Of a DNA stretch of 64,000 bases, positions 1 to 64,000 are shown piece by piece. Below the pieces are notes generated by a model, which saw nothing but the letters and a program-made list of their open reading frames with translations, did no database searches and was not told the origin of the DNA. Source of the DNA: Rhizobiaceae bacterium (lineage in GTDB: Bacteria; Pseudomonadota; Alphaproteobacteria; Rhizobiales; Rhizobiaceae). The position numbers and the translations under genes were made by a program. Numbering within the stretch: the first letter of the stretch is position 1; each line of letters begins with the position of its first letter. Where the stretch lies: assembly GCA_019635715.1 (NCBI GenBank), contig JAHBYY010000007.1:1-64000 (forward strand), in the 5' to 3' direction.

Positions 1-1109
1 CCCTCCTCGACCTGGCTCTGTCCAGCCGATTGGCCGATCCGGATGATGACGAATTCCGCCGGGCGGACGGGGGCGATGCCGATCAGGGCGACGACGCGTC
101 CGGCATCGATGTCGGCCTGGGTCGTGGTCGTCGAGTCGCAGCGGACGAAAAAGGCATCTTCCGGCTTCGCGCCGGCGAGCGCGCCGTCCCGCCACAAGGC
201 ATGCAGGAAGGCGCTGATGTCCCTGCGGATCGATTTCCACAGGCTGAGGTCGTTGGGCTCGAAGACCACCCAGCGCGTTCCGCGCTCCACCGACTGCGAG
301 ATCATCGTCACCAGCCGGCGCACCGGCACGTAGCGCCATTCGCTGGACGCGTCGGCAAGGGTCCTCGCACCCCAGACCCGCAGTCCGTTCGAGAAGACGC
401 GGATGCAGTTCACGCCGACGGGGTTCAGCCTTTCCTGTTCCGCGCTCGAAATCGCGCGGGTCAGGCCGAGAGCGCCGACGATCGGGGCATTGGCCGGAGC
501 CTTGTGGACGCCGCGCTCGGCATCCGTCCGCGAGAACAGTCCGGCCAGGTGCCCGGCGGGCGGCTGGGCCACCCGTTCGCCGGTTTCGGCGTCAAGCGTC
601 TCGATCCAGGGCGTATAGACGGCCGCATGGCCGCGGTCCGACTGACGCGGACGGGCGGGGCGCTCGTTTGCGTCGAAGTCGGGCGGAGTCTCGAGGATCG
701 CGAACCGGTCTCCCCTTCGTTCGCAATCGCCGATGATCGCCTCGTAGCTTTCCGCGTCGACATAGCCGGGCGCGGCGACGAGGCTGATGCCTTCCATCGC
801 GTCGAGAAGCAGGAGATCCTCGGATTTGACCGACTTCGCCTTGGGTCCGAGATTGACGACGAAGCAATAGGAACCGCCATTGGCGAAGAACCCGGCGACC
901 GCCGTCGCCAGAACGTTGGGCGCCGCGCCATTTCCGGGATAGAGCCGTTGAAACGCGGCATAGCTGGTGACGGACTTGGGCTGCCGCAGATGGTTGGGCG
1001 CCGGAGCGTTGCCGAAGAACCCGGCCGTCGACGTGCCGACCGCCTCGATCGGTCTGGCTCCGCCCGAAACTTCCTCGACGTAGACCCCGGGCGCCAGATA
1101 CACCGCCAT
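1..1109 (-). CDS. Contractile tail sheath protein, partial (runs off left edge)
   Basis: The reverse strand from the ATG at 1107-1109 reads MAVYLAPGVYVEEVSGGARP, the typical opening of phage and injection-system tail sheath proteins, and stays open for 369 codons to the window edge. Near the edge it reads EFVIIRIGQSAGQSQ, which resembles the C-terminal strand of sheath proteins, so little is probably missing. AAAGGAG lies 7 bases before the start. Sheath subunits polymerise around an inner tube and contract to drive it through a membrane. The gene follows the 1113-1586 gene by 3 bases on the same strand, as in an operon. Sheath identity comes from my reading of the N- and C-terminal motifs. 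Whether the locus is an eCIS, a tailocin or a prophage cannot be decided from one gene; there is no T6SS gene nearby. Confidence 0.82.
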   Translation of the reverse strand, partial: MAVYLAPGVYVEEVSGGARPIEAVGTSTAGFFGNAPAPNHLRQPKSVTSYAAFQRLYPGNGAAPNVLATAVAGFFANGGSYCFVVNLGPKAKSVKSEDLLLLDAMEGISLVAAPGYVDAESYEAIIGDCERRGDRFAILETPPDFDANERPARPRQSDRGHAAVYTPWIETLDAETGERVAQPPAGHLAGLFSRTDAERGVHKAPANAPIVGALGLTRAISSAEQERLNPVGVNCIRVFSNGLRVWGARTLADASSEWRYVPVRRLVTMISQSVERGTRWVVFEPNDLSLWKSIRRDISAFLHALWRDGALAGAKPEDAFFVRCDSTTTTQADIDAGRVVALIGIAPVRPAEFVIIRIGQSAGQSQVEE

Positions 1110-1112
1110 CGT

Positions 1113-1586
1113 CTAACTCCTTTCGGAGGCCGCCCGGCCGCCGCGCGTTTGAACGTCGAAGATCAGCGGAACCTCCACCAGGCGCGTCGGCCCGCTTTCC
1201 GCCTTGCGCTGGATCTCGCGGGCGAGCGCAAGCGACAGCACGAAACCTTCGGGCCAGAAACTCGCGGGCGGCTCGGCCTCCGAAAGACGCCAGACAGGAT
1301 CGTTCATCGCGGCGAAGAACACCGCGTCGATCAGGGCTGCGGCCCGGCTCGCTTCTTCCGCCCAGGCCCAGACCGCGAAATGCGCCGTGGCCGACAGGAC
1401 GAGGCCGTTTTCGGCGCGGTGCGTGCGCGGCCGGCTCAGCCGCCACGCCGCGACTCCGATCCCGGAGGGACCCTTGCGGGTGCCGGGAGCCAGCAGGCGA
1501 GGCTTGGAGTCGCGGAGCGTCCCAAGGGCCGGCGCGTGCCCTTCGATCCATTCAACTGCCTCGACCGCCGCCTCGTCGAATGTCAT
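1113..1586 (-). CDS. Probable tail-terminator/DUF4255-like protein of a contractile injection locus
   Basis: This 157-residue soluble protein has no signal peptide. It starts at an ATG with AGAGGG just upstream and ends 3 bases before the sheath start. Its central VWAWAEEASRAAALIDAVFFAAM, followed by a PPASFWP loop and a closing VEVPLIFDVQ strand, resembles the terminator-like proteins (Afp16/Pvc16, DUF4255) that often stand directly before sheath genes in extracellular contractile injection loci. In that family the protein caps and sets the length of the tube-sheath. The resemblance is weak by eye and rests partly on gene order, so the functional call is an inference. The reading frame itself is well supported by its fit between two ribosome binding sites. 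Confidence 0.55.
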   Translation of the reverse strand: MTFDEAAVEAVEWIEGHAPALGTLRDSKPRLLAPGTRKGPSGIGVAAWRLSRPRTHRAENGLVLSATAHFAVWAWAEEASRAAALIDAVFFAAMNDPVWRLSEAEPPASFWPEGFVLSLALAREIQRKAESGPTRLVEVPLIFDVQTRGGRAASERS

Positions 1587-1636
1587 GCCGCCCTCTGACT
1601 GCGCAGACTAGTCACCATTGAAAATGGGCGCAAGCG

Positions 1637-2374
1637 ATGATCCAATATTACTTGGATACAATCGGCACGTGGCCGCGAACGAATGGTTTCCACATGTGGT
1701 TGTGGCTGAAATCTTGGTTTCGCATCCGGAAGCGCTACCAGATTTTGATTGTTTGCATCGGAATATTCTTGCTCTGGCTGTTTTCAGTGAAGCCCTTCTT
1801 CGCGGAAGCCGAGCCGTTCAGTTGCGCGGGAACGGTTCCGATGTCGCCCGTGTCCCAGGCGGTGGAGTGCTCCAAGACGCTGGCAAGGGCGGTGGCGGTC
1901 CTGACCAGGGTAAGCTGCGAGGAGCCGGAAGATCCACAGGAGCCGCCGGAGTGTACCGCGCCGGACGAGGACGGCGGCGGCCTCGCGCGGCTCGCGGAAA
2001 CTCTCGACCAGCTTCCCCTGGGCTGGGTTCGACCGAAGATCGTCGCCGCGCCGCTGACCATCACCGTGCCGGCGAACGGCAAGGCCACGCATGTGTGGGC
2101 CGCCATCCCGAACGACAGGACGGCGCTGTCCGGCCGCATGCGGCTCGCGCCGCTCGACCCCGCTCACGCGGCCGGCCCGGTCGCGGGGCGCGTCGAGGCG
2201 GTGACCGCGAAGATCGTGTCATCCGGCCAAACCGAGCCGCCGGTCTGCGCCACCCGCTCCGACGAGCTGACGCTGACGGGGCAGGCCGTCGGCTTCGGCT
2301 TCTTCGCCGAATGCGGTGCGATCGTGACGTTCGACTGCGGCCGCGACCAGGACTGCGAGATCAGGATCGATTAG
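1637..2374 (+). CDS. Membrane-anchored cysteine-rich exported protein, unknown function
   Basis: The 245-residue protein has a charged N-terminus, one membrane segment at about residues 34-51 (YQILIVCIGIFLLWLF), and a roughly 190-residue domain that would lie in the periplasm. That domain carries about eight cysteines spread in pairs (for example SCAG, VECS, SCEE, PECT, PVCA, AECG, FDCG, DCEI), which suggests disulfide bonds. I do not recognise a family. It is convergent with the multi-pass membrane protein at 2378-3109, with only 3 bases between the two stops, and divergent from the sheath operon. Membership in the injection-system locus is possible but not shown. A longer overlapping frame at 1618-2457 lacks a coherent protein pattern and was not used. 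Confidence 0.6.
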   Translation: MIQYYLDTIGTWPRTNGFHMWLWLKSWFRIRKRYQILIVCIGIFLLWLFSVKPFFAEAEPFSCAGTVPMSPVSQAVECSKTLARAVAVLTRVSCEEPEDPQEPPECTAPDEDGGGLARLAETLDQLPLGWVRPKIVAAPLTITVPANGKATHVWAAIPNDRTALSGRMRLAPLDPAHAAGPVAGRVEAVTAKIVSSGQTEPPVCATRSDELTLTGQAVGFGFFAECGAIVTFDCGRDQDCEIRID

Positions 2375-2377
2375 AGA

Positions 2378-3109
2378 TCAGGCAAGCTGGGCCGCGATGG
2401 CAAAGGCGAGGGCCTTCAAGCCTTGCCAGAAGGCCACGATGCCCAGTCCGATGCTGACTAGTCCGAAGATGATCGTCGCCACCGCGTCGAGTGGATGGAG
2501 GAGGAACGGCAGCTCGGCACCGTACCAAAGCCCGACCGCCAGGCCGATCGAAAGCGCCAGCGAGACGCCCGTCACGACGAGCAGACCGACGACCTGCAGG
2601 AAGCGGACCGAGGCGATGAGCAGCAGCAGGAAGCTAGCAAGCTTGATGGCGGCTGCGACCAGCACCAGCGCCGTCGTTCCGTCGAAACAGCTTCCGCCGA
2701 GGATGCCGCCCCAGCCGTCGAGAGCGTCGGCGGTGCAATTGAACTTCACGAAATAGGCGATGGTTCCGAACGGAAACGCCAGGAGGAGGGAAATCAGACT
2801 CACCAGCTTGGCCGCGCCGGCGATGGCGATCAGGAATCCTCCGACGATCAGCATGACGCCGTAGGCCACGGTGAAGATCGCCTGGACGAGCGCCAGCAGG
2901 GTGTGGGACGCGACAAGCGCGGCGACGAAGAACGCGATCGTGACCGCCAGAAGGAGATCGAATGGAAGGAGAGCGGCGGCGGAGACGCCTTGCGCGTTGA
3001 AAAGGTTCGGCAGCAGATCGGTCAGCCGGGACACTTCGAGAAGCAGCACCACGAGCATGGCGAGCAAGGCCAGCGGTATGCAGACGATCATGCGTGTCTT
3101 CACGGCCAT
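2378..3109 (-). CDS. Multi-pass membrane protein, unknown function
   Basis: The 243-residue protein is almost entirely hydrophobic, with about six or seven predicted membrane segments (first at residues 8-28, last near 210-240). One polar loop in the middle (FNCTADALDGWGG to GGSCFDG) carries a pair of cysteines and probably faces outward. No transport or enzyme motif is recognisable. The start is the ATG at 3107-3109. The gene is transcribed toward the cysteine-rich exported protein at 1637-2374 and away from the molybdenum hydroxylase genes. A MITE-like palindrome begins about 6 bases upstream of the start and may have displaced or supplied its promoter. Function unknown. Confidence 0.6.
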   Translation of the reverse strand: MAVKTRMIVCIPLALLAMLVVLLLEVSRLTDLLPNLFNAQGVSAAALLPFDLLLAVTIAFFVAALVASHTLLALVQAIFTVAYGVMLIVGGFLIAIAGAAKLVSLISLLLAFPFGTIAYFVKFNCTADALDGWGGILGGSCFDGTTALVLVAAAIKLASFLLLLIASVRFLQVVGLLVVTGVSLALSIGLAVGLWYGAELPFLLHPLDAVATIIFGLVSIGLGIVAFWQGLKALAFAIAAQLA

Positions 3110-3114
3110 GTGCC

Positions 3115-3277
3115 CAGGGCCGGTGGACAGTTTTGGATCGGAGCGCGGTATGGTCGAAGCTCCCCGTTTCGGCGTCGCGCAACCTCGACGGGGGAAAACC
3201 CCGCCTTCGGCTCCGCGCCTGGAACCGGAAGATTTCGCCTCATGCCGCGCTCCGATCCAAAACTGTCCACAGGTCCT
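3115..3277. mobile_element. MITE-like inverted-repeat element, about 160 bp
   Basis: The 30 bases at 3123-3152 (beginning GTGGACAGTTTTGGATCGGA) recur as the reverse complement at 3241-3270, with 29 of 30 matching. The similarity continues outward to AGGnCC and inward imperfectly, so the whole stretch folds as one long palindrome. It contains no convincing gene. The structure suggests a non-autonomous element mobilised in trans, or a REP-type repeat. No clear target duplication could be fixed. It lies in the 390-base gap between two divergent genes; the rest of that gap (3278-3500) should hold the promoter of the hydroxylase operon, but I see no clear box. Confidence 0.7.
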
Positions 3278-3500
3278 AGTGCTAGCGGTTTCCGCCGCGT
3301 TCGCCAGAGGGAGTTTTTGTCCGCCCCGCTGTCCGCGACCGCCGGACCGCCAGCCGGGGCGCCCGAGCCTGGGGATCGTTCAACTTTGGCTGACCTGCTT
3401 TGGTCAACATGCACTCGCTGCTTGCGCCAGGCCACAATTCTGGTTAGCGAATCCGCAGAACGATCCTATAAGGCTGTATTGCGACAACGCAGGGGAGACG

Positions 3501-4361
3501 ATGCGCTATATACGTCCACTGTCCATGGAAAATGCCGTGGAATTGATCGCCGGATCTGACGGCACTGCCGCGATCCTGGCCGGAGGCAGCGACCTCCTGG
3601 TGAGAATGAAGGGTGGTTTCATCGAGCCGGACCTGATCGTCGACATCAAGGCGATCGACGGCCTGGCCGACGTCAGCGAGGGAAGCGAAGGGTTCCGCAT
3701 CGGTGCCGCGGTTCCCTGTGCCGCGCTCGGGGAGAATGCCGTCCTGAAGGCGGCGTGGCCCGGCGTGGTCGAGGCCGCCAGGCTGATCGGTTCCAAGCAG
3801 GTGCAGGGCCGCTGCACCATCGTCGGCAATCTGTGCAACGCCTCGCCGGCGGCCGACAGCGTGCCGGCTCTCGTGGCGGCCGGTGCGAAGGCGTCGGTCG
3901 TCGGACCGAAGGGCCGGCGCGTGGTTGCGGTGGAGACCGTGCCGACTGGACCCGGCAAGACCTCGCTCGCGAAGGGCGAGATCATCGAGGCGATCCTGCT
4001 CGACAAGCGTCCGGCGAATTCCGGGGATGCCTATCTGCGCTTCATTCCGAGGACGGAAATGGACATCGCCGTGGTCAGCGCCGGCGTCAATCTGACGCTG
4101 GACGGGCAAGGGGTGGTCACCGCGGCGCGCGTGGCGCTCGGCGCGGCCGCTCCGACCGTGCTTCTGGTGAAGGAAGCGGCCGATGTCCTGATCGGATCCA
4201 AGTTGGACGAAGCCACGCTGGAGAAGCTGGCGGCGGCCTGTTCGGCCGCCTGCCGGCCGATCGACGACAAGCGCGGCACCATCGAATTCAGACGAAAAGT
4301 AGCAGGTGTGCTGGCCAGGCGGGCCGCAACGACCGCTTACGCACGCGCAGGAGGCAAATGA
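3501..4361 (+). CDS. Molybdenum hydroxylase FAD-binding (medium) subunit, CoxM/XdhB family
   Basis: The 286-residue protein carries the FAD-binding signatures of the family: AGGSDLLVRMK near residue 32 and GNLCNASPAADSVPAL near residue 110. It would shuttle electrons between the iron-sulfur subunit and NAD or another acceptor. The ATG at 3501 is preceded by AGGGGAG at optimal distance; a much longer in-frame upstream extension has no family similarity and was rejected. The stop overlaps the ribosome binding site and ATG of the next gene, giving a tight FAD, 2Fe-2S, Moco gene order as in carbon monoxide dehydrogenase and nicotinate or caffeine dehydrogenases. The substrate cannot be read from this subunit. 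Confidence 0.9.
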   Translation: MRYIRPLSMENAVELIAGSDGTAAILAGGSDLLVRMKGGFIEPDLIVDIKAIDGLADVSEGSEGFRIGAAVPCAALGENAVLKAAWPGVVEAARLIGSKQVQGRCTIVGNLCNASPAADSVPALVAAGAKASVVGPKGRRVVAVETVPTGPGKTSLAKGEIIEAILLDKRPANSGDAYLRFIPRTEMDIAVVSAGVNLTLDGQGVVTAARVALGAAAPTVLLVKEAADVLIGSKLDEATLEKLAAACSAACRPIDDKRGTIEFRRKVAGVLARRAATTAYARAGGK

Positions 4362-4837
4362 TGGCCGGCATAGCAGTATCGACGACCATCAACGGCGATC
4401 CCGTCGAATATCTTTGCCAGCCGGACGAGACGCTGCTCGAGGTGCTGCGCGAGCGGCTGGGCCTGACCGGCGCCAAGGAAGGCTGCGGCACCGGCGACTG
4501 CGGCGCCTGCAGCGTCATCGTCGACGGCCGGCTCGTCTGCTCGTGCCTCGTTCTCGGGGCAGAGGCGGAAGGCCGCCGCATCGAGACCATCGAAGGCATG
4601 GCGGACGGCGACAGGCTGCATCCGCTGCAGCAGAAGTTCATCGAGCACGCCGCGCTGCAGTGCGGCATCTGCACGCCCGGCTTCCTGATCGCGGCGAAGG
4701 ACCTTCTGGCCAGGAACCCAGATCCCACGGAAGAGGAAATCCGCTTCGGTCTCGCCGGCAACCTCTGCCGTTGCACGGGCTACGACAAGATCGTCCGCGC
4801 CGTCCAGGACGCCGCCAGCGCAATGAGGGCAGCATGA
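4361..4837 (+). CDS. Molybdenum hydroxylase 2Fe-2S (small) subunit
   Basis: The 158-residue protein has both clusters of the family. The plant-ferredoxin-type site GCGTGDCGAC plus VCSC gives Cys42, 47, 50 and 60. The helical site CGICTP with NLCRCTG gives Cys101, 104, 136 and 138. It carries electrons from the molybdenum centre to FAD. Two adjacent ATGs (4358 and 4361) are possible; 4361 is taken because AGGAGG then sits 6 bases away. The gene overlaps the stop of the FAD subunit by one base, and its own end overlaps the start of the large subunit by 4 bases, so the three are translationally coupled. Confidence 0.93.
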   Translation: MAGIAVSTTINGDPVEYLCQPDETLLEVLRERLGLTGAKEGCGTGDCGACSVIVDGRLVCSCLVLGAEAEGRRIETIEGMADGDRLHPLQQKFIEHAALQCGICTPGFLIAAKDLLARNPDPTEEEIRFGLAGNLCRCTGYDKIVRAVQDAASAMRAA

Positions 4838-7104
4838 CCATTGGTTTCGATCCCCGCTACCTGAAACGAGACTTCGCTTCTGTCGGCACGCGGCCTCTGC
4901 GACCCGACGGCATCGACAAGGTCACCGGCCGGGCGCGCTACGGCGCCGACTTCAACATGGCCGGCCAGTTGGTCGGACGCGTCCTGAGAAGCCCGCACGC
5001 CCACGCCGCCATCCGCAGCATCGACGCGTCCGCCGCCGAGAAGCTGCCCGGCGTCAAGGCGGTGATCACCGCCGCCGACCTGCCGGACCTGACCGACGGC
5101 GATGCCGCGATGTTCGACATTCTCGACAACTGCATGGCCCGCAAGACGGCGTTCTACGACGGTCATGCGGTGGCCGCTGTGGCGGCGATCGACGCCCGCA
5201 CGGCGCGGCAGGCGTTGAAGCTGATCGTCGTCGACTACGAGGTGCTCCCTCACGTTACCGACGTCGACGCGGCGATGCAGCCGTCGGCGCCGGTGCTGCA
5301 CGACCATGTCTTCACCGAGGGCGTCGAGCCGAAGCCCGGCAAGGCGTCGAACGTGCAGAAGCGCGTGCAGTACGGCCATGGTGATGTCGATTCCGGCTTC
5401 GCGCAGGCGGACGTCGTCATCGAACGGTCGTTCAAGACCGAACAGACGCATCAGGGCTACATCGAGCCGCATGCCTGCGTCGCCAACTACAGCGCGGACG
5501 GCAATGCCGATCTGTGGGTCTGCACGCAGGGCCATTTCGTCTATCGCCAGCACTGCGCGCAACTGCTCGGGCTCGATGCCTCGAAGCTGCGGGTGACCTC
5601 GTCGGAGATCGGCGGCGGCTTCGGCGGCAAGACCCATGTGTGGGCCGAGCCGATCGCCCTTGCGCTGTCGCGCAAGGCGGGGCGGCCGGTCAAGCTGGTG
5701 ATGACCCGCGACGAAGTCTTCCGTGCGTCCGGACCGACCAGTGCAACCTCGATCGACGTCAAGATCGGCGTGCGCAAGGACGGCACGATCGTCGCCGCCG
5801 ACGCGACGCTGCGCTATTCGAGCGGCGCCTATGGCGGCATGTGGGCCGAGCTCGGCGCCATGACCGCCTTCGCCTGCTATCGCCTCGAGAACGTCAGAAC
5901 GGTCGGCTATGAGGTGCTGGTGAACCGGCCGAAGACTGCGCCCTATCGTGCGCCGTCGGCGCCGATGGCGGCCTTCGCGGTCGAGAGCGTCATCGACGAG
6001 CTCGCCGCGCGGCTCGGCATCGATGCGGTCGAGCTCCGCATCAAGAACGCCGCGCAGGAGGGCACCCGGTCCTCCTATGGCCCTGTCTACGGCCCGATCG
6101 GCATCGGCCCGACGCTGGAGGCGGCGAAGAACCATCCGCACATGAAGGCGCCACTGGGCGAGAACCAGGGACGCGGCATGGCCTGCGGCTTCTGGTTCAA
6201 CTTCGGCGGCCAGACCTGCACCGACCTCAACATCGGCATGGACGGGACGGTCTCGCTGGCGGTCGGCACCATCGACGTGGGCGGCTCGCGTGCCTCGCTG
6301 TCTCTGGTGGCGGCGGAGGAACTCGGCATCGCCTACAGCCAGGTCAAGGCGGTGGTCGCCGATACGTCGAGCCTCGGCTACAACGACATGACCGACGGCA
6401 GCCGCGGCACCTTCTCCTCCTCGATGGCGACGATCTCGGCAGCGCGCAACGCCATCAAGGTGCTGCGCGAACGCGCCGCCCAGATGTGGGACATCCCGGT
6501 CGACAACGTGATCTGGGAGGGCGGCCACGCCGTCGCCGTCGGCGAGAAGCACGGCAATCTCGGGAAGCTGTCGCTGAAGGAGATCGCGGCGGAATCCGGC
6601 AAGACGGGCGGCCCGATCGCCGGCCACAGCGAACTCGTCGCGGACGGTGCCGGCGTCTCCTTCGCCACCCATATCTGCGACATCGAGGTGGACCGCGAGA
6701 CGGGCGCGACGCGCGTGCTGCGCTATACGGTCATCCAGGATGCCGGCAAGGCGGTGCATCCGACCTATGTCGAGGGTCAGTACCAGGGTGGCGCGGCGCA
6801 GGGCATCGGCTGGGCGCTCAACGAGGAGTACATCTACGGCAAGGACGGCCGCCTCCAGAATGCGGGCTTCCTCGACTACCGCATCCCGGTGTGCTCGGAC
6901 CTGCCGATGATCGACACGCAGATCCTCGAAATCCCCAACCCCAACCATCCCTACGGCGTGCGCGGGGTCGGCGAGACGTCCATCGTGCCGCCGCTGGCGG
7001 CGATCGCCAACGCCGTGTCGAACGCCGTCGGAGTTCGCATGACGCACATCCCGATCTCGCCTCCACGCATTCTCGCGGCGCTCGACGCCGAGGCGAAGGC
7101 CTGA
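4834..7104 (+). CDS. Molybdenum hydroxylase catalytic Moco-binding (large) subunit
   Basis: The 756-residue protein is the catalytic subunit, which hydroxylates a carbon centre with water as oxygen source. The glycine-rich Moco loop GGGFGGKTH begins near residue 260. The active-site loop PYRAPSAP is at 370-376. The GVGETS motif near 711-716 supplies the conserved glutamate base (Glu714). The loop is neither the CODH-type AYRCSFR nor the purine-dehydrogenase FRGFG form, so it is not CO dehydrogenase and probably not xanthine dehydrogenase itself. Aromatic or N-heterocyclic substrates and aldehydes are all possible. The ATG overlaps the previous stop, and the stop overlaps the MoaD-like start. 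Confidence 0.9.
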   Translation: MTIGFDPRYLKRDFASVGTRPLRPDGIDKVTGRARYGADFNMAGQLVGRVLRSPHAHAAIRSIDASAAEKLPGVKAVITAADLPDLTDGDAAMFDILDNCMARKTAFYDGHAVAAVAAIDARTARQALKLIVVDYEVLPHVTDVDAAMQPSAPVLHDHVFTEGVEPKPGKASNVQKRVQYGHGDVDSGFAQADVVIERSFKTEQTHQGYIEPHACVANYSADGNADLWVCTQGHFVYRQHCAQLLGLDASKLRVTSSEIGGGFGGKTHVWAEPIALALSRKAGRPVKLVMTRDEVFRASGPTSATSIDVKIGVRKDGTIVAADATLRYSSGAYGGMWAELGAMTAFACYRLENVRTVGYEVLVNRPKTAPYRAPSAPMAAFAVESVIDELAARLGIDAVELRIKNAAQEGTRSSYGPVYGPIGIGPTLEAAKNHPHMKAPLGENQGRGMACGFWFNFGGQTCTDLNIGMDGTVSLAVGTIDVGGSRASLSLVAAEELGIAYSQVKAVVADTSSLGYNDMTDGSRGTFSSSMATISAARNAIKVLRERAAQMWDIPVDNVIWEGGHAVAVGEKHGNLGKLSLKEIAAESGKTGGPIAGHSELVADGAGVSFATHICDIEVDRETGATRVLRYTVIQDAGKAVHPTYVEGQYQGGAAQGIGWALNEEYIYGKDGRLQNAGFLDYRIPVCSDLPMIDTQILEIPNPNHPYGVRGVGETSIVPPLAAIANAVSNAVGVRMTHIPISPPRILAALDAEAKA

Positions 7105-7349
7105 TGGTCGAAGTGACGCTCTGGGGATCACTCGGGGCGATCGCCGGCGGCAAGAGCCGGATAGAGGTCGAGGCCAAGGACATCAGGGAGCTGTTCCGCA
7201 AGCTTGCGGAACGGTATCCCGCGATGGAGCCGTGGATCGACCGGGGGATCGCCGTCTCCATCGACGGGACGATCTATCGCGACACCTGGTCCAAGGAGCT
7301 TCCGGAGGACGCGGAGATTTTTCTCTTGCCGCGCCTCGCCGGCGGATAG
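7104..7349 (+). CDS. MoaD/ThiS-family sulfur carrier protein
   Basis: The 81-residue beta-grasp protein ends in the diglycine LLPRLAGG that MoaD and ThiS proteins need for adenylation and thiocarboxylation. The family supplies sulfur, for example the dithiolene sulfurs of molybdopterin. Its ATG overlaps the TGA of the large molybdenum subunit, so it belongs to the same transcript. That position suggests a dedicated role in making or maturing the cofactor of this hydroxylase. This is inferred from context, because a housekeeping moaD would normally stand with moaE. No partner MoaE or E1-like enzyme is visible in the window. Confidence 0.8.
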   Translation: MVEVTLWGSLGAIAGGKSRIEVEAKDIRELFRKLAERYPAMEPWIDRGIAVSIDGTIYRDTWSKELPEDAEIFLLPRLAGG

Positions 7350-7353
7350 AGCC

Positions 7354-8451
7354 TCAGGCAGCCCGCGTCGTCGGCCGGTGTGTGCTGTTCCGTTCGATCA
7401 GGCGCGCCGAGACGACGACCGGCTCGATCGCCGGCGGCTTGCCGTTCTCGGAGGCGAGCACGATGGAAACGGTTTCCTCGACCATGGCGCCGGCATCCTG
7501 CCGGAAGGTCGTCAGGCCGATCGAGGCCCAGGAAGCGGACGGAATGTCGTCGAAACCGGCGACCAGGACATCCTCGGGGATGCGCAGGCCGAGCGATTTC
7601 CGCAGCGCGTCCATGGCGCCGATGGCCAGCAGGTCGTTGGCGCAGAACAGCGCCTGGGGAGGCTGTGCGCCATCGAAGAGCCGCAGCGCCGCGTTGAATC
7701 CGCCCTCGTAGCGGTAGTCGCCCCGTCCGACCTGTGCCGGCGCCGCTCCGATTTCCCGCAGCCGCTCCTGAAAGCCGCGCAGGCGCGCGGCGCTGGCATG
7801 GCTCTCCATCGGACCGGAGATGAAGGCGAAGGAACGCGCACCCCTGTCGACGAAGAGGTCCGCCACCGCCCGCCCCGCCTCGACATTGTCGCAGGAGACC
7901 GACGCGACCCACTCGTTCTTCACCGCGGTATTGAACGAGATCACGGGGATCTTCAGCTTGGCGAGCGTCTCCGCGGCCCCGGCGGAGAGGATGGCGAGAG
8001 CGCTGACGATGGCGTCGACGCGGTAGCTGGCGAGCTTCGGGATGACGTCGTCCAGCGCGTGGTCGCTTGCCGCATGGACGAGCAGGACCTGATGGCCGGC
8101 CTCCTGAAACCTGCTGGTGAACTGCTCCAGCACGGCCGAATAGAAGGGATTGTAGAGGCCGCCGACGACGATCGCGACGAGGTTGGACTTGTGGGTGAGC
8201 ATGATGCGGGGAATGAGACTCGGCCGGTAGTCGAGCTTCGCGGCGGCCTCCAGCACCTTGCGGCGGGTGCTTTCCGACACATTGGCGCCGCCGCTGAAGG
8301 TGCGCGACACCGCCGATTGCGACACCCCTGCCATGCGCGCCACATCGACAGACGAGGCATATTTCTTCCCGGTATCCCTGAGCCGATCGGCGTCCGAAAC
8401 GGCCTGCGTGCCGAGATCATCGGCGGGAGCAGGTCTCTTTCCGGCACTCAT
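7354..8451 (-). CDS. LacI-family transcriptional regulator of catabolic cluster A
   Basis: The 365-residue protein has a LacI helix-turn-helix at about residues 31-57 (SVDVARMAGVSQSAVSRTFS), the hinge-type stretch KLDYRPSLIPR, and a periplasmic-binding-protein-like effector domain to the end. Such proteins repress sugar operons until an inducer binds. The N-terminus has about 30 extra residues before the usual domain start. The gene lies 57 bases behind the SDR at 8509-9279 on the same strand and should share its promoter. The perfect palindrome at 9319-9336 in the divergent region is the likely operator, which would give control of both the SDR side and the importer side. Confidence 0.88.
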   Translation of the reverse strand: MSAGKRPAPADDLGTQAVSDADRLRDTGKKYASSVDVARMAGVSQSAVSRTFSGGANVSESTRRKVLEAAAKLDYRPSLIPRIMLTHKSNLVAIVVGGLYNPFYSAVLEQFTSRFQEAGHQVLLVHAASDHALDDVIPKLASYRVDAIVSALAILSAGAAETLAKLKIPVISFNTAVKNEWVASVSCDNVEAGRAVADLFVDRGARSFAFISGPMESHASAARLRGFQERLREIGAAPAQVGRGDYRYEGGFNAALRLFDGAQPPQALFCANDLLAIGAMDALRKSLGLRIPEDVLVAGFDDIPSASWASIGLTTFRQDAGAMVEETVSIVLASENGKPPAIEPVVVSARLIERNSTHRPTTRAA

Positions 8452-8508
8452 ACGTGATCGTTCCTTCCAATGTGCGGAACGGGCTGCGTTCCGCCGCTTC
8501 GCATCGCG

Positions 8509-9279
8509 CTAGCTCATCCAGTTGCCACCGTCGACGTTGAGCGTCTGGGCGACGATGTAGTCGGCGTCGTCGCTCGCCAGGAAGACGGCGGCGCCGGTGA
8601 GGTCCGCCGGCACGCCCATCCGCCCGTAAGGCACGGCCGCTCCGACGAGGCGCTTCTTCTCGCCGATCGGACGGCCTTCATATTTGGCGAACAGCCCGTC
8701 GACAACATCCCACATCGGCGTGTCGATGACCCCCGGCGCGATGGCGTTGACGTTGATGCGGTGCTTGATGAGTTCGAGGGCCATGCTCTGCGTCAGGCTG
8801 ATCACCGCGGCCTTGGTGGCGCAGTAGACCGCCACGTTGGCTTCGCCGCGCCGCCCCGCCTGGCTGGAGAAGTTGATGATCTTTCCACCCTTTCCGGCGG
8901 CCACCATGCGCCTGGCGATCATCTGGCCGGTGAACAGCAGGCCGCGCACGTTGATGTTGAACTGCCGGTCGAAATCCGCCTCGGTGATCTCGGTGAGCGG
9001 CGCCATGTTGAAGATGCCGGCGCCGTTGACCAGGATGTCGACCGGTCCGACCGCCGCGAACACCGCGGCATCCATTTCCGCGATCGAGGCATTTCTGCCG
9101 ACGTCGACGCCGACGGCATGCGCCCTCGGCCCGATGTCGCGGGCCGTCTGCCGTGCCTCGTCCGCCAACAGGTCGGCCACGACCACCGTAGCCCCTTCTT
9201 CGACGTAACGTTCCGCGATGGCGCGCCCGATGCCGCGCGCCCCGCCGGTGACCAGTGCAACCTTGTCCTTCAGCCTCAT
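8509..9279 (-). CDS. SDR-family NAD(P)-dependent polyol/sugar dehydrogenase
   Basis: The 256-residue classical short-chain dehydrogenase has the cofactor motif TGGARGIG near residue 12, NGAG near 88 and the catalytic YCATK near 150. It ends in VDGGNWMS, as sorbitol/galactitol dehydrogenases of the SmoS type do. It probably oxidises a polyol or sugar imported by the adjacent ABC system. The second ATG (9279) is chosen because GGAAGG stands 6 bases before it; an ATG two codons earlier (9285) lies too close. It is divergent from the binding-protein gene at 9505 and heads the SDR-LacI transcript. The exact substrate is not evident. Confidence 0.87.
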   Translation of the reverse strand: MRLKDKVALVTGGARGIGRAIAERYVEEGATVVVADLLADEARQTARDIGPRAHAVGVDVGRNASIAEMDAAVFAAVGPVDILVNGAGIFNMAPLTEITEADFDRQFNINVRGLLFTGQMIARRMVAAGKGGKIINFSSQAGRRGEANVAVYCATKAAVISLTQSMALELIKHRINVNAIAPGVIDTPMWDVVDGLFAKYEGRPIGEKKRLVGAAVPYGRMGVPADLTGAAVFLASDDADYIVAQTLNVDGGNWMS

Positions 9280-9318
9280 GCCCATCCTTCCGTCACCGCA
9301 TTGACAGCGATTTTTGAT

Positions 9319-9336
9319 CGTGCATAGCTATGCACG
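9319..9336. promoter_or_regulatory. Perfect 18-bp palindrome, probable LacI-family operator
   Basis: CGTGCATAGCTATGCACG is perfectly self-complementary and lies in the 225-base region between the divergent SDR (start 9279) and the importer (start 9505). Its size and symmetry fit a LacI-type operator, and the only regulator gene of the cluster is a LacI protein. A second shorter palindrome, GCGACATGTCGC, is at 9359-9370. Assignment to this regulator is an inference. Confidence 0.6.
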
Positions 9337-9504
9337 GCCGATTTGGCTACGTCAATGTGCGACATGTCGCGGTGGGAATGCCGGGAGAGCGTCTTCCGGC
9401 GCGAGGAGAGGAGCGTGCCGCCGTAGCCTGTGGACGACATTGCCGGCCTGGAGGAGACGACAACCAAGTGGACGCCGGCCAAGGGCGCCCGTCATTCGGG
9501 AGGA

Positions 9505-10608
9505 ATGAAAATGGCAGGGAAGATCGTTACGCGGTTATCGAACCGCCCGTTCGGGCGGCGTGAATTTCTCAAGGGCGCGACGCTGCTCGGCGCGGCCGGC
9601 GCGTTTCCGGCAATCATCACCCGTCGGGGCTTCGCCGCCGACAATCCGACCGTGGTCAATTCGATCCGGTCGCTCTCCAATCCCTACCACGCGACCTGGA
9701 ACAAGGGCGGCGCCGCCTTCGCCAAATCGGTGGGTGCCGAATATGTGACGCTGGTCACCGAGGGCAACAGCGAGAAGGGCATCGCCGACATCAAGGCGAT
9801 CCTGGCCAAGACCGGCGGCAACTGCGTCATCAACGTCGACCCCAACGACAGTCCCGACGCGCGGCCGATCGTCGAGGCGGCCAAGGCCGCCGGCGCCTAT
9901 GTGGTGACGCAGTGGAACAAGCCCGCCGACCTGCATCCCTGGGACTACGACCCGAACTATGTCGCGCACATCTCGTTCAGCGGCGTGCCCTACGGCAAGG
10001 CGATGGCGGAAGCGCTGATCAAGGCGATGGGCGGCAAGGGCGGCATCGTCGCGCTGGGCGGCATCGAGTCCAACGTTCCGGCGATCGAGCGCAAGGCCGG
10101 TCTCGAAGAAGCGCTGAAGGCCAATCCCGACGTCAAGCTGCTCGACATGCAGGTCGCCAACTGGTCGGCGACGGAAGCGCTCGAAAAGACCAACGCCTGG
10201 CTCACCCAGTTCGGCGACGAGATCGGCGGCATCTGGGCGGCCAATGACGACATGGCGCTGGCGGCGGTGGAAGCGCTGCGCGCCGACGGCCGCGCCGGAA
10301 AGGTGCCGGTCACCGGCATCGACGGCATCCAGCTCGCCGTCGAGGCGATCCAGAAGGGCGAACTCGCCGGCACCGTCGCCTAGGATCCTTTCTGGCAGGG
10401 CGGCATGGGCCTGTCGATCGGCTACCAAGCCAAGACCGGCAAGTTCGATCCGTCGAAGGAAGGCCAGGAGCACCGCGAGTTCTACGGCACGGGCGTGATC
10501 ATCACCGCCGAGAACGCGCAGGCCTTCTACGACAGCAACATCAAGGCGGAGCCGCAGCTCGACTGGAACGACATCTGGGGCCGCGCCAGCGGACAGATCA
10601 AGTACTAG
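9505..10608 (+). pseudogene. CUT2 sugar-binding protein gene interrupted by an in-frame TAG
   Basis: The frame opens at ATG 9505 (GGGAGG just before it) with a twin-arginine-type signal, RREFLKGATLLGAAGAFPA, then a ribose-binding-type periplasmic domain. At 10381-10383 codon 293 is TAG, directly after TVA. The same frame then continues without a shift for 75 more codons (DPFWQGGMGLSIGYQAK onward) to the TAG at 10606-10608. DPFWQGGMG is a conserved stretch of the C-terminal lobe, so the downstream part belongs to the same protein, normally about 367 residues. Either the gene is freshly broken or one base is wrong; a single change in TGG or TCG would give TAG. The importer genes that follow are intact. 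Confidence 0.85.
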
Positions 10609-10617
10609 GCCGGAACG

Positions 10618-10643
10618 GCGCGGGCGGCACGCTCCGCCCGCGC
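10618..10643 (+). other. Intercistronic hairpin after the binding-protein gene
   Basis: GCGCGGGCGG and CCGCCCGCGC form a perfect 10-bp stem with a 6-base loop, followed by TTTCGCT. It lies between the binding-protein stop and the first permease start. Hairpins in this place commonly protect the binding-protein message and reduce read-through into the permease genes. The T run is too short for a strong terminator. Confidence 0.6.
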
Positions 10644-10722
10644 TTTCGCTCCGTCGCCGCGGCCCCAGGGCCGTGGGACGGCGGCGTTCGCAAGTTCTCC
10701 AACCAGCCTGTGGTGAAGCCCC

Positions 10723-11724
10723 TTGGAACCATCTGCGACCTCTGCGCCGGCAGATGCGACGACCGCACGGCGCGTCGGCCGTTTCCGGCTGGCCTCGTGG
10801 GCGCCGGTCGTGGTGCTCGTCCTACTGTGCGTCATCATCACCATCATCAATCCGAATTTCCTCAGCTTCAGCAATTTCGTGCGGATCAGCCAGGCGGCGA
10901 TGATCCCGCTGGTGCTCGGCCTCGGCGCGACCTTCATCATCCTGATGGGATCGATCGACCTGTCGGTGGAAGGCGGCTTGACGCTGTCGACGGTGATCCT
11001 CTCGATGCTGGTGCTGAACGGCGCCAATTCCAACGATCTCGGCCTTCTTGCGGTGCTGATCGTGCTCGCCGTGGGCGCCGGCCTGGGGCTGGTCAACGGC
11101 GTCATCCACGTGCATCTCAAGGTGCCGAGCTTCATGACGACGCTGGGCGTCTGGTTCATCGGGGTCGGCGCGGCAAATGCGCTGCTCGGCGGCATGGCGA
11201 TCCGCATCAACGACCCGTTCATCCGGGGGCTGGCGATCGAGCGGTTCCTCGGCTTCCCGCGCGGCGTCTGGCTGGCGCTGGGCTGCCTCGTCGTCGCGCT
11301 GGTCATCCAGAACTACACGCGCCTCGGCCGCTACATCTATGCGCTCGGCGGCGGCGAGGAACTGGCGGCGCTTTCGGGGATATCGGTGGCCCGGGTGCGC
11401 ATCATGGCCTTCACGCTCGCCGGCATCTTCTATGCGATTGGCGGCATCCTGGCCGCGGCGCAGCTCGGGCTCGGCAACGCGCAGATCGGCAACGGCCGGC
11501 TGTTCACCACGGTGACCGCCGTCGTCGTCGGCGGAACGGCGCTTTCCGGCGGGCACGGCAGCGTGCTGCAGACGCTGGTCGGCGTGCTGATCGTCGTGGT
11601 CTTGTCCAATGGCATGGTGCTGATGGGCGTGCCGCCGAGCGTCCAGATCGGCGTGCAGGGCCTGATGATCATCGCCGCCGTGGCGCTTTCGATCGATCGC
11701 AAGCTGATGCGGATCGTCAAATGA
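10723..11724 (+). CDS. CUT2-type ABC sugar importer permease (first of two)
   Basis: The 333-residue RbsC-like protein has about nine or ten membrane segments. The family stretch MGSIDLSVEG is near residue 83 and VVVGGTALSGGHGS, the coupling region, near 268. It forms the membrane channel of a sugar importer. The start is uncertain: a TTG at 10723 gives the best frame, but no strong ribosome binding site precedes it. The stop overlaps the ATPase start (ATGA). A second, only distantly similar permease is encoded after the ATPase, so this importer probably uses a heterodimeric channel. Confidence 0.87.
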   Translation: MEPSATSAPADATTARRVGRFRLASWAPVVVLVLLCVIITIINPNFLSFSNFVRISQAAMIPLVLGLGATFIILMGSIDLSVEGGLTLSTVILSMLVLNGANSNDLGLLAVLIVLAVGAGLGLVNGVIHVHLKVPSFMTTLGVWFIGVGAANALLGGMAIRINDPFIRGLAIERFLGFPRGVWLALGCLVVALVIQNYTRLGRYIYALGGGEELAALSGISVARVRIMAFTLAGIFYAIGGILAAAQLGLGNAQIGNGRLFTTVTAVVVGGTALSGGHGSVLQTLVGVLIVVVLSNGMVLMGVPPSVQIGVQGLMIIAAVALSIDRKLMRIVK

Positions 11725-13244
11725 GCACCGCCGCCCAGCCAGTCCTGTCGCTGGTCAACGTCGACAAGCGGTTTCCCGGCGTGCATGCCCTGAAACAGGT
11801 GTCGATCGACATCCGCCCCGGCGAAGTCGTCGGCCTGATCGGCGAGAACGGCGCCGGCAAGTCGACGCTGATGAAGATCCTGTCGGGCGTCTACCAGCAC
11901 GACGGCGGCGAGATCCTGCTTTCCGGGCGCTCCACGCGTTTCGCCGATGCGGCGGACGCCAACAGCCAGGGCATCGGCATGGTGTTCCAGGAGCAGTCGC
12001 TGCTGACCAACCTGACCGTGGGCGAAAACATCTATCTCGGCAACGAGACGCAGTTCACCCGCCTCGGCATCGTCAACTGGCGGGCACTCTACGCCGCGGC
12101 CGCGCGGCAACTGGCGAAGGTGAAGGTCGACGTCGATCCGCGCATGCGCGCCGACGACCTCGATTTCGCCGCACGGCAGATGGTCGAACTCGCCAAGGCG
12201 TTGACGCTCGAAGAGAACGCCGGTGGCCACCTGGTCATCCTGCTCGACGAGCCGACCTCGGTTCTCGAACGCGCCGAGATCGACATCCTGTTCGCGCGGG
12301 TGCGGGCGCTGAAGGAGCGCGCGTCGTTCATCTTCGTCTCGCATCGGCTCGACGAAGTGCTGGAGCTCTCCGACCGCATCTATGTGATGAAGGACGGCGC
12401 AGTGGTCGCCGACCTGAAGGCCAGCGAGGCCGACGTCACCCAGCTTCACCACCTCATGGTCGGACGCAGCCTGCAGGCCGAGTATTATCGCGAGCCGCAG
12501 CAGCGGCCGTTCCGCGAGGAGGTCGTGCTCGAGGCGGATGGGCTGTCGCTCGGCCCCGCCTACCGCAATGTCAGCTTCAAGCTGCATGCCGGCGAGATCC
12601 TGGGGATCGCCGGGGTGATCGGCTCGGGCCGCGAGGAACTGACCCGCACGCTTGCCGGCTTCGCGCCGCACGACGGCGGACGCCTGCTGCTCGGCGGCCG
12701 CGAGGCGCGGCTCAACTCGCCGGCCGAGGCGGTGGACGGCGGCGTCGGCTACATCCCGCGCGAGCGGAGGGTCGAGGGCCTGGTGCTGTTCCTCTCCGTC
12801 GCCGCCAACATCACGCTGCCGGACCTCGAGAACCTGAGCAGCTACGGGCTGATCAACGGAGCGGCCGAACGCCGGCTGGCGGGCGGCTGGGTGGACCGGC
12901 TGAAGGTGCGGACACCGGGCATCAACGCGCTGTGCCTCAACCTGTCCGGCGGCAACCAGCAGAAGGTCGTCCTGGCGAAGTGGCTGAACGCCAGGGCGCG
13001 CATCCTCGTCCTCGACCATCCGACGCGCGGCCTCGACGTCGGCGCCAAGGAGGAGGTCTACGACCTCGTCCGGCAGGTGACCGCGGAAGGCGTCGCTGTC
13101 ATCCTGACCTCCGACACGCTGGAGGAAACCATCGGCCTCAGCCACACCGTGCTGGTGATGCGCGACGGCGGGATCACCCACCGCACCGCCGCCAATCCCG
13201 GCGAGAAGCCGCGGCAGGTGGACCTGATAGGACACATGGTATGA
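11721..13244 (+). CDS. CUT2-type ABC sugar importer ATPase (two nucleotide-binding domains)
   Basis: The 507-residue RbsA/MglA-type protein has two ATP-binding cassettes. The first has Walker [10 protein letters not shown] near residue 46 and Walker B VILLDEPT. Its signature is degenerate (LDFAARQMVELAKAL instead of LSxGQQ). The second has the usual non-canonical Walker A (GVIGSGREEL) but an intact signature, LSGGNQQK, and ILVLDHPTRGLDVG. This asymmetry is normal for the family. The protein energises both flanking permeases. The ATG overlaps the upstream stop by 4 bases, and its own stop overlaps the next start. Confidence 0.9.
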   Translation: MSTAAQPVLSLVNVDKRFPGVHALKQVSIDIRPGEVVGLIGENGAGKSTLMKILSGVYQHDGGEILLSGRSTRFADAADANSQGIGMVFQEQSLLTNLTVGENIYLGNETQFTRLGIVNWRALYAAAARQLAKVKVDVDPRMRADDLDFAARQMVELAKALTLEENAGGHLVILLDEPTSVLERAEIDILFARVRALKERASFIFVSHRLDEVLELSDRIYVMKDGAVVADLKASEADVTQLHHLMVGRSLQAEYYREPQQRPFREEVVLEADGLSLGPAYRNVSFKLHAGEILGIAGVIGSGREELTRTLAGFAPHDGGRLLLGGREARLNSPAEAVDGGVGYIPRERRVEGLVLFLSVAANITLPDLENLSSYGLINGAAERRLAGGWVDRLKVRTPGINALCLNLSGGNQQKVVLAKWLNARARILVLDHPTRGLDVGAKEEVYDLVRQVTAEGVAVILTSDTLEETIGLSHTVLVMRDGGITHRTAANPGEKPRQVDLIGHMV

Positions 13245-14200
13245 GCGGGCTCGCCGACAGAATCGGGACCGACCGGCTCCGCCAATGGCTGCCGCTGGTC
13301 ACGCTAATCGTGCTCGTCATCATCGTCGGCACGATGCAGCCGGTGTTCCTGCAGCCGTCGACGCTGCTGCAACTCGCCAGCGATACGGCGGTGCTGTTCA
13401 TCCTGGCGACCGGCGTCACCTTCGTGATCATGCTGGGCGGCATCGACCTGTCGATCCAGTCGATGGCCTCGCTGGCCAGCGTCATCGTCGCGCTGACGGT
13501 CGCCCGCCTCGGCTACGGCGCCTTCGCGCTGGCGATCGGCATCGGCGTGCTCGCCGGCCTGCTGTCGGGACTCGCACATGTGCGCCTGAAAATCCCGTCT
13601 TTCATCGCCACCCTGGCGTCCGGCGGGGTGCTCTACAGCTCGGCCCTGGTGATCTCGGGCGAACGGTCGATCACGCTCCCCGACACCGAGCGCGCCTACC
13701 AGACCTGGATCACCGGGACGCCGTTCGGCATTCCCAACGTCATCATCATCGGCCTGGTGGTCCTGCTCGTCGCGCATCTGCTGCAAAGCCATACGCGCTT
13801 CGGCCGCTACAGTGCGGCGATCGGCGCCGGCGAGCCCGCCGCCTATGCCTCGGGCGTCAAGGTCAGCCGACAAAAGATACTGGCGTTCATGCTGTCGGGC
13901 GGTTTCGCGGCGCTGGCCGGCGTTGTGCTCGCCGGGCGGCTGGCCAGCGGATCGCCGACGCTTGCCGCCGAACTGCTGCTGCCGTCGATCGCCGCCGTTG
14001 TGGTCGGCGGCACGGCGATCACCGGCGGCGTCGGCAGCATCTGGCGCACGCTCGTCGGCGCACTGATCATTTCCGTGGTGCGCATCGGCATGACCTTCCT
14101 CGGCGTCAACATCTTCGCCCAGAACATCGTCTTCGGCGTCGTGCTGATCGTCGCCGTCGCCACAACCATCGACAGATCCAAGATCCCGATCGTCAAGTAG
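13241..14200 (+). CDS. CUT2-type ABC sugar importer permease (second of two)
   Basis: The 319-residue RbsC-like protein has eight to ten membrane segments. The family motif MLGGIDLSIQSM is near residue 64 and VVVGGTAITGGVGS near 250. It starts at an ATG overlapping the ATPase stop. It differs through most of its length from the permease at 10723-11724, so the two are probably partners in one importer rather than a recent duplication. Downstream the SDR gene follows after 13 bases, continuing the operon. Confidence 0.88.
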   Translation: MSGLADRIGTDRLRQWLPLVTLIVLVIIVGTMQPVFLQPSTLLQLASDTAVLFILATGVTFVIMLGGIDLSIQSMASLASVIVALTVARLGYGAFALAIGIGVLAGLLSGLAHVRLKIPSFIATLASGGVLYSSALVISGERSITLPDTERAYQTWITGTPFGIPNVIIIGLVVLLVAHLLQSHTRFGRYSAAIGAGEPAAYASGVKVSRQKILAFMLSGGFAALAGVVLAGRLASGSPTLAAELLLPSIAAVVVGGTAITGGVGSIWRTLVGALIISVVRIGMTFLGVNIFAQNIVFGVVLIVAVATTIDRSKIPIVK

Positions 14201-14213
14201 CCGGAGAACTCAC

Positions 14214-15002
14214 ATGGACATGCATCTGCGCGGCAAGACCGCCGTCATCAGCGGCGCCAGCGTCGGCATCGGCCTCGCCGTCGCCAATGCGCTGGCGGAA
14301 GAGGGCGCCAATGTCGTCATGGCGGCCCGGCAGGCCGACCGCCTCAACGAGGAGGCTGCGCGCGTGGCGGCAGCGCACGGCGTGAAGACGCTGCCCGTGG
14401 TGTGCGACGTGGCGACCGCCGAAGGTACGCAGGCGCTGATCGAGGCGGTGGAGAAATTCGGCGGCGCCGACATCCTGATCAACAATGCCGGATCGGGCAG
14501 CAACGAGACGATCATGGAGGCGCCCGACGACAAGTGGCAGCACTATTGGGAACTGCACGTCATGGCGGCGGTGCGGCTGGCACGCGGCATCGTGCCCGGC
14601 ATGAAGAGGCGCGGCGGCGGTGTCATCCTGCACAACGCCTCGATCTGCGCCACCCAGCCGCTGTGGTACGAGCCGATCTACAACGTCACCAAGTCGGCGC
14701 TGATGATGTTCTCCAAGACGCTGGCCAACGAGGTGGTGAAGGACAACATCCGCGTCAACACGATCAATGCCGGGCTGGTGCTGACGCCCGACTGGATCAA
14801 GACCGCCAAGCAGTTGACCGCCGACAAGGGCGGCGACTGGCAGGGCTATCTGCAGAGCGTGGCCGATGAGCACGCGCCGATCAAGCGCTTCGGCAAGCCG
14901 GAGGAACTGGCGGCCTTCTTCGTGTTCCTGTGCTCCGACAGGGCATCCTACTCGGTGGGCTCGACCTATTATGTCGATGGCGGCATGCTGAAGACCGTCT
15001 GA
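14214..15002 (+). CDS. SDR-family oxidoreductase of cluster A
   Basis: The 262-residue short-chain dehydrogenase has the cofactor motif SGASVGIG near residue 13, NNAG near 92, a serine in HNASICAT near 143 and the catalytic YNVTK at about 160. It starts at an ATG with GGAG 8 bases upstream and lies 13 bases behind the second permease. It presumably oxidises or reduces the imported compound or its first product. The active-site loop is longer than in the polyol SDR of the same cluster, and the sequence is not closely similar to it, so the two likely act on different steps. No specific substrate can be read. Confidence 0.85.
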   Translation: MDMHLRGKTAVISGASVGIGLAVANALAEEGANVVMAARQADRLNEEAARVAAAHGVKTLPVVCDVATAEGTQALIEAVEKFGGADILINNAGSGSNETIMEAPDDKWQHYWELHVMAAVRLARGIVPGMKRRGGGVILHNASICATQPLWYEPIYNVTKSALMMFSKTLANEVVKDNIRVNTINAGLVLTPDWIKTAKQLTADKGGDWQGYLQSVADEHAPIKRFGKPEELAAFFVFLCSDRASYSVGSTYYVDGGMLKTV

Positions 15003-15030
15003 TCGTGCCACGCAGTGAGGGAGAAAACCT

Positions 15031-15882
15031 GTGGCCCACAATTTCCTGAGCGAACTGACCGGCTCGTTCGCCATGCCGGCGGCGGAGAATCCGACCGTCG
15101 CGATGATCGAATCCGCCTACCGGCATCATAAGCTCGACTGGCGCTACATCAATTGCGAGGTGACGCCTGAGAACCTCGGCGCGGCGGTCGCCGGCGCGCG
15201 CGCCATGAATTGGGCCGGCTTCAATTGTTCCCTGCCGCACAAGGTGGCGGTGATCCAGCACCTCGACGGGCTGGGTGCATCGGCGGAGATCATGGGCGCG
15301 GTCAATTGCGTGGTACGGCGCGGCACCTCCTATATCGGCGAGAACACCGACGGGAAGGGCTTCCTCGCCTCGCTTCAGGAGGTGACCGACCCGTCCGGCC
15401 GTTCCGTCGTCATGTTCGGGGCAGGCGGTGCGGCGCGGGCGGTCAGCGTCGAACTGGCCCTGGCCGGGGCGAAGTCGGTCACCGTCGTCAATCGCGACCG
15501 GGCGCGGGGCCAGGCGGTGGTCGATCTCCTCAACCAGCGCACCTCCACCCGTGCAGAGCTGGTCGAATGGAAGGGAACGTACCGCGTGCCCGAGGGCGTC
15601 GATATCGTCATCAATGCCACGTCGATCGGGCTTTTTCCCGACGTCGACGCTCGGCTCGACCTGGATGCAGCGACGCTGCGGCCAAACATGGTGGTCGCCG
15701 ACATCATCCCGAACCCGCCGCGCACGCGCCTGGTGAGGGACGCCGAGCAGCGCGGCTGCAAGGTCATCGACGGCCTCGGCATGCTGGTCAACCAGGGTGT
15801 GATCGGCGTCAAATACTGGACAGGCCTGGACGTCGATCCCACCGTTATGCGCAAGACGATCGCCGATCTGTTCGGAGCGTGA
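15031..15882 (+). CDS. Shikimate-dehydrogenase (AroE/YdiB) family protein with altered substrate site
   Basis: The 283-residue protein starts at GTG 15031 with GGGAG upstream. It keeps the catalytic lysine-aspartate pair of the family (NCSLPHK near residue 70 and GENTDGKGF near 106) and the NADP-binding GAGGAARA near 131. The N-terminal stretch that in true AroE reads roughly GxPIxHSxSP, whose two serines hold the shikimate carboxylate, here reads GSFAMPAAENPT. Together with its place at the end of a sugar-importer operon, this argues for a quinate/shikimate-like or other cyclic polyol substrate rather than aromatic biosynthesis. The altered reading is by eye. Confidence 0.8.
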   Translation: MAHNFLSELTGSFAMPAAENPTVAMIESAYRHHKLDWRYINCEVTPENLGAAVAGARAMNWAGFNCSLPHKVAVIQHLDGLGASAEIMGAVNCVVRRGTSYIGENTDGKGFLASLQEVTDPSGRSVVMFGAGGAARAVSVELALAGAKSVTVVNRDRARGQAVVDLLNQRTSTRAELVEWKGTYRVPEGVDIVINATSIGLFPDVDARLDLDAATLRPNMVVADIIPNPPRTRLVRDAEQRGCKVIDGLGMLVNQGVIGVKYWTGLDVDPTVMRKTIADLFGA

Positions 15883-15928
15883 TCGCTCTCACCCAGCGGA
15901 ACTCGCTTGTGGCGGGTCTTGCTGCGGA

Positions 15929-15952
15929 GCGGCTGCGACCCGTGGCAGCCGC
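15929..15952. terminator. Possible bidirectional terminator hairpin between convergent operons
   Basis: GCGGCTGC and GCAGCCGC pair perfectly over 8 bp with an 8-base loop, between the convergent stops at 15882 (plus) and 15958 (minus). There is no T run on either side, so it is at best a weak or Rho-assisted terminator. Confidence 0.35.
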
Positions 15953-15957
15953 CGGGT

Positions 15958-17001
15958 TCAACCTTTGGATTGGTCGCGCTCCAGCCATGACCTGACCCGG
16001 TCATGGTCGAGCGCGGTACGGTTGACGACGAACTTCGGAACACGGCCCTGCATCACCTCGACGATGCCGCGCAGGCCGGTCTCGGCCACGCCGTCGACGA
16101 ACTGATCGGTCCAGCACAGGCAGTGCGGGGTGGCGATGACGGTGTCCATGCGGAAGAGGGGACTTGCCGGATCCGGCGGCTCGCGCTCGAAGACGTCGAG
16201 ACCGGCACCTGCGATCTCGCCACGCTCCAGCGCCGCGATCAGCGCCGCCTCGTCGACGATCGGGCCGCGCGCCACGTTGATGAGGAACGCGTCGCGATTC
16301 ATCAAGGCGAGCCGCTCGGCGTCGATCAGGTGGAAGGTCGATGGGTCGAGATTGCAGGCGATCACCACCATGTCGGCCTGACGCAGCAGATCTTCAAGCG
16401 GCAGGAGGGTCACGTTCTCTCCCGCGAGCTTCTCCGGAGTCAGGAACGGGTCACTGACGACAAGACGCGCCCCGAGCGGCGCCACGACGCGCGCGATCTC
16501 GCGGCCGATGCCGCCGAAGCCGACAATGCCAACAACCCGGCCTTGCAGGCCGATTCCGGTATGGTCGCCGCGCTCGGCCCAGCGGCCCTCGGCGATCAGC
16601 CGCGACTTGACCGGCAGCCGCAGGCTCAGCGCCAGGATGAAACCGAGCGCCGAAACGGCGACGCCGTGCCTGACGGCCTCGGGCGAATTCGTCAGCAGGA
16701 TTCCACGCCGCGCCAGCGCCTCGTGATCGATCGCGTCGATGCCGACGCCATTGCGGGCGATCAGGCGCAGCCGGCCGGTATCGGCCTGAAGCGCCTGCTC
16801 GTCGACCTTCGAGGTGCCGATGAACAGCGCGTCGAAATCTGCGATCGCCGCGGCATTCATGCGTCCAGCGTCGACCGGCAGGATCTCCCAGCCGAGCTTG
16901 GCTGCATCGAGGATACCAAACAGGCTCCGGCTGAACATCGGTTCGCCGGAAGCCCCGAACAGGTCGGCGGTCACGCCGATGCGGGCACGGGTCTCAGCCA
17001 T
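15958..17001 (-). CDS. D-isomer-specific 2-hydroxyacid dehydrogenase (NAD-binding)
   Basis: The 347-residue protein has the nucleotide-binding motif GIVGFGGIGREIA near residue 155. The catalytic arginine is in NVARGPIVDEAAL near 245, followed by a glutamate and by the histidine in IATPHCLCW near 298. It would interconvert a 2-keto acid and a D-2-hydroxyacid, for example hydroxypyruvate/glycerate or a sugar acid. The start ATG overlaps the last codons of the upstream Gfo gene by 8 bases, so the two are co-translated. It is the last gene of the minus-strand operon B, which suggests a late reductive or oxidative step. Confidence 0.87.
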   Translation of the reverse strand: MAETRARIGVTADLFGASGEPMFSRSLFGILDAAKLGWEILPVDAGRMNAAAIADFDALFIGTSKVDEQALQADTGRLRLIARNGVGIDAIDHEALARRGILLTNSPEAVRHGVAVSALGFILALSLRLPVKSRLIAEGRWAERGDHTGIGLQGRVVGIVGFGGIGREIARVVAPLGARLVVSDPFLTPEKLAGENVTLLPLEDLLRQADMVVIACNLDPSTFHLIDAERLALMNRDAFLINVARGPIVDEAALIAALERGEIAGAGLDVFEREPPDPASPLFRMDTVIATPHCLCWTDQFVDGVAETGLRGIVEVMQGRVPKFVVNRTALDHDRVRSWLERDQSKG

Positions 17002-18043
17002 TTGCAGGCTCCCGGTCGAACGGCACCACCGGCTGGCCGAAACGCGCCGAGCGGTAGGCGCCGAAGACCAGCCCGTAGGTCTTCAGGCTGTCCGCGCCGG
17101 ACGTCTCGGGCGTTCTGCCGGCGCGCATGCAATCGACCCAGTGCCGCTGGATGCGCGCGACGCTTTCCTGCGCCCCATGCCACGGCTTCTCCGACCAGTC
17201 GAACATGGCAGGCTCGACATCGATGCTTTCGGCCCGGCCATCGGCGAAGACGCTCATCCGGTAGGGCGGCGTCAGGCTGATGCTGCCTTTCGACCCTTCG
17301 ATATGCAGCGTCATCTCCGGGAAAGGGTCCGGATGGATCGGGCTGGCGTAGCTGCACTCGACGATGCTGGTGGCGCCGCCCTCGTGGCGCAGCATGGTGG
17401 TTGCCATGTCCTCGCCGCGAATGCCTTGCTTGACCGTGCGGGTCTGGCAGTACAGGCTCTCGACCTCGCCCATCAGGTAGCGCGCGACGTCGAGCATGTG
17501 GACGCCGAGGTCGAGCAGGACGAAGTTTTCCGCATCGGCCAGATAGGGCTGCTTGCCGTAGATGTCGTGGCCGGTGCGGAAGGAGACGCGCGCCCAGTTG
17601 AGCGTCCCGATCCGGCCGGAGTCCAGCACCTCCCTGGCGCGGCGGACGGGAGTCTGGAACCGGGTGTTTTCGTGCACCATCAGCGGCACGCCCGCCGCGC
17701 GGGCCTTCTCGACGATGGCGACACTCGCCTCCCAGGTCGGCGCCAGCGGCTTCTGCACGATCGTCGGAATCCCGCGGTCGACCGCCAGGCCGACCAGGAA
17801 GGCGTGGCTGTCCATCTGCGTGGCGATGTCGACGAAATCGAGCTTCGCCGTATCGAGCATCTCGGCGGCGTCGGCATAGGCGCGCTCGGCGCGGAAATCC
17901 GATGCGGCCGACGCGGCCTTGGCCGGGTCGAGGTCGCAGACGCCAGCAAGCGTCACGCCTTCCATGTCCGCCCAGGCGGCCAGATGGTTGCGTGCGAAGA
18001 AGCCGCAGCCGATCACGCCCACGCGCAATGTCTTGCCAGTCAC
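16994..18043 (-). CDS. Gfo/Idh/MocA-family oxidoreductase
   Basis: The 349-residue protein starts at a GTG (18041-18043) with GGAG 7 bases upstream. It opens with the Rossmann motif GVIGCGFFARNH and keeps the catalytic lysine of the family in QKPLAPT near residue 95, where EKP is more usual. Family members oxidise sugars, inositols or sugar acids with NAD(P). It lies between the RraA-like gene and the 2-hydroxyacid dehydrogenase in the same operon and probably oxidises the imported sugar or derivative. The substrate is not known. Confidence 0.88.
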   Translation of the reverse strand: MTGKTLRVGVIGCGFFARNHLAAWADMEGVTLAGVCDLDPAKAASAASDFRAERAYADAAEMLDTAKLDFVDIATQMDSHAFLVGLAVDRGIPTIVQKPLAPTWEASVAIVEKARAAGVPLMVHENTRFQTPVRRAREVLDSGRIGTLNWARVSFRTGHDIYGKQPYLADAENFVLLDLGVHMLDVARYLMGEVESLYCQTRTVKQGIRGEDMATTMLRHEGGATSIVECSYASPIHPDPFPEMTLHIEGSKGSISLTPPYRMSVFADGRAESIDVEPAMFDWSEKPWHGAQESVARIQRHWVDCMRAGRTPETSGADSLKTYGLVFGAYRSARFGQPVVPFDREPANG

Positions 18044-18091
18044 TTTCTATCTCCGGTTACGCGGGACCGAGGCCGGTCGGCTCGCGCTGGT

Positions 18092-18793
18092 TCAGTGGAT
18101 TTCCTCGTCGCGGCTGCGGCGCAGGATCTCGCGCATGGTCGCGCTGGTGAAGCCGGGCTTGCGCGCCGGACCGAGGACCAGCGCCTCGTTGCCGGTGACG
18201 CGGTCTATCATTTCCGGCAGGCGGGTCACCGCCTCGTGCGGGATGACGACCGCGCCGTGGAAGTCGGCATGGATGACGTCGTCATGGCCGGCGCACATGC
18301 CGAAGATGTTCACGTCGCACTTCATATGGGTCATGTGGATGTGACCGTGGCTCGGGGTCACCCGCCCGCCGATGATCTGGAAGCCCGGCGCCAGCATGTC
18401 GCAATCGCGGAAAGAGCCGTTGGTCACGCCGCCCTCGACGCCGAGTGCTGCGTGGACCGTGGTCTGCACCTCGCCCCAGAAGGCCCCGAAGCCGGGAACA
18501 TGGTCGAGGTCTTGGATGACGGCGATCGTCGGGATGCCGTCCGGCGCGACGTAGTCGTACCAATCCTCGCGCGGCGGGATCGGTCCGCGCGGCGGTTCCT
18601 TGGCACGGACGAAGCCGGTCCGGGCCAGGCCGACGATCGGTGCAAGCCTGCGGTCGACCGCCACCATCTGCTCGACGGTGAAGCCGTAGGAGCGGCTGTC
18701 GAACGACAGCAGTTCCAGCCCGTTGCAGATGGTGGGGGTATCCCACTTCTTGAGGGCGGCGAGATCGGCGGCGGTGAAGGGATATTTCGCCAT
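18092..18793 (-). CDS. RraA/HMG-aldolase family protein
   Basis: The 233-residue protein from MAKYPFTAADLAALKKWDTP belongs to the RraA-like family, which includes 4-hydroxy-4-methyl-2-oxoglutarate aldolases and oxaloacetate decarboxylases as well as the RNase E inhibitor. In a catabolic operon a class II aldolase or decarboxylase role on a 2-oxo acid is more likely than RNase regulation. The usual family GGxxRD-type metal motif is not obvious, which leaves the catalytic activity open. An alternative ATG at 18847 overlaps the upstream permease stop (ATGA) and would add 18 atypical residues. I prefer 18793 because the family homology starts there. Confidence 0.75.
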   Translation of the reverse strand: MAKYPFTAADLAALKKWDTPTICNGLELLSFDSRSYGFTVEQMVAVDRRLAPIVGLARTGFVRAKEPPRGPIPPREDWYDYVAPDGIPTIAVIQDLDHVPGFGAFWGEVQTTVHAALGVEGGVTNGSFRDCDMLAPGFQIIGGRVTPSHGHIHMTHMKCDVNIFGMCAGHDDVIHADFHGAVVIPHEAVTRLPEMIDRVTGNEALVLGPARKPGFTSATMREILRRSRDEEIH

Positions 18794-18843
18794 AGCGTAT
18801 GTCCTGTCGAGTAGGCCGGGTGGATGGTTGCCGGCCGGAAAGC

Positions 18844-19812
18844 TCATTCCACGCGAATCTTGCGGCGTTCCAGCCGTTCGGTGATCGCGGTGCGGCGACC
18901 GTCGACCCAGGCGGCAAGGAAGATGATCAGCGCCGCGACCAGCGGATAGAGGTAGGGGTCGGCGTTGAGCATCACGAGGCCGTTCTCAGTTGTCTGGACC
19001 AGCACCGCGCCGAAGATGCTGCCGAAGACGCCGCCGCGACCGCCGAACAGGCTGGTGCCGCCGAGAACCGCGGCGGCGATCACCGGAAACTCCTTCTGGT
19101 AGCCGAAGGTCGCGGACGCCGCGCCGATCTGCGAGACGGAGATGAAGGCGCCGATCGCCGCACAGACGCCGCAGATGCAGAAGACCGAGAAGACGATGCG
19201 GCGCACCGGGATGCCTGCCTTCTCGGCGGCGTGCGGATCGGCGCCGACGGCGTAGATCTGCCGGCCGTAGGGGGTCTGCGACAGGACGACCCAGCCGATC
19301 GCGGCGATGATCGCCAGGATCCAGATCGCATAAGGAACGCCGAACAACGCCGAGCGCCCCATCGTCTGGATCGTGTCGCTCTGGAACACCATGCGCGTCC
19401 CGGACAGGAAGAGCGCCAGTCCGCGGATGATGAACAGGGTGGCGAGCGTGACGATGAACGGGGCGATGTCGAAGCGGGTGATGAAGGTCGCGTTGACGGC
19501 GCCGAAGACAAGGCCGATCAGCAGCACAGCGGCGATGACGACGACCAGCGGCAGCCCCGAGAGATAGAGGCCCATCAGCACGGCGACCAGATACATGACC
19601 GAACCGATGGAGAGGTCGACGCCCTTCACCAGCAGCACGAAGGTCATGCCGATCGCCATGACCGCCACCGGGGCCGCCTGGTTGACGATGTTGCGGAAGT
19701 TCGCGACCGACAGGAAGCTGTCGCTCAACAGGCTCAGCGTGACGACGATGAGCCCGAACAGGATCAGCGGCGCGGCATTGAGGATCGCCAGCAGGAGTCT
19801 GTGATTGTTCAT
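18844..19812 (-). CDS. CUT2-type ABC importer permease of cluster B (distal)
   Basis: The 322-residue RbsC-like membrane protein has the family motif LLVKGVDLSIGSVM near residue 60 and AAVLGGTSLFGGRGG near 240, with about ten membrane segments. The ATG at 19812 is chosen; a TTG at 19830 overlapping the ATPase stop would add six residues. It is the second permease of this importer, the other being at 21339-22376, with the ATPase between them. That is the same permease-ATPase-permease architecture as cluster A but on the opposite strand and with diverged sequences. Confidence 0.87.
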   Translation of the reverse strand: MNNHRLLLAILNAAPLILFGLIVVTLSLLSDSFLSVANFRNIVNQAAPVAVMAIGMTFVLLVKGVDLSIGSVMYLVAVLMGLYLSGLPLVVVIAAVLLIGLVFGAVNATFITRFDIAPFIVTLATLFIIRGLALFLSGTRMVFQSDTIQTMGRSALFGVPYAIWILAIIAAIGWVVLSQTPYGRQIYAVGADPHAAEKAGIPVRRIVFSVFCICGVCAAIGAFISVSQIGAASATFGYQKEFPVIAAAVLGGTSLFGGRGGVFGSIFGAVLVQTTENGLVMLNADPYLYPLVAALIIFLAAWVDGRRTAITERLERRKIRVE

Positions 19813-19826
19813 TTCGCCGCCGTCTC

Positions 19827-21335
19827 TCAATCCCAGAGCGCGGCGCGCATCAGCGCCTCGCGGTCGAAGTTTTCACGGTCGAAGAACCCGCGCGGCTCGC
19901 CCCGGCTCATCACCATGATGCGGTCGGCCATGCCGATCAGCTCCTCGATCTCCGACGAGATCATGAGGACCGCCGCGCCGTTCGCCACGAGCTGGTTGAT
20001 GATCTTGTAGACCTCGTATTTCGCCCCGACGTCGATGCCGCGCGTCGGCTCGTCGAGGATGAAGACCTGCGGCGCGGTCAGCAGCCACTTGCCGATGACG
20101 ACCTTCTGCTGGTTGCCGCCGGAGAGCGCGCGCACCGCCGTCCGATCGATCGAGGCGGCCCGCACATGGACCTTCTCGCTCATCTCGCGGGCAAGCGCGG
20201 TGACATGCGCCGGCTTCAGATAGCTCATGAAGCCGGATGCCTGCTTGGGCAGCGACGGCAGCAGGATGTTCTCGGCGATGGAGGCTTCCATGACGAGGCC
20301 TTCGCCGCGGCGATCCTCGGTCAGGAAGGCGATGCCGGCATCCATGGCGGTGCGCGGCGAGCCCGCACGCAATCTCCGGCCGTTCACGCTGATCTCGCCC
20401 GCGGCATAGGGATCGAGGCCGAAGATGATGCGGGCGAGCTCGGATCGCCCCGAGCCCATCAGGCCCGAGATGCCCAGAACCTCGCCCGGATGGAGATCGA
20501 ACGAGATGTCGCGAACGATCCCCGGCTGCGACACGCCGCGAAGCGAAAGCGCGCTGCGCGAGGCGTCGCAATGCTTGTCACGCTCGGGGAAGAGATTGTC
20601 GATCGAGCGGCCGACCATCTGGGAGACGATGCGCTCGATCGAGGTCTGCGCGACCGGCTCGGTCGCGATCACCTGGCCGTCGCGCAGCACCACGATATCG
20701 TCGCAGAGCCGCATGACGTCGCCGAGAATGTGGCTGATGTAGATGATCGACATGCCCTGCGAGCGCAGCCGCTCGATGATCTCGAACAGCCGCTTCGATT
20801 CCGGCGCGGTCAGCGAGGTGGTCGGCTCGTCGAAGATGATCAGCTTGGCTTCGCGGGTCAGCGCCTTGGCGATCTCGACGAGCTGCCGCTCGCCCTGCGG
20901 GAGCCGGCTGACCGGCGTGCTGGGCGCCGTCTCCAGACCGACCAGCGCCAGCGCCTCCGTCGCCTTGCGGCGCAGCGCGCGCCTGTCGATCAATGGCAGC
21001 GGCCCGGCGCGCAGCGGGAAATGGTCGAGGAAGATATTCTCCTCGACGGAGAGGTTTTGGAACAGGCTCAGTTCCTGGTGGATGAAGGCGATGCCGAGCG
21101 CCTGCGCGTCGCGGGCGTTCTGCGGAGCGATCCCTGCGCCGGCCAGCTCGATGGTGCCCGAGTCCCGCTGCAGGATGCCTCCGACGAGGTTCATCGTCGT
21201 CGACTTGCCGGAGCCGTTTTCGCCGAGCAGGCCGAGCACATGGCCCTTCTGCACGTCGAAGCTGACGTCCTTCAGAACCTGGACGCCGAAGAAGCCCTTG
21301 TTCAGGTTGCGGACCGAGAGGAGAACGTCGCTCAC
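19827..21335 (-). CDS. CUT2-type ABC importer ATPase of cluster B
   Basis: The 502-residue protein has two ATP-binding cassettes: Walker A GENGSGKST near residue 38, signature LPQGERQLVEIAK and Walker B LIIFDEPT in the first half, and [20 protein letters not shown] and [14 protein letters not shown] in the second. It energises the two flanking permeases. Translation starts at a GTG 3 bases after the stop of the upstream permease, without room for a strong independent ribosome binding site, which points to translational coupling. The imported compound is unknown. Confidence 0.9.
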   Translation of the reverse strand: MSDVLLSVRNLNKGFFGVQVLKDVSFDVQKGHVLGLLGENGSGKSTTMNLVGGILQRDSGTIELAGAGIAPQNARDAQALGIAFIHQELSLFQNLSVEENIFLDHFPLRAGPLPLIDRRALRRKATEALALVGLETAPSTPVSRLPQGERQLVEIAKALTREAKLIIFDEPTTSLTAPESKRLFEIIERLRSQGMSIIYISHILGDVMRLCDDIVVLRDGQVIATEPVAQTSIERIVSQMVGRSIDNLFPERDKHCDASRSALSLRGVSQPGIVRDISFDLHPGEVLGISGLMGSGRSELARIIFGLDPYAAGEISVNGRRLRAGSPRTAMDAGIAFLTEDRRGEGLVMEASIAENILLPSLPKQASGFMSYLKPAHVTALAREMSEKVHVRAASIDRTAVRALSGGNQQKVVIGKWLLTAPQVFILDEPTRGIDVGAKYEVYKIINQLVANGAAVLMISSEIEELIGMADRIMVMSRGEPRGFFDRENFDREALMRAALWD

Positions 21336-21338
21336 GGC

Positions 21339-22376
21339 TCAGCTCCTGGCGACCATCTTGTGCCGCAGCACGTCGAGCAGCGCGGCGAACAGGATGACGG
21401 ATCCCTTGATGGCGAAGACCGACGACAGCGACAGACCCATCAGTTGCAGGCCGTTGTCGACGACACTGAGGAACAGCACGCCGAAGAAGACGCCGAGGAC
21501 GCGTCCGGTGCCGCCGAACAGGCTGACGCCGCCGATCACGGTCGCGCCGATGATGTCGAGGAGGATGCGCTGGCCGAGGATCGGCATGCCCGCCTCAAGG
21601 CGGGCGGTATAGATGATGCCGGCGATCGCCGAGCAGATGCCGGAGATGACGAAGGTCCAGACGATGACGCGGCGGACCGGGATGCCCGAGACGAGCGCCG
21701 CGCGCGGGTTGAACCCGACAGCCACGATCCATCGTCCGAAGACGGTGCCGGTGAGCAGGAAATGCGTTCCCAATCCGATCAGAACGGCGGCGATGCCCGC
21801 ATAGGGGATGCCGAATATGCCGCCATAGCCGAGCTGGACGAAGCTGCCGGGCAACGAGCCGATGCTCGAACCGGAAGCGGTGTGGAGCGCCGTGTACCAG
21901 ATCGCCGCGCCGCTGAAGAACATCATCGTGGTCAGCGTGACGAGGAAGGACGGCATCTCCATATAGGCCGTGCAGAAGCCGTTGAGCAGGCCGAAAGCAA
22001 TGCCGATCGCGAGGATCACGACGATGGCGACGATCGTCGCCATCGGGCTTCCGGCCATGTAGCCGCCCTGCGCGGTGATGATGGAGGCCCCGACGACGCA
22101 GGACAGCGCCATGATCGAGGTGGCGGACAGGTCGATCTGCGCCACCATGAGGACGAGCATCAGTCCCATCGCGGCGATGAACAGCGGGATGACCTGAAGC
22201 AGGATTGCGACGAGGTTCGTCCTGGAGAGGATCTCCGGGACGAAGGGCCAGACGGCCAGGACGTAGAGGATCGTCAACGCGAAGACGAGATATCCCGACG
22301 AGATCGCCCTCTGCAGGATCTGGAGAGGGCGAAGGCCGCCCCCTCCGACACGCGTGTCTGCTGTGCTGTTGCTCAC
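21339..22376 (-). CDS. CUT2-type ABC importer permease of cluster B (proximal)
   Basis: The 345-residue RbsC-like protein starts at a GTG. A cytoplasmic N-terminus of about 25 residues is followed by roughly ten membrane segments. The usual GxIDLSVG motif appears as MVAQIDLSATSIM near residue 80, a variant form. The coupling stretch TVIGGVSLFGGTGR is conserved near 285. It follows the binding-protein gene by 47 bases and precedes the ATPase by 3 bases. The pair with the permease at 18844 suggests a heterodimeric channel. Confidence 0.87.
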   Translation of the reverse strand: MSNSTADTRVGGGGLRPLQILQRAISSGYLVFALTILYVLAVWPFVPEILSRTNLVAILLQVIPLFIAAMGLMLVLMVAQIDLSATSIMALSCVVGASIITAQGGYMAGSPMATIVAIVVILAIGIAFGLLNGFCTAYMEMPSFLVTLTTMMFFSGAAIWYTALHTASGSSIGSLPGSFVQLGYGGIFGIPYAGIAAVLIGLGTHFLLTGTVFGRWIVAVGFNPRAALVSGIPVRRVIVWTFVISGICSAIAGIIYTARLEAGMPILGQRILLDIIGATVIGGVSLFGGTGRVLGVFFGVLFLSVVDNGLQLMGLSLSSVFAIKGSVILFAALLDVLRHKMVARS

Positions 22377-22423
22377 GTACCTGACCGATGTCTGCTAGCC
22401 GATGATGACCCGTGGCGAACGGC

Positions 22424-23428
22424 TCAGGGGTTCTTTTCCTTCCACACGTGGTAGCCCCACATCTCTTCGCGCTGCGCCTCGAGCTGATCCTGGCTGATGG
22501 CGAAGCCCGGGTCGATCAGAAGCTTGTCGACTTCCTTGCCGGCCCAGATGTCCTCGAAGGCCTTGTAGGCCAGATCGACCTCGAAGAAGAGGTTCTGCAC
22601 GCCGTTGACGTCCATGTAGCCGTCGGCGAGCAGCTTGTAGCCGTTCTGGTCGCCGTCGAAGCCGGCGAAATAGACATGGCCGTCCTCGCCGGTCTTGTGC
22701 CACTTGCCGGCCGACTTCAGAACCTGCTCGATGACAGCGTCCTGCGAGTCCGACGGCGAGACCAGGAAGTTGATGTCGGGATTGGCCTGGATGGCGTTGG
22801 TCAGGCCCGAGAACGCCTTGTCGGCGTTCCACTCTGTGGCGATGCGGGCCACCACCTCGATGATGTCCGTATTCTTGTCGAGGATGTCCATCGCGCCGTC
22901 GCGGCGCTGCACGGCGTTGTTGTCGCCGAGATCGCCGATCATCACGGCGGCCTTGTACTTGCCGCCCTTGGCGCGGACGAGGTCGACCAGCTTCTGCACC
23001 GTGAGCTGCATGATCGCGCGATTGTCGGCCTGGATGGCGATGTACTTGCCGTCGTTCTCGGCCGGCGGACGGTTGAAGAACACGATCGGGATTCCGGCCT
23101 CGTTGGCGGCGCGGATCGCCGGAATGGCGGCGTTGCTGTCGGTCGGGATCATGACGATGCCGTCGACCTTGCGCTCGATCATCGCCTTGACCTGGTCGTT
23201 CTGACGGTTCTGGTCGCGGTTCGAGATGTTCTCGAGGATCGTCCAGCCGGCCTTCTCGGCCTTCGCCTTCATGATCGAGTTCGAGGTGATCCAGAAATCG
23301 GAATCGAAGGCATCGAACATCAGCGCGATGGTGCGCCCCTCGGCCATCGCCGGACGGGCGAAGCTGGCCCCGCTGGCGACTGCGATGACGCTCATCGCGC
23401 TGACAAGAAACTCACGACGTTTCAACAT
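22424..23428 (-). CDS. CUT2-type periplasmic sugar-binding protein of cluster B
   Basis: The 334-residue protein begins MLKRREFLVSAMSVIAVASG, a twin-arginine-like or Sec signal ending near PAMAEG, followed by a type I periplasmic-binding fold (FDAFDSDFW, DGIVMIPTDSNAAIPAIRAA, FFNRPP). It would capture the substrate and deliver it to the importer genes that follow. AGGAGGAAAG precedes the ATG at 23428; an upstream in-frame extension to 23491 is not needed. It is the first gene of operon B and diverges from the GntR regulator, with a GntR-type operator between them. Confidence 0.9.
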   Translation of the reverse strand: MLKRREFLVSAMSVIAVASGASFARPAMAEGRTIALMFDAFDSDFWITSNSIMKAKAEKAGWTILENISNRDQNRQNDQVKAMIERKVDGIVMIPTDSNAAIPAIRAANEAGIPIVFFNRPPAENDGKYIAIQADNRAIMQLTVQKLVDLVRAKGGKYKAAVMIGDLGDNNAVQRRDGAMDILDKNTDIIEVVARIATEWNADKAFSGLTNAIQANPDINFLVSPSDSQDAVIEQVLKSAGKWHKTGEDGHVYFAGFDGDQNGYKLLADGYMDVNGVQNLFFEVDLAYKAFEDIWAGKEVDKLLIDPGFAISQDQLEAQREEMWGYHVWKEKNP

Positions 23429-23541
23429 CAATCTTTCCTCCTGTTGCTGACCCCGGACCACACCGGCGCTCCTCACGAACCAAACCGCCAAGCCTGCGGC
23501 GGAAATCAGTCCTTGTGTTAGCCTATTAGCGGGTTATAAGG

Positions 23542-23552
23542 TTGTCTGACAA
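23542..23552. promoter_or_regulatory. GntR/FadR-subfamily operator TTGTCTGACAA
   Basis: TTGTCTGACAA is a perfect 5+1+5 palindrome and fits the TnGTnnnACnA pattern known for FadR/FCD-type GntR regulators. It lies in the 213-base region between the binding-protein start (23428, minus) and the GntR gene (23642, plus), close to a TTATAA stretch. Control by the adjacent regulator is the natural inference. Confidence 0.75.
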
Positions 23553-23641
23553 GTGGGTTCCTCGTCGAATGAAACGGCCTCCGCCAATATGCCATTTTGA
23601 TCTATTGTCCCGATCGTGATGGGCGGGGCGGGAGCAGTTCG

Positions 23642-24409
23642 ATGACGGAGAGCTACGAGGACAGTGTCGGGCATCTCGCGAGGGCGCCGCAGTTGCCCTC
23701 CCGAATTGCCAGCGTGCTGACTTCGGAGATCGTTCAGGGCCTATTGAAGGCGGGCGACCGGCTGCCGACCGAACAACATCTGGCCGAACGGTTCGGGGTG
23801 AGCCGCAGCGTGGTGCGCGAGGCGATCGCCCGGCTGCGCTCCGACGGCGTGGTACAGGCGCGGCAGGGCGTCGGCGTCTTCGTGCTGGGCATACAGGAAT
23901 CCGCGACGCTGCGCATCGACGCGGAGCTGCTCAGCGACCGCAAGGTCTTCCAGTCCGTCTTCGAACTGCGCGCCATCCTGGAGACGCGCGGCGCCGGACT
24001 CGCCGCGGTGCGCAGCAGCGACGCCGACATCGCCGCCATGACCGCGGCCATCGGGCGGATGCCGCGCGAGCAGGGCGTCTGGGGCGAACAGGGCGTCAAC
24101 GCCGACATGGATTTCCATCGCGCCATCGCCAGCGCCAGCGGCAACCCGTACATCGCGTCGATCGTCAGGATGCTGACGGTCCGGATGCGCGAAAGCATCA
24201 TGTTCCTGCGCCAGAACATGAGCGATCCGGCCTCGGATCTGTGGAGCACCAACATCAAGGAACATACCACCATCCTCGATGCGATCGTGCGCCGTTCGGC
24301 GCGCGACGCGCGCGGGGCGATGCGCGTCCACATTTCGAACGCCGCCCGCCGCCTCGGCTATCCCCTCCACGAAGAGGTGCTGAGCCCCGAAGAGGCGTTC
24401 GGCGGCTGA
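23642..24409 (+). CDS. GntR-family (FadR/FCD) transcriptional regulator of cluster B
   Basis: The 255-residue protein has a winged helix near residues 20-85 (LPTEQHLAERFGVSRSVVREA, then a VVQARQGVGVFV wing) and a C-terminal helical FCD effector domain with the expected histidines (for example DFHRAIA near 159). It would repress the divergent importer operon and possibly its own operon with the SDR and TIM-barrel genes. ATG 23642 is chosen because of GGGAG 9 bases upstream; a longer frame from 23597 adds nothing conserved. The likely inducer is an acid or sugar acid, as for most FCD proteins; this is an inference. Confidence 0.9.
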   Translation: MTESYEDSVGHLARAPQLPSRIASVLTSEIVQGLLKAGDRLPTEQHLAERFGVSRSVVREAIARLRSDGVVQARQGVGVFVLGIQESATLRIDAELLSDRKVFQSVFELRAILETRGAGLAAVRSSDADIAAMTAAIGRMPREQGVWGEQGVNADMDFHRAIASASGNPYIASIVRMLTVRMRESIMFLRQNMSDPASDLWSTNIKEHTTILDAIVRRSARDARGAMRVHISNAARRLGYPLHEEVLSPEEAFGG

Positions 24410-24480
24410 GTTTCCAGAGACTTGAACCCAGCGGTGGCCGAGGCGGCGCCCGCGCTGCCGCGAGCCGGAGGATTGAGCTG

Positions 24481-25254
24481 ATGAATGAGACGAGGGCCGG
24501 AAGCCCCGGGACCGCGGTGGTGACCGGTGCCGCATCGGAACGCGGCATCGGCAGAACGGTGGCGACGCGCCTTGCCGCCGGCGGCTGGAATCTCGGTCTG
24601 ATCGATCGCGACGGCGAGGCCGTTCGATCGCTGGCCTCGGAACTCTCCGATCGCCACGGCGTGCGTATCAGCGCGGCGGCGACCAGCATCGCCGACGAGG
24701 CCGGCGTGGACGAGGCCGGCAGGCGTTTCGAGGCCGAACTTCCCGCGATGACCGCCGTGATCAACATCGCCGGCATCAGCGATCCGACGCCTTTCACGCA
24801 GACCAGCGTCGAGCGCTGGAACAACGTTCTCAACATCAACGCGACCGGCACCTTCATCGTGACGCGGCGCTTCCTTCCCGGCATGCTGGAGCGCCGCTAC
24901 GGCCGCATCGTCAGCCTGTCGTCGACGGCCGCGCAGAGCGGCGGCGGCACCTACAGCGCGGCCGCCTATGCGGCGGCGAAATGCGCGATCGAGGGCATGA
25001 CGCGCGGCCTCGCCATCGAGGTGGCCGGCAGGGGCGTCACCGCCAACGCGATCGCGCCTGCGATCATCGATACCGACATCATGGGCGGCCGCATCACCGA
25101 GGACCGCATGGACTATTTCACCTCGCGCCTGCCGGTCGGCCGATTGGGGAAGGTGAGCGAGGTGGCGGCGCTGATCGAGTTCCTGATCGGCGAGGAGGCC
25201 GGCTTCATCACCGGCGCGACCTACAACATCAATGGCGGGGCGAGAATCGGATGA
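24481..25254 (+). CDS. SDR-family oxidoreductase of cluster B
   Basis: The 257-residue short-chain dehydrogenase has TGAASERGIG near residue 15 for the cofactor, NIAG near 94 in place of the usual NNAG, the catalytic serine in SLSSTAAQ near 145 and YAAAK near 163. It would oxidise a hydroxyl group of the imported compound. GGAGG lies about 10 bases before the ATG. It sits 71 bases after the GntR gene, and its stop overlaps the next start (ATGA), so the regulator, SDR and TIM-barrel genes probably form one transcript. Confidence 0.87.
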   Translation: MNETRAGSPGTAVVTGAASERGIGRTVATRLAAGGWNLGLIDRDGEAVRSLASELSDRHGVRISAAATSIADEAGVDEAGRRFEAELPAMTAVINIAGISDPTPFTQTSVERWNNVLNINATGTFIVTRRFLPGMLERRYGRIVSLSSTAAQSGGGTYSAAAYAAAKCAIEGMTRGLAIEVAGRGVTANAIAPAIIDTDIMGGRITEDRMDYFTSRLPVGRLGKVSEVAALIEFLIGEEAGFITGATYNINGGARIG

Positions 25255-26297
25255 TACCTTCGGAGCTCAAGGGGGAGGTCCGCTACCCGGAAGGCGACCG
25301 CCATGCCGGCAGGATCTATGGGCGGCACGAGGCCGGCGCGATCCTTTCGGCGGTCGACCTGCCGTTGAAACTGCCGCACAGCCCGGCCGACTGGCCGGTC
25401 GCCGCGGCCATGCTGCAGTTCAACCCGACGACGCCCGCCGGGCTCACGGTGCGCCAGGCTGGCCCCGAATACTGGCACCGCCAGCTCCGGCAGATCGCGC
25501 GCGAGGGCTTCAACAGCGTCGAGATCCCGAGCGCCTGGCTGCCGATCGGCGAGATGGACGGCGCGGAGCGCGCCGCGCTGAAGGCCGTCTGCGCCGATCT
25601 CGGCCTTGCCATCTGTGCCACGTCGGTGGTGCGCAAGAGCATCGCCGAGCACGGCAAGGAGAAGGAGCATCTGGACCTGACGATGCGCGCCATCGACGCC
25701 GCCGCCGAGGTCGGCTCGCCACTGGTCTGCCTCGGCCTGCATCTCGCCCTGCCGCCGAGCCAGCTCGACGCGACCTGGTTCTGGACCGTGCCGTTTCAGA
25801 TCAACGGCGACGATGTCGACGAATGGAAGCGTTCGGCTGCGACGTTCCGGGAGATCGGTGCCTATGCCGCCTCCGTCGGCGTCGAGATCTCGCTGGAACT
25901 TTACGAAGGGACCTATCTCGGCACGGCAGACGGCGCGGTGGCCTTCCTGCACGAGGTCGGACACGACAATGTCGGCATCAATCCGGACATCGGCAACCTC
26001 GTCCGCGCCCAGTGCGACATCGAGCCCTGGGAGGCGATGGCGATCAAGACGCTGCCCTACGCGAACTACTGGCATGTGAAGAACTACGCGCGTTCGGAAT
26101 ACATGGAGAAGGGCATCTACCTCTCGACGCCGTCTCCGATGATCAGCGGCATCATCGACTATCGGCGGGCGCTCGCCTTCGCCGTCGCGCACGGCTTCAA
26201 GGGCGCCATCCTGTGCGAAAACTACGGCGGCGACGGGCTCTCCGTCTCGGCCGAGAATGCCCGCTACGTCCGCACCCTTCTCGATCGCCTCGGCTAG
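25251..26297 (+). CDS. Xylose-isomerase-like TIM-barrel protein (sugar-phosphate isomerase/epimerase family)
   Basis: The 348-residue protein belongs to the AP-endonuclease-2-like TIM-barrel family, which contains sugar isomerases, epimerases and myo-inosose dehydratase. Candidate metal ligands are the glutamate in SLELYEGT, the aspartate in NPDIGNLV, the histidine in YWHVKNY and the glutamate in LCENYGGD. It would isomerise or dehydrate a keto-sugar made by the SDR. Its ATG overlaps the SDR stop. The stop codon TAG is the first three bases of a TAGAGC-ended palindrome at 26295-26327. Confidence 0.85.
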   Translation: MIPSELKGEVRYPEGDRHAGRIYGRHEAGAILSAVDLPLKLPHSPADWPVAAAMLQFNPTTPAGLTVRQAGPEYWHRQLRQIAREGFNSVEIPSAWLPIGEMDGAERAALKAVCADLGLAICATSVVRKSIAEHGKEKEHLDLTMRAIDAAAEVGSPLVCLGLHLALPPSQLDATWFWTVPFQINGDDVDEWKRSAATFREIGAYAASVGVEISLELYEGTYLGTADGAVAFLHEVGHDNVGINPDIGNLVRAQCDIEPWEAMAIKTLPYANYWHVKNYARSEYMEKGIYLSTPSPMISGIIDYRRALAFAVAHGFKGAILCENYGGDGLSVSAENARYVRTLLDRLG

Positions 26298-26327
26298 AGC
26301 GATCCAGCTTTCGCAGGAATTGCTCTA
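26295..26327. repeat. TAGAGC-ended short palindrome overlapping a stop codon
   Basis: TAGAGCGATCC (26295-26305) is mirrored by GGAATTGCTCTA (26316-26327), with 10 of 12 bases pairing around a short loop. There is no T run, so it is not a classical terminator. Short repeats with TAGAGC ends are widespread in rhizobial genomes from general knowledge. The first TAG is the stop of the TIM-barrel gene. The same ends occur on the 301-base element at 52618-52918. Confidence 0.65.
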
Positions 26328-26434
26328 GGCCTGTGGACCGTTATGGGTCGGGCGCGGCGCGCGTCGGAATCCGCGCGCCGGCGGTTCGTGCGCGCCGGGC
26401 CGGATGCCGTAAAGGCCTCCGGATGTCCGACGGC

Positions 26435-26617
26435 CTATCGGAACAGGTCGCCGGTCTTCGGGTTGACCTTGCGATAGTGGGCTTTCGACGGCTTGGCCAA
26501 TCCAGGCTTCCGTCGTCCGCCCCGCCGGGTTGCGGCGGCATAGAAGATCGCGGCGGCGCCCGCGACGATCAGCGGAACCGCGATCAGCACGATCAGGTTC
26601 ACCCATCCTGCCGACAT
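26435..26617 (-). CDS. Small single-pass membrane protein, unknown function
   Basis: The 60-residue protein has a membrane segment at about residues 5-27 (VNLIVLIAVPLIVAGAAAIF) and a basic cytoplasmic tail (RRGGRRKPGLAKPSKAHYRK). GGAGGAGCGG immediately precedes the chosen ATG at 26617. It lies 36 bases downstream of another small membrane protein on the same strand. The hydrophobic segment, the positive-inside tail and the good ribosome binding site argue for a real gene. I do not recognise a family. Confidence 0.6.
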   Translation of the reverse strand: MSAGWVNLIVLIAVPLIVAGAAAIFYAAATRRGGRRKPGLAKPSKAHYRKVNPKTGDLFR

Positions 26618-26653
26618 CCGCTCCTCCATGCACCGCCCGGTTGTGTGATCATT

Positions 26654-26860
26654 TCAGTAGCCGAGCCACGCCACGACAAGAACCGCGACGCCGAATAGCG
26701 CGACGAACACGACGCCGAAGAGCTTGAAGGCGCGATCGTCATGGGCGGCGACCATCTTGTCGTAGGCTTCGTCGCCCATTTCCTCGCGGGCGAGCCGCTG
26801 CTGCAACTTGCTTCTCGCATCGTTCGATGCCGGCTGCATCTGCTTGTAGTACTGGGACAT
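26654..26860 (-). CDS. Small C-terminally anchored membrane protein, unknown function
   Basis: The 68-residue protein has a polar, helical N-terminal half (QPASNDARSKLQQRLAREE, then DKMVAAHDDRAFK) and one membrane segment at about residues 47-66 (LFGVVFVALFGVAVLVVAW). GGAGCG precedes the ATG. It is followed on the same strand by the small membrane protein at 26435-26617, and both face away from the kdp operon. The composition looks like a genuine tail-anchored protein. Function unknown. Confidence 0.6.
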   Translation of the reverse strand: MSQYYKQMQPASNDARSKLQQRLAREEMGDEAYDKMVAAHDDRAFKLFGVVFVALFGVAVLVVAWLGY

Positions 26861-27169
26861 GACCGCTCCATGTTCTCGCCATGGCGGCCGATGGTCAACC
26901 CGCCCGAGGCGATTGCCCGGGACAAGCGCCCGTGACGGCGGCGCGGCGCCAGCTTCGCCCGGGCCGGATCAATGCAAGGAAACGACCCGCCGGCGAAACC
27001 CGCGAAAGCCGGACGGCGGCCGGCCGCTCCATCGGCATGGCGATCGGCGCGGCTGCGGGACGCCGGGCCGGCTGTTTATGCGGCGTTTATGCCGGACGTG
27101 CGGATTCCACATCGCGCGTTGATGCGCCTGCGCAGTAGGTCGGATGCTCCAGCAACGACGGAGCGTCCC
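26861..27169. other. Gap between small membrane gene and kdp operon; probable kdp promoter region
   Basis: No coding region that I can support lies in these 309 bases. They separate a minus-strand gene from the plus-strand kdp operon, so both promoters should be here. I see no clear KdpE box or hairpin. Confidence 0.4.
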
Positions 27170-27253
27170 ATGCTCGACATTTTGTACATTGTGCTCGCCG
27201 CCGGCTTCTTCCTCGGCGCGGCGGCATCCGTCCGCCTGCTCGAGCGCCTGTGA
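27170..27253 (+). CDS. Tiny membrane peptide encoded just before kdpF
   Basis: This 27-residue frame, MLDILYIVLAAGFFLGAAAS followed by VRLLERL, is one hydrophobic helix with a basic end. It starts at an ATG preceded by ACGGAG at normal distance. Its TGA overlaps a GTG that is in frame with kdpF, so the two are coupled. From general knowledge, similar tiny ORFs stand before kdpF in other rhizobia, but I cannot confirm this here. It may be an additional small subunit or regulator of the Kdp complex, or a leader peptide for kdpF. Confidence 0.55.
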   Translation: MLDILYIVLAAGFFLGAAASVRLLERL

Positions 27254-27261
27254 GTCTCGCC

Positions 27262-27351
27262 ATGGCGCTCGACCTCATCGTCGGCGGCGCGGTAGCCGCC
27301 TGTCTCCTCGTCTATCTCGGCTACGCGCTCGCCCGGCCAGAACGGTTCTGA
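27262..27351 (+). CDS. kdpF: KdpF, small subunit of the K+-transporting ATPase
   Basis: The 29-residue peptide MALDLIVGGAVAACLLVYLG, ending in YALARPERF, has the length, the single membrane helix and the LxYALxxPExF end of KdpF. KdpF stabilises the KdpABC complex in the inner membrane. It is followed by kdpA after 21 bases. The start could instead be the in-frame GTG at 27250, which overlaps the stop of the preceding tiny ORF and adds four residues. Confidence 0.85.
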   Translation: MALDLIVGGAVAACLLVYLGYALARPERF

Positions 27352-27372
27352 GGCGCGGCAAGGGCATTCTCC

Positions 27373-29079
27373 ATGGCAACCGACATTTTCCAGTTCATCC
27401 TCTACGCAGGCGTCGTCACCGCGCTCGCCTGGCCGCTCGGGCTCTATCTCGCCCGGCTCTATCAAGGCGGCCCCGTGGTCGCGTCGCAGCTTCTCGATCC
27501 GGTCGAGCGCGGCTTCTACGCGCTCGCCGGCATCAGGGCCGACCAGGGCCAGCACTGGACGCGCTATGCGCTTTCGGTGCTGGCCTTCAGCCTCGGCTGC
27601 TTCGCACTCCTCTACGCGATGCTGCGCCTGCAGCACCTGCTGCCACTCAATCCCCAAGGTTTTGGACCGCTTTCACCGGACCTTGCGTTCAACACGGCGG
27701 TATCCTTCGTCACCAACACCAACTGGCAGGCCTATGGCGGCGAGACGACGATGTCGTATTTCAGCCAGATGGCGGGGCTCGCGGTACAGAACTTCGTCTC
27801 GGCCGGCGTCGGCATGGCGGTCTGCGCGGCGATCGTCCGCGGCTTCTTTGCCCGCGAGCAGAAGACGCTCGGCAATTTCTGGGTCGATCTCACCCGCAGC
27901 ATCCTCTACGTCCTCCTGCCGCTTTCCGTCGTGATGACCGTCTTCCTCGTCTGGCAGGGCGTGCCGCAGAACCTCACGGCCTCGGTCGCCGCGACCACCG
28001 TCGAAGGCGCACAGCAGACGATCTCGCAGGGACCCGCCGCCTCGCAGATCGCGATCAAGCAGCTCGGCACCAATGGCGGCGGTTTCTGGAACGCCAATTC
28101 GGCGGTGCCCTACGAGAACCCGACCCCTCTCGCCAATTTCGTCGAGATGGTCGCCATCCTGCTCATCCCCGCGGCCTTCTGCTTCATGTTCGGGCGCATG
28201 GTGCGCGACATGCGGCAGGGCGTCGCGATCTTCGCGGCGATGGGCGTTCTCTTCCTCGGCGCGCTGGCCCTCACCTACGGTTCGGAGATCGCCGGCAACC
28301 CGGCCTTCGCTTCGCTTCCCGTCGAGCAGACCGCCGGCAACATGGAAGGCAAGGAGGTGCGCTTCGGTGTCGGCAACTCGGCGCTGTGGGCGACGGCGAC
28401 CACGGCGGCCTCGAACGGCTCCGTCAATTCGATGCACGACAGCTTCATGCCGCTCGGCGCGCTCGCCCCGATGCTGCTGATGCAGGTGGGCGAGGTGGTC
28501 TTCGGCGGCGTCGGCTCAGGCCTCTACGGCATGCTGTCCTTCGTGGTGCTGACGGTGTTCCTCGCAGGGCTGATGGTGGGCCGCACCCCCGAATATCTCG
28601 GCAAGAAGATCGAGGCGCGCGAGGTGAAGCTCTCGGTCATCGCCTTCCTGGTGATGCCGGTCGGCGTTCTCGGGCTCGGGGCGCTGGCCGCGGTGCTTCC
28701 GATCGCGCTATCGGCGGTGCAGGACGCCGGGCCGCACGGGCTCTCCGAAATCCTGTACGCCTATTCGTCGGCGACCGGCAACAACGGCTCGGCCTTTGCC
28801 GGCTTCGGCGCCAACGTTCCCTATCACAACACCATGCAGGGCATCGCCATGCTGCTCGGCCGCTTCGTCTACATCGTGCCGATGCTGGCCGTCGCGGGCT
28901 CGCTGGCGGCCAAGAAGGCGGCGCCGGCCTCCAGCGGCACCTTTCCGACCCACGGGCCGCTCTTCGTCACGCTGCTCGTCGCGGTGATCCTCATCCTCGG
29001 CGGGCTGACCTTCTTCCCGGCGCTGGCGCTGGGGCCGATCGCCGAGCAGGTCTCGATGCTTGCCGGCCAAACCTTCTGA
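27373..29079 (+). CDS. kdpA: KdpA, K+-binding and translocating subunit
   Basis: The 568-residue membrane protein is the channel-like subunit of the high-affinity potassium pump KdpFABC. It shows the four repeated selectivity-filter regions of the family, for example [11 protein letters not shown] near residue 115, [12 protein letters not shown] near 233 and [12 protein letters not shown] near 470. The length matches the usual 555-570. AAGGGC lies about 8 bases before the ATG. The operon order F-A-B-C-D-E is standard, and the genes are expressed under potassium limitation or osmotic stress. Confidence 0.97.
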
Positions 29080-29098
29080 TCAAGAGACGTTGCGAGGC

Positions 29099-31141
29099 AT
29101 GTCCATGCGCAAGAAACCCGATATTTCCCTGCTCGACCGGCGCGTCGCCGGTCTGGCGCTGAAGGCCGCCTTCGCCAAGCTCGATCCTCGGCTGATGGCG
29201 AAGAACCCGGTGATGTTCGTCACCGAGGTCGTCGCGGCACTCTCGACGCTGATCTTCCTGCGCGATCTTTTCGCCAGCGGCGACAGCCTCGCCGTGACCG
29301 GGCAGATCGCGGCCTGGCTGTGGTTCACGGTCTACTTCGCGAATTTCGCAGAGGCAGTCGCCGAAGGCCGAGGCAGGGCGCGCGCCGACAGCCTGCGCGC
29401 GACGCAGACCGACACGCCGGCCAAGAAGCTCGCCAGCCTCGATGCGGCGAGCCACGGCATCGCCTCCAGCCGCGGCCTGACGCCCGGAGACCTCGTGCTG
29501 GTCGAGGCCGGCGACATCGTTCCCGCCGATGGCGAGATCGTCGAAGGCATCGCCTCGGTCGACGAGAGCGCCATCACCGGCGAATCGGCGCCGGTGATCC
29601 GGGAGGCCGGCGGCGACCGCTCCGCCGTCACGGGAGGCACACGCGTCGTCTCGGACTGGATCAAGGTGCGCATCACGGCCAGGCCGGGCGAGAGCTTCCT
29701 CGACCGCATGATCGCCATGGTGGAAGGCGCGCAACGCCAGAAGACCCCGAACGAGATCGCCCTCAACATCCTGCTCGCCGGCATGACGATCATCTTCCTG
29801 ATCGTGGTCGTCACGCTGCAGCCCTTCACCGCCTATTCGGGAACGCTCATCCCGATCGTCTTCCTCGTCGCGCTGCTGGTGACGCTCATTCCGACGACGA
29901 TCGGCGGGCTGCTCTCGGCGATCGGCATCGCCGGCATGGACCGGCTGGTGAAGGCGAACGTGATCGCCAAATCCGGGCGCGCCGTGGAGGCGGCCGGCGA
30001 CGTCGATGTCCTGCTGCTCGACAAGACCGGCACGATCACTTTCGGCGCGCGGATGGCGGACGCCTTCGAGCCGCTGCCGGGCGTCGGCGCACAGGAGCTC
30101 GCCGCGGCGGCGCTTCTCGCCTCGCTCTCCGACGAGACGCCGGAGGGCCGGTCGATCGTCGACTTCGCGCGCAAGCAGATCGGCCGCGGGCTCGACGCAG
30201 CGGACACGGTAGCGCAGACCATAGCGTTCTCCGCCAACACCCGCATCTCCGGCGCGGACCTCGTCGACGGCACGCAACTCCGCAAGGGGGCGTCCGATTC
30301 CATCCTCGCCTGGTGCGGCGTCTCCGCCGGCAACGAGCTGCGCGCCACCGTCGAGCGAATCGCGAAATCGGGCGGCACGCCGCTGCTCGTCGCCCGCGAC
30401 AGGCGGGTCCTGGGCGTCGTCCATCTCAAGGACATCGTGAAGCCCGGGATTCGCGAGCGGTTCGCCGAACTGCGCCGCATGGGCGTTCGCACGGTGATGA
30501 TCACCGGCGACAATCCGCTCACGGCGGCGGCGATCGCCGCGGAGGCCGGCGTCGACGACTTCCTCGCCGAGGCCACGCCCGAGCGGAAGCTCGAGCTGAT
30601 CCGCAAGGAACAGGCGGAGGGCAAGCTCGTCGCGATGTGCGGAGACGGCTCCAACGACGCGCCGGCGCTGGCCCAGGCCGATGTGGGCGTGGCCATGAAT
30701 ACCGGGACGCCGGCGGCCAAGGAGGCCGGAAACCTGATCGACCTCGACAGCGACCCGACGAAGCTCATCGAGATCGTGCTCGTCGGCAAGCAGTTGCTGA
30801 TCAGCCGTGGCTCGCTGACGACGTTCTCGGTCGCCAACGACGTCGCGAAGTATTTTGCGATCCTCCCGGCCTTGTTCGTGACGGCCTATCCGGCCCTGGA
30901 CGCGCTCAACGTCATGCAGCTCGAAAGCCCGGGAAGCGCGATCCTGTCGGCGGTGATCTTCAACGCCCTGATCATCATCGCGCTGATCCCGCTCGCGCTG
31001 CGCGGCGTGGCCTACAAGCCGGCGACCGCGGCGAGCCTGCTGCGCCGCAACCTCCTGATCTACGGCCTCGGCGGCCTGATCGTCCCCTTCGTCGGCATCA
31101 AGGCGATCGACCTGATTGTCAACGCCGCCGGCATCGTATGA
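29099..31141 (+). CDS. kdpB: KdpB, ATP-hydrolysing P-type ATPase subunit
   Basis: The 680-residue P-type ATPase has the phosphorylation motif DKTGTITFG with the aspartate at residue 308. It also has the TGESAP actuator loop near 160 and the hinge motif [16 protein letters not shown] near 518. It hydrolyses ATP to drive potassium uptake through KdpA. The start ATG at 29099 has GAGG directly upstream; a second ATG two codons later is also possible. It follows kdpA after 19 bases and precedes kdpC by 9 bases. Confidence 0.97.
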
Positions 31142-31150
31142 GGTGATCCC

Positions 31151-31741
31151 ATGTTTTCGGAAATCAGACCCGCGATCGCCATGATCGGGCTTTTCACCGC
31201 CCTGACCGGCATCGCCTACCCCCTGGCCATGACAGGCGCGGCCCAGCTCCTTTTCCCCGTGCAGGCAAATGGCAGCCTGATCGAGCGGAACGGCGTCGTC
31301 ATCGGGTCGACGCTGGTCGGCCAGGCTTTCGGAGGCCCGGCCTATTTCCACGGCCGCCCCTCCGCCGCCGGCAGCGGCGGGTACGATGCGTCCTCGACCG
31401 GCGGCAGCAATCTCGGCCCCACGTCGAAGGCGCTGATCGGACGGATCACCGCCGACGCGGCGCGCATCAGCGCCGAGAACGGCGGTGCGCGCGTGCCGGT
31501 CGACCTGGTCACCGCGTCCGGCTCCGGCCTCGATCCGCACATCTCGCCCGAGGCGGCGCTGATCCAGGTCGCGCGGGTCGCGGCCGCGCGGAGGGTCGAT
31601 CCGGCAGCGGTGCGCAGCGTGCTTGACGCAACCGTCGAAGGCCGCACCTTCGGCGTGCTCGGCGAGCCGCGCGTCAACGTGCTGGCGCTGAACCTCGCGC
31701 TGGATGAGCGGTTCCCGCCGGAGGTCCGACACGACCGATGA
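31151..31741 (+). CDS. kdpC: KdpC, accessory subunit of the K+-transporting ATPase
   Basis: The 196-residue protein has one N-terminal membrane segment (residues 8-30) and the conserved periplasmic stretches [18 protein letters not shown] and [12 protein letters not shown]. It bridges KdpA and KdpB and raises ATP affinity. Length is normal for the family (about 190). It starts 9 bases after kdpB. The kdpD start follows 58 bases downstream. Confidence 0.96.
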
Positions 31742-31799
31742 GCCGCTTCGCTGCCATGCCCCCGCCCTCGACCCGCCGCAAAGCGGACGGCGGCCGCTG

Positions 31800-34493
31800 A
31801 TGCCTGCCGTCGACGCGCGCCCCGAGCCCGAGGCCCTTCTCGCGGAAGCGAGGAAGGAAGGGCGCGGTCGGCTGAAGATCTTCCTCGGCGCAGCTCCCGG
31901 CGTCGGAAAGACCTACGCCATGCTGGAGGCGGCGCAGCGGCGCCGGACCGACGGCGTCGACGTCGTGGTCGGGGTCGTCGAGACCCATGGCCGCAGCGAA
32001 ACCGAGCGGCTTGTCGCCGGACTGGAGGTCTTGTCTCGGGCGGAGATCGCCTATGGCGGCCGGCCGCTGGCCGAAATGCATCTCGACGGACTGCTCGCGC
32101 GCCGGCCGCGCCTTGCCCTGGTCGATGAGCTCGCCCATACGAATGTTCCCGGCAGCCGCCACGCCAAGCGCTGGCAGGACGTCGAGGAACTGCTGGACGC
32201 CGGCATCGACGTCTATTCGACGCTCAACATCCAGCATCTGGAAAGCCTCAACGACGTCGTCGCCCGCATCGTCCGCGTCAAGGTGCGCGAGACCGTGCCC
32301 GACAAGGTGCTGGAACTCGCCGACGAGATCGAACTGATCGACCTGCCGCCGGAGGAACTGATCGAGCGGCTGCGGCAGGGCAAGATCTATGTGCCGGAGC
32401 AGATCGCGCGGGCGATCCAGAACTTTTTCGCCAAGGGCAACCTGACGGCGCTGCGCGAACTCGCCATGCGGGTCGCGGCCGACCGCGTCGACGCGCAGAT
32501 GGCGGCGCATATGAAAAGCCATGCGATTCCCGGGCCGTGGCCGGCGCAGGATCGCGTGCTGGTCTGCGTCAACGAGGCGCCGGTGTCGAAGGCGCTGGTG
32601 CGGGCGGCCAAGCGCATGGCCGAGCGGTCGCGCACGGACTGGATCGCCGCCAGCGTCGCCACTCCGCAATCGGAGCATCTGCCGGACGCCGCCAAGGACG
32701 CGATCGCGGAGACCCTGCGCCTGGCCGAGGCGCTGGGCGCCGAGATCGCCACCATCAACGCGGAAAGCCACGTCGCGGACGAGATCCTCGCCCTGGCGCG
32801 CAGCCGGAACGTCTCGCGCATCGTCATCGGCCGCCCCCGGCCGCGCCTGTTCACCGCCCGGTTCTCGCGCGAGACGGTGGCCGAGGAACTCATCCGCAAG
32901 GCCGGGGATTTCGAGGTGACGATCGTCTCCGCCGATCCCGGCGAGGCCCGCAAGGCCGCCATCCGTGGTGCCGTCCTCGTCCCGGAGCGCGACCCGAAGG
33001 CCTATCTCTGGACGGCCGCCACGGTCGCCGCCGCGACGGCCGTCGCGATTTTCGTCAACCGCGTGTTTCCGGTCGAGAGCCTGTCGCTGTTCTTTCTCGT
33101 CGCGGTGCTGGGCGTCGCCGCACGGTTCGGCCTGTGGCCCTCGATCTTCGCCAGCGGCCTCGCCTTCCTCAGCTACAACTTCTTCCTGACCGAGCCGTTC
33201 TTCAGCTTCGAGATCGCCAACCAGGATCTGGTGCTGACGCTTTTCCTGTTCCTCCTCGTGGCGATCGTCACCGGCAACCTCGCGGCACGGCTGCGCGATC
33301 AGGCGCGTGCGCAGCGCGCCATCGCGAAACGCACGGCAAACCTCTTCGACTTCTCCCGCAAGGTCGCCAGCGTCGCCTCGCTGGACGATGTCGTGTGGGC
33401 GGCCGTCACCCATGTCGCCTCCACCATGCAGTGTTCCTCGATGATCCTGATGCCGGACACATCCGGGCAACTCGTCATCGTCGGCGGCATGCCGCCCGAG
33501 GACCATCTGGAGCCGCGCGACCGCGGCGCCGCCGAATGGGCCTGGGAGAAGCGCGAGCCGGCCGGCTGGTCGTCGCCGACCCTGCCGTCGGCGACCTGGC
33601 TGTTTCTGCCGATGAAGAGCGCCGACCGGATCCACGGGCTGCTCGGCGTCCAGTTCGGCACCCGCCAGTACATTACGACGGAGGAGCGCCGCCTGCTCGA
33701 TTCGCTGGTGGACCAGGTCGGTCTGGCGATCGAGCGGACAAAGCTCGCTTCCGACATGGAGCAGTCCCGTCTGCTGGCCGAGACCGAAAGCCTGCGCGCG
33801 GCCCTGCTGTCGTCGGTCAGCCACGATCTCAGGACGCCGCTGGTCTCGATCATCGGCGCGGCGACGTCGCTGGTCGATGCGGACGAGGCGCTGGGCAGGT
33901 CCGGCCGGCAGGCCATGGCCGAGACCATCCGCGACGAGGGGGAGCGTCTCAACCGCTACGTCCAGAACCTTCTCGACATGACGCGGCTCGGCTACGGTGC
34001 GCTCAAGCTGGCCCGCCAGCCGGTCGACCTGCGCGAGGTGGTGGGGCGCGCCCTGCGGCGCCTGGAACGCGACCTCGCCGGTCACCGCATCGTGCGCGAC
34101 CTGCCGGCGGGTCTTCCGGAAATGTCCGGGGATGCGGTGCTTCTGGAGCAGGTGGTGACGAATATCCTCGACAACGCCGCGAAATACGCCCCGGCCGGCT
34201 CGCAGGTCACGCTCTCAGCAGAAGCGGCCGGCGAGCATCTGACGCTGGCGATCGCCGACCAGGGGCCGGGCATACCGGAAGGCGACCGCGGCCATGTGTT
34301 CGACATGTTCTTCCGGGTCCGCGCCGGTGACGGCCGGCCCGGCGGCACGGGCCTCGGACTCGCCATCGCCAAGGGGATCGTCGACGCGCATGGCGGATCG
34401 ATCCGCGCGGAGGCCGCAATGGCGGACGGCACCGGCACGCGGATCGTGCTGACCCTGCCGACCGGTGCGGGAACCTCCGGAGGCCCGGCATGA
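31800..34493 (+). CDS. kdpD: KdpD, osmosensitive potassium sensor histidine kinase
   Basis: The 897-residue sensor has the full KdpD architecture. The N-terminal KdpD domain has Walker A GAAPGVGKT at 30-38 and VDELAHTN near 109. A universal-stress-protein domain follows at about 250-370, then four closely spaced membrane segments near 400-500, a GAF domain, the phospho-acceptor SVSHDLRTPL near 680, and an ATPase domain (NILDNAAKYAP, GTGLGLAIAKG). It senses potassium and ionic strength and phosphorylates KdpE. The ATG at 31800 overlaps an in-frame TGA of the intergenic region. The stop overlaps the kdpE start. Confidence 0.96.
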   Translation: MPAVDARPEPEALLAEARKEGRGRLKIFLGAAPGVGKTYAMLEAAQRRRTDGVDVVVGVVETHGRSETERLVAGLEVLSRAEIAYGGRPLAEMHLDGLLARRPRLALVDELAHTNVPGSRHAKRWQDVEELLDAGIDVYSTLNIQHLESLNDVVARIVRVKVRETVPDKVLELADEIELIDLPPEELIERLRQGKIYVPEQIARAIQNFFAKGNLTALRELAMRVAADRVDAQMAAHMKSHAIPGPWPAQDRVLVCVNEAPVSKALVRAAKRMAERSRTDWIAASVATPQSEHLPDAAKDAIAETLRLAEALGAEIATINAESHVADEILALARSRNVSRIVIGRPRPRLFTARFSRETVAEELIRKAGDFEVTIVSADPGEARKAAIRGAVLVPERDPKAYLWTAATVAAATAVAIFVNRVFPVESLSLFFLVAVLGVAARFGLWPSIFASGLAFLSYNFFLTEPFFSFEIANQDLVLTLFLFLLVAIVTGNLAARLRDQARAQRAIAKRTANLFDFSRKVASVASLDDVVWAAVTHVASTMQCSSMILMPDTSGQLVIVGGMPPEDHLEPRDRGAAEWAWEKREPAGWSSPTLPSATWLFLPMKSADRIHGLLGVQFGTRQYITTEERRLLDSLVDQVGLAIERTKLASDMEQSRLLAETESLRAALLSSVSHDLRTPLVSIIGAATSLVDADEALGRSGRQAMAETIRDEGERLNRYVQNLLDMTRLGYGALKLARQPVDLREVVGRALRRLERDLAGHRIVRDLPAGLPEMSGDAVLLEQVVTNILDNAAKYAPAGSQVTLSAEAAGEHLTLAIADQGPGIPEGDRGHVFDMFFRVRAGDGRPGGTGLGLAIAKGIVDAHGGSIRAEAAMADGTGTRIVLTLPTGAGTSGGPA

Positions 34494-35173
34494 TGACCGG
34501 ACGGATCCTCCTGATCGAAGACGACCCGGGCATCCGGAAATTCCTGCGCGTCGCGCTCGAAGCGCAGGGGCTGGTTCTTGAAGAGGAAGCTTCGGGCAGG
34601 AGCGGCATCGCCCGCGCCGCGACCGCGCAGCCCGACCTCGTCATCCTCGACCTCGGCCTGCCGGACATGGACGGCAAGGCGGTCATCGCCCGCATCCGCG
34701 AATGGTCGGAGGTGCCGATCCTGATCCTGTCGGTGCGCCAGGCCGAGGAGGAAAAGGTAGCCGCGCTCGACGCCGGCGCCAACGACTACGTCGTCAAGCC
34801 CTTCGGCATCGCCGAACTGATGGCCCGCGTCAGGGCGCTGCTGCGGTCGGGCGGGCCGGGCACTTCGCCCGAGGCCGAGATCGTCCGCGGAGACCTTCGC
34901 GTCGATCTGGCCCGCCACGAGGTCGTGCTCGCCGGCGAGCCGATCAGGCTGACCCGCAAGGAGTTCGACCTGCTCGCGCTGCTCGCCCGCAATGCCGGCC
35001 GCATCGTCACCCACCGGCAGTTGCTTGCCGATGTCTGGGGCCCGGCCCATGAGCACGATCTGCAGTATCTGCGGGTGTTCATCGGCCGCCTGCGCGCCAA
35101 GCTGGGCGACGATCCGTCCGTGCCGCGGTTCATCCTCAACGAGCCCGGCGTGGGCTACAGGTTCCTGGGGTGA
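34490..35173 (+). CDS. kdpE: KdpE, OmpR-type response regulator of the kdp operon
   Basis: The 227-residue protein has a receiver domain with acidic residues Asp11/Asp12, the phospho-acceptor Asp54 in VILDLGLPDMDG and the conserved lysine in VKPFG. A C-terminal winged helix follows (LTRKEFDLLALLARNAGRIV, then GVGYRF). KdpD-phosphorylated KdpE activates kdpFABC. Its ATG overlaps the kdpD TGA. The gene ends the operon; 118 bases further on lies the convergent NCS2 permease gene. Confidence 0.96.
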   Translation: MMTGRILLIEDDPGIRKFLRVALEAQGLVLEEEASGRSGIARAATAQPDLVILDLGLPDMDGKAVIARIREWSEVPILILSVRQAEEEKVAALDAGANDYVVKPFGIAELMARVRALLRSGGPGTSPEAEIVRGDLRVDLARHEVVLAGEPIRLTRKEFDLLALLARNAGRIVTHRQLLADVWGPAHEHDLQYLRVFIGRLRAKLGDDPSVPRFILNEPGVGYRFLG

Positions 35174-35291
35174 GCAGGGTCTTCGCCAGCGGGCAGCCGG
35201 GCCTGGGAGAGGGGCTGCTGCGCCGCCTCATCCCGGACTGCCCGCGTCGGTTGTTCAGCCGGGGCGCCCGCCGCACTGCTCCGGCTCGCCC

Positions 35292-36593
35292 CTATTGGTG
35301 GAAGAAGGCGAATTTCACGACGAACAACAGTGCAATGATCCACGTCGCGGCATGGACTTCCTTGGCACGGCCGGTGGTGAGCATAAGTACCGCGTAGGAG
35401 ATGAAGCCGAATGCGAGGCCGTTTGCGATCGAATAGGTGAAAGGCATCGCCAGTGCCGTCAGGGCAGCGGACGCTGCGACGGGCGTGTCCGACCACTCGA
35501 CCTCGGTCAGCTCGCGCATCATCAAGGTTGCGACGAAGAGCAGCGCAGGCGCGGTGGCGCAGGCAGGCACGGCGCCGGCCAGCGGCGAAAAGAAGGTGGC
35601 CAGCAGGAACAGCGCGGCGATGACCAGCGCGGTCAGCCCGGTGCGGCCGCCGGCCTGGACGCCCGACGCGCTCTCGACATAGGCGGTGGTCGACGAGGTG
35701 CCGAGCATCGAGCCCGCGAGAATTGCGCTGCTGTCGGCCATCAGCGCGCGGCCAAGCCCGACATTGGTGTGCGTCGGACCTTCGGTCAGCAGGCCGGCGC
35801 GCTTGGCAACGCCGATCAGTGTGCCGGTCGCATCGAATACCTCGACCAGGACCATGACCAGGATGACCTGGATGATGCCGTGATTGAGAGCGCCCATGAT
35901 GTCCAGTTGCAGGAAGGTCGGCGCGATGGACGGCGGGGCCGAGACAATGCCGCTGAACGTCGCGTCGCCGGTGAACATGGCCAGGATCGTGACGACCAGA
36001 ATACCGATCAGGATCGCGCCCTTGACCCTGAGCGTGTCCAGGGTCGCGATCAGCAGGAAGCCGAAGATGGCGAGCAGCGTGGCGCTCGTCGTCATATCGC
36101 CGAGGCCGACCAGCGTGGCCGGATTGTCCACAACGATGCCGGCGCTCTTGAGCGCGATGATCGCCAGGAACATGCCGATGCCGGCGGCGATGGCGCTGCG
36201 CATCGAGACGGGAATGCCCGCCACCAGCCATCGCCGTACCCCCGTGACGGTGAGGAGCAGGAAGATGACGCCGGAGATGAATACGGCGCCCAAGGCCTGC
36301 TGCCAGGTGAAACCGAGCGCTGCGACGACCGTGAAGGCGAAGAACGCGTTGAGCCCCATTCCCGGCGCCATGCCGATCGGCCAGTTCGCCCACAGCGCCA
36401 TGATCGCCGAGCCGAGCGCGGCGGCAAGGCAGGTCGCGACGAACACGGCGTTCCTGTCCATGCCGGTGCTCGACAGGATGTCGGGGTTGACGAAGATGAT
36501 ATAGGCCATGGTCAGGAAGGTCGTCAGTCCCGCGACGAGCTCGGTGCGGACGTTCGTTCCCATTTCCGACAGCTTGAAGAATCGTTCCAGCAT
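35292..36593 (-). CDS. NCS2-family purine permease (AzgA/PbuG type)
   Basis: The 433-residue membrane protein has 12-14 predicted helices and the AzgA/PbuG signatures GMAPGMGLNAFFAF near residue 76 and LGTSSTTAYVESASGVQAGG near 295. Such proteins take up hypoxanthine, guanine or adenine with protons. AAGGAGGAGAA precedes the ATG. It lies 88 bases downstream of bhcD on the same strand, so it may be expressed with the glyoxylate-assimilation operon. Purine breakdown through allantoin yields glyoxylate, which would make this pairing meaningful; that link is an inference. Confidence 0.88.
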   Translation of the reverse strand: MLERFFKLSEMGTNVRTELVAGLTTFLTMAYIIFVNPDILSSTGMDRNAVFVATCLAAALGSAIMALWANWPIGMAPGMGLNAFFAFTVVAALGFTWQQALGAVFISGVIFLLLTVTGVRRWLVAGIPVSMRSAIAAGIGMFLAIIALKSAGIVVDNPATLVGLGDMTTSATLLAIFGFLLIATLDTLRVKGAILIGILVVTILAMFTGDATFSGIVSAPPSIAPTFLQLDIMGALNHGIIQVILVMVLVEVFDATGTLIGVAKRAGLLTEGPTHTNVGLGRALMADSSAILAGSMLGTSSTTAYVESASGVQAGGRTGLTALVIAALFLLATFFSPLAGAVPACATAPALLFVATLMMRELTEVEWSDTPVAASAALTALAMPFTYSIANGLAFGFISYAVLMLTTGRAKEVHAATWIIALLFVVKFAFFHQ

Positions 36594-36681
36594 TTCTCCT
36601 CCTTCGACGCGCTCCGCCGCCCATTCCTCCGGGGGCGACCCAAGCCGGCCGCAACCAATTTCGGCTGGCGTCCGGCGTGGG

Positions 36682-37647
36682 TTAGATTTCCACCTCTTGC
36701 GCTAGGCCCCGGGCCTTTGCGGCCTCGACCGCCGCGGCCGCGACCGCGAGATCCTGCAGGCCGACGCCCGTTCCGTCGAAAAGCGTAATGTCCTCCGGGG
36801 CCAATCGGCCCTTGGCCAGTCCGGCAATCACCGCGCCGATCGGCGTGATGTCGGCGGCGTCGATCAGGCCCTGAGCGACCGCATGCTGCGCCTCGCCGAT
36901 GGTCACGGACTGCCCGACTTCGTCAGTGAAGACGCGGGCGCGTTTGAGCAGCGCGGCATCCACTTCCTGCTTGCCCTTCGTGTCGGTGCCCATGCAGGCC
37001 AGGTGCGTGCCGGGACGGACAAAATCGGCCATGACGAGCGGAGCGAAGCTCGATGTGATGGTGATGATCACATCCGCCTGCGCCCCGAGTTCGGGCAGCG
37101 TCACCGCCTCGAACGGCAGGCCGAGCCCGGCCGCGGTCTCGGCGAGGCGCGGCAGCATCTCCGGGTGGAGGTTCCAGCCGACGATCCTGTCGAATGTCCT
37201 CACCCGCGCCGCGGCGCGCAACTGGAACGCCGACTGGTGCCCCGCTCCGACCATGCCGAGAACCCGCGCGTCGGGCCGGGCCAGATGCTGGATGGAAACG
37301 GCTGAGGCTGCCGCGGTGCGCAGCGCCGTCAGCAGATTGCCGCCGACGGCGGCCGTGGCGCGGCCGGTATCGGGATCGAACAGGAAGACAGTCGACTGGT
37401 GGTTGGTCAGCCCCTTCGCCATATTGCCCGGCCAATAGCCACCGGACTTCAGTCCGAGCACCAGACCTGCCCGGTCAAATCCGGACTTGAAGCCGTAGAT
37501 CGCGTCGGCATGGTCCAGCCCCTCGCGGATGACCGCGAAGTTGCGTGCCTCGCCGCGCGCCATGGCGGCGAACACGTTCTCGATGGCTGCAAAGACCGCA
37601 GCTTCGGTCAACAGGCCGGCGATCGCCTTTTCCGGTACGACGAGCAT
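36682..37647 (-). CDS. bhcD: BhcD, iminosuccinate reductase (ornithine cyclodeaminase family)
   Basis: The protein of about 321 residues belongs to the ornithine cyclodeaminase/mu-crystallin family, with the NAD-binding VLGMVGAGHQSAFQLRA near residue 130 and the FDGTGVGLQDLAVA end. In the beta-hydroxyaspartate cycle BhcD reduces iminosuccinate to aspartate. Identity rests on its place as fourth gene after bhcA, bhcB and bhcC. The ATG at 37647 gives the family-like start MLVVPEKAIAGLL. A GTG at 37719, close to the bhcC stop, would add 24 residues and remains possible. Confidence 0.88.
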   Translation of the reverse strand: MLVVPEKAIAGLLTEAAVFAAIENVFAAMARGEARNFAVIREGLDHADAIYGFKSGFDRAGLVLGLKSGGYWPGNMAKGLTNHQSTVFLFDPDTGRATAAVGGNLLTALRTAAASAVSIQHLARPDARVLGMVGAGHQSAFQLRAAARVRTFDRIVGWNLHPEMLPRLAETAAGLGLPFEAVTLPELGAQADVIITITSSFAPLVMADFVRPGTHLACMGTDTKGKQEVDAALLKRARVFTDEVGQSVTIGEAQHAVAQGLIDAADITPIGAVIAGLAKGRLAPEDITLFDGTGVGLQDLAVAAAAVEAAKARGLAQEVEI

Positions 37648-37722
37648 GGGACGGAACTCCGATGCGGGAATGCCTGGGTGAGGTTGGGGCCGCGCCGGCG
37701 GTGCGGCCGGCGATGTCACCGG

Positions 37723-38886
37723 TCAATAGGCCTTGCCGCGCGCCGACACGGGCCAGACGGTCTCGACCTTGCCGTCGCGGACGCCCACATACCAATCGTG
37801 GACATTGCAGGTCGGATCGCAGTGACCCGGCACGAGGCGCAGCTTTTCATTCACCTTGAGGGCGCCATCGGGGTCGTCGATGACGCCGTGTTCGTCGCTG
37901 CACTTGACGTATTTCACGTCGTCGCGGCCGTAGACGAACGGCAGTCCGCTATCGACCGATTGGGCCTTCAGGCCAGCGTCGCAGACGGCGCGGTCGGACG
38001 TCGGGTGGCTCATGATGCTGGTCAGGATGAACAGCGCGTTCTCCCATTCGCCCTTGTCGATGCGCTGGCCGCTCGCATCGAGGATGCGGCCATAGTCCGC
38101 GTCCATGAAGGCGTAGGAGCCGCATTGCAGCTCGTTGAAGACGCCCGAGGCGGATTCGAAATAATAGGAGCCCGTCCCACCACCCGAGACGAGTTCCGGC
38201 TCCAGGCCAACGGCCTTGAGGCCGGCGACCGCGTCCTTCACCATGGCGATCGCCACGTCGAGCTTTTCCTTGCGGGCATCGTAGCGGTCGATGTGCTGCA
38301 TTGCGCCCTGATAGGCCTGGAGGCCGGTGAACTTGAGATTTGGCGCGGCGTCGACGGCCTTGGCGATGTCGACCACGGCGGCCGTGGTCGTAACGCCACA
38401 ACGGCCTGCGCCGCAGTCGATCTCGACGAACACCTCCAGCGTCGTGCCATGCTTTTGGGCTGCCGCCGACAGGTCGGCAACATTGGCGAGGTCATCAACG
38501 CATACGATGATCCGCGCGCCGGACTTCGGCAGTCGTGCGAGCCGATCGATCTTTACCGGATCGCGCACCTGATTTGAAACCAGCACGTCCTTGATGCCGC
38601 CGCGCACGAACACTTCGGCCTCGCTGACCTTCTGGCAGCAGACGCCGGCCGCGCCGCCGAGACTTTCCTGCAGCTTCTGGACGTCGACCGATTTGTGCAT
38701 CTTGCCGTGGCTGCGATGGCGCATGCCATGCGCCTTCGCGTAGTCGCCCATCTTCTTGATGTTGCGCTCAAGCGCGTCGAGATCGAGGATCAGGCAGGGT
38801 GTCTGGATGTCCTGTTCCAGCATGCCCGGAACAGCGGGGACGTCGAAGCCGACGTCGAGCTTGTCGAAAGATGTCACTGCGTTCAC
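37723..38886 (-). CDS. bhcC: BhcC, beta-hydroxyaspartate aldolase (D-threonine aldolase family)
   Basis: The 387-residue fold-III PLP enzyme joins glycine and glyoxylate into (2R,3S)-beta-hydroxyaspartate. The PLP lysine is Lys62 in HRSHGKMHKS. The C-terminal metal site is the conserved HCDPTCNVHDW. Length and sequence agree, from memory, with Paracoccus BhcC. The GTG at 38886, preceded by GAGGAG, is chosen over a TTG at 38901 that would overlap the bhcB stop. Order and strand match the known bhcABCD operon. Confidence 0.92.
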   Translation of the reverse strand: MNAVTSFDKLDVGFDVPAVPGMLEQDIQTPCLILDLDALERNIKKMGDYAKAHGMRHRSHGKMHKSVDVQKLQESLGGAAGVCCQKVSEAEVFVRGGIKDVLVSNQVRDPVKIDRLARLPKSGARIIVCVDDLANVADLSAAAQKHGTTLEVFVEIDCGAGRCGVTTTAAVVDIAKAVDAAPNLKFTGLQAYQGAMQHIDRYDARKEKLDVAIAMVKDAVAGLKAVGLEPELVSGGGTGSYYFESASGVFNELQCGSYAFMDADYGRILDASGQRIDKGEWENALFILTSIMSHPTSDRAVCDAGLKAQSVDSGLPFVYGRDDVKYVKCSDEHGVIDDPDGALKVNEKLRLVPGHCDPTCNVHDWYVGVRDGKVETVWPVSARGKAY

Positions 38887-38897
38887 GATTGGACTCC

Positions 38898-39845
38898 TCA
38901 ATTCCAGGGCAGCTTGTCGAGGTCGACATTGCCGCCGGTGACGACGACGCCGACGCGCCTGCCGGCGAAGATGGCGGGGTTTTTCAGGATTGTGGCGAGC
39001 GGCACGGCGCTCGACGGTTCCATGACGATCTTCATACGTTTCCAGATCAGCTTCATCGCATCAATGATCTCCTGTTCCGATGCGGTCAGGATATCGGCGA
39101 CGTGGTTGCTGACGAAGTGCCAGGTCAGTTCCTTCAGCGGCACCTTCAGCCCATCGGCAACCGTATCCGGAGCGTCATCGGCAATGATGTGGCCGGCCTT
39201 GAAGCTGCGACAGGCATCGTCGGCCTGCTCGGGCTCCGCCGCGAAGATCTTGATGCCAGGGGCCAGATTGGACAACGTCAGGCAGGTCCCCGACACCATG
39301 CCGCCGCCGCCGATCGGCGCGACCATGGTGTCCAGATCGTCGACCTGTTCGATCAGTTCGGCCGAACAGGTCGCCTGACCGGCGATGACGCGCGGGTCGT
39401 TGTAGGGATGCACGAACTCGGCGCCGGTTTCGGCGACGACCTCGGCAAACACCGCCTCACGCGACGACGTCGACGGTTCGCACTCGACCACGCGCCCGCC
39501 ATAGCCCTTCACGGCGTCCTTCTTGGCCTGTGGCGCGGTGCGCGGCATGACGACGGTGCAGGGCACGCCACGGCGGCCGGCAGCATAGGAAAGGCAGGTG
39601 CCGTGATTGCCCGACGAGTGCGTCGCGACGCCCTTTTCCGCCTGCTTGTCACTGAGGCCAAACACCGCATTGGAAGCGCCACGCGCCTTGAAGGCGCCCG
39701 CCTTCTGCAGATTCTCGCATTTGAAGAACAGCTCGGCCCCGGCAAGCCCGTTGATGAAGCTCGATGTCAGGACAGGCGTGCGATGAACGTGCGGTGCGAT
39801 CCGCTGGCGTGCCGCAAGCATGTCGTCCAGAGTTGGGATGTACAT
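38898..39845 (-). CDS. bhcB: BhcB, beta-hydroxyaspartate dehydratase (threonine dehydratase family)
   Basis: The 315-residue fold-II PLP enzyme converts beta-hydroxyaspartate to iminosuccinate. The PLP lysine is Lys53 in AGAFKARGASNA, the cofactor phosphate loop is APIGGGGMVSG near 175, and SSGNHG is near 77. Family members resemble serine racemase and L-threonine dehydratase. Without the neighbours the call would be only threonine dehydratase-like; the complete gene set decides it. GAGGCG lies shortly before the ATG, and bhcA ends 15 bases upstream. Confidence 0.9.
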   Translation of the reverse strand: MYIPTLDDMLAARQRIAPHVHRTPVLTSSFINGLAGAELFFKCENLQKAGAFKARGASNAVFGLSDKQAEKGVATHSSGNHGTCLSYAAGRRGVPCTVVMPRTAPQAKKDAVKGYGGRVVECEPSTSSREAVFAEVVAETGAEFVHPYNDPRVIAGQATCSAELIEQVDDLDTMVAPIGGGGMVSGTCLTLSNLAPGIKIFAAEPEQADDACRSFKAGHIIADDAPDTVADGLKVPLKELTWHFVSNHVADILTASEQEIIDAMKLIWKRMKIVMEPSSAVPLATILKNPAIFAGRRVGVVVTGGNVDLDKLPWN

Positions 39846-39860
39846 GATGACGCCTCGTTC

Positions 39861-41051
39861 CTACGCCGCCGCCTTCAGCCGTGCAGCGGTCGTCGACCGA
39901 TAGAACTCCTGTGCGGCGGCGACGCCGGAACCGAGGCGAACCGGCAGGCCGAGATCGGCCATGGCCATCTCGGCGGTGGCAATTCCCGACAGCGCCAGAA
40001 CATCGCTCAGGCAGCCGAGATGGCCGATGCGGAACACCTTGCCCTCAACTTCGCCGAGACCGACGCCAAAGGCGACGTCATAGACTTCAGCCGCATGGGA
40101 GACGAGCTTCGTCGCGTTGAAACCATCCGGCGTGCGGATGGCGCTGACCGTATCGGACTGAACCGACGGGCTTGCAGCACACAATTCCATGCCCCAGGCC
40201 GAAACGGCGGCCCGGATGCCATCGGCGATGCGGCGGTGGCGAGCGAAGACATTCTCCAGGCCTTCGGCCAGCAACAGTTCGGTCGACACCTTCAATCCGT
40301 TCAGCAGGCCGACGGCCGGCGTATAGGGATAGGCATTGTTCTGATAGCTGCGGCCCATGTCGCGAACATCAAAGAAGGTGCGCGGCAGCTTCGCCATATC
40401 GAGCGCCGCCATGGCCCGTGGCGAGAACCCGACGATGGCGAGGCCGGTCGGCAGCATAAAGCCCTTCTGCGATCCGGTGACGGCAATGTCGACGCCCCAT
40501 TCATCCATGCGGAAGTCCATGCAGGCGATCGAACTGACACCGTCGACATAGAGCAGCGCAGGATGGCTGGCCGCGTCGATGGCGCGGCGAACCGCGCCGA
40601 TGTCGGACCGCACGCCGGTGGCGGTCTCATTGTGCGTCGCGAGCACGACCTTGATCCGATGCGCCCTGTCGGCGGCGAGAACTTCCTCGAACCTGTCGGC
40701 GGGGATGCCTTCGCCCCAGGGCGTTTCAACGACGATGACCTCGAGGCCATGGCGCGTGCACATGTCGATCCAGCGATGGCTGAACATGCCGTTGCGTGCT
40801 GCGAGGACCTTGTCGCCCGGCGACAGCGTGTTGGTGATCGCGGTTTCCCAGCCGCCGGTGCCGGTGGACGGAAACACGAAGATCTCCGCGCTCCTGCTTT
40901 TCAGGACGCGCTTCACGCCGCCCAATGCCGGTTGCAGAATCTCGCGGAAGAGCGACGAGCGGTGATCGAGGGTCGGCATGTCGACAGCCCTGCGCAGCGA
41001 CTCCGGCAGGTTGGTCGGTCCAGGTATGAAAACCGGGTTCTGGCAGCGCAT
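39861..41051 (-). CDS. bhcA: BhcA, aspartate-glyoxylate aminotransferase (class V)
   Basis: The 396-residue class V aminotransferase transfers the amino group of aspartate to glyoxylate, giving oxaloacetate and glycine. The PLP lysine is Lys196 in VTGSQKGFMLP. Other family marks are FPSTGTGGWE near 60 and YVDGVSSIACMDF near 168. GGAGGAGAG precedes the ATG at 41051; the longer frame to 41108 runs into the promoter. It heads the operon and is divergent from bhcR. Taken alone it would be called serine-glyoxylate aminotransferase-like. Confidence 0.9.
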   Translation of the reverse strand: MRCQNPVFIPGPTNLPESLRRAVDMPTLDHRSSLFREILQPALGGVKRVLKSRSAEIFVFPSTGTGGWETAITNTLSPGDKVLAARNGMFSHRWIDMCTRHGLEVIVVETPWGEGIPADRFEEVLAADRAHRIKVVLATHNETATGVRSDIGAVRRAIDAASHPALLYVDGVSSIACMDFRMDEWGVDIAVTGSQKGFMLPTGLAIVGFSPRAMAALDMAKLPRTFFDVRDMGRSYQNNAYPYTPAVGLLNGLKVSTELLLAEGLENVFARHRRIADGIRAAVSAWGMELCAASPSVQSDTVSAIRTPDGFNATKLVSHAAEVYDVAFGVGLGEVEGKVFRIGHLGCLSDVLALSGIATAEMAMADLGLPVRLGSGVAAAQEFYRSTTAARLKAAA

Positions 41052-41244
41052 ATCCGCTCTCCTCCTCGAAACTGACGCCAGCCTACTCACCGGCGAAAAG
41101 GGTTGCAATTTTTTTGAAAAAATCTTCCGACCAATAGAAAAATCGCAATTGTCGTATGATTTTCAATGGCGTATGATTTTTCAGCACTCGGAATCCATTG
41201 TTTCGGTTGTCTAGAAACTGTCTCTCCGTTTGCATCGAAAGCGC
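41052..41244. promoter_or_regulatory. bhcA-bhcR divergent control region with repeated CGTATGATTTTCA
   Basis: This AT-rich 193-base region separates bhcA (minus) and bhcR (plus). CGTATGATTTTCA at 41153-41165 is repeated as CGTATGATTTTTCA at 41170-41183, about one and a half helical turns apart. An A/T palindrome (TTTTTTGAAAAAA) begins near 41110. These are the best candidates for BhcR binding sites; binding itself is inferred. Confidence 0.55.
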
Positions 41245-42057
41245 ATGGCCTCAGCACATCGACCGCGCGGTCGCCCACGGAATGCGGCGGGTTCGTCCGC
41301 GAACACCATCCAGGCGCTCGACAGGGCGCTCGATGTGCTGAACCTGCTAGCGTCTGCCGCGGGGCTGACGCTGACCGAGATATGCAACCGCCTGTCGCAG
41401 TCGCCCGCGACGATGCATCGCGTTCTCGCCTCGCTCGAATCCCGGCGCATGGTGGAAATCGATCCGACCACCCAGACCTGGCACATAGGTTCCGGGGCGT
41501 TTGGCGTCGGATCGGCATTTCTTCGGCGGACCAATCTGATCGATCGCGCAAGACCGGTCATGCATCGGATGATGGAGGCGACAGGTGAAACCTGCAATCT
41601 GGGGATCGAGCGGGATGGAGCCGTGGTCTTCATCAGCCAGGTCGAGACGCATCAATCGATCCGGGCTTTCTTCCCGCCCGGGACCCGGTCACACATCCAC
41701 GCATCCGGGATCGGCAAGGCGATATTGGCGAACCTGCGCTCGGACCAGCTCGACCGCATGCTGGCCCGGGTTCAGTTCAAGGTCTTTACGCCGCATACGC
41801 TTGTCGACGCGGGCAGCCTCCGACGCGAACTGGACCTTACCCGCATGCGCGGATTTGCGGTCGATGACCAGGAGCACACATTGGGCATGCGCTGCGTCGC
41901 GGCGGCTATCCGCAACCACCATGGAGAGGCCTTCGCGGGAATATCGGTTTCCGGACCCGTGCAAAGGATGGACGGAGAGCGATTGTCGGCCATCGGCGTC
42001 GAAGTGGCCCGATCGGCCAAGGAGCTTTCCCGCATGCTCGGCGGCGATGCGATCTGA
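41245..42057 (+). CDS. bhcR: BhcR, IclR-family regulator of the beta-hydroxyaspartate cycle
   Basis: The 270-residue protein has a short basic N-terminus with HRPRGRPRN, an IclR winged helix-turn-helix near residues 24-80 (LTEICNRLSQSPATMHRVLASLE) and a C-terminal effector domain with GETCNLGIERD and HASGIGKAILANL. In Paracoccus, BhcR controls bhcABCD and responds to glyoxylate. It is divergent from bhcA exactly as in that operon. ATG 41245 is preferred; a TTG at 41230 would add five residues, and neither start has a strong ribosome binding site. Confidence 0.88.
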   Translation: MASAHRPRGRPRNAAGSSANTIQALDRALDVLNLLASAAGLTLTEICNRLSQSPATMHRVLASLESRRMVEIDPTTQTWHIGSGAFGVGSAFLRRTNLIDRARPVMHRMMEATGETCNLGIERDGAVVFISQVETHQSIRAFFPPGTRSHIHASGIGKAILANLRSDQLDRMLARVQFKVFTPHTLVDAGSLRRELDLTRMRGFAVDDQEHTLGMRCVAAAIRNHHGEAFAGISVSGPVQRMDGERLSAIGVEVARSAKELSRMLGGDAI

Positions 42058-42259
42058 TTGATCCGGCAGCGGCGGCGAGACCGATTCGGAATTCCTCGCC
42101 GGAGGGCGTATTGCCTCGCCGCGCACACTGCCGGCAACCCGACATTTGCGTTAGCTTTCGGGTGAAATGGCACGGCGGTAGCGTCGATGTTCGTGAAGCA
42201 ACTCGGGGATGGACGGCGGCTGATGCTGACGGAGAAGCTCGCCGGTCGAAAGGTCCGCA

Positions 42260-43549
42260 TTACCTGCCGGACGTCCATCGCGACGCTGTCAGCAGAAGGA
42301 CCTCGGTCAGCGATACCAGTGACTCCACACTGACCCATTCGTCGGGCCCGTGGGCATTGCCGCCACTCGGCCCCAGATGAACGGTCGGAGTGTCGAAATA
42401 TCTATTGAAAAGGTATCCGTCGCCGCCGAAATTGGCTCCCGTCGGCTCGATGTCCTGTTGCAGAAGATCGCGACAGGCGCCGAGCACCTCCACAACGCCA
42501 GGATGATCGACGGGCGTATCGGCGCCGAAAAGATACCGGCTCGCGCGCTCCAGATGCAGTTCTCCGCCGTCCCGGGCTACCAACAAATGCTTCAGTGCCT
42601 GATCGAGTTCGGCACGGAGAGCCGCTTCGTCCATGCCCGGCAAAGTTTGTACAAAAAACTCCGCAAAAGCCTCGACCGGAATGCCGATATTGCCCCCTTC
42701 GGAAAGGTCGCCCGCCGCAATCTTGGCCATGACGAGGTCGCGGGGATGCGGTGAATTCCGGTAGAGCCCCTTGGCCGGTCTGGTGGCGTTGATCTCTGTC
42801 TCGTACTCCTGCAGCCGAAGGATGGCGCGCGCAATCAGCACGGCGGGATTGACCGTGCGCTCCCCCGCATAGGCGACGCCGCCCTGGCCTCGCGCCCGCA
42901 GATGAAACACCTGCCCGCCGCGCGTGTGGGGGCATACTTGCATGTTGGTCGGCTCAGGAATGATGCCGAGATCGCCCGTATGGCCGCGCAGCAGGCAGGC
43001 GAGGGTTCCGTTCGCGCCGGCATTCTCCTCGTCCACCACGCTGTGGAGAAGAATCCTTCCTGGGAGCTGGATCCCCTTGCTCGCCAGGATTTTGATGACG
43101 GTCGCGCAGGCTGCCACGCCGCCCTTCATATCGTAACCGCCGCGTCCGTAAAGCCGGTCGCCGTCGACGTGACCGGAGAACGGATCGCCGGTTCGCCACG
43201 GCAGCGGCGCCCGGCCGACCGTATCCATATGGCCGTTGAAAACCAGCGAGCGCCCGTTGCCATGGCCGGGCAACGTGACCACGACGTTCGGACGGTCCTG
43301 GTAGTCACGCCCCGGCCACCACGCCTCGTGTTGCTCGATGCCGGCGACCTGCGTAGGCTCGAACTCATCGATTTCGACGCCGGTGTCCGCGAAGAAGGCC
43401 TTCAAGACCCTCTGCCCCGCCGCTTCGTCGCCATAGGGCGCCCGGTTCTCGGTCGGTGTCCGTACCAGATCAACCGCGAGCGCCAGCAGATCGGATCGAA
43501 ACTCACGGACCAGTTCCCTTGCCTGCGCCGGCTCGATCGGACCAACCAT
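42260..43549 (-). CDS. M20-family metallopeptidase/deacylase (ArgE/DapE type)
   Basis: The 429-residue protein has the two-zinc M20 site: FNGHMDTVG near residue 106 (His, Asp), GRGGYDMKGG near 135 (bridging Asp), DEENAGANG near 168 (catalytic Glu-Glu), PEPTNM near 193 and a late histidine in GGNAHGPDEW near 403. It hydrolyses an amide bond such as an N-acyl amino acid or N-acyl amino sugar. GGAGAGATAG precedes the ATG. It is divergent from the PfkB kinase, sharing a 175-base AT-rich control region, so it may remove an acyl group within pathway C. Confidence 0.87.
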   Translation of the reverse strand: MVGPIEPAQARELVREFRSDLLALAVDLVRTPTENRAPYGDEAAGQRVLKAFFADTGVEIDEFEPTQVAGIEQHEAWWPGRDYQDRPNVVVTLPGHGNGRSLVFNGHMDTVGRAPLPWRTGDPFSGHVDGDRLYGRGGYDMKGGVAACATVIKILASKGIQLPGRILLHSVVDEENAGANGTLACLLRGHTGDLGIIPEPTNMQVCPHTRGGQVFHLRARGQGGVAYAGERTVNPAVLIARAILRLQEYETEINATRPAKGLYRNSPHPRDLVMAKIAAGDLSEGGNIGIPVEAFAEFFVQTLPGMDEAALRAELDQALKHLLVARDGGELHLERASRYLFGADTPVDHPGVVEVLGACRDLLQQDIEPTGANFGGDGYLFNRYFDTPTVHLGPSGGNAHGPDEWVSVESLVSLTEVLLLTASRWTSGR

Positions 43550-43724
43550 CTATCTCTCCTGCTGCGCCTGAGCGAAATGCGATAACAACATCTCATATGT
43601 TTAAAATCAACATTTCTGTTCGCTATCCGGTCGACCAGATGCGATATTTTTATCAGATTGTCTATTTGAATGTTGTAATTCAAGAAAAATAATGTGGAAA
43701 TAACATTTTGGCGGAAATGGAACC
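43550..43724. promoter_or_regulatory. AT-rich divergent promoter region between M20 gene and PfkB kinase
   Basis: This stretch is much richer in A+T than its surroundings and contains ACAACAT near 43580 mirrored by ATGTTGT near 43672, with further AACATTT copies. A regulator site, perhaps for the DeoR protein of the cluster, is plausible but not demonstrated. Confidence 0.4.
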
Positions 43725-44693
43725 GTGACCAGGCAGAAAGACATCGTCGTGGCGGGTAGCCACGTTTACGGCGCCTACATAGGGTGCGCCGACCTTCCGC
43801 AACCCGGTGAAACCGTGGCCGGGCAGGGCTTCGACGGTTGCGTGCTTGATGACGGCGGCAAGGGATCGAATCAGGCGTTCTGCGCGGCTCGGCTCGGTGC
43901 GTCGACGACCTTTCTTGGGGTAGTCGGAAGCGATCCTCAGGGCGCCGCTGCGATGGACGTCCTTCAACGGCAAGGCTGCGATGTGTCGTATGTCGAGCGG
44001 CACACCTCGATACCGACCGGCGTATCGGTGGCCATCGTCGACCGCCGGGGCCTGTCGATGATCGTGACAGACCCTGGTGCCAACCAGGCGCTCGATCCGG
44101 TCCTGATCGACAAGCATAGGGATGTGATCGCGGCGCATCGCTGGTGCCTGCTTCAGTTCGAGACACCGCTACAGACCGTTCTCCATACCAGCCGCGTGAC
44201 ACGGGAGCTAGGCGTGCGGACCCTGTTGACCCCGGGTCCCATGCTCGCGCTGCGGCCGGGCGATCTTGCGAACATCGATGTGCTGATACCGAACGAGACG
44301 GAAGCCGCCGATCTGCTGGCAGTAAGATCGCTGGATGGATCGCCGGTGGATGTGGCGCGCAGCATCGCAAAGAAGTGGCATGTGCCGAACGTGGTCCTGA
44401 CGCGTGGTGCAAGCGGTGTGGCGGCTTGGTGGGACGGGCGAGGATATGAGATACCCGCCTTCAAGGTCGAAGCCCGAAACACCATCGGAGCGGGGGACGG
44501 ATTTTCTGCGGCGCTGGCTACCGCGCTTTCACGGAATGCCGGCATCGCGGAGGCCTTGTCCTTCGCTTCGGCCGTCGCCGCACTCGCCGTGTCGCATGCC
44601 GGTGCGCCGTGGAGTTCGTATCCCGAGCCGGCGGTGGTCCGTGACTTTCTGCAGGAGCGCCGACTGTCCTCGCTCGCACACAAGATTCTGTAG
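43725..44693 (+). CDS. PfkB/ribokinase-family carbohydrate kinase
   Basis: The 322-residue protein has both PfkB signatures. GGKGSNQAFCAARLGA is near residue 47. NTIGAGDGFSAAL is near 250, with the catalytic aspartate in GAGD; the usual leading Asp is replaced by Asn. It phosphorylates a sugar or sugar derivative with ATP. The start is a GTG at 43725. It is transcribed divergently from the M20 gene and convergently with the SDR and importer operon, from which it is separated by a strong hairpin. Its product is the natural substrate for the NagB-like enzyme of the same cluster. Confidence 0.88.
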   Translation: MTRQKDIVVAGSHVYGAYIGCADLPQPGETVAGQGFDGCVLDDGGKGSNQAFCAARLGASTTFLGVVGSDPQGAAAMDVLQRQGCDVSYVERHTSIPTGVSVAIVDRRGLSMIVTDPGANQALDPVLIDKHRDVIAAHRWCLLQFETPLQTVLHTSRVTRELGVRTLLTPGPMLALRPGDLANIDVLIPNETEAADLLAVRSLDGSPVDVARSIAKKWHVPNVVLTRGASGVAAWWDGRGYEIPAFKVEARNTIGAGDGFSAALATALSRNAGIAEALSFASAVAALAVSHAGAPWSSYPEPAVVRDFLQERRLSSLAHKIL

Positions 44694-44702
44694 GCCATGA
44701 TG

Positions 44703-44732
44703 ATCGCCGCGGTGCCGGACCACCGCGGCGAT
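44703..44732. terminator. Bidirectional terminator between PfkB kinase and SDR genes
   Basis: ATCGCCGCGGTG (44703-44714) pairs perfectly with CACCGCGGCGAT (44721-44732) across a 6-base loop, followed by TATTCATTT on the plus strand. It lies between the convergent stops at 44693 and 44741, so it can serve both directions. Confidence 0.8.
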
Positions 44733-44740
44733 TATTCATT

Positions 44741-45571
44741 TCAGACCGCGGACATGATGTCGGCGGTGAACTGCGGCATGCCCGCGGTCAGACCGCCGTC
44801 GACGGTCAGGCTCGTACCGGTGATGAAGGCCGCCTCCTGGCTGGCCAGGAACAAGATGGCGGCGGCGAGATCCTCGGCTTCGCCGACGCGTCCGACCGGA
44901 TACCAACGGCGAAGCGCATCGAGAAGTTTTGGCTCGCGCGTCAGGCGATCGTCCCACCAGGGCGTGCGCACCGAACCAGGAATGATGGTGTTGGCGCGGA
45001 TATTGTGCGGTCCGTATTCGACGGCGAGTTGCCGTGCGAACTGGAGGAGACCCGCTTTGCCGGCGCTGTAGGCCGGCTCGGCCAACGCGACCAGAGCATT
45101 GACGGTGGCGACGCAGACGATGGCCCCGCCGCCGCGCTTGACCATCGAGGGTATGGCGGCCCGCGTCACGAAATAGGCGCCGTTGAGGTTCAACTCGACA
45201 TCCGCGCGCCAGTTTTCCGGTGTTGAGTCCGAGAAGGTCTGGGCACGAGCTGCGCCGGCGTTGTTGATGAGCACCGACAGTGGCCCGAGCTCTTCAACCG
45301 CGCGGTTCACGGCCTTTTCCACACCTTCGGGGTCGGTGATGTCGGCGGCCAGGGCAACGGCGCGCCGGCCCTTTTCCCGGACGGCGCTGGCCACGGTCTC
45401 GGCCGCGGCGCCGTTGCGATCCAGGATTGCTACGTCGCCACCCTCGCGCGCAAACCTCTCCACAACGGCGCGGCCGATACCGCTTCCGCCGCCGGTCACG
45501 AGCCCGACCGCCCCGGTGAAGCGGCCGGTGAAGGTTTTTGCCTCTATGTTCGCAGACACGGACTCAGTCAT
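44741..45571 (-). CDS. SDR-family oxidoreductase of cluster C
   Basis: The 276-residue short-chain dehydrogenase has VTGGGSGIGRAV near residue 24, NNAG near 106 and the catalytic YSAGK near 177, in a long but ordinary SDR fold. AAGGAAA lies 8 bases before the ATG at 45571. It follows the importer permease by 38 bases and ends at the bidirectional hairpin. It probably oxidises the imported sugar before or after phosphorylation by the PfkB kinase; order of steps unknown. Confidence 0.87.
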   Translation of the reverse strand: MTESVSANIEAKTFTGRFTGAVGLVTGGGSGIGRAVVERFAREGGDVAILDRNGAAAETVASAVREKGRRAVALAADITDPEGVEKAVNRAVEELGPLSVLINNAGAARAQTFSDSTPENWRADVELNLNGAYFVTRAAIPSMVKRGGGAIVCVATVNALVALAEPAYSAGKAGLLQFARQLAVEYGPHNIRANTIIPGSVRTPWWDDRLTREPKLLDALRRWYPVGRVGEAEDLAAAILFLASQEAAFITGTSLTVDGGLTAGMPQFTADIMSAV

Positions 45572-45609
45572 GCCAAATTTCCTTTGGGTTGCATGTGTTT
45601 TCGGGGTCG

Positions 45610-46596
45610 TCAGGCGTGGCGGCTGCGACCGATATAGATGGCGAGCAAGATGATGGCCCCCTTGATGACGCCCTGCACATAGGGATCGACGCCCATCAGG
45701 TTTAACCCGTTGTTCAGGATGCCCAGGAGGATCACGCCGATCAGTGTCCCTATGATCGAGCCGCGTCCGCCCATGATGGAAGTGCCGCCCAGCACCACGG
45801 CAGCGATCGCGTCGAGTTCGAAGCCTACCCCAGCGCTGGGCTGGCCGCTCATCAGGCGCGATGTCATGACGACGGCGGCGACCGCCGTGGTCAGCCCGGA
45901 GATTGCGTAGACGAACAGCTTGACGCGATCGACCTTGACGCCGCTGAGGCGGGTCGCCCGCTCGTTCCCGCCGATCGCGTAGACATGGCGTCCAAACGAG
46001 GTGCGCTCGAGCACCACCCAGGCCAGAAGATAGACGGCCAGCATGATCAGGACGGGAACGGGGATGCCGACGATGCGGCCGCTGCCGAACCAGGACATCC
46101 AACCAGGCAGGCCCGAAATCGGATAGCCTCCCGAATACATAAGCGCGAAGCCGCGCGCCATGCCCATTGTCGCCAGCGTTACGATGATGGGCGGCATGCC
46201 GCCAAAGGCCACCAGCGCCCCGTTCAGGACGCCGAAGCCAACGCCGACGCCGAGTCCGGCCAATAGCGCGAGCGCGGGATCGAGCCCCCCGACCATGAGC
46301 CCGGCCATGATGGTGCCGGTGAGTGCCACCACCGAGCCCACCGAAAGATCAATGCCGCCCGTCAGGATCACGCAGGTCATGCCGATGGCGATGATGCCGA
46401 TGATCGACACCTGTCGCATGACGTTCATCAGATTGGAGAATTGGAGAAAATTGTCCGAGGCCAGGCTCATCAGCACGCTGATGGCCACGAGCCCGAGCAG
46501 CGGCAAGGCCAGATCGGATTGCCGCAGGCGGGTCCACAGGCGGAAGGTGAATTGCTCCCCGACACGCTCCGGTGAAGCGTTTTCAGTGGATGGCAT
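45610..46596 (-). CDS. CUT2-type ABC importer permease of cluster C
   Basis: The 328-residue RbsC-like membrane protein has [17 protein letters not shown] near residue 78 and [14 protein letters not shown] near 268, both in canonical form, and about ten membrane segments. GGGAGGG stands 5 bases before the ATG. The start overlaps the end of the ATPase gene by 14 bases. Only one permease gene is present here, so the channel is probably a homodimer, unlike clusters A and B. Confidence 0.9.
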
Positions 46597-48148
46597 CAGA
46601 CCCTCCCGCGGTTGCGTGCTTCATCACCTCCTGGGCAGTAACGTCCTCTCCCGCCAAGGTTTTCACGATACGGCCCGCCCGGAACACACAAACGCGGTCG
46701 GACATGCCGACCACCTCCGGCAATTCGGACGATATCATGATGATCGAGACCCCCCGCCTCGTGAGGTCGCGCATCAAGTGGTAGATTTCGACCTTGGCGC
46801 CGACATCGATCCCACGCGTCGGTTCGTCGAAGATCAGGATGTCGACATCGTGGTTGAGCCAGCGGGCAATCACCACCTTCTGTTGGTTTCCCCCCGACAA
46901 TTCCTCCAGCCGCGTCTCGGGGCCTGGCGCCTTGACACGCACCATCGCCATTGCCGCGCCTACATCCGCGCTCTCGCGTTTGCCGTCGATGAAGAAGCCA
47001 AGCTTGCGATATTTGCCGTAGTTGTTGAGGGAAATGTTGTGGCGAACAGAGAAGGGCACGATGAGCCCTTCGTCCTTGCGGTTCTCGGGCAACAGGCCGA
47101 TGCCGCTTGCTAGTGCGTCGGCGGCGTTGGCAAGGCTACGCTGCGTTCCATGCAGTTCCACACGACGCGAGGCCGCGTCGAATTCTCCAAGCAGCGCAAG
47201 CGCCATCTCCGTGCGCCCTGAGCCGACAAGGCCGGCGAATCCCAAGATCTCGCCGCGCCGCAACTCGAACTCGCTCGGCGGCATGTTCTTGTGCAAGCGC
47301 ATTTCCCGTGCGCGAAGCACCACCTGCGCCGTGTCATCCGGATCCGGCTTGTCCGGGAAGCCCGCTTCAATCCGCCGCCCCACCATCATCAGCACCAATC
47401 GGTCGATATCGGTCTCAGCGACGGACGTGGTGTCGACGTAGTGTCCGTCGCGCAGCACCGTAATGCGGTCACAGATCTCGAAGATCTCGTCGAGGTGATG
47501 CGAAATGAAGACGATGGCGACACCCTCGGCGCGGAGTTGGCGCATCACGACAAAGAGATGCTCCACTTCCACGGGGGTTAATGTGGCGGTCGGCTCGTCG
47601 AGGACGAGGATGCGCGCGTCGAGTGCGAGCGCCTTGGCAATCTCAACGAATTGTTGCTGCGCGACACTCAGCTTGTGGATCGGCATGTCGAGGTCGATCT
47701 GGATGCCGAGACGACCGAGAAGCTCTCGCGTGCGGGTGCGCATCGCGGTTCGATCCAGAAGGCCGAAGCGGTTGTGCTTCTCGCGCCCGAGAAAAACGTT
47801 CTCGACGGCGTTGAGATACGGGATCAAGCTGAACTCCTGGAAGACGATCCCTATTCCGGCCTTGACCGCGTCGTCATAGTCCATGAAGCGCCGCTGCTGT
47901 CCGTTCAGCCGCATCTCGCCCTCATCGAAGGAGAGGATGCCGCACAGAATCTTCGACAGCGTCGACTTTCCCGCGCCGTTTTCACCGAGCAGCGCATGCA
48001 CCTCGCCGGCAAACAATTGCAGATCCACCCCGTGCAGCACCTGGACCGGGCCAAAGCTCTTGCGGATGCCCTTTAGCTCCAGAGCCGGCTCGCGCTCGAT
48101 CGAGCGCGGCCGGCCCAAGGGGAAAGGCCGTTCTTCCTGGAGCGTCAT
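46583..48148 (-). CDS. CUT2-type ABC importer ATPase of cluster C
   Basis: The 521-residue protein has two ATP-binding cassettes: GENGAGKST near residue 55, [15 protein letters not shown] and [10 protein letters not shown] in the first, and [19 protein letters not shown] and [14 protein letters not shown] in the second. A 20-residue N-terminal extension precedes the first cassette. AAGGAG lies 7 bases before the ATG. It is separated from the upstream binding-protein gene by 88 bases containing a strong hairpin. Confidence 0.92.
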
Positions 48149-48189
48149 GACGGCATCTCCTTCCGTTCATGCGTATGAAAGCGCGCGGC

Positions 48190-48224
48190 CTCCCCCGCAG
48201 GAACGCCAACGGTGTTCCTGCGGG
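48190..48224 (-). other. Intercistronic hairpin between binding-protein and ATPase genes
   Basis: CCCCCGCAGGAAC (48190-48202) pairs perfectly over 13 bp with GTTCCTGCGGGGG (48212-48224), loop 9 bases. On the transcribed strand there is no T run, so it should stabilise the binding-protein message or attenuate, rather than terminate, transcription into the ATPase gene. Confidence 0.75.
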
Positions 48225-48236
48225 GGTTGATCACGC

Positions 48237-49160
48237 CTACCAGCTGAAATCGGCGGCGTTGGCGGCGTCCACCACCATCACATCCACGGGCACCTCGGTG
48301 GGCACCACCTTGGCACCCCAGAACTTGGCGAGCGCCATGCCAAGGCCGATGCGGATCTGGTCGCGGGGGAACTGGGCCGTCGTTTCGATAAACGCTCCTC
48401 CGCGTTTGATCGCTTCCACCGCCTCAGGCGCACCGTCGACGGAAGTCAGCTTGATTTCCTTGCCGGAGGCTTCGATCGCACCGAGCGCGCCCATTGCCGC
48501 GCCATCCATGACCGAGAAAATCCCTTTCAGATCAGGATGTGCCTGGATCATGTTCTCGGTGATGCTGAGCGCCGCCGCACGATCGGCCTTGGCGTTCTGG
48601 ACATCGACCAGCTTCATTTCCGGATGCTCTTCGAGCGCCTTCTTGCAGCCAGCCACCCGCTCGAGGATAGGGACGACGGCGATGCCGTCGATGATGGCAA
48701 CATCGCCCTTGCCGCCCAAGGCCTCGGCAAGATATTTGCACGACTTGTAGCCGGCGTCGGTGTTCTTCGAACCGACGAAGCTGTCGACAGGGCCGGCCGC
48801 ATTGGCGTCGACGGCGACGATCACGACACCTGCGCTGTGAGCGGTCTCGATGGCGGATTGAATGCCATTGGTGTCGGCCGGGTTCACCACCAGAATATTG
48901 ATGCCCCTCTGCACCATGTCTTCGATATCGGAGATCTGCTTCGCGACATCCAGGCCGGCGTCGGTGATGATGAGTTCCTTGGCGCCGACGGACTTGCTCG
49001 CCTCCGTCAAAGCCTCCTGCATGCTGACGAAATAGGGATTGTTCAAGGTCTGGAACGACATTCCAATTTTCAGACCGCCGTCCTGCGCAAAGGCGGACGA
49101 CAAGGCCGCGGCCGACACGATTGTGCCGATTCCCAGAAGTTTCGCTACTTTATACAACAT
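48237..49160 (-). CDS. CUT2-type periplasmic sugar-binding protein of cluster C
   Basis: The 307-residue protein has a Sec signal peptide cleaved after about residue 25 (AAALSSAFAQ), followed by a ribose-binding-type fold: MSFQTLNNPYFVSM, NILVVNPADTNGI, VVIVAVDANA and VFSVMDGAAMGALGA-like stretches. It captures the substrate of importer C. GAGAGGAAA precedes the ATG. The gene lies 54 bases downstream of the NagB-like gene on the same strand. Among family members it looks closest to ribose/allose-type proteins, but the ligand is not determined. Confidence 0.9.
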   Translation of the reverse strand: MLYKVAKLLGIGTIVSAAALSSAFAQDGGLKIGMSFQTLNNPYFVSMQEALTEASKSVGAKELIITDAGLDVAKQISDIEDMVQRGINILVVNPADTNGIQSAIETAHSAGVVIVAVDANAAGPVDSFVGSKNTDAGYKSCKYLAEALGGKGDVAIIDGIAVVPILERVAGCKKALEEHPEMKLVDVQNAKADRAAALSITENMIQAHPDLKGIFSVMDGAAMGALGAIEASGKEIKLTSVDGAPEAVEAIKRGGAFIETTAQFPRDQIRIGLGMALAKFWGAKVVPTEVPVDVMVVDAANAADFSW

Positions 49161-49214
49161 TGAATTTCCTCTCCCTAGATTTGATAGTTAGTATCATCGC
49201 AAGAATAAAGTCAT

Positions 49215-50117
49215 CTATTCTTGTGATTCCAGACTTCCGACTGGAGGCTTTGCGGTCTTCTCGTCCACCCAGACCTCGCAATTCGAGTGCTCCTGCGCCA
49301 ACGTGCATGGATAGAGAACCGTGGGTTCATGCATCAGCAGCACCCGCAGGGAATGTTGCTTCCATGGACCGCCGTCGCTGATCAGCAGGAGTCGCTTGGA
49401 ACTCAGGACGTCCTCCATGCCGATCGTCACCGCCATCGGCGGAATGGCCTTCGTGTCGCCACCTGAGGTCCTGTGGGCGAACGCGATCAGCGTCTCGTCG
49501 TTGAGCGCGAGGATCCTGGTCCGCGAGCGCCGCATCTCGTCGAGCGTGATGTTCCACCAGCGTGACTGCGGCGGTTCGTTGTTGGCGATGTGTCCCGAAT
49601 AGCCGAAGCCCGCATAGCAAAGATCCGGCTGTCCAGCCGCGCGGATCATGTCGGAATAGGCGCTCATATTGGCCGGGGTGGGGAAGTGCAGGTTTTCCTC
49701 CAGCGGCCGCAGATCTTCGTCAATGCGCGCGAACAGGTTGCGGCGCATGAAGCCCTGGAAAGACCATTTGTGATCGAGCGGAAGCAGCCTGCATTCCCAG
49801 GTCATCCACTCGTCCATGTTGAAACAAACAACATTCCGCCAGGAGATGCGCTCGCGGTTCGTGATCTCGACAAGTTCGGCATGGTGCCTGATCGGCCCGA
49901 CAGGGAGGATCAGCACAGTCCGCTCGCCCTCGGCGTTGCGACGCTTGATCAGATCCGCAACCTCGCGCGCCAGGGCCGAGAACATCTCTGCCGCCTGGCC
50001 ATAGATTCTGACGGGAAGGAAACTGTGCTGATCAAGTTCTCCCGCCGGTAGGCGCATGATCTCCTCCCAGCCGAGCCGGCCGCGAGGCGTGTCTGTTTCT
50101 TGTGCCGCAAACTGCAT
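49215..50117 (-). CDS. Glucosamine-6-phosphate deaminase/6-phosphogluconolactonase-like isomerase
   Basis: The 300-residue protein resembles NagB: PVGPIRHHAELVE for the phosphate loop, FNMDEWMTWE (NagB FNMDEY), GFGYSGHIANNEPP (NagB GxGxDGHIAFNEP) and IPPMAVTIGMEDVL (NagB VPxxAxTxG). The catalytic aspartate of GxDGH is replaced by serine here, so a simple deaminase reaction is not certain. The ATG at 50117 with AAGGG 8 bases upstream is chosen; a longer start at 50201 runs through an AT-rich palindromic region. With the PfkB kinase and SDR it suggests handling of a phosphorylated amino or keto sugar. Confidence 0.78.
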   Translation of the reverse strand: MQFAAQETDTPRGRLGWEEIMRLPAGELDQHSFLPVRIYGQAAEMFSALAREVADLIKRRNAEGERTVLILPVGPIRHHAELVEITNRERISWRNVVCFNMDEWMTWECRLLPLDHKWSFQGFMRRNLFARIDEDLRPLEENLHFPTPANMSAYSDMIRAAGQPDLCYAGFGYSGHIANNEPPQSRWWNITLDEMRRSRTRILALNDETLIAFAHRTSGGDTKAIPPMAVTIGMEDVLSSKRLLLISDGGPWKQHSLRVLLMHEPTVLYPCTLAQEHSNCEVWVDEKTAKPPVGSLESQE

Positions 50118-50544
50118 CCGGAAACCCTTGCCGTTGACCGCGGTGGTGTCTCCTGCGGCGCTAACAAAATGTTTATTCCACATAAAATAGTTTGTAAACA
50201 CATATCTTGCTCGTCTCCAACGCGACCCGATCTCGGCACGGTTGGCCGAGATTTAGACCAGGCGGCGGCGATTTTGAGATGCTGAGGGGAATATTTTCGT
50301 AGTCAGATGTACAAACTCTGCGCTACTTCGAGTATTTTACGAGGAAATTGCCGGCTGAGCAGAGGGTCCCGAAACGTCAGCCTCGGCGGCGACAGGCTGC
50401 TGCCCTGGCATGGATGAACAGGATTCCAATCATGAAAGTGTGAAAATCACATTTTGAATAATGCGCGGCCTGATGCGCCCCGAAAAGGCCCCGCCGTCGC
50501 GGTGGGAGCTGGATTGCATTGCCGGGCAGGTGGCGACCTTCAGG
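50118..50544. other. 427-base gap: promoter region of the NagB-like/importer operon
   Basis: No gene that I can support lies here. The part next to the NagB-like start is AT-rich and contains TGTTTA (50170-50175) mirrored by TAAACA (50195-50200), a candidate operator for the DeoR protein encoded just upstream. A second A/T-rich stretch (GTGAAAATCACATTTTGAAT) is near 50439-50458. A Pribnow-like TAAAAT sits near 50184. Confidence 0.45.
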
Positions 50545-51306
50545 TCAGCCGGCAATCTCGATGCGGACACCTTCAAACATAGCCCGGTAGTTGCCGCTGG
50601 GTTCACAATCCGTAACCAGGATGTCGATCGAGCGCGGGTCCGCGATCGTCACTAGCCCCGAACGTCCGAACTTCATCCGGTCGGCGGCGAGAATGACGTT
50701 CTCTGCCCGTGAAATGACGGCCCGGCTGAAATTGGCTTCCGAAACGCGCTGCGACATCAGCCCGTCGCGCAGATCAATCCCCGCCACCGAAAAGATCGCG
50801 TACTTGACCCGAAACTGGGAAATATAGGCGATGGCCGACTCGTCGAGCGCCGCCCCGTCGTCGGCCGTCAGCCGCCCACCTGCCATGAAGACCGCGTTGT
50901 CCGACTGAAATGCCAGGCTTCGGGCCACGTCGACCGAATTCGTGACGACCGTAAGCCGTCTGCGAACGCTCAGGGCCTGGGCTACAAAAGTTGCGGTCGT
51001 CCCGGTCTCGATGATCATGGAATCGCCGTCCTTGACGATCTCGGCGATGGCTTGACCGATTCGCAGCTTGCCCTCGCCGTTTTCCCGGAGGCGCTCATGG
51101 AAGGGGGTGTCAAAAAATGCCGACGGCAACGCCGCGCCGCCGTGGATCTTGTTCAGGAGGCCCTTCCGCTGCAGTTCCTTGACGTCGCGCCGGATGGTTT
51201 CTCCCGAGACCTGAAGCCGCTCGGCCAGGGTGGCGATCTCGATCGACCCGTCCTTGGACACAACCTCAACGATCTGGGACTGCCTAAACGTCTTCTTCGT
51301 TTGCAC
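50545..51306 (-). CDS. DeoR-family transcriptional regulator of cluster C
   Basis: The 253-residue protein starts at a GTG and has the DeoR winged helix (IATLAERLQVSGETIRRDVKEL near residue 24, then GGAALPSAF). The C-terminal DeoRC sensor domain has TGTTATFVAQAL and AGGRL. DeoR proteins usually sense a phosphorylated sugar, which fits the kinase and NagB-like enzyme of the cluster. It is encoded upstream of, and in the same direction as, the operon it probably controls, separated by 427 bases. Confidence 0.92.
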   Translation of the reverse strand: MQTKKTFRQSQIVEVVSKDGSIEIATLAERLQVSGETIRRDVKELQRKGLLNKIHGGAALPSAFFDTPFHERLRENGEGKLRIGQAIAEIVKDGDSMIIETGTTATFVAQALSVRRRLTVVTNSVDVARSLAFQSDNAVFMAGGRLTADDGAALDESAIAYISQFRVKYAIFSVAGIDLRDGLMSQRVSEANFSRAVISRAENVILAADRMKFGRSGLVTIADPRSIDILVTDCEPSGNYRAMFEGVRIEIAG

Positions 51307-51710
51307 GCGTCAAATCCCGCCAGGCTGCGCTCGCCAGCTCTTCCCGAAACAAGTGTTAGATGAATCGAATGGCTTTCTCCAGCCTGTCCGATCTGAACCG
51401 GAACGGGTCCACCTTCTCAAGGGTTGCATCCGCCGGCAAACTCGGGCGGTTCACGCAAACTCCAGGTGGAGGAAAACTCAGGGGCAGGTCAGCATCGATG
51501 CATTTGGTCGCATGTTCGCCGTCGGTGGCGGCATCGTCCTCGTCGCGGGCATCCCGCTATTGCCGGGGCTCGTCGCCCGCGGCATTCTCGACCGGAGGCT
51601 TTGTGGCCAGAGGCCTTTTCCCCGCCCGCCCGCGGGCGGTATCCTGATGACCTGCGGATGGCGGTTCGTGGCCGCCGCCTTTGGCCGGCCCGCCGGTTCA
51701 CACCAGTCTG
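51307..51710. other. 404-base gap between DeoR gene and cluster D
   Basis: I find no convincing gene. One plus-strand stretch near 51509-51600 would encode a short hydrophobic peptide (FAVGGGIVLVAGIPLLPGLV), but it has no ribosome binding site or clean start and looks accidental. The DeoR promoter should lie at the left end. Confidence 0.35.
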
Positions 51711-52607
51711 TTAGTCCTTCGGCCGGCGATCGATGCCGGCCATCTGCTCCAATACCGCGCAGACGCTGGCCGTGTCCTGGAGTTCGCGTCCGGTGGCGGC
51801 GCCGACGTGATAGAGTTGCCCCGCCGCGGCGAAGACCGGCGTGGAGACGTTCAGCCCGGCCGCGAAATCGCCGATGATGGCGAGGTCCTTGAGATGGGTG
51901 CGGACGGTCGCGGTGGCCTTGTCGTAGCTGTTGTCGCGCATCAGCGGGCCGCGCACCTGGAACATGCGCGAGGAGCCGGCGCTGTCGGCGAGCGTGTCGT
52001 AGATCAGGGCCGGGTCGAGGCCGGCCTTCATGCCGAGCACCATCGCCTCGCCGGCCGCGACATTGTGGATGGTCACCAGCAGGTTGGCGACATATTTCAT
52101 GATGCTGCCGTTGCCGAACGCGCCGAGATAGCGCTGCGCGCGGGACATGCCGTGCATCGCCGGCAGGGCCGTCCGGTAGGCCGCCTCGTCGCCGCTGGCG
52201 AAGACGACCAGATCCCTGTTCATGGCCTGTGCGCCCGTGCCGCTCAGCGGGCAGTCGAGCAGGGTCTTGCCTGACGCGGCGAGCCTCGCCTCAGCCGCGC
52301 GCTTGTCGGCGAGCGGCAGGGTCGAACATTCGATCAGGATCGCCGGCCCGGACGCGGCGGCGAGGCCGTCAGGCCCATCGATCGCGGCATGCAGGGCGGC
52401 CGGGGAGGGCAGGGAGAGGAAGATGATCTGCGCCGCCTCGGCAACCGCGCGGGGCGACGGGCAGGGCGTGCCGCCCTCGCGCTGCAGGCGGGCCATCGCT
52501 TCCGAGGACGGATCGTAGCCCGCGACTGCGAAGCCGTGCTTCAGCAGGTTGTGGCTCATGGCGAAGCCCATGACGCCGACGCCCACCATGCCGATCGTTT
52601 GTGACAT
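51711..52607 (-). CDS. 3-hydroxyisobutyrate dehydrogenase-family NAD(P)-dependent oxidoreductase
   Basis: The 298-residue beta-hydroxyacid dehydrogenase has GMVGVGVMGFAMSHNLLKHG at the start for the cofactor. DCPLSGTGAQA near residue 118 is the substrate loop, and a catalytic lysine is in MKYVANLLV near 172. It would oxidise a 3-hydroxyacid or reduce a semialdehyde such as tartronate semialdehyde. GGAG lies 7 bases before the ATG. The 301-base palindromic element ends 11 bases upstream, so the gene is separated from the rest of operon D by that element. Confidence 0.87.
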   Translation of the reverse strand: MSQTIGMVGVGVMGFAMSHNLLKHGFAVAGYDPSSEAMARLQREGGTPCPSPRAVAEAAQIIFLSLPSPAALHAAIDGPDGLAAASGPAILIECSTLPLADKRAAEARLAASGKTLLDCPLSGTGAQAMNRDLVVFASGDEAAYRTALPAMHGMSRAQRYLGAFGNGSIMKYVANLLVTIHNVAAGEAMVLGMKAGLDPALIYDTLADSAGSSRMFQVRGPLMRDNSYDKATATVRTHLKDLAIIGDFAAGLNVSTPVFAAAGQLYHVGAATGRELQDTASVCAVLEQMAGIDRRPKD

Positions 52608-52617
52608 TGCCTGCTCC

Positions 52618-52918
52618 TAGAGCGAGATGAGGTTGGATTGAACCATTCTGCCGGCGATGGTTTGGGGCAAGGTCGAGGGCTTCTGCGCGGTCGTACCGGC
52701 GGTACGGCCAATGCAGAAGACCGAAGGATTTGACCCAAGCCAGCCCGGCCCTGCGGGTTTGCGTTCGACGGGCGCCCGCGGCGTCGGCTTGCTCGGCCGT
52801 ACCACCGGTACGACCTTCGCCATTGGGCGAGCCGCTTGTCTCGCCGTCCTTCGGACTCTGGCGGATCGCCGCCTCGAACGCCAAACTGAATGGCTCAATC
52901 CAGCCTCATCTCGCTCTA
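52618..52918. mobile_element. 301-base palindromic element with TAGAGCGAG ends, MITE-like
   Basis: The outer arms 52619-52650 and 52886-52917 are inverted copies matching at 29 of 32 bases (starting AGAGCGAGATGAGG). A second inner pair, 52689-52709 and 52795-52815, matches at 20 of 21 (GGTCGTACCGG core). Both ends are TA followed by GAGCG, compatible with TA-targeting IS630/mariner-type mobilisation. The element has no gene of its own. It lies exactly between the fused ABC gene, whose stop TAG is formed by the element's end, and the ribosome binding site of the 51711-52607 gene. Confidence 0.78.
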
Positions 52919-55399
52919 ATGTGCCGCTGCGGTGCGGGCGCGGGTGCGCGAATACATCGCCGTCGCCGCCAGGATCAGCAGGCCGGGCAGCCAGTACTGC
53001 CATGCCGTGCCGAGACCGAGGAAGCCGGATGTGGCGGTGATCTCCTGCACCAGGATGACGCCCGCCAGCGCCCCGAGGAACGAACCACGCCCGCCGAAGA
53101 TGCTGGCCCCGCCGAGAACGACGGCGGAGATGCTCTGCAGCGTGTAGTTCTGGCCGACCGTCGGATCGCCGACGCCGACCTGCGCCGCCAGCATGAAACC
53201 GCCGATCGCCGTCAGCACCGAGCAGGACACATAGGCCAGGATGACGCTGCGGTTGACGCGGGCGCCGGCGCGGTGCGCGGCGACCTCGCTCGAGCCGATG
53301 GCGCGCAGCTCCATGCCATAGCGCGTCTTGCGAAGGGCCCATTCCAGCAGCAGCGCGGTGGCGACTGCGGCGAGGAAGGCGAGCGGCAGCGGCCCGATCC
53401 GCATGGTCAGCGTCTGGACGATCTCGCGCCGGAAAAAGCCGTCCGGCACGGAGCGCAGCACGAGCGAGACGCCCTGCAGGGCGATGAACATGGCAAGGGT
53501 GGTGATCAGCGGCGACAGGCCGACGATGCGTATGAGCACTCCGTTGACCAGCCCCACGAGTGCCGCCGCGCCGATCGCCACCACCAGGCCGAGGAGGAAT
53601 TCCGGAGGCGAGTTCAATTCCGTGGCAAAGAATGAGAGGATGACGACCGTTAGGCCCGTCAGCGGGCCGACCGACAGATCTATGCCGCCGGTCAACAGGA
53701 CGATGAGCTGGCCCATCGCGATGAAGGCCAGCGCGCTGGCGAGGAAGAGCGTGCCGTTGAGACTTCGGACGCTGAGGAAACGCTCGTTGACAGTCGTCGT
53801 GTAGAGGCCGAGCACGACGATCAGCGCCAGCAGAATCAGCGTCGGGGCGAGATCGCCGGAGAAGAAGCGCTTCAGCCCCTCATGGCCGGACTTGTGGACG
53901 TCGGCCTCGCGATGGCCGGCAGCGCCGATCGCGGCGCCGGTGATCTTCTCTTCGGTCAGATCGTCGCCGGTCAGCTCGCGCACGACCTTGCCGCGCGAAA
54001 ATACCAGCACCCGGTCACAAAGACCCTGAAGCTCGATAGCGTCCGAGGACAGCACCACGACGCCTGCGCCCTTGGCGGCGATCTCGCGGATCACCCGGTA
54101 GAGTTCGACGCGCGCACCGGCATCGACGCCGCGCGTCGGCTCGTCGGCGAGAAACACGGACGGCTCGGCGGCCATCGAACGGGCGAACAGCACCTTCTGC
54201 TGGTTGCCGCCCGACAAGGTCGATATCGCTACCTCCGGCGACGGCGTCTTCACTGCCAGTGAACGGATGAATGAGCCGACCAGGCTCGTCTCGGCATTGC
54301 GCGAGACGAAGCCGAAGCCCGCGAGCCTGTCGAGCACCAGCGCCGTGGCGTTCTCGCGCACCGTCAGCGGCAGGAAGGCACCCTCGGTGTGGCGATCGCC
54401 AGGCAGATAGATGATGCCGCCATCCTGCGCCGCGACGGGATTGGACAGCCGCACCGCCTTTCCATCGACGGACAGCTCGCCACTGACGGAGACGAGACCG
54501 GCAAGCGCGCGGATGAAGTCGCGCTGGCCATTGCCTTCGACGCCGGCCAGGCCGACCACCTCTCCAGGGCGAAGCTGCAGGTCGACGCCCTGCAGCTTGC
54601 CGCCACGCAGGGCCTTGGCATCCAGAATCGGTGCGCCCGCGTCGCGCTGCGTCGTCTTGTCAGGAAAGGCGCGCCCGACGGAGCGGCCGATGATGAGTGC
54701 GAGGATTTCCTCTTCCGAAATGCCGGTGGCGGGGAATGTGCCGCGCATCCGGCCGTCACGCAGGATCGTTATCCGGTCGGCCACACGGCGCACCTCCGGC
54801 AGGCGATGCGAGATGTAGACGACGGCCGTGCCCTGCGCCTTGATGCGTGCAATCTGGTCGAAAAGCCTTTCCGTTTCGACGGCGGTGAGCGCCTCCGTCG
54901 GCTCGTCGAGTACCAGCACCTTCGGCTGGAGGGCCAGTGCCCGGGCGATCTCGACCAGTTGCCGCTCGGCGATGCTGAGGTCCGAGACGCGCAGGCGCTT
55001 GTCGAAGTCGGCGCCGACTTCGGCAAGCTGCCGGTCTATCCATTCCGACGACGAGGCGGCCGATGCGCGCCGTTCGGCAGGGACGCAATAGAGGAGGTTC
55101 TCGGCGACGGTAAGGTCGTCGAGAACCGACGTATGCTGGTAGACGACGCTCAGGCCGAGCGCCTGGGCACGGGCCGGATCGGCCTCGCCCAGCGCCTCGC
55201 CGCCGATCTCGATGGTTCCGGAGTCCGGGGCGGTGGCACCGGCCGCCACCGCCATCAGCGTCGACTTGCCCGCACCGTTCTCGCCCAGGAGCGCGTGCAC
55301 CTCGCCCTCGACCACCTCCAGCGTGACGCCGCCGAGGGCGGTCACGCCTGGATAGGTCTTGACGACGTTGACGAGGCGGAGGACGGGAAGGCCGGGCAT
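52916..55399 (-). CDS. Fused CUT2-type ABC importer: two ATPase domains plus permease
   Basis: The 827-residue protein joins a complete double ATPase to a complete RbsC-type permease. The ATPase half (residues 1 to about 500) has GENGAGKST near 38, LSIAERQLVEIARAL, LVLDEPTEALT, then [22 protein letters not shown] and FLADEPTRGVDAG. The permease half (about 510-827) has [16 protein letters not shown] and VVLGGASIFGGRGS and about ten membrane segments. These are normally separate genes. A second, unfused permease is encoded at 56598-57671, with the binding protein in between. The stop TAG is created by the end of the palindromic element at 52618-52918. Confidence 0.92.
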   Translation of the reverse strand: MPGLPVLRLVNVVKTYPGVTALGGVTLEVVEGEVHALLGENGAGKSTLMAVAAGATAPDSGTIEIGGEALGEADPARAQALGLSVVYQHTSVLDDLTVAENLLYCVPAERRASAASSSEWIDRQLAEVGADFDKRLRVSDLSIAERQLVEIARALALQPKVLVLDEPTEALTAVETERLFDQIARIKAQGTAVVYISHRLPEVRRVADRITILRDGRMRGTFPATGISEEEILALIIGRSVGRAFPDKTTQRDAGAPILDAKALRGGKLQGVDLQLRPGEVVGLAGVEGNGQRDFIRALAGLVSVSGELSVDGKAVRLSNPVAAQDGGIIYLPGDRHTEGAFLPLTVRENATALVLDRLAGFGFVSRNAETSLVGSFIRSLAVKTPSPEVAISTLSGGNQQKVLFARSMAAEPSVFLADEPTRGVDAGARVELYRVIREIAAKGAGVVVLSSDAIELQGLCDRVLVFSRGKVVRELTGDDLTEEKITGAAIGAAGHREADVHKSGHEGLKRFFSGDLAPTLILLALIVVLGLYTTTVNERFLSVRSLNGTLFLASALAFIAMGQLIVLLTGGIDLSVGPLTGLTVVILSFFATELNSPPEFLLGLVVAIGAAALVGLVNGVLIRIVGLSPLITTLAMFIALQGVSLVLRSVPDGFFRREIVQTLTMRIGPLPLAFLAAVATALLLEWALRKTRYGMELRAIGSSEVAAHRAGARVNRSVILAYVSCSVLTAIGGFMLAAQVGVGDPTVGQNYTLQSISAVVLGGASIFGGRGSFLGALAGVILVQEITATSGFLGLGTAWQYWLPGLLILAATAMYSRTRARTAAAH

Positions 55400-55411
55400 G
55401 CGTGTCGTCCG

Positions 55412-56518
55412 TTACTCGGTCTTGCCGAACTCGGCGAGTTCGCCCGGCTTGAACCCGGACGAGGCGAAGGTGTCGGGAGCCTCGTTCGGATCGCAGGCCG
55501 GCGCCTTGCCGCCCGGCAGCGAGCTTTCGAAGATGCCGAGGTCGAAACGCAGCGGCTCCTTGTTCTCGATGCCCTGGAAGGCCGCGATGGCCTTGCGGGC
55601 GGCGACGCGCCCGATCCAGTTGCGGCCGGAGATCGTGCCGATCTGGAAATTCGGATTGTCGCCCTTCAGCTTCTCGTACTCGCAGGACAGTGCGTTCGCC
55701 TCGAGCGAGGTGACCGGCACCAGCGGCTTGTTGGCGGCCTGGTAGGCGCGGATGACGCCCAAGGTCGCGAAGCCGTCGCTGTCGTTGATGACGGCGTCGA
55801 TCTTCGGATATTTCGCCAGCATCGCCGACATCGCCTGCTGGACCTGCGCGGCATCCCAGTTGGTCACCGGCCAGTCGGCATAGCCGGTCAGCAGCGTCAT
55901 CTTGGGATGGTTCTTGAAGGTGTCCTCGATGCCCTTCAACGCATTGCCCGAGACCGGGTTGCCGGCCGGGCCGCCGAGGAACACGACGTTGCCTTCGCCG
56001 CCCGTCGCCTCGATCACCCAGTTGGCCCAGGACACGCCCGCGGCGTGCTCGTCCCAGTCGAGATACTCGACATAGTCCTTGCCGTTCTCGCCGCCCGGAT
56101 CGGCTGCCCACGGCACAACCTTGACGCCGGCGTCTGTGGCGCCCTGCAGCGACGGCAGTTGCGCCTTGCCCCAGTCGGGGATGATGACGAGCGCGTCGAT
56201 GCCTTCCGAGACCATGCCGTTGACGTCGGCGATCGACTTCTGCAGGTCCATCTGGCCGATGCGCACGAGCTGCTTGACGTTGGCGCACTTGGCCGCCTCG
56301 GAGCGGACAGCCGCCATCGACGCCTTCGACCAGCCGTTGACGCCGAAGCCGTCGTGGATGCCGAGCACCATCTCCTTGTCGCCGCAGAAGGCCGTGTCGT
56401 CGGTCTTGCCGGCCGCCTGGACGACGGCGGCGGCGTCCTGCGCCATCGACGCCGGGGCGCCGAGCAGAAGGGCCGCGAGCGAACTCGCCGCCAGCAGGGT
56501 CGAGCGTGAGAATGCCAT
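55412..56518 (-). CDS. CUT2-type periplasmic substrate-binding protein of cluster D
   Basis: The 368-residue protein has a Sec signal of about 26 residues (LLAASSLAALLLGAPASMAQ), followed by a sugar-binding-type fold. Several stretches are unusual: a cysteine pair near the N-terminus (AFCGDKE, AKCANV) and another near the C-terminus (LSCEYEK, PACDPNE), which suggests disulfides. GGGAGGAATAG precedes the ATG at 56518. It lies between the permease and the fused ATPase-permease gene. Because the operon also carries an amidohydrolase, the ligand may be a nitrogen heterocycle or nucleoside-like compound rather than a simple sugar; this is an inference. Confidence 0.88.
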   Translation of the reverse strand: MAFSRSTLLAASSLAALLLGAPASMAQDAAAVVQAAGKTDDTAFCGDKEMVLGIHDGFGVNGWSKASMAAVRSEAAKCANVKQLVRIGQMDLQKSIADVNGMVSEGIDALVIIPDWGKAQLPSLQGATDAGVKVVPWAADPGGENGKDYVEYLDWDEHAAGVSWANWVIEATGGEGNVVFLGGPAGNPVSGNALKGIEDTFKNHPKMTLLTGYADWPVTNWDAAQVQQAMSAMLAKYPKIDAVINDSDGFATLGVIRAYQAANKPLVPVTSLEANALSCEYEKLKGDNPNFQIGTISGRNWIGRVAARKAIAAFQGIENKEPLRFDLGIFESSLPGGKAPACDPNEAPDTFASSGFKPGELAEFGKTE

Positions 56519-56597
56519 GATGTCTATTCCTCCCGTTGGTTCTGTTTCGAATCCGTTCGAGCCGCTGCGACCGCCCGGCCGCGGCGGCGTCGTTGCC

Positions 56598-57671
56598 TCA
56601 TCCCGGCGCATCCCGATTGTCCGGCGCGAGCTGCTGCGCCGGTTGCGGTCGCCGGCTTGGCCTGAGCATCGCCTGCCACGGCACCAGCCGGATCGACATG
56701 CCGAGAATGATGATCAGCGCCTGGATGATGAACTGCGCCGAGGTCGGTGCGCCGAGCCCGATGGTGAGCTGCTGGAGCTGCACCAGGAAGATGGCACCGA
56801 GTCCCGTCGCCGCCACGCTGCCGGCGCCGCCGAGCAGCGACGTTCCCCCGAGCACCACGACGGTGATGACCGGCAGCAGATAGGAGTGGCCGACCAGCAG
56901 GCTGGGGACGCCGAGATAGCCGGCGAGCAGCACGCCGGCGAGCGCATAGAAGAAGCCCGCGGCGGCATAGGTGGCGATCTTGTAGCCGGTGACGCGCATG
57001 CCGGCGGCGCGCGCCGCGCGTGCGCTGGTGCCGACCGCGACAAAGCGGCGGCCCACCACCGTGGCCCGCACGAACACTTCGACGATCACGATCGCCGCCA
57101 GTGCGAACAGCGCGAGATACGGGATCCCGGCGGCGCGGCCGACGGCGAAGCCACTCAGCAGCGACGGGACCGCGTTGGTCGAGGTGCCCTTGGTCAGGTA
57201 GAAAACGGTGCCGTAGAGCAGGGCGTTCACCGCCAGGGTGGCCACGAGGGGGGTCACGAAGAAGCGGGTGATGGCGATGCCGCAGATCACGCCGGAGATC
57301 ATGCCGCTGGCCAGCGCCATGGCGATCCAGAGCGGCAGGGATGCGTTGCTGCCGAGCGGGAACTGGCTCACCAGCACTGCGGCCAGCGAGATCACGCCCG
57401 GCACCGACAGATCGAGGCCGCCCTGCTGGATGACCAGCGTCTGGCCGGTCGCCGCAATGGCGAGAATTCCCGCGAAGGACAGTACCGTGAGCAGCGAGCT
57501 CGCCGAAACGCTGCCCTGCGCCAGCAAGGGGCTGACCGCAAACAGGATGATCGTGGCCGGCAGGATGAGCAGGAACTGCGGCGGCAGGAACGCCCGGATG
57601 CGGTCGATCATGGGGAAGCTTCCCCCGGACCGCGGCGAAGCGGGCCGCGGCGCGGCGCGAGCGTCGGCCAC
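56598..57671 (-). CDS. CUT2-type ABC importer permease of cluster D
   Basis: The 357-residue RbsC-like protein has the variant motif VIQQGGLDLSVPGVISL near residue 85 and VVVLGGTSLLGGAGS near 270, with about ten membrane segments and a proline/glutamine-rich C-terminal tail. The frame starts at a GTG (57671) 7 bases after the FmdB-like stop; an internal ATG 20 codons later, MIDRIRAFLPP, is an equally plausible start. It would pair with the permease half of the fused protein. Confidence 0.87.
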   Translation of the reverse strand: MADARAAPRPASPRSGGSFPMIDRIRAFLPPQFLLILPATIILFAVSPLLAQGSVSASSLLTVLSFAGILAIAATGQTLVIQQGGLDLSVPGVISLAAVLVSQFPLGSNASLPLWIAMALASGMISGVICGIAITRFFVTPLVATLAVNALLYGTVFYLTKGTSTNAVPSLLSGFAVGRAAGIPYLALFALAAIVIVEVFVRATVVGRRFVAVGTSARAARAAGMRVTGYKIATYAAAGFFYALAGVLLAGYLGVPSLLVGHSYLLPVITVVVLGGTSLLGGAGSVAATGLGAIFLVQLQQLTIGLGAPTSAQFIIQALIIILGMSIRLVPWQAMLRPSRRPQPAQQLAPDNRDAPG

Positions 57672-57678
57672 GTCCCTG

Positions 57679-57984
57679 TCACGGCCGGTCCAGGAATGAC
57701 GTGGAAGCCGGCGCCTTCGCCCGCTTCGGCGCGCCGAGCGCGACGGCCTCGGCTTTCAGGCCCTTGCGCGCGGGCGGCGTGCAGCAGCCGCAGCCGACGC
57801 GATGCGCCTTGCCAGATCTGGCGACGGCCTTCGGCTGCGCGCCGAAGCCGAGCTGTGCGCTCGCGAGCTGCCGCGGCGACAGGTGCCCGCACGCCGGACA
57901 GGCGCAGGGCTCCGCGAACAGCGCGACGGAGCGAAACTCCTCGAACGAGCCGCACCGATCGCAGTCGTAGGCATAGAGCGGCAT
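57679..57984 (-). CDS. FmdB-family zinc-ribbon protein
   Basis: The 101-residue protein starts MPLYAYDCDRCGSFEE with the FmdB zinc ribbon: Cys8-x2-Cys11 and, after 15 residues, CACPACG (Cys29-x2-Cys32). A second cysteine group, VGCGCCTPP, lies near residue 64. FmdB-type proteins occur next to amidase and formamidase genes and are thought to regulate or assist them. Here it follows the amidohydrolase gene, which fits that pattern. GGACGGAG lies just before the ATG. The actual role is unproven for the whole family. Confidence 0.82.
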   Translation of the reverse strand: MPLYAYDCDRCGSFEEFRSVALFAEPCACPACGHLSPRQLASAQLGFGAQPKAVARSGKAHRVGCGCCTPPARKGLKAEAVALGAPKRAKAPASTSFLDRP

Positions 57985-58070
57985 CCGGCAACTCCGTCCC
58001 GGCTGGCAACCCGGGGATGCGGGCCGCAACCCGGTCCGCGCCTTGGAACACTCTTGGACTCCGGACCCGA

Positions 58071-59459
58071 TCAGCTTTCGGCGTCCGTCCCCCCTGTATA
58101 CGGCTTGGGCAGCCAGTTGCCGTCGCGCGGTACGCCCGCGCGGTCGAACAGCCCGTCTACCGCGGTCTCCATGCGGCGGCGCAGCGCCTTCACGTCGACG
58201 TCGACCAGCTTGCCGTGTCGCTTGACCGCCCGACCGCGGACGAAAACCGAGTCGATATTGCCGACATGAGCGTCCTCGATCACCACGCCGACCGGGTTGT
58301 TGATCGGGAACATGTTGAGCGAGTCGGTATTGATGATGAGCAGGTCGGCATCCTTGCCGGGGGTCAGCGAACCGGTCTTGTGGTCGAGGTTCGCCGTGCG
58401 CGCGCCCTGGAGCGTGGCGAAGTCCAGCATGTCGCGGGCGGTCAGCGGCAGCGGATCGAGCAGTTTCCTCGCTTTCAGAGCCTCGGCGTTGACCACGCCG
58501 CGCGTCGCCGCCATCAGGATGCGGATCTGCGTGAACATGTCGCCGCCGACCGAGGTACAGATGTCGATCGAGATCGACGGGCGGATGCCGTGCTTCAGCG
58601 AGGAAAGCGTCGCCGGGTTGCCGTGGCCCATGTTGAGCTCGACCTCGGCGGCGATGGAAACGGTGCCTCCGGTATCGGCGATGAGCTGGAATTCGTCGTC
58701 GTCGAGGGCCGAGCAGTGGACGTAGGTGGTGCGCGGCCCGCACAGTCCCAGCCTGTACATCTGCTCGACGGGCCGGTTCAGCCCCCACAGGCCGTCGCCG
58801 GCATGGACCGTGATCGGCAGGTTGAGCTCGCGGGCACATTCCTGCTCGCGCAGGGTCTGCTCCACCGTCGCGAACTGGATGCCGCGCGGGGCGAGCGCCA
58901 TGGTGCACAGCCCGTCGTCGGAGCTGAAGTAGCGCTTCCTGACCCGGGCCACATCCTCAAGGTCCATCGGCAGGTCGCTGATCGGGAACCATTCCTTGTT
59001 GGCGTTGCCGTAGGCGAAGACGCCGCGGATGCCGGAGTCCATCAGGCCCTTGACCGCCATGTCGGAATGGTCGGGCGAGTTGTTGTTGTGCGACCAGTCG
59101 ACCAGCGTGGTGATGCCGGCGTCGAGTGCCTCGAGCGCGCCGATATAGTTGCCGACATACATGTCGTCGGGCGTATAGAGCCCACCCATCACGCCCCGCA
59201 CGCCGCCGAAATACTGCGCCAGGCTCCAGTCCGCGGCCGCGTTGCGCAACAGGCACTGCCAGGTATGGCGGTGTGTGTCGACGAAGCCGGGCAGCACGAT
59301 CGAGCCCTTGCCGTCGATCTCGTGAGCATCGACCGGGCCGAGATTCGGCCCCACGGCCGCGATCTTGGTGCCATCGATCAGCACGTCGGCGTCGAGATGC
59401 TCGCCGATGTCCTTGTCCATCGAAAGCACGATGGCGTTGCGGATGATGGTGCGATTCAT
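58071..59459 (-). CDS. Amidohydrolase/deaminase of the ATZ/TRZ (cytosine deaminase-like) family
   Basis: The 462-residue protein has the metal site of the family: DTHRHTWQ near residue 57, VHAGDGLW near 214, VHCSALDD near 243 and SIDICTSVGGD near 292 supply three histidine positions and an aspartate. GSIVLPGFVDTHRH and GARTANLDHKTGSLTPGKDAD are further signatures. It hydrolytically deaminates or dechlorinates a ring compound, for example an aminated pyrimidine, triazine or purine analogue. AGGAGG lies 6 bases before the ATG at 59459; an upstream in-frame extension to 59561 was rejected. It lies in operon D between the importer and the ring-oxidation genes. Confidence 0.88.
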   Translation of the reverse strand: MNRTIIRNAIVLSMDKDIGEHLDADVLIDGTKIAAVGPNLGPVDAHEIDGKGSIVLPGFVDTHRHTWQCLLRNAAADWSLAQYFGGVRGVMGGLYTPDDMYVGNYIGALEALDAGITTLVDWSHNNNSPDHSDMAVKGLMDSGIRGVFAYGNANKEWFPISDLPMDLEDVARVRKRYFSSDDGLCTMALAPRGIQFATVEQTLREQECARELNLPITVHAGDGLWGLNRPVEQMYRLGLCGPRTTYVHCSALDDDEFQLIADTGGTVSIAAEVELNMGHGNPATLSSLKHGIRPSISIDICTSVGGDMFTQIRILMAATRGVVNAEALKARKLLDPLPLTARDMLDFATLQGARTANLDHKTGSLTPGKDADLLIINTDSLNMFPINNPVGVVIEDAHVGNIDSVFVRGRAVKRHGKLVDVDVKALRRRMETAVDGLFDRAGVPRDGNWLPKPYTGGTDAES

Positions 59460-59642
59460 GCAACTCCTCCTGCCGCAGCCCGCCGCTGCGAGCTCTCCTC
59501 CCCGCAGCGCGACCACAGCCACTTCCGATCGTTCAGACGACCGAACCTCGAATGCGAGCAATCAGCTTCCGAGGTCAAATCCGAACTGCGATAACGATAA
59601 CAGCCGAAATTTGTGCCTTCAAATCAATAGACCTGATACCCC

Positions 59643-60242
59643 TTATTCGGGGTCTTGATGGACTGCCGACAGCCGACCGAGGTCGGCGAAGGGCTCCACC
59701 GCGCCGGCCGGCACGGGCACGTGGAAGGCATTGATGGTCATGGAGATCAGCGTGTAGTAGCCGAGGATCCCGACCAGATCGACGGTGGCCTCGAGACCGA
59801 GCGTCGAGACCGCCTGCCGGTAGGTCGGCTCCGCTACCTCGCGGCGCCTCACGAGTTCCGTCGCGAAGCCGTAGACCGCGCGCGCCTCGGCGTCGTCGAG
59901 CCTCGGCGCCGCGCCGGTGCGGATCGCCTCCGCGACCGCCTGCGGAACGCCGGCCTTGATCGCGATCGGCGCGTGGACGTGCCATTCGAAACCGGAGCGC
60001 CAGTGCGCGCCCACGACGAGAATCGCCAGCTCGGAAAGACGGGGCGCAAGGCGCGTCCCGTAGCGGCAGTAGGCGCCCAGCGCCTGCGCCTTGTCGGCCA
60101 GTCCGGGATTGACTAGCCACACCCGGAGCGGACCTTCGACGATGCCGCGCGGCCCGGACATGATGTCGTCGTAGATGCGGCGCTGATCGGCCGTCAGCGC
60201 CGACTCGTCGAGCGTCGGCGGACGGGAAATCTCATCGCTCAT
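59643..60242 (-). CDS. Carboxymuconolactone decarboxylase-family protein
   Basis: The 199-residue protein belongs to the CMD/AhpD-like family: RLSELAILVVGAHWRSGFEW with the following HVHAPIAIKAGVP carries the conserved Glu and His residues near 77-95. The AhpD Cys-x2-Cys pair is absent, so it is not a peroxidase of that type. It may act as a decarboxylase, lactonase partner or isomerase on a ring-cleavage product. The gene follows the flavin reductase by 12 bases and precedes the amidohydrolase by 183 bases. A short GACCCC/GGGGTA stem overlaps its stop. Confidence 0.83.
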   Translation of the reverse strand: MSDEISRPPTLDESALTADQRRIYDDIMSGPRGIVEGPLRVWLVNPGLADKAQALGAYCRYGTRLAPRLSELAILVVGAHWRSGFEWHVHAPIAIKAGVPQAVAEAIRTGAAPRLDDAEARAVYGFATELVRRREVAEPTYRQAVSTLGLEATVDLVGILGYYTLISMTINAFHVPVPAGAVEPFADLGRLSAVHQDPE

Positions 60243-60254
60243 GGGTATTCGGCC

Positions 60255-60782
60255 TCAGGAAAACGTAGTGAACTGGCCGAAGCGGCCCTTGGCGAAAATG
60301 AGCGGATGGCGGTCGCTGCTGTGCGTGCGCACGGTGCGGCCGATATAGAGTTCGTGGTCCCCGCCGTCGTCGCGGCGCTCCATCTCGCACTCGATGTGCG
60401 CGACCGCGCCCTGGATCAGCGGCACGCCGCCAAGGCCCTCGGTGGTGGCGACGCCGACGAACTTGTCCTCCGCGCCGCGGGCGAACTGCAGCGCGAGTTC
60501 GGCCTGGTCCTCCGCGAGGATGTTGACCGCGAAGCGGCCGGCATCGCGGAACACCGAGAGGCTCGGTGCCTTCAGGGCGAGGCTCCACAGCACCAGCGGC
60601 GGGTCGAGCGACAGGGTGTTGAAGGAACTCACCGTCACGCCGGCGCGGCGCCCCTGCGGGCACACGGTGGTCATCACGGTCACGCCGGTCGCGAAGCGCC
60701 CGAGCACCGTCCGGTACTCGGTCGGGTGCACACCCGGAGGCGGAGCGCTGTTCGAGGTCTTGGTCATTTGGAGGCTGTTCAT
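60255..60782 (-). CDS. Flavin reductase (HpaC/RutF-like)
   Basis: The 175-residue protein is a flavin-reductase-domain protein: VLGRFATGVTVMTTV near residue 27, GVTVSSFNTLSLDPPLVLWS near 48, and SLSVFRDAGRFAVNILAEDQ near 74. It would reduce FMN or FAD with NAD(P)H for a two-component monooxygenase, and the LLM oxygenase at 61919-63028 is the obvious partner. It is the first gene of the minus-strand operon D, divergent from the LysR gene across a 104-base control region. An internal ATG five codons in is also a possible start. Confidence 0.9.
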   Translation of the reverse strand: MNSLQMTKTSNSAPPPGVHPTEYRTVLGRFATGVTVMTTVCPQGRRAGVTVSSFNTLSLDPPLVLWSLALKAPSLSVFRDAGRFAVNILAEDQAELALQFARGAEDKFVGVATTEGLGGVPLIQGAVAHIECEMERRDDGGDHELYIGRTVRTHSSDRHPLIFAKGRFGQFTTFS

Positions 60783-60886
60783 GCCGATCTTTCCTCGGAT
60801 GCCGCTTGCATGAACGACAATAAAGCGATAGCCGACCCTTGAGGAAATGATATTATCAGGACGAACATATCAGAAGTCGTGATGTC
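60783..60886. promoter_or_regulatory. Divergent control region between flavin reductase and LysR genes
   Basis: The region holds TGATA/TATCA arms at 60848-60858 and, at 60863-60875, GAACATATCAGAA. The core GAACATATC of the latter recurs at 61848-61856 in front of the LLM gene. It lies where a LysR protein usually binds. Use of the same site for both operons is an inference. Confidence 0.6.
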
Positions 60887-61819
60887 ATGCTGAACATCAA
60901 GCAACTGATGGCCTTCGTCGGCGTCTACGAGGAACGCTCCTTCTCCAGGGCGGCGAAGCGGCTGAACGCCACGCAGTCCGGACTGTCGATGCAGACGCAG
61001 CAACTGGAGCAGCGGGTCGGCATCAAGCTGTTCGACCGGTCGCCGCGCGGCGTCGTCCCCACCTTCGCGGGGCACAGGCTCTACGAACTTGGCGTTGACC
61101 TGATCCGCAGGCTCGACGAGGCCGATTCGGAAATCAGGGCACTTTCCAGCGGCATCTCGGGTGACATCCGCATCGGGCTGATGCCTACCTTCACGCGCGG
61201 CGTCCTGGCACCGGCGCTGGCCGAGTTCATGGCGGACTACCGGAACGTGAAGGTGTCGATCCTCGAGGCCTACAGCGCGGTCCTCACCGAGGGCGTGGCC
61301 AATGGCGAGTTCGACTTCGCGATCGTGCCGCGCGCGCCGCACCGCGACGGACTGCGCACGCGCCTGCTCGGCTCGGACCGGGAAATCCTGGTCTGCCGGC
61401 CGAATCCGGGGCTCCGGCACCTGGCCCCGGTGCGCCTGGCCGAGCTGCCCCCGCTCAAGCTCGTGCTGCCGGCCCGGGGGAATGCGCGCCGCGACGCCTT
61501 CGAGAGCTATGCCGAACTCCATGGAATCCGGATCGCCACCATCCTCAGCATGGATGCGATGATCGCGACGCTGGAGTTCGTCACGCATTCCGATTTCGTG
61601 ACCATCCTTCCCGAAACGATCTGCGTGAATGATTTCGACGGCAAGGCGCGCTCGCTGCATCCCATCGTCGGGCCTGTGCTGACGGTCGACTACGCTGTGA
61701 TCGAGCCGGCGCGGTCGGCCATGCACCCCGCCGCGCAGCTCTTCCTCAAGGGGCTGGAGGTCCAGTACCGCAAGCTCAACGAGGTGTGGTCGCGCTATGA
61801 CGAGGGTCTCGCGCAATAG
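60887..61819 (+). CDS. LysR-family transcriptional regulator of cluster D
   Basis: The 310-residue protein has an N-terminal LysR helix-turn-helix (FVGVYEERSFSRAAKRLNAT, then QSGLSMQTQQLEQRVG) and a substrate-binding domain from about residue 90. It probably activates the divergent flavin reductase operon and the LLM/hydrolase genes downstream, given the shared operator sequences on both sides of its gene. The co-inducer may be the imported compound or a ring-cleavage product. The ATG at 60887 is the natural start for the family. Confidence 0.92.
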   Translation: MLNIKQLMAFVGVYEERSFSRAAKRLNATQSGLSMQTQQLEQRVGIKLFDRSPRGVVPTFAGHRLYELGVDLIRRLDEADSEIRALSSGISGDIRIGLMPTFTRGVLAPALAEFMADYRNVKVSILEAYSAVLTEGVANGEFDFAIVPRAPHRDGLRTRLLGSDREILVCRPNPGLRHLAPVRLAELPPLKLVLPARGNARRDAFESYAELHGIRIATILSMDAMIATLEFVTHSDFVTILPETICVNDFDGKARSLHPIVGPVLTVDYAVIEPARSAMHPAAQLFLKGLEVQYRKLNEVWSRYDEGLAQ

Positions 61820-61828
61820 ATATCACGC

Positions 61829-61851
61829 GTTCTGATTGGTTACATCAGAAC
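61829..61851. promoter_or_regulatory. Inverted repeat before the LLM monooxygenase gene, probable LysR site
   Basis: GTTCTGAT and ATCAGAAC form a perfect 8-bp inverted repeat with a 7-base spacer, in the 99-base gap between the LysR stop and the LLM start. The size and dyad match a LysR-type recognition box. The adjoining GAACATATC is shared with the region before lysR. Confidence 0.7.
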
Positions 61852-61918
61852 ATATCGTTTCTTCTGACATCGCCGATTCCGATAGCCTTTACCGTGTCGA
61901 AATGCCGGAGCAGCACGG

Positions 61919-63028
61919 ATGCAACTCGGATTCTTCACCATGCCTATCCACCCGCTGGATCGGGATTGGCGCGAGACGCTGCGTGAGGACCAGGAGGCCT
62001 TCTTCCTCGCCGAGGAACTGGGCTTCGCGGAGGCCTATGTCGGCGAGCACATCACCGACCAGGCCGAGAACATCCCGTCCTGCATCGTCTTCCTGGCCAG
62101 CATCGCGGACCGCATCAAGCGCATGCGCCTCGGCACCGGCACGGTGAACCTGCCGAACTCCCATCCGGCGCATGTCGCCTCGCAGGTCGCCATGCTCGAC
62201 CATCTGCTCGACGGTCGGCTGAACTTCGGAATCAGCCCTGGCGGGCTGCTTTCCGATGCGGAGATCTTCGGCAATCTCGACGCCGACCGCAACGCGATGT
62301 TCGTCGAGGGCATCAATGCCGTGCTGGACCTCTGGACCAAGGAGCCCCCCTACGATCTCGACGGCAAGTACTGGAAGATCTCGACGAAGCGCACGCTGAT
62401 CCCGGAGATCGGCCAGGGCATCGTCTCGAAGCCGCTGCAGAAGCCGCATCCGCCGGTCGTGGTCACCGCGGTTGCGCCCTTCTCGAAGGGTGTCTCGGCG
62501 GCGGCGGCGCGCGGCTGGGATCCCATCTCCGCAAACTTCCTGATGCCGAAATGGGTCGCCACGCACCGCGATTCCTACGCCGAGGGCTGCAGGCAGGGCG
62601 GGCGCGCGGTCGACTTCTCGAACTGGCGGGTCGCCAAGAGCATCTTCGTGGCCAACGACCGGAACACGGCGCGGGACTATGCGAGGGGCGAGGGCAGTCC
62701 CTATGTCCACTACTTCCGGTCGCTGTTCACCAAGCTGGTGAGGAACGGCCGGTCAAACCTCTTCAAGGAGGACCCGGACATGAAGGATTCGGACCTGTCG
62801 CTCGAAAGCGTCATGGACCGCCTCGTCATCCACGGCACACCGGACGAGGTGGCCGACAAGCTGCTCGCCTTCCGCGAGGAAGTCGGGCCGTTCGGCACGC
62901 TTCTCTATGCCGGCCATGACTGGCGGGATGCCGCGCTCGGCAAGCAGTCGATGCGGCTGCTTGCCGAGAAGGTGCTGCCGAAGGTCAATGCAGGCATCGG
63001 CGCGGCGGAGGTGAGGGGGGCGGCATGA
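61919..63028 (+). CDS. LLM-class flavin-dependent monooxygenase
   Basis: The 369-residue protein is a luciferase-like TIM barrel: MQLGFFTMPIHP at the start, EELGFAEAYVGEHIT near residue 35, RLGTGTVNLPNSHPAHVASQ near 72 and LDGRLNFGISPGG near 98. Such enzymes use reduced flavin from a partner reductase to insert one oxygen from O2. It resembles the limonene/alkane-monooxygenase-like branch more than RutA. GGAG is 9 bases before the ATG. The alpha/beta hydrolase start overlaps its stop by 4 bases, and the flavin reductase lies in the divergent operon. Confidence 0.9.
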   Translation: MQLGFFTMPIHPLDRDWRETLREDQEAFFLAEELGFAEAYVGEHITDQAENIPSCIVFLASIADRIKRMRLGTGTVNLPNSHPAHVASQVAMLDHLLDGRLNFGISPGGLLSDAEIFGNLDADRNAMFVEGINAVLDLWTKEPPYDLDGKYWKISTKRTLIPEIGQGIVSKPLQKPHPPVVVTAVAPFSKGVSAAAARGWDPISANFLMPKWVATHRDSYAEGCRQGGRAVDFSNWRVAKSIFVANDRNTARDYARGEGSPYVHYFRSLFTKLVRNGRSNLFKEDPDMKDSDLSLESVMDRLVIHGTPDEVADKLLAFREEVGPFGTLLYAGHDWRDAALGKQSMRLLAEKVLPKVNAGIGAAEVRGAA

Positions 63029-63828
63029 CCGAGATGCGGAAAGTCGGTTCGGGCGATGCCACGCTGCATGTCGAGATCGAGGGTGACGAGGGTCTGCCCT
63101 GGCTGATCGCCAGCAACTCGCTCGCCGCCGACCTCTCCATGTGGGACCCGCAGATGCGGGAGCTGACGAAGCGCCGCCGCGTGATCCGTTATGACACCCG
63201 GGGCCATGGACGCAGCAGCGCGCCGGTCGGACCCTACTCTTTCGACATCCTCGTTGCGGATATGGTCGCGGTGCTCGATGCGCTGGAGGTCGGCGAGGCC
63301 GACATCCTCGGCCTCTCGCTCGGCGGCATGACGGCGCTCGGCATCGCGCTCGAACATCCGGGCCGCGTGCGGCGGCTGGTCTGCGCGCAGGCGCGCGGCA
63401 TGTTTCCGCCGCCGGGCCTCGCCATGTGGGACCAGCGTGCCCAGGCGGTCCGCGACGGCGGGATGGCGGCGGTCGTGGACGACACGCTGTCGCGCTGGTT
63501 CACGCCGGAAACCCATCGCGATCGCCCAGACGTGGTCGCGCTTGCCCGCGCGATGATCCTCGCCACCTCGCCCGACGGCTACATCGCCTGCACGGCGGCG
63601 CTGAAGGGCCTCGACTATCTGCGCCGTCTCGGCGACATCAAGAGGCCGGCGCTCTACATCGCGGGCGAACTGGACGGCGGTGCCCCGGTCGACGTCATGC
63701 GCGAGATGGCCGACGCCACGCCCGGCAGCCGCTTCGAGGTGCTCGCGGGCGTCGCCCATATCGGCAATATGGAGGCGGCCGCCGCCTTCGACGCCGCCGT
63801 CGCCGGCTTCCTGTTCGGCGGCGACTGA
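63025..63828 (+). CDS. Alpha/beta hydrolase (3-oxoadipate enol-lactonase/RutD-like)
   Basis: The 267-residue alpha/beta hydrolase has the nucleophile elbow GLSLGGMTALG with the serine near residue 97, an oxyanion-type SNSLAADLSMWD near 31, RYDTRGHGRSSAP near 55 and a late histidine in GVAHIGNMEAA near 242. It would hydrolyse an ester, lactone or amide made by the monooxygenase. Its ATG overlaps the LLM stop, so the two enzymes are made together. The family resembles enol-lactonases, but the substrate is open. No gene that I can support follows it to the right edge. Confidence 0.88.
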   Translation: MTEMRKVGSGDATLHVEIEGDEGLPWLIASNSLAADLSMWDPQMRELTKRRRVIRYDTRGHGRSSAPVGPYSFDILVADMVAVLDALEVGEADILGLSLGGMTALGIALEHPGRVRRLVCAQARGMFPPPGLAMWDQRAQAVRDGGMAAVVDDTLSRWFTPETHRDRPDVVALARAMILATSPDGYIACTAALKGLDYLRRLGDIKRPALYIAGELDGGAPVDVMREMADATPGSRFEVLAGVAHIGNMEAAAAFDAAVAGFLFGGD

Positions 63829-64000
63829 AGCGGTCCGGAGGACCCGGCGTGGCAGCACCGACGGTGGCCGGCTTTTAGGGCCGGGGCGTCCTGGGGGTGC
63901 GTCGCCGTCAAGCTGATGGCCGGCACGGCGCGCGACAAGCCCGCTGGACGAGGTTTTACCGGGAGACCGGGATCCCGCGCCGGACCGGCGCGAAACGGAG

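Follow-up and report, generated by a model that had tools for sequence, protein, structure and literature searches.

In the 64,000-nucleotide stretch of Rhizobiaceae DNA analyzed here (the window), positions 51711-63828 probably form one catabolic unit, in which two gene modules are wired to a single LysR-family regulator. By comparison with other genomes, the first module comprises a CUT2-type importer and a metal-dependent amidohydrolase (AHY), accompanied here by FmdB, SDR, MetE-like and CobW genes. The second comprises a luciferase-like FMN monooxygenase (LLM) that is found with flavin reductase, LysR and a PcaD-like hydrolase in many relatives, and with a CMD-family protein and a beta-hydroxyacid dehydrogenase in a few. 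The initial annotation had proposed one candidate catabolic system not described before, which is supported by the joint presence of both halves in two other genomes and by operator-like sites before both halves.

Gene calls together with Pfam and NCBIfam profiles recovered every gene that had been named in this region (importer, amidohydrolase, FmdB, CMD, reductase, LysR, LLM, and hydrolase). A 3-hydroxyisobutyrate-dehydrogenase-family (beta-hydroxyacid) dehydrogenase at 51711..52607 on the minus strand (Pfam NAD_binding_2/NAD_binding_11) was missing from the text of the initial annotation, although the region described there begins with this gene; its identity to counterparts is 68% in locus L094, 48% in L075 and 45% in L095. 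The adjoining 308-bp gap (52608..52915) holds a repetitive, MITE-like element whose inverted ends appear in self-matches. It has 27 matches in its own genome, counting itself, all others being partial, and the equivalent gap in L094 measures 25 bp by that locus's own gene calls. The minus strand continues with the CUT2-type importer genes, which encode an 827-aa ABC ATPase-permease fusion (52916..55399; Pfam ABC_tran twice plus BPD_transp_2; 75% identity in L094), a periplasmic binding protein (55412..56611; Peripla_BP_4; 70% in L094), and a second permease (56598..57671; BPD_transp_2; 69% in L094). They are followed by an FmdB-family zinc-ribbon protein (57679..57984; TIGR02605, 50.7 bits, cut-off 31.3), whose L094 counterpart (47% identity) comes directly after AHY, and then by AHY (58071..59459), the CMD-family protein (59643..60242; Pfam CMD, 27.4 bits, cut-off 23), and flavin reductase (60255..60782; Pfam Flavin_Reduct). 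On the plus strand lie LysR (60887..61819; Pfam HTH_1 and LysR_substrate; 69% in both L074 and L075), LLM (61919..63028; Pfam Bac_luciferase), and an alpha/beta hydrolase (63025..63828) whose start overlaps the LLM stop. Beyond the window end, at about 64010-67377 of contig C119, related genes encode an SDR, a MetE-like protein, and a CobW GTPase (76%, 79%, and 44-45% identity to AHY neighbors in Lichenifustis, respectively). A sigma-70 promoter scan found none, and terminator-like matches were at chance level.

The predicted LysR operator is a palindrome, TATCA-N7-TGAT, first seen upstream of LysR. Its exact form occurs at three places in the 4.57-Mb assembly, all of them in the cluster: ahead of the genes for AHY and the importer (59622..59638), between flavin reductase and LysR (60868..60884), and upstream of LLM (61821..61837). 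The reversed pattern has no occurrence in the same assembly. A weight matrix, derived from four sites that lie upstream of LysR in relatives and were chosen with the help of the pattern, ranks the three predicted operators first, third and fourth in the window, the second rank falling to a place at 23535 outside the cluster. The third-best matrix score is 14.2 in the window and never exceeded 13.4 in 20 simulated windows. A looser form, AT[C/T]AN7TGAT, which was fixed after L094 and L095 had been seen, precedes AHY in all three loci with LLM and in none of the 22 without it; the AHY clade is one lineage, and the upstream site may therefore reflect a single event. This form is also present 76-99 bp upstream of LLM in five of the 20 other LLM loci (L074, L075, L079, L094, and L095). 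The short ATCAN7TGAT is unspecific alone, with 7 to 59 places in each of six relatives' genomes. As a sequence pattern, a common operator-like site is thus found before both halves, as one LysR regulon would have it. The initial annotation had reasoned that a LysR acting on one side only would speak against a single system; the predicted sites lie on both sides and would favor joint control.

A scan for AHY, which is confined to loci encoding either of two exact 7-residue peptides and includes several short loci, yielded 30 loci besides the window, 28 without LLM and two with it. These two, from Lichenifustis flavocetrariae and a Rhodospirillales MAG, encode the most similar AHYs in the scan (79% and 74%, respectively) and also hold reductase, hydrolase, dehydrogenase and LysR genes, in orders that differ from the window; L. 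flavocetrariae has an almost complete set. The search for conserved neighborhoods suggested in the initial annotation did reveal co-occurrence in two other genomes, contrary to the outcome named there as refuting, in which the halves are never found together: L094 and L095 carry both halves together, reordered relative to the window, with no orthologous importer in the stretch fetched for L095 and no CMD protein in that for L094. Among 297 genomes drawn from the order, own genome counted, 18 contain close LLM relatives (E <= 1e-150) and three contain close AHY relatives; the corresponding figures in a draw from the class, again with the own genome, are 5/385 and 1/385. Because both are rare in these draws and yet are neighbors in the window as well as in two of the 30 AHY loci, their grouping exceeds chance.

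This recurrence, along with the operator-like sites before both halves, makes it improbable that the importer-AHY genes and the LLM genes are two independent operons that happen to be neighbors, a reading in keeping with the habit of each half to occur mostly without the other and with their separate evolutionary histories. A close AHY is absent from the surroundings of all 17 other close LLM loci in the order, and the CMD protein or the dehydrogenase, at 41% identity or more, occurs in only two of them. Adjacency of AHY and importer is also seen in four of seven actinobacterial loci (L107, L110, L112, and L113). The AHYs of the window, L094 and L095 form one clade (support 100/100), and the LLM of the window falls in a different supported clade from those of L094 and L095, a single clade for the three LLMs being rejected (p-AU 2.4e-67); the two halves therefore have separate histories.

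The most likely start of AHY is 59459, where AGGAGGAG precedes ATG, rather than the TTG at 59561. PRK08204, a functionally unnamed family, is its best-scoring family and matches above the curated cut-off (NF006056, 559.8 bits against 391). AHY shares the fold family and metal ligands of ATZ/TRZ and S-adenosylhomocysteine-type deaminases, keeping H61, H63, H217, H246 and D297 (numbered on the translation of 58074-59453), but differs from them in that Asp220 (same numbering) replaces the catalytic Glu of their HxxE motif. The hydrolytic deamination put forward in the initial annotation is thus unsupported as stated; with Asp in place of this Glu, amide or ring hydrolysis would be as likely as deamination.

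For LLM, a 27-sequence profile matched 4uwm at 164.7 bits across almost the entire length in a profile search of solved structures. LLM is therefore a distant relative of 3,6-diketocamphane monooxygenase (3,6-DKMO), its closest solved relative, a Baeyer-Villiger enzyme that converts a ketone to a lactone and, like LLM, needs a separate FMN reductase. The nearest solved chain to the flavin reductase is 5zc2, the reductase component of p-hydroxyphenylacetate hydroxylase. H44 and E50 of LLM are invariant in all 27 aligned sequences and, counted on the profile alignment, correspond to His46 and Glu52 of 3,6-DKMO. Bacterial luciferase has a His at position 44 too. According to PMC4631483, His46 and Glu52 alone among the residues that line the cavity are conserved in both DKMOs. 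LLM accordingly has both sequence marks of type II Baeyer-Villiger (DKMO) enzymes, the full-length relationship and the cavity pair. In the same alignment, LLM lacks the residues His10 and Ser44, through which 3,6-DKMO contacts the FMN ring, and the source just cited describes 2,5-DKMO as likewise devoid of them.

These marks bring up a type II Baeyer-Villiger route, in which AHY would turn an amide or amine precursor into a cyclic ketone or enol, oxygen insertion by LLM would yield a lactone, the CMD protein would decarboxylate or isomerize it, and the hydrolase would open this lactone or enol-lactone to a keto acid, no N-heterocycle being cleaved. The PcaD-like hydrolase would fit such a role. 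It scores 250.9 bits against TIGR02427 (PcaD, 3-oxoadipate enol-lactonase), just below the cut-off of 255.85, and 180 bits against the PcaD-type structure 2xua. CMD-family and PcaD-like proteins are common to the cluster and the 3-oxoadipate (Pca) lower pathway, and their genes adjoin in L087; however, the CMD protein of the window has no NCBIfam match and no match in PDB sequence searches, profile search included. Its Glu, Trp and His (E86-W87-x-x-H90) are invariant in the four aligned sequences. Moreover, beside the L094 reductase lies a protein that is homologous to beta-keto-acid cleavage enzymes at 111 bits (cut-off 382) and has a relative in L078. We nevertheless consider this route rather unlikely, given the lost FMN-ring contacts, an LLM superfamily whose chemistry is hard to infer from sequence, and the genes around LLM relatives.

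In 12 of 17 loci, N-heterocycle-type genes are found near LLM relatives, which adjoin Mo-hydroxylases, PuuE-like deacetylases, an HxxE amidohydrolase with a RutB-like hydrolase, and a nucleobase permease; no enzyme pointing to N-heterocycles was seen in the other five. Such neighborhoods favor an N-heterocycle as the substrate. The oxygenative opening of a nitrogen-containing ring suggested in the initial annotation is plausible on this ground as a candidate reaction of LLM; the closest solved relative makes lactones from ketones.

Trigonelline (Tgn) and pyridine (Pyr) clusters pair an N-ring-opening two-component LLM with a reductase and hydrolases. The present cluster resembles them in gene make-up, and its hydrolase is PcaD-like rather than like the enamide hydrolase 3kxp (38 bits). 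TgnB is named in a figure legend of PMC11354265. The cluster would be a modular member of the known two-component LLM ring-cleavage clusters, with one predicted regulator. A gene set matching riboflavin/lumichrome catabolism, as partly outlined in PMC12746152, was not found, and the titles and abstract openings listed from open-licence PMC revealed no published cluster of this make-up.

Pyrimidine catabolism of the Rut type, or something close to it, shares the parts logic of LLM, FMN reductase, alpha/beta hydrolase, and short-acid (3-hydroxyacid) dehydrogenase, with a transporter in the cluster, as far as the roles of RutA-G are set out in part of PMC7662398. In addition, G154 has a hydrolase that is RutB-like (142 bits, cut-off 378) next to the closest relative of LLM, and also the amidohydrolase with HxxE. 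The cluster itself has a CUT2 importer and AHY instead of Rut-grade proteins: RutA is absent from the LLM matches (best 25 of 27 families) and from its profile search at E <= 1e-8, RutF and RutD reach 55 bits (cut-off 255) and 86 bits (cut-off 239), and no cluster gene was assigned to RutB, RutC or RutG. The earlier statement that this is not Rut therefore holds, and we regard a Rut-type pathway as very improbable, although a functional analogue of it would be conceivable.

A further-reaching and tentative proposal is a modular, undescribed ring-degradation pathway, in which the HxxE-less AHY, served by its own importer, may provide a two-component, DKMO-like oxygenase with substrate for the cleavage of an N-containing ring. 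In other bacteria, this "lower" oxygenase module would be joined by unrelated "upper" ones (Mo-hydroxylase, PuuE-like, HxxE amidohydrolase plus RutB-like), with a common LysR operator code. In the probable catabolic unit described at the outset, the importer would bring in a small ring compound, probably one with nitrogen, and AHY would cut a C-N bond. The reductase would supply FMNH2 to LLM, which would oxygenate and open the ring, giving a lactone or an N-acyl compound. Opening of the lactone, or of an enamide, would fall to the PcaD-like hydrolase; the CMD protein might decarboxylate or isomerize, and the dehydrogenases would pass the products into central metabolism. Inducer-bound LysR would switch on the three promoters together.

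Such a pathway would place an amidohydrolase family that has no functional name, together with a group of LLM oxygenases spread over many genera of one bacterial order, in a testable, genome-defined context. Catabolic modules of different history appear to have been joined, and one regulator's predicted operator precedes both, so that the promoters and genes worth testing can be named.

The eleven genes at 51711-63828 bear out the parts list of the initial annotation, and sequence comparison places their products in protein families. Flavin reductase, CMD-family protein, amidohydrolase (AHY), FmdB, permease, binding protein, ATPase-permease fusion and 3-hydroxyisobutyrate-dehydrogenase-family protein lie in this order on the minus strand; the plus strand carries LysR, a luciferase-like monooxygenase (LLM) and, with its start overlapping the stop of LLM, a PcaD-like alpha/beta hydrolase. 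Directly beyond the window end (C119 64010-67377, L093 1010-4377) follow an SDR, a MetE-like (Meth_synt_2) protein and a CobW GTPase, which also adjoin AHY in locus L094 of Lichenifustis flavocetrariae (76%, 79% and 45% identity). A repetitive 308-bp stretch with inverted ends (52608-52915), which separates the ABC fusion from the dehydrogenase, looks MITE-like; it has 27 matches in its own genome, itself counted, all others being partial. Elsewhere in the window, a molybdopterin-binding (xanthine-dehydrogenase-family) domain match was found at 6163-6906, ~55 kb from LLM, and the same genome carries a second, distant group of LLM (32%), reductase (38%) and hydrolase (27%) at C24:48546-51596 (L002).

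A dyad 5' of LysR is common to the window and genomes G154 and G117. Its strict form, TATCAN7TGAT, occurs at exactly three places in the window and nowhere else in the 4.57 Mb assembly (85% complete), where the reversed control pattern has 0 matches. These predicted operators are located ~160 bp before the AHY start (59623-59638), in the reductase/LysR gap (60868-60883) and ~80 bp before LLM (61821-61836); the motif was defined from one of them, which leaves two as independent cases. A weight matrix derived from LysR-upstream sites of four relatives, themselves chosen with help of the pattern, ranks the three 1st, 3rd and 4th in the 64 kb (16.2, 14.2 and 14.2), rank 2 being position 23535 outside the cluster (15.3). 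Across 20 simulated windows, third-ranked scores were 13.4 at most, and the top score reached 16.2 once. Another operator-like place lies in the MetE-CobW gap (L093 3308, score 15.0).

A looser motif, AT[C/T]AN7TGAT, set after inspection of L094 and L095 (a Rhodospirillales MAG), has 11 matches in the window and these two loci: nine in seven named promoter gaps and, in L094 and L095, the other two 76 bp upstream of LLM. It occurs ≤400 bp upstream of AHY in 3/3 loci with LLM and 0/22 without (one of the 22 comprising only ~230 bp upstream), a split with a chance of 1 in 2300 by hand count, in which the three AHYs, being sisters, are not independent. The LLM-side picture is mixed: 5/20 other loci have a site 76-99 bp upstream of LLM (L074, L075, L079, L094, L095), and 7/13 LLM loci in which LysR was seen have one close to the LysR start (L074, L075, L084, L085, L088, L090, L094). 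The short ATCAN7TGAT recurs in six relatives' genomes (7 to 59 places), which confines the evidence for operator specificity to the genome of the window. Here the pattern stands, at the sequence level, on both sides of the cluster, and LysR would bind these predicted operators.

Among 297 genomes drawn from the order, LLM relatives (63-82% identity) occur in 17 others. The flanking regions, 20 kb at most and only 8.3 and 14 kb for two loci, contain LysR in 10/17, reductase in 11/17, alpha/beta hydrolase in 8/17, and CMD protein and dehydrogenase (44-48%) in 2/17 each, with a close AHY in none of the 17. An AHY scan of genome contigs, limited to loci carrying either of two exact 7-residue peptides, yielded 30 loci, 24 of them at 52-79% identity. 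The conserved-neighbourhood check proposed in the initial annotation found both halves together in two further genomes among these 30 loci, L094 and L095, which also have the most similar AHYs. As some AHY loci span just 3 to 21 kb, the search was extended to the complete genome for 21 of the 24: five have an LLM at E <= 1e-50, at 66% only in the L094 and L095 genomes, and in the remaining three the copies (39-46%) lie beyond the AHY stretch analysed. Sequence neighbourhoods show the paired halves to recur. A class draw of 385 genomes gave a close AHY in one (the own genome) and a close LLM in five, own included. In four of seven actinobacterial loci (L107, L110, L112, L113), AHY is accompanied by the same fused importer (51-55%), and LLM is absent.

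Identities to the window's proteins fall into two sets: AHY (79%), ATPase-permease (75%), binding protein (70%), permease (69%), dehydrogenase (68%), SDR (76%) and MetE-like protein (79%) are nearest to Lichenifustis, and LLM (82%), LysR (69%), reductase (61%), hydrolase (64%) and CMD protein (60%) to G154 or G117. The window, L094 and L095 form one clade in the AHY tree (100/100); in the LLM tree, the window groups with G154 and G117 (100/100) and L094/L095 are placed elsewhere. Constraining these three LLMs, a group defined by common AHY but after the tree had been seen, to a single clade lowers the likelihood by 117 log units (p-AU 2.4e-67). Phylogeny shows separate histories for the halves, in line with the identities; it follows that the pairing has more than one origin or that one half was swapped in place. 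In either case, the AHY-LLM pairing was kept.

Regarding chemistry, the hydrolytic deamination proposed earlier is not supported in that form: all five metal ligands are conserved in AHY, but Asp replaces the HxxE Glu of ATZ/TRZ deaminases, and the enzyme may therefore catalyse either deamination or hydrolysis of an amide or ring. The LLM profile aligns with 3,6-diketocamphane monooxygenase over almost its full length (164.7 bits; next chain 104), and H44 and E50 of LLM, invariant in 27/27, align with His46/Glu52 of that enzyme (hand count on the profile alignment; PMC4631483). Together with the PcaD-like hydrolase, this likeness favours a lactone-type product.

Contrary to the lactone sign, the genes around LLM relatives speak for an N-heterocycle as the probable substrate class. 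N-heterocycle-type genes occur in 12/17 loci: XDH-type Mo-hydroxylase (L076, L077, L080-L083, L085, L086), PuuE-like deacetylase (L075, L077, L079-L082; TIGR03212 126 bits in L077, cut-off 425), nucleobase permease (L089) and, beside the closest LLM relative, an HxxE ATZ/TRZ-type amidohydrolase with a cupin and a RutB/biuret-hydrolase-like protein (L074 4493-7280, in G154), possibly a second N-heterocycle pathway. None was seen in L078, L084, L087, L088 and L090; Pfam names were assigned to a selection of the neighbour genes. With 3-33 Mo-hydroxylases per genome in the 18 genomes, eight of 17 loci have one near LLM versus ~one by chance (hand estimate), four of the eight being from one genus. 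In four genomes of one genus (L077, L080, L081, L082), LLM stands with a three-subunit Mo-hydroxylase and the PuuE-like deacetylase. On Agrobacterium and Phaeobacter plasmids (L015, L016), LLM relatives at 40-41% have as neighbours genes for riboflavin synthesis and riboflavin kinase, for thiolase/CoA-transferase and for an ABC importer of the sugar type.

In the most likely working of the cluster, the importer would take up the substrate, AHY would hydrolyse a C-N bond, LLM and reductase would oxygenate and open the ring with FMNH2, the PcaD-like enzyme would hydrolyse the product, and reactions of the CMD protein and dehydrogenase would follow, probably in this order. The cluster may resemble trigonelline and pyridine LLM clusters. 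Searches of open-licence PMC literature for such clusters gave none with this make-up among the titles and abstract starts listed. We rate it as belonging to the already known two-component LLM ring-cleavage kind, with a new make-up.
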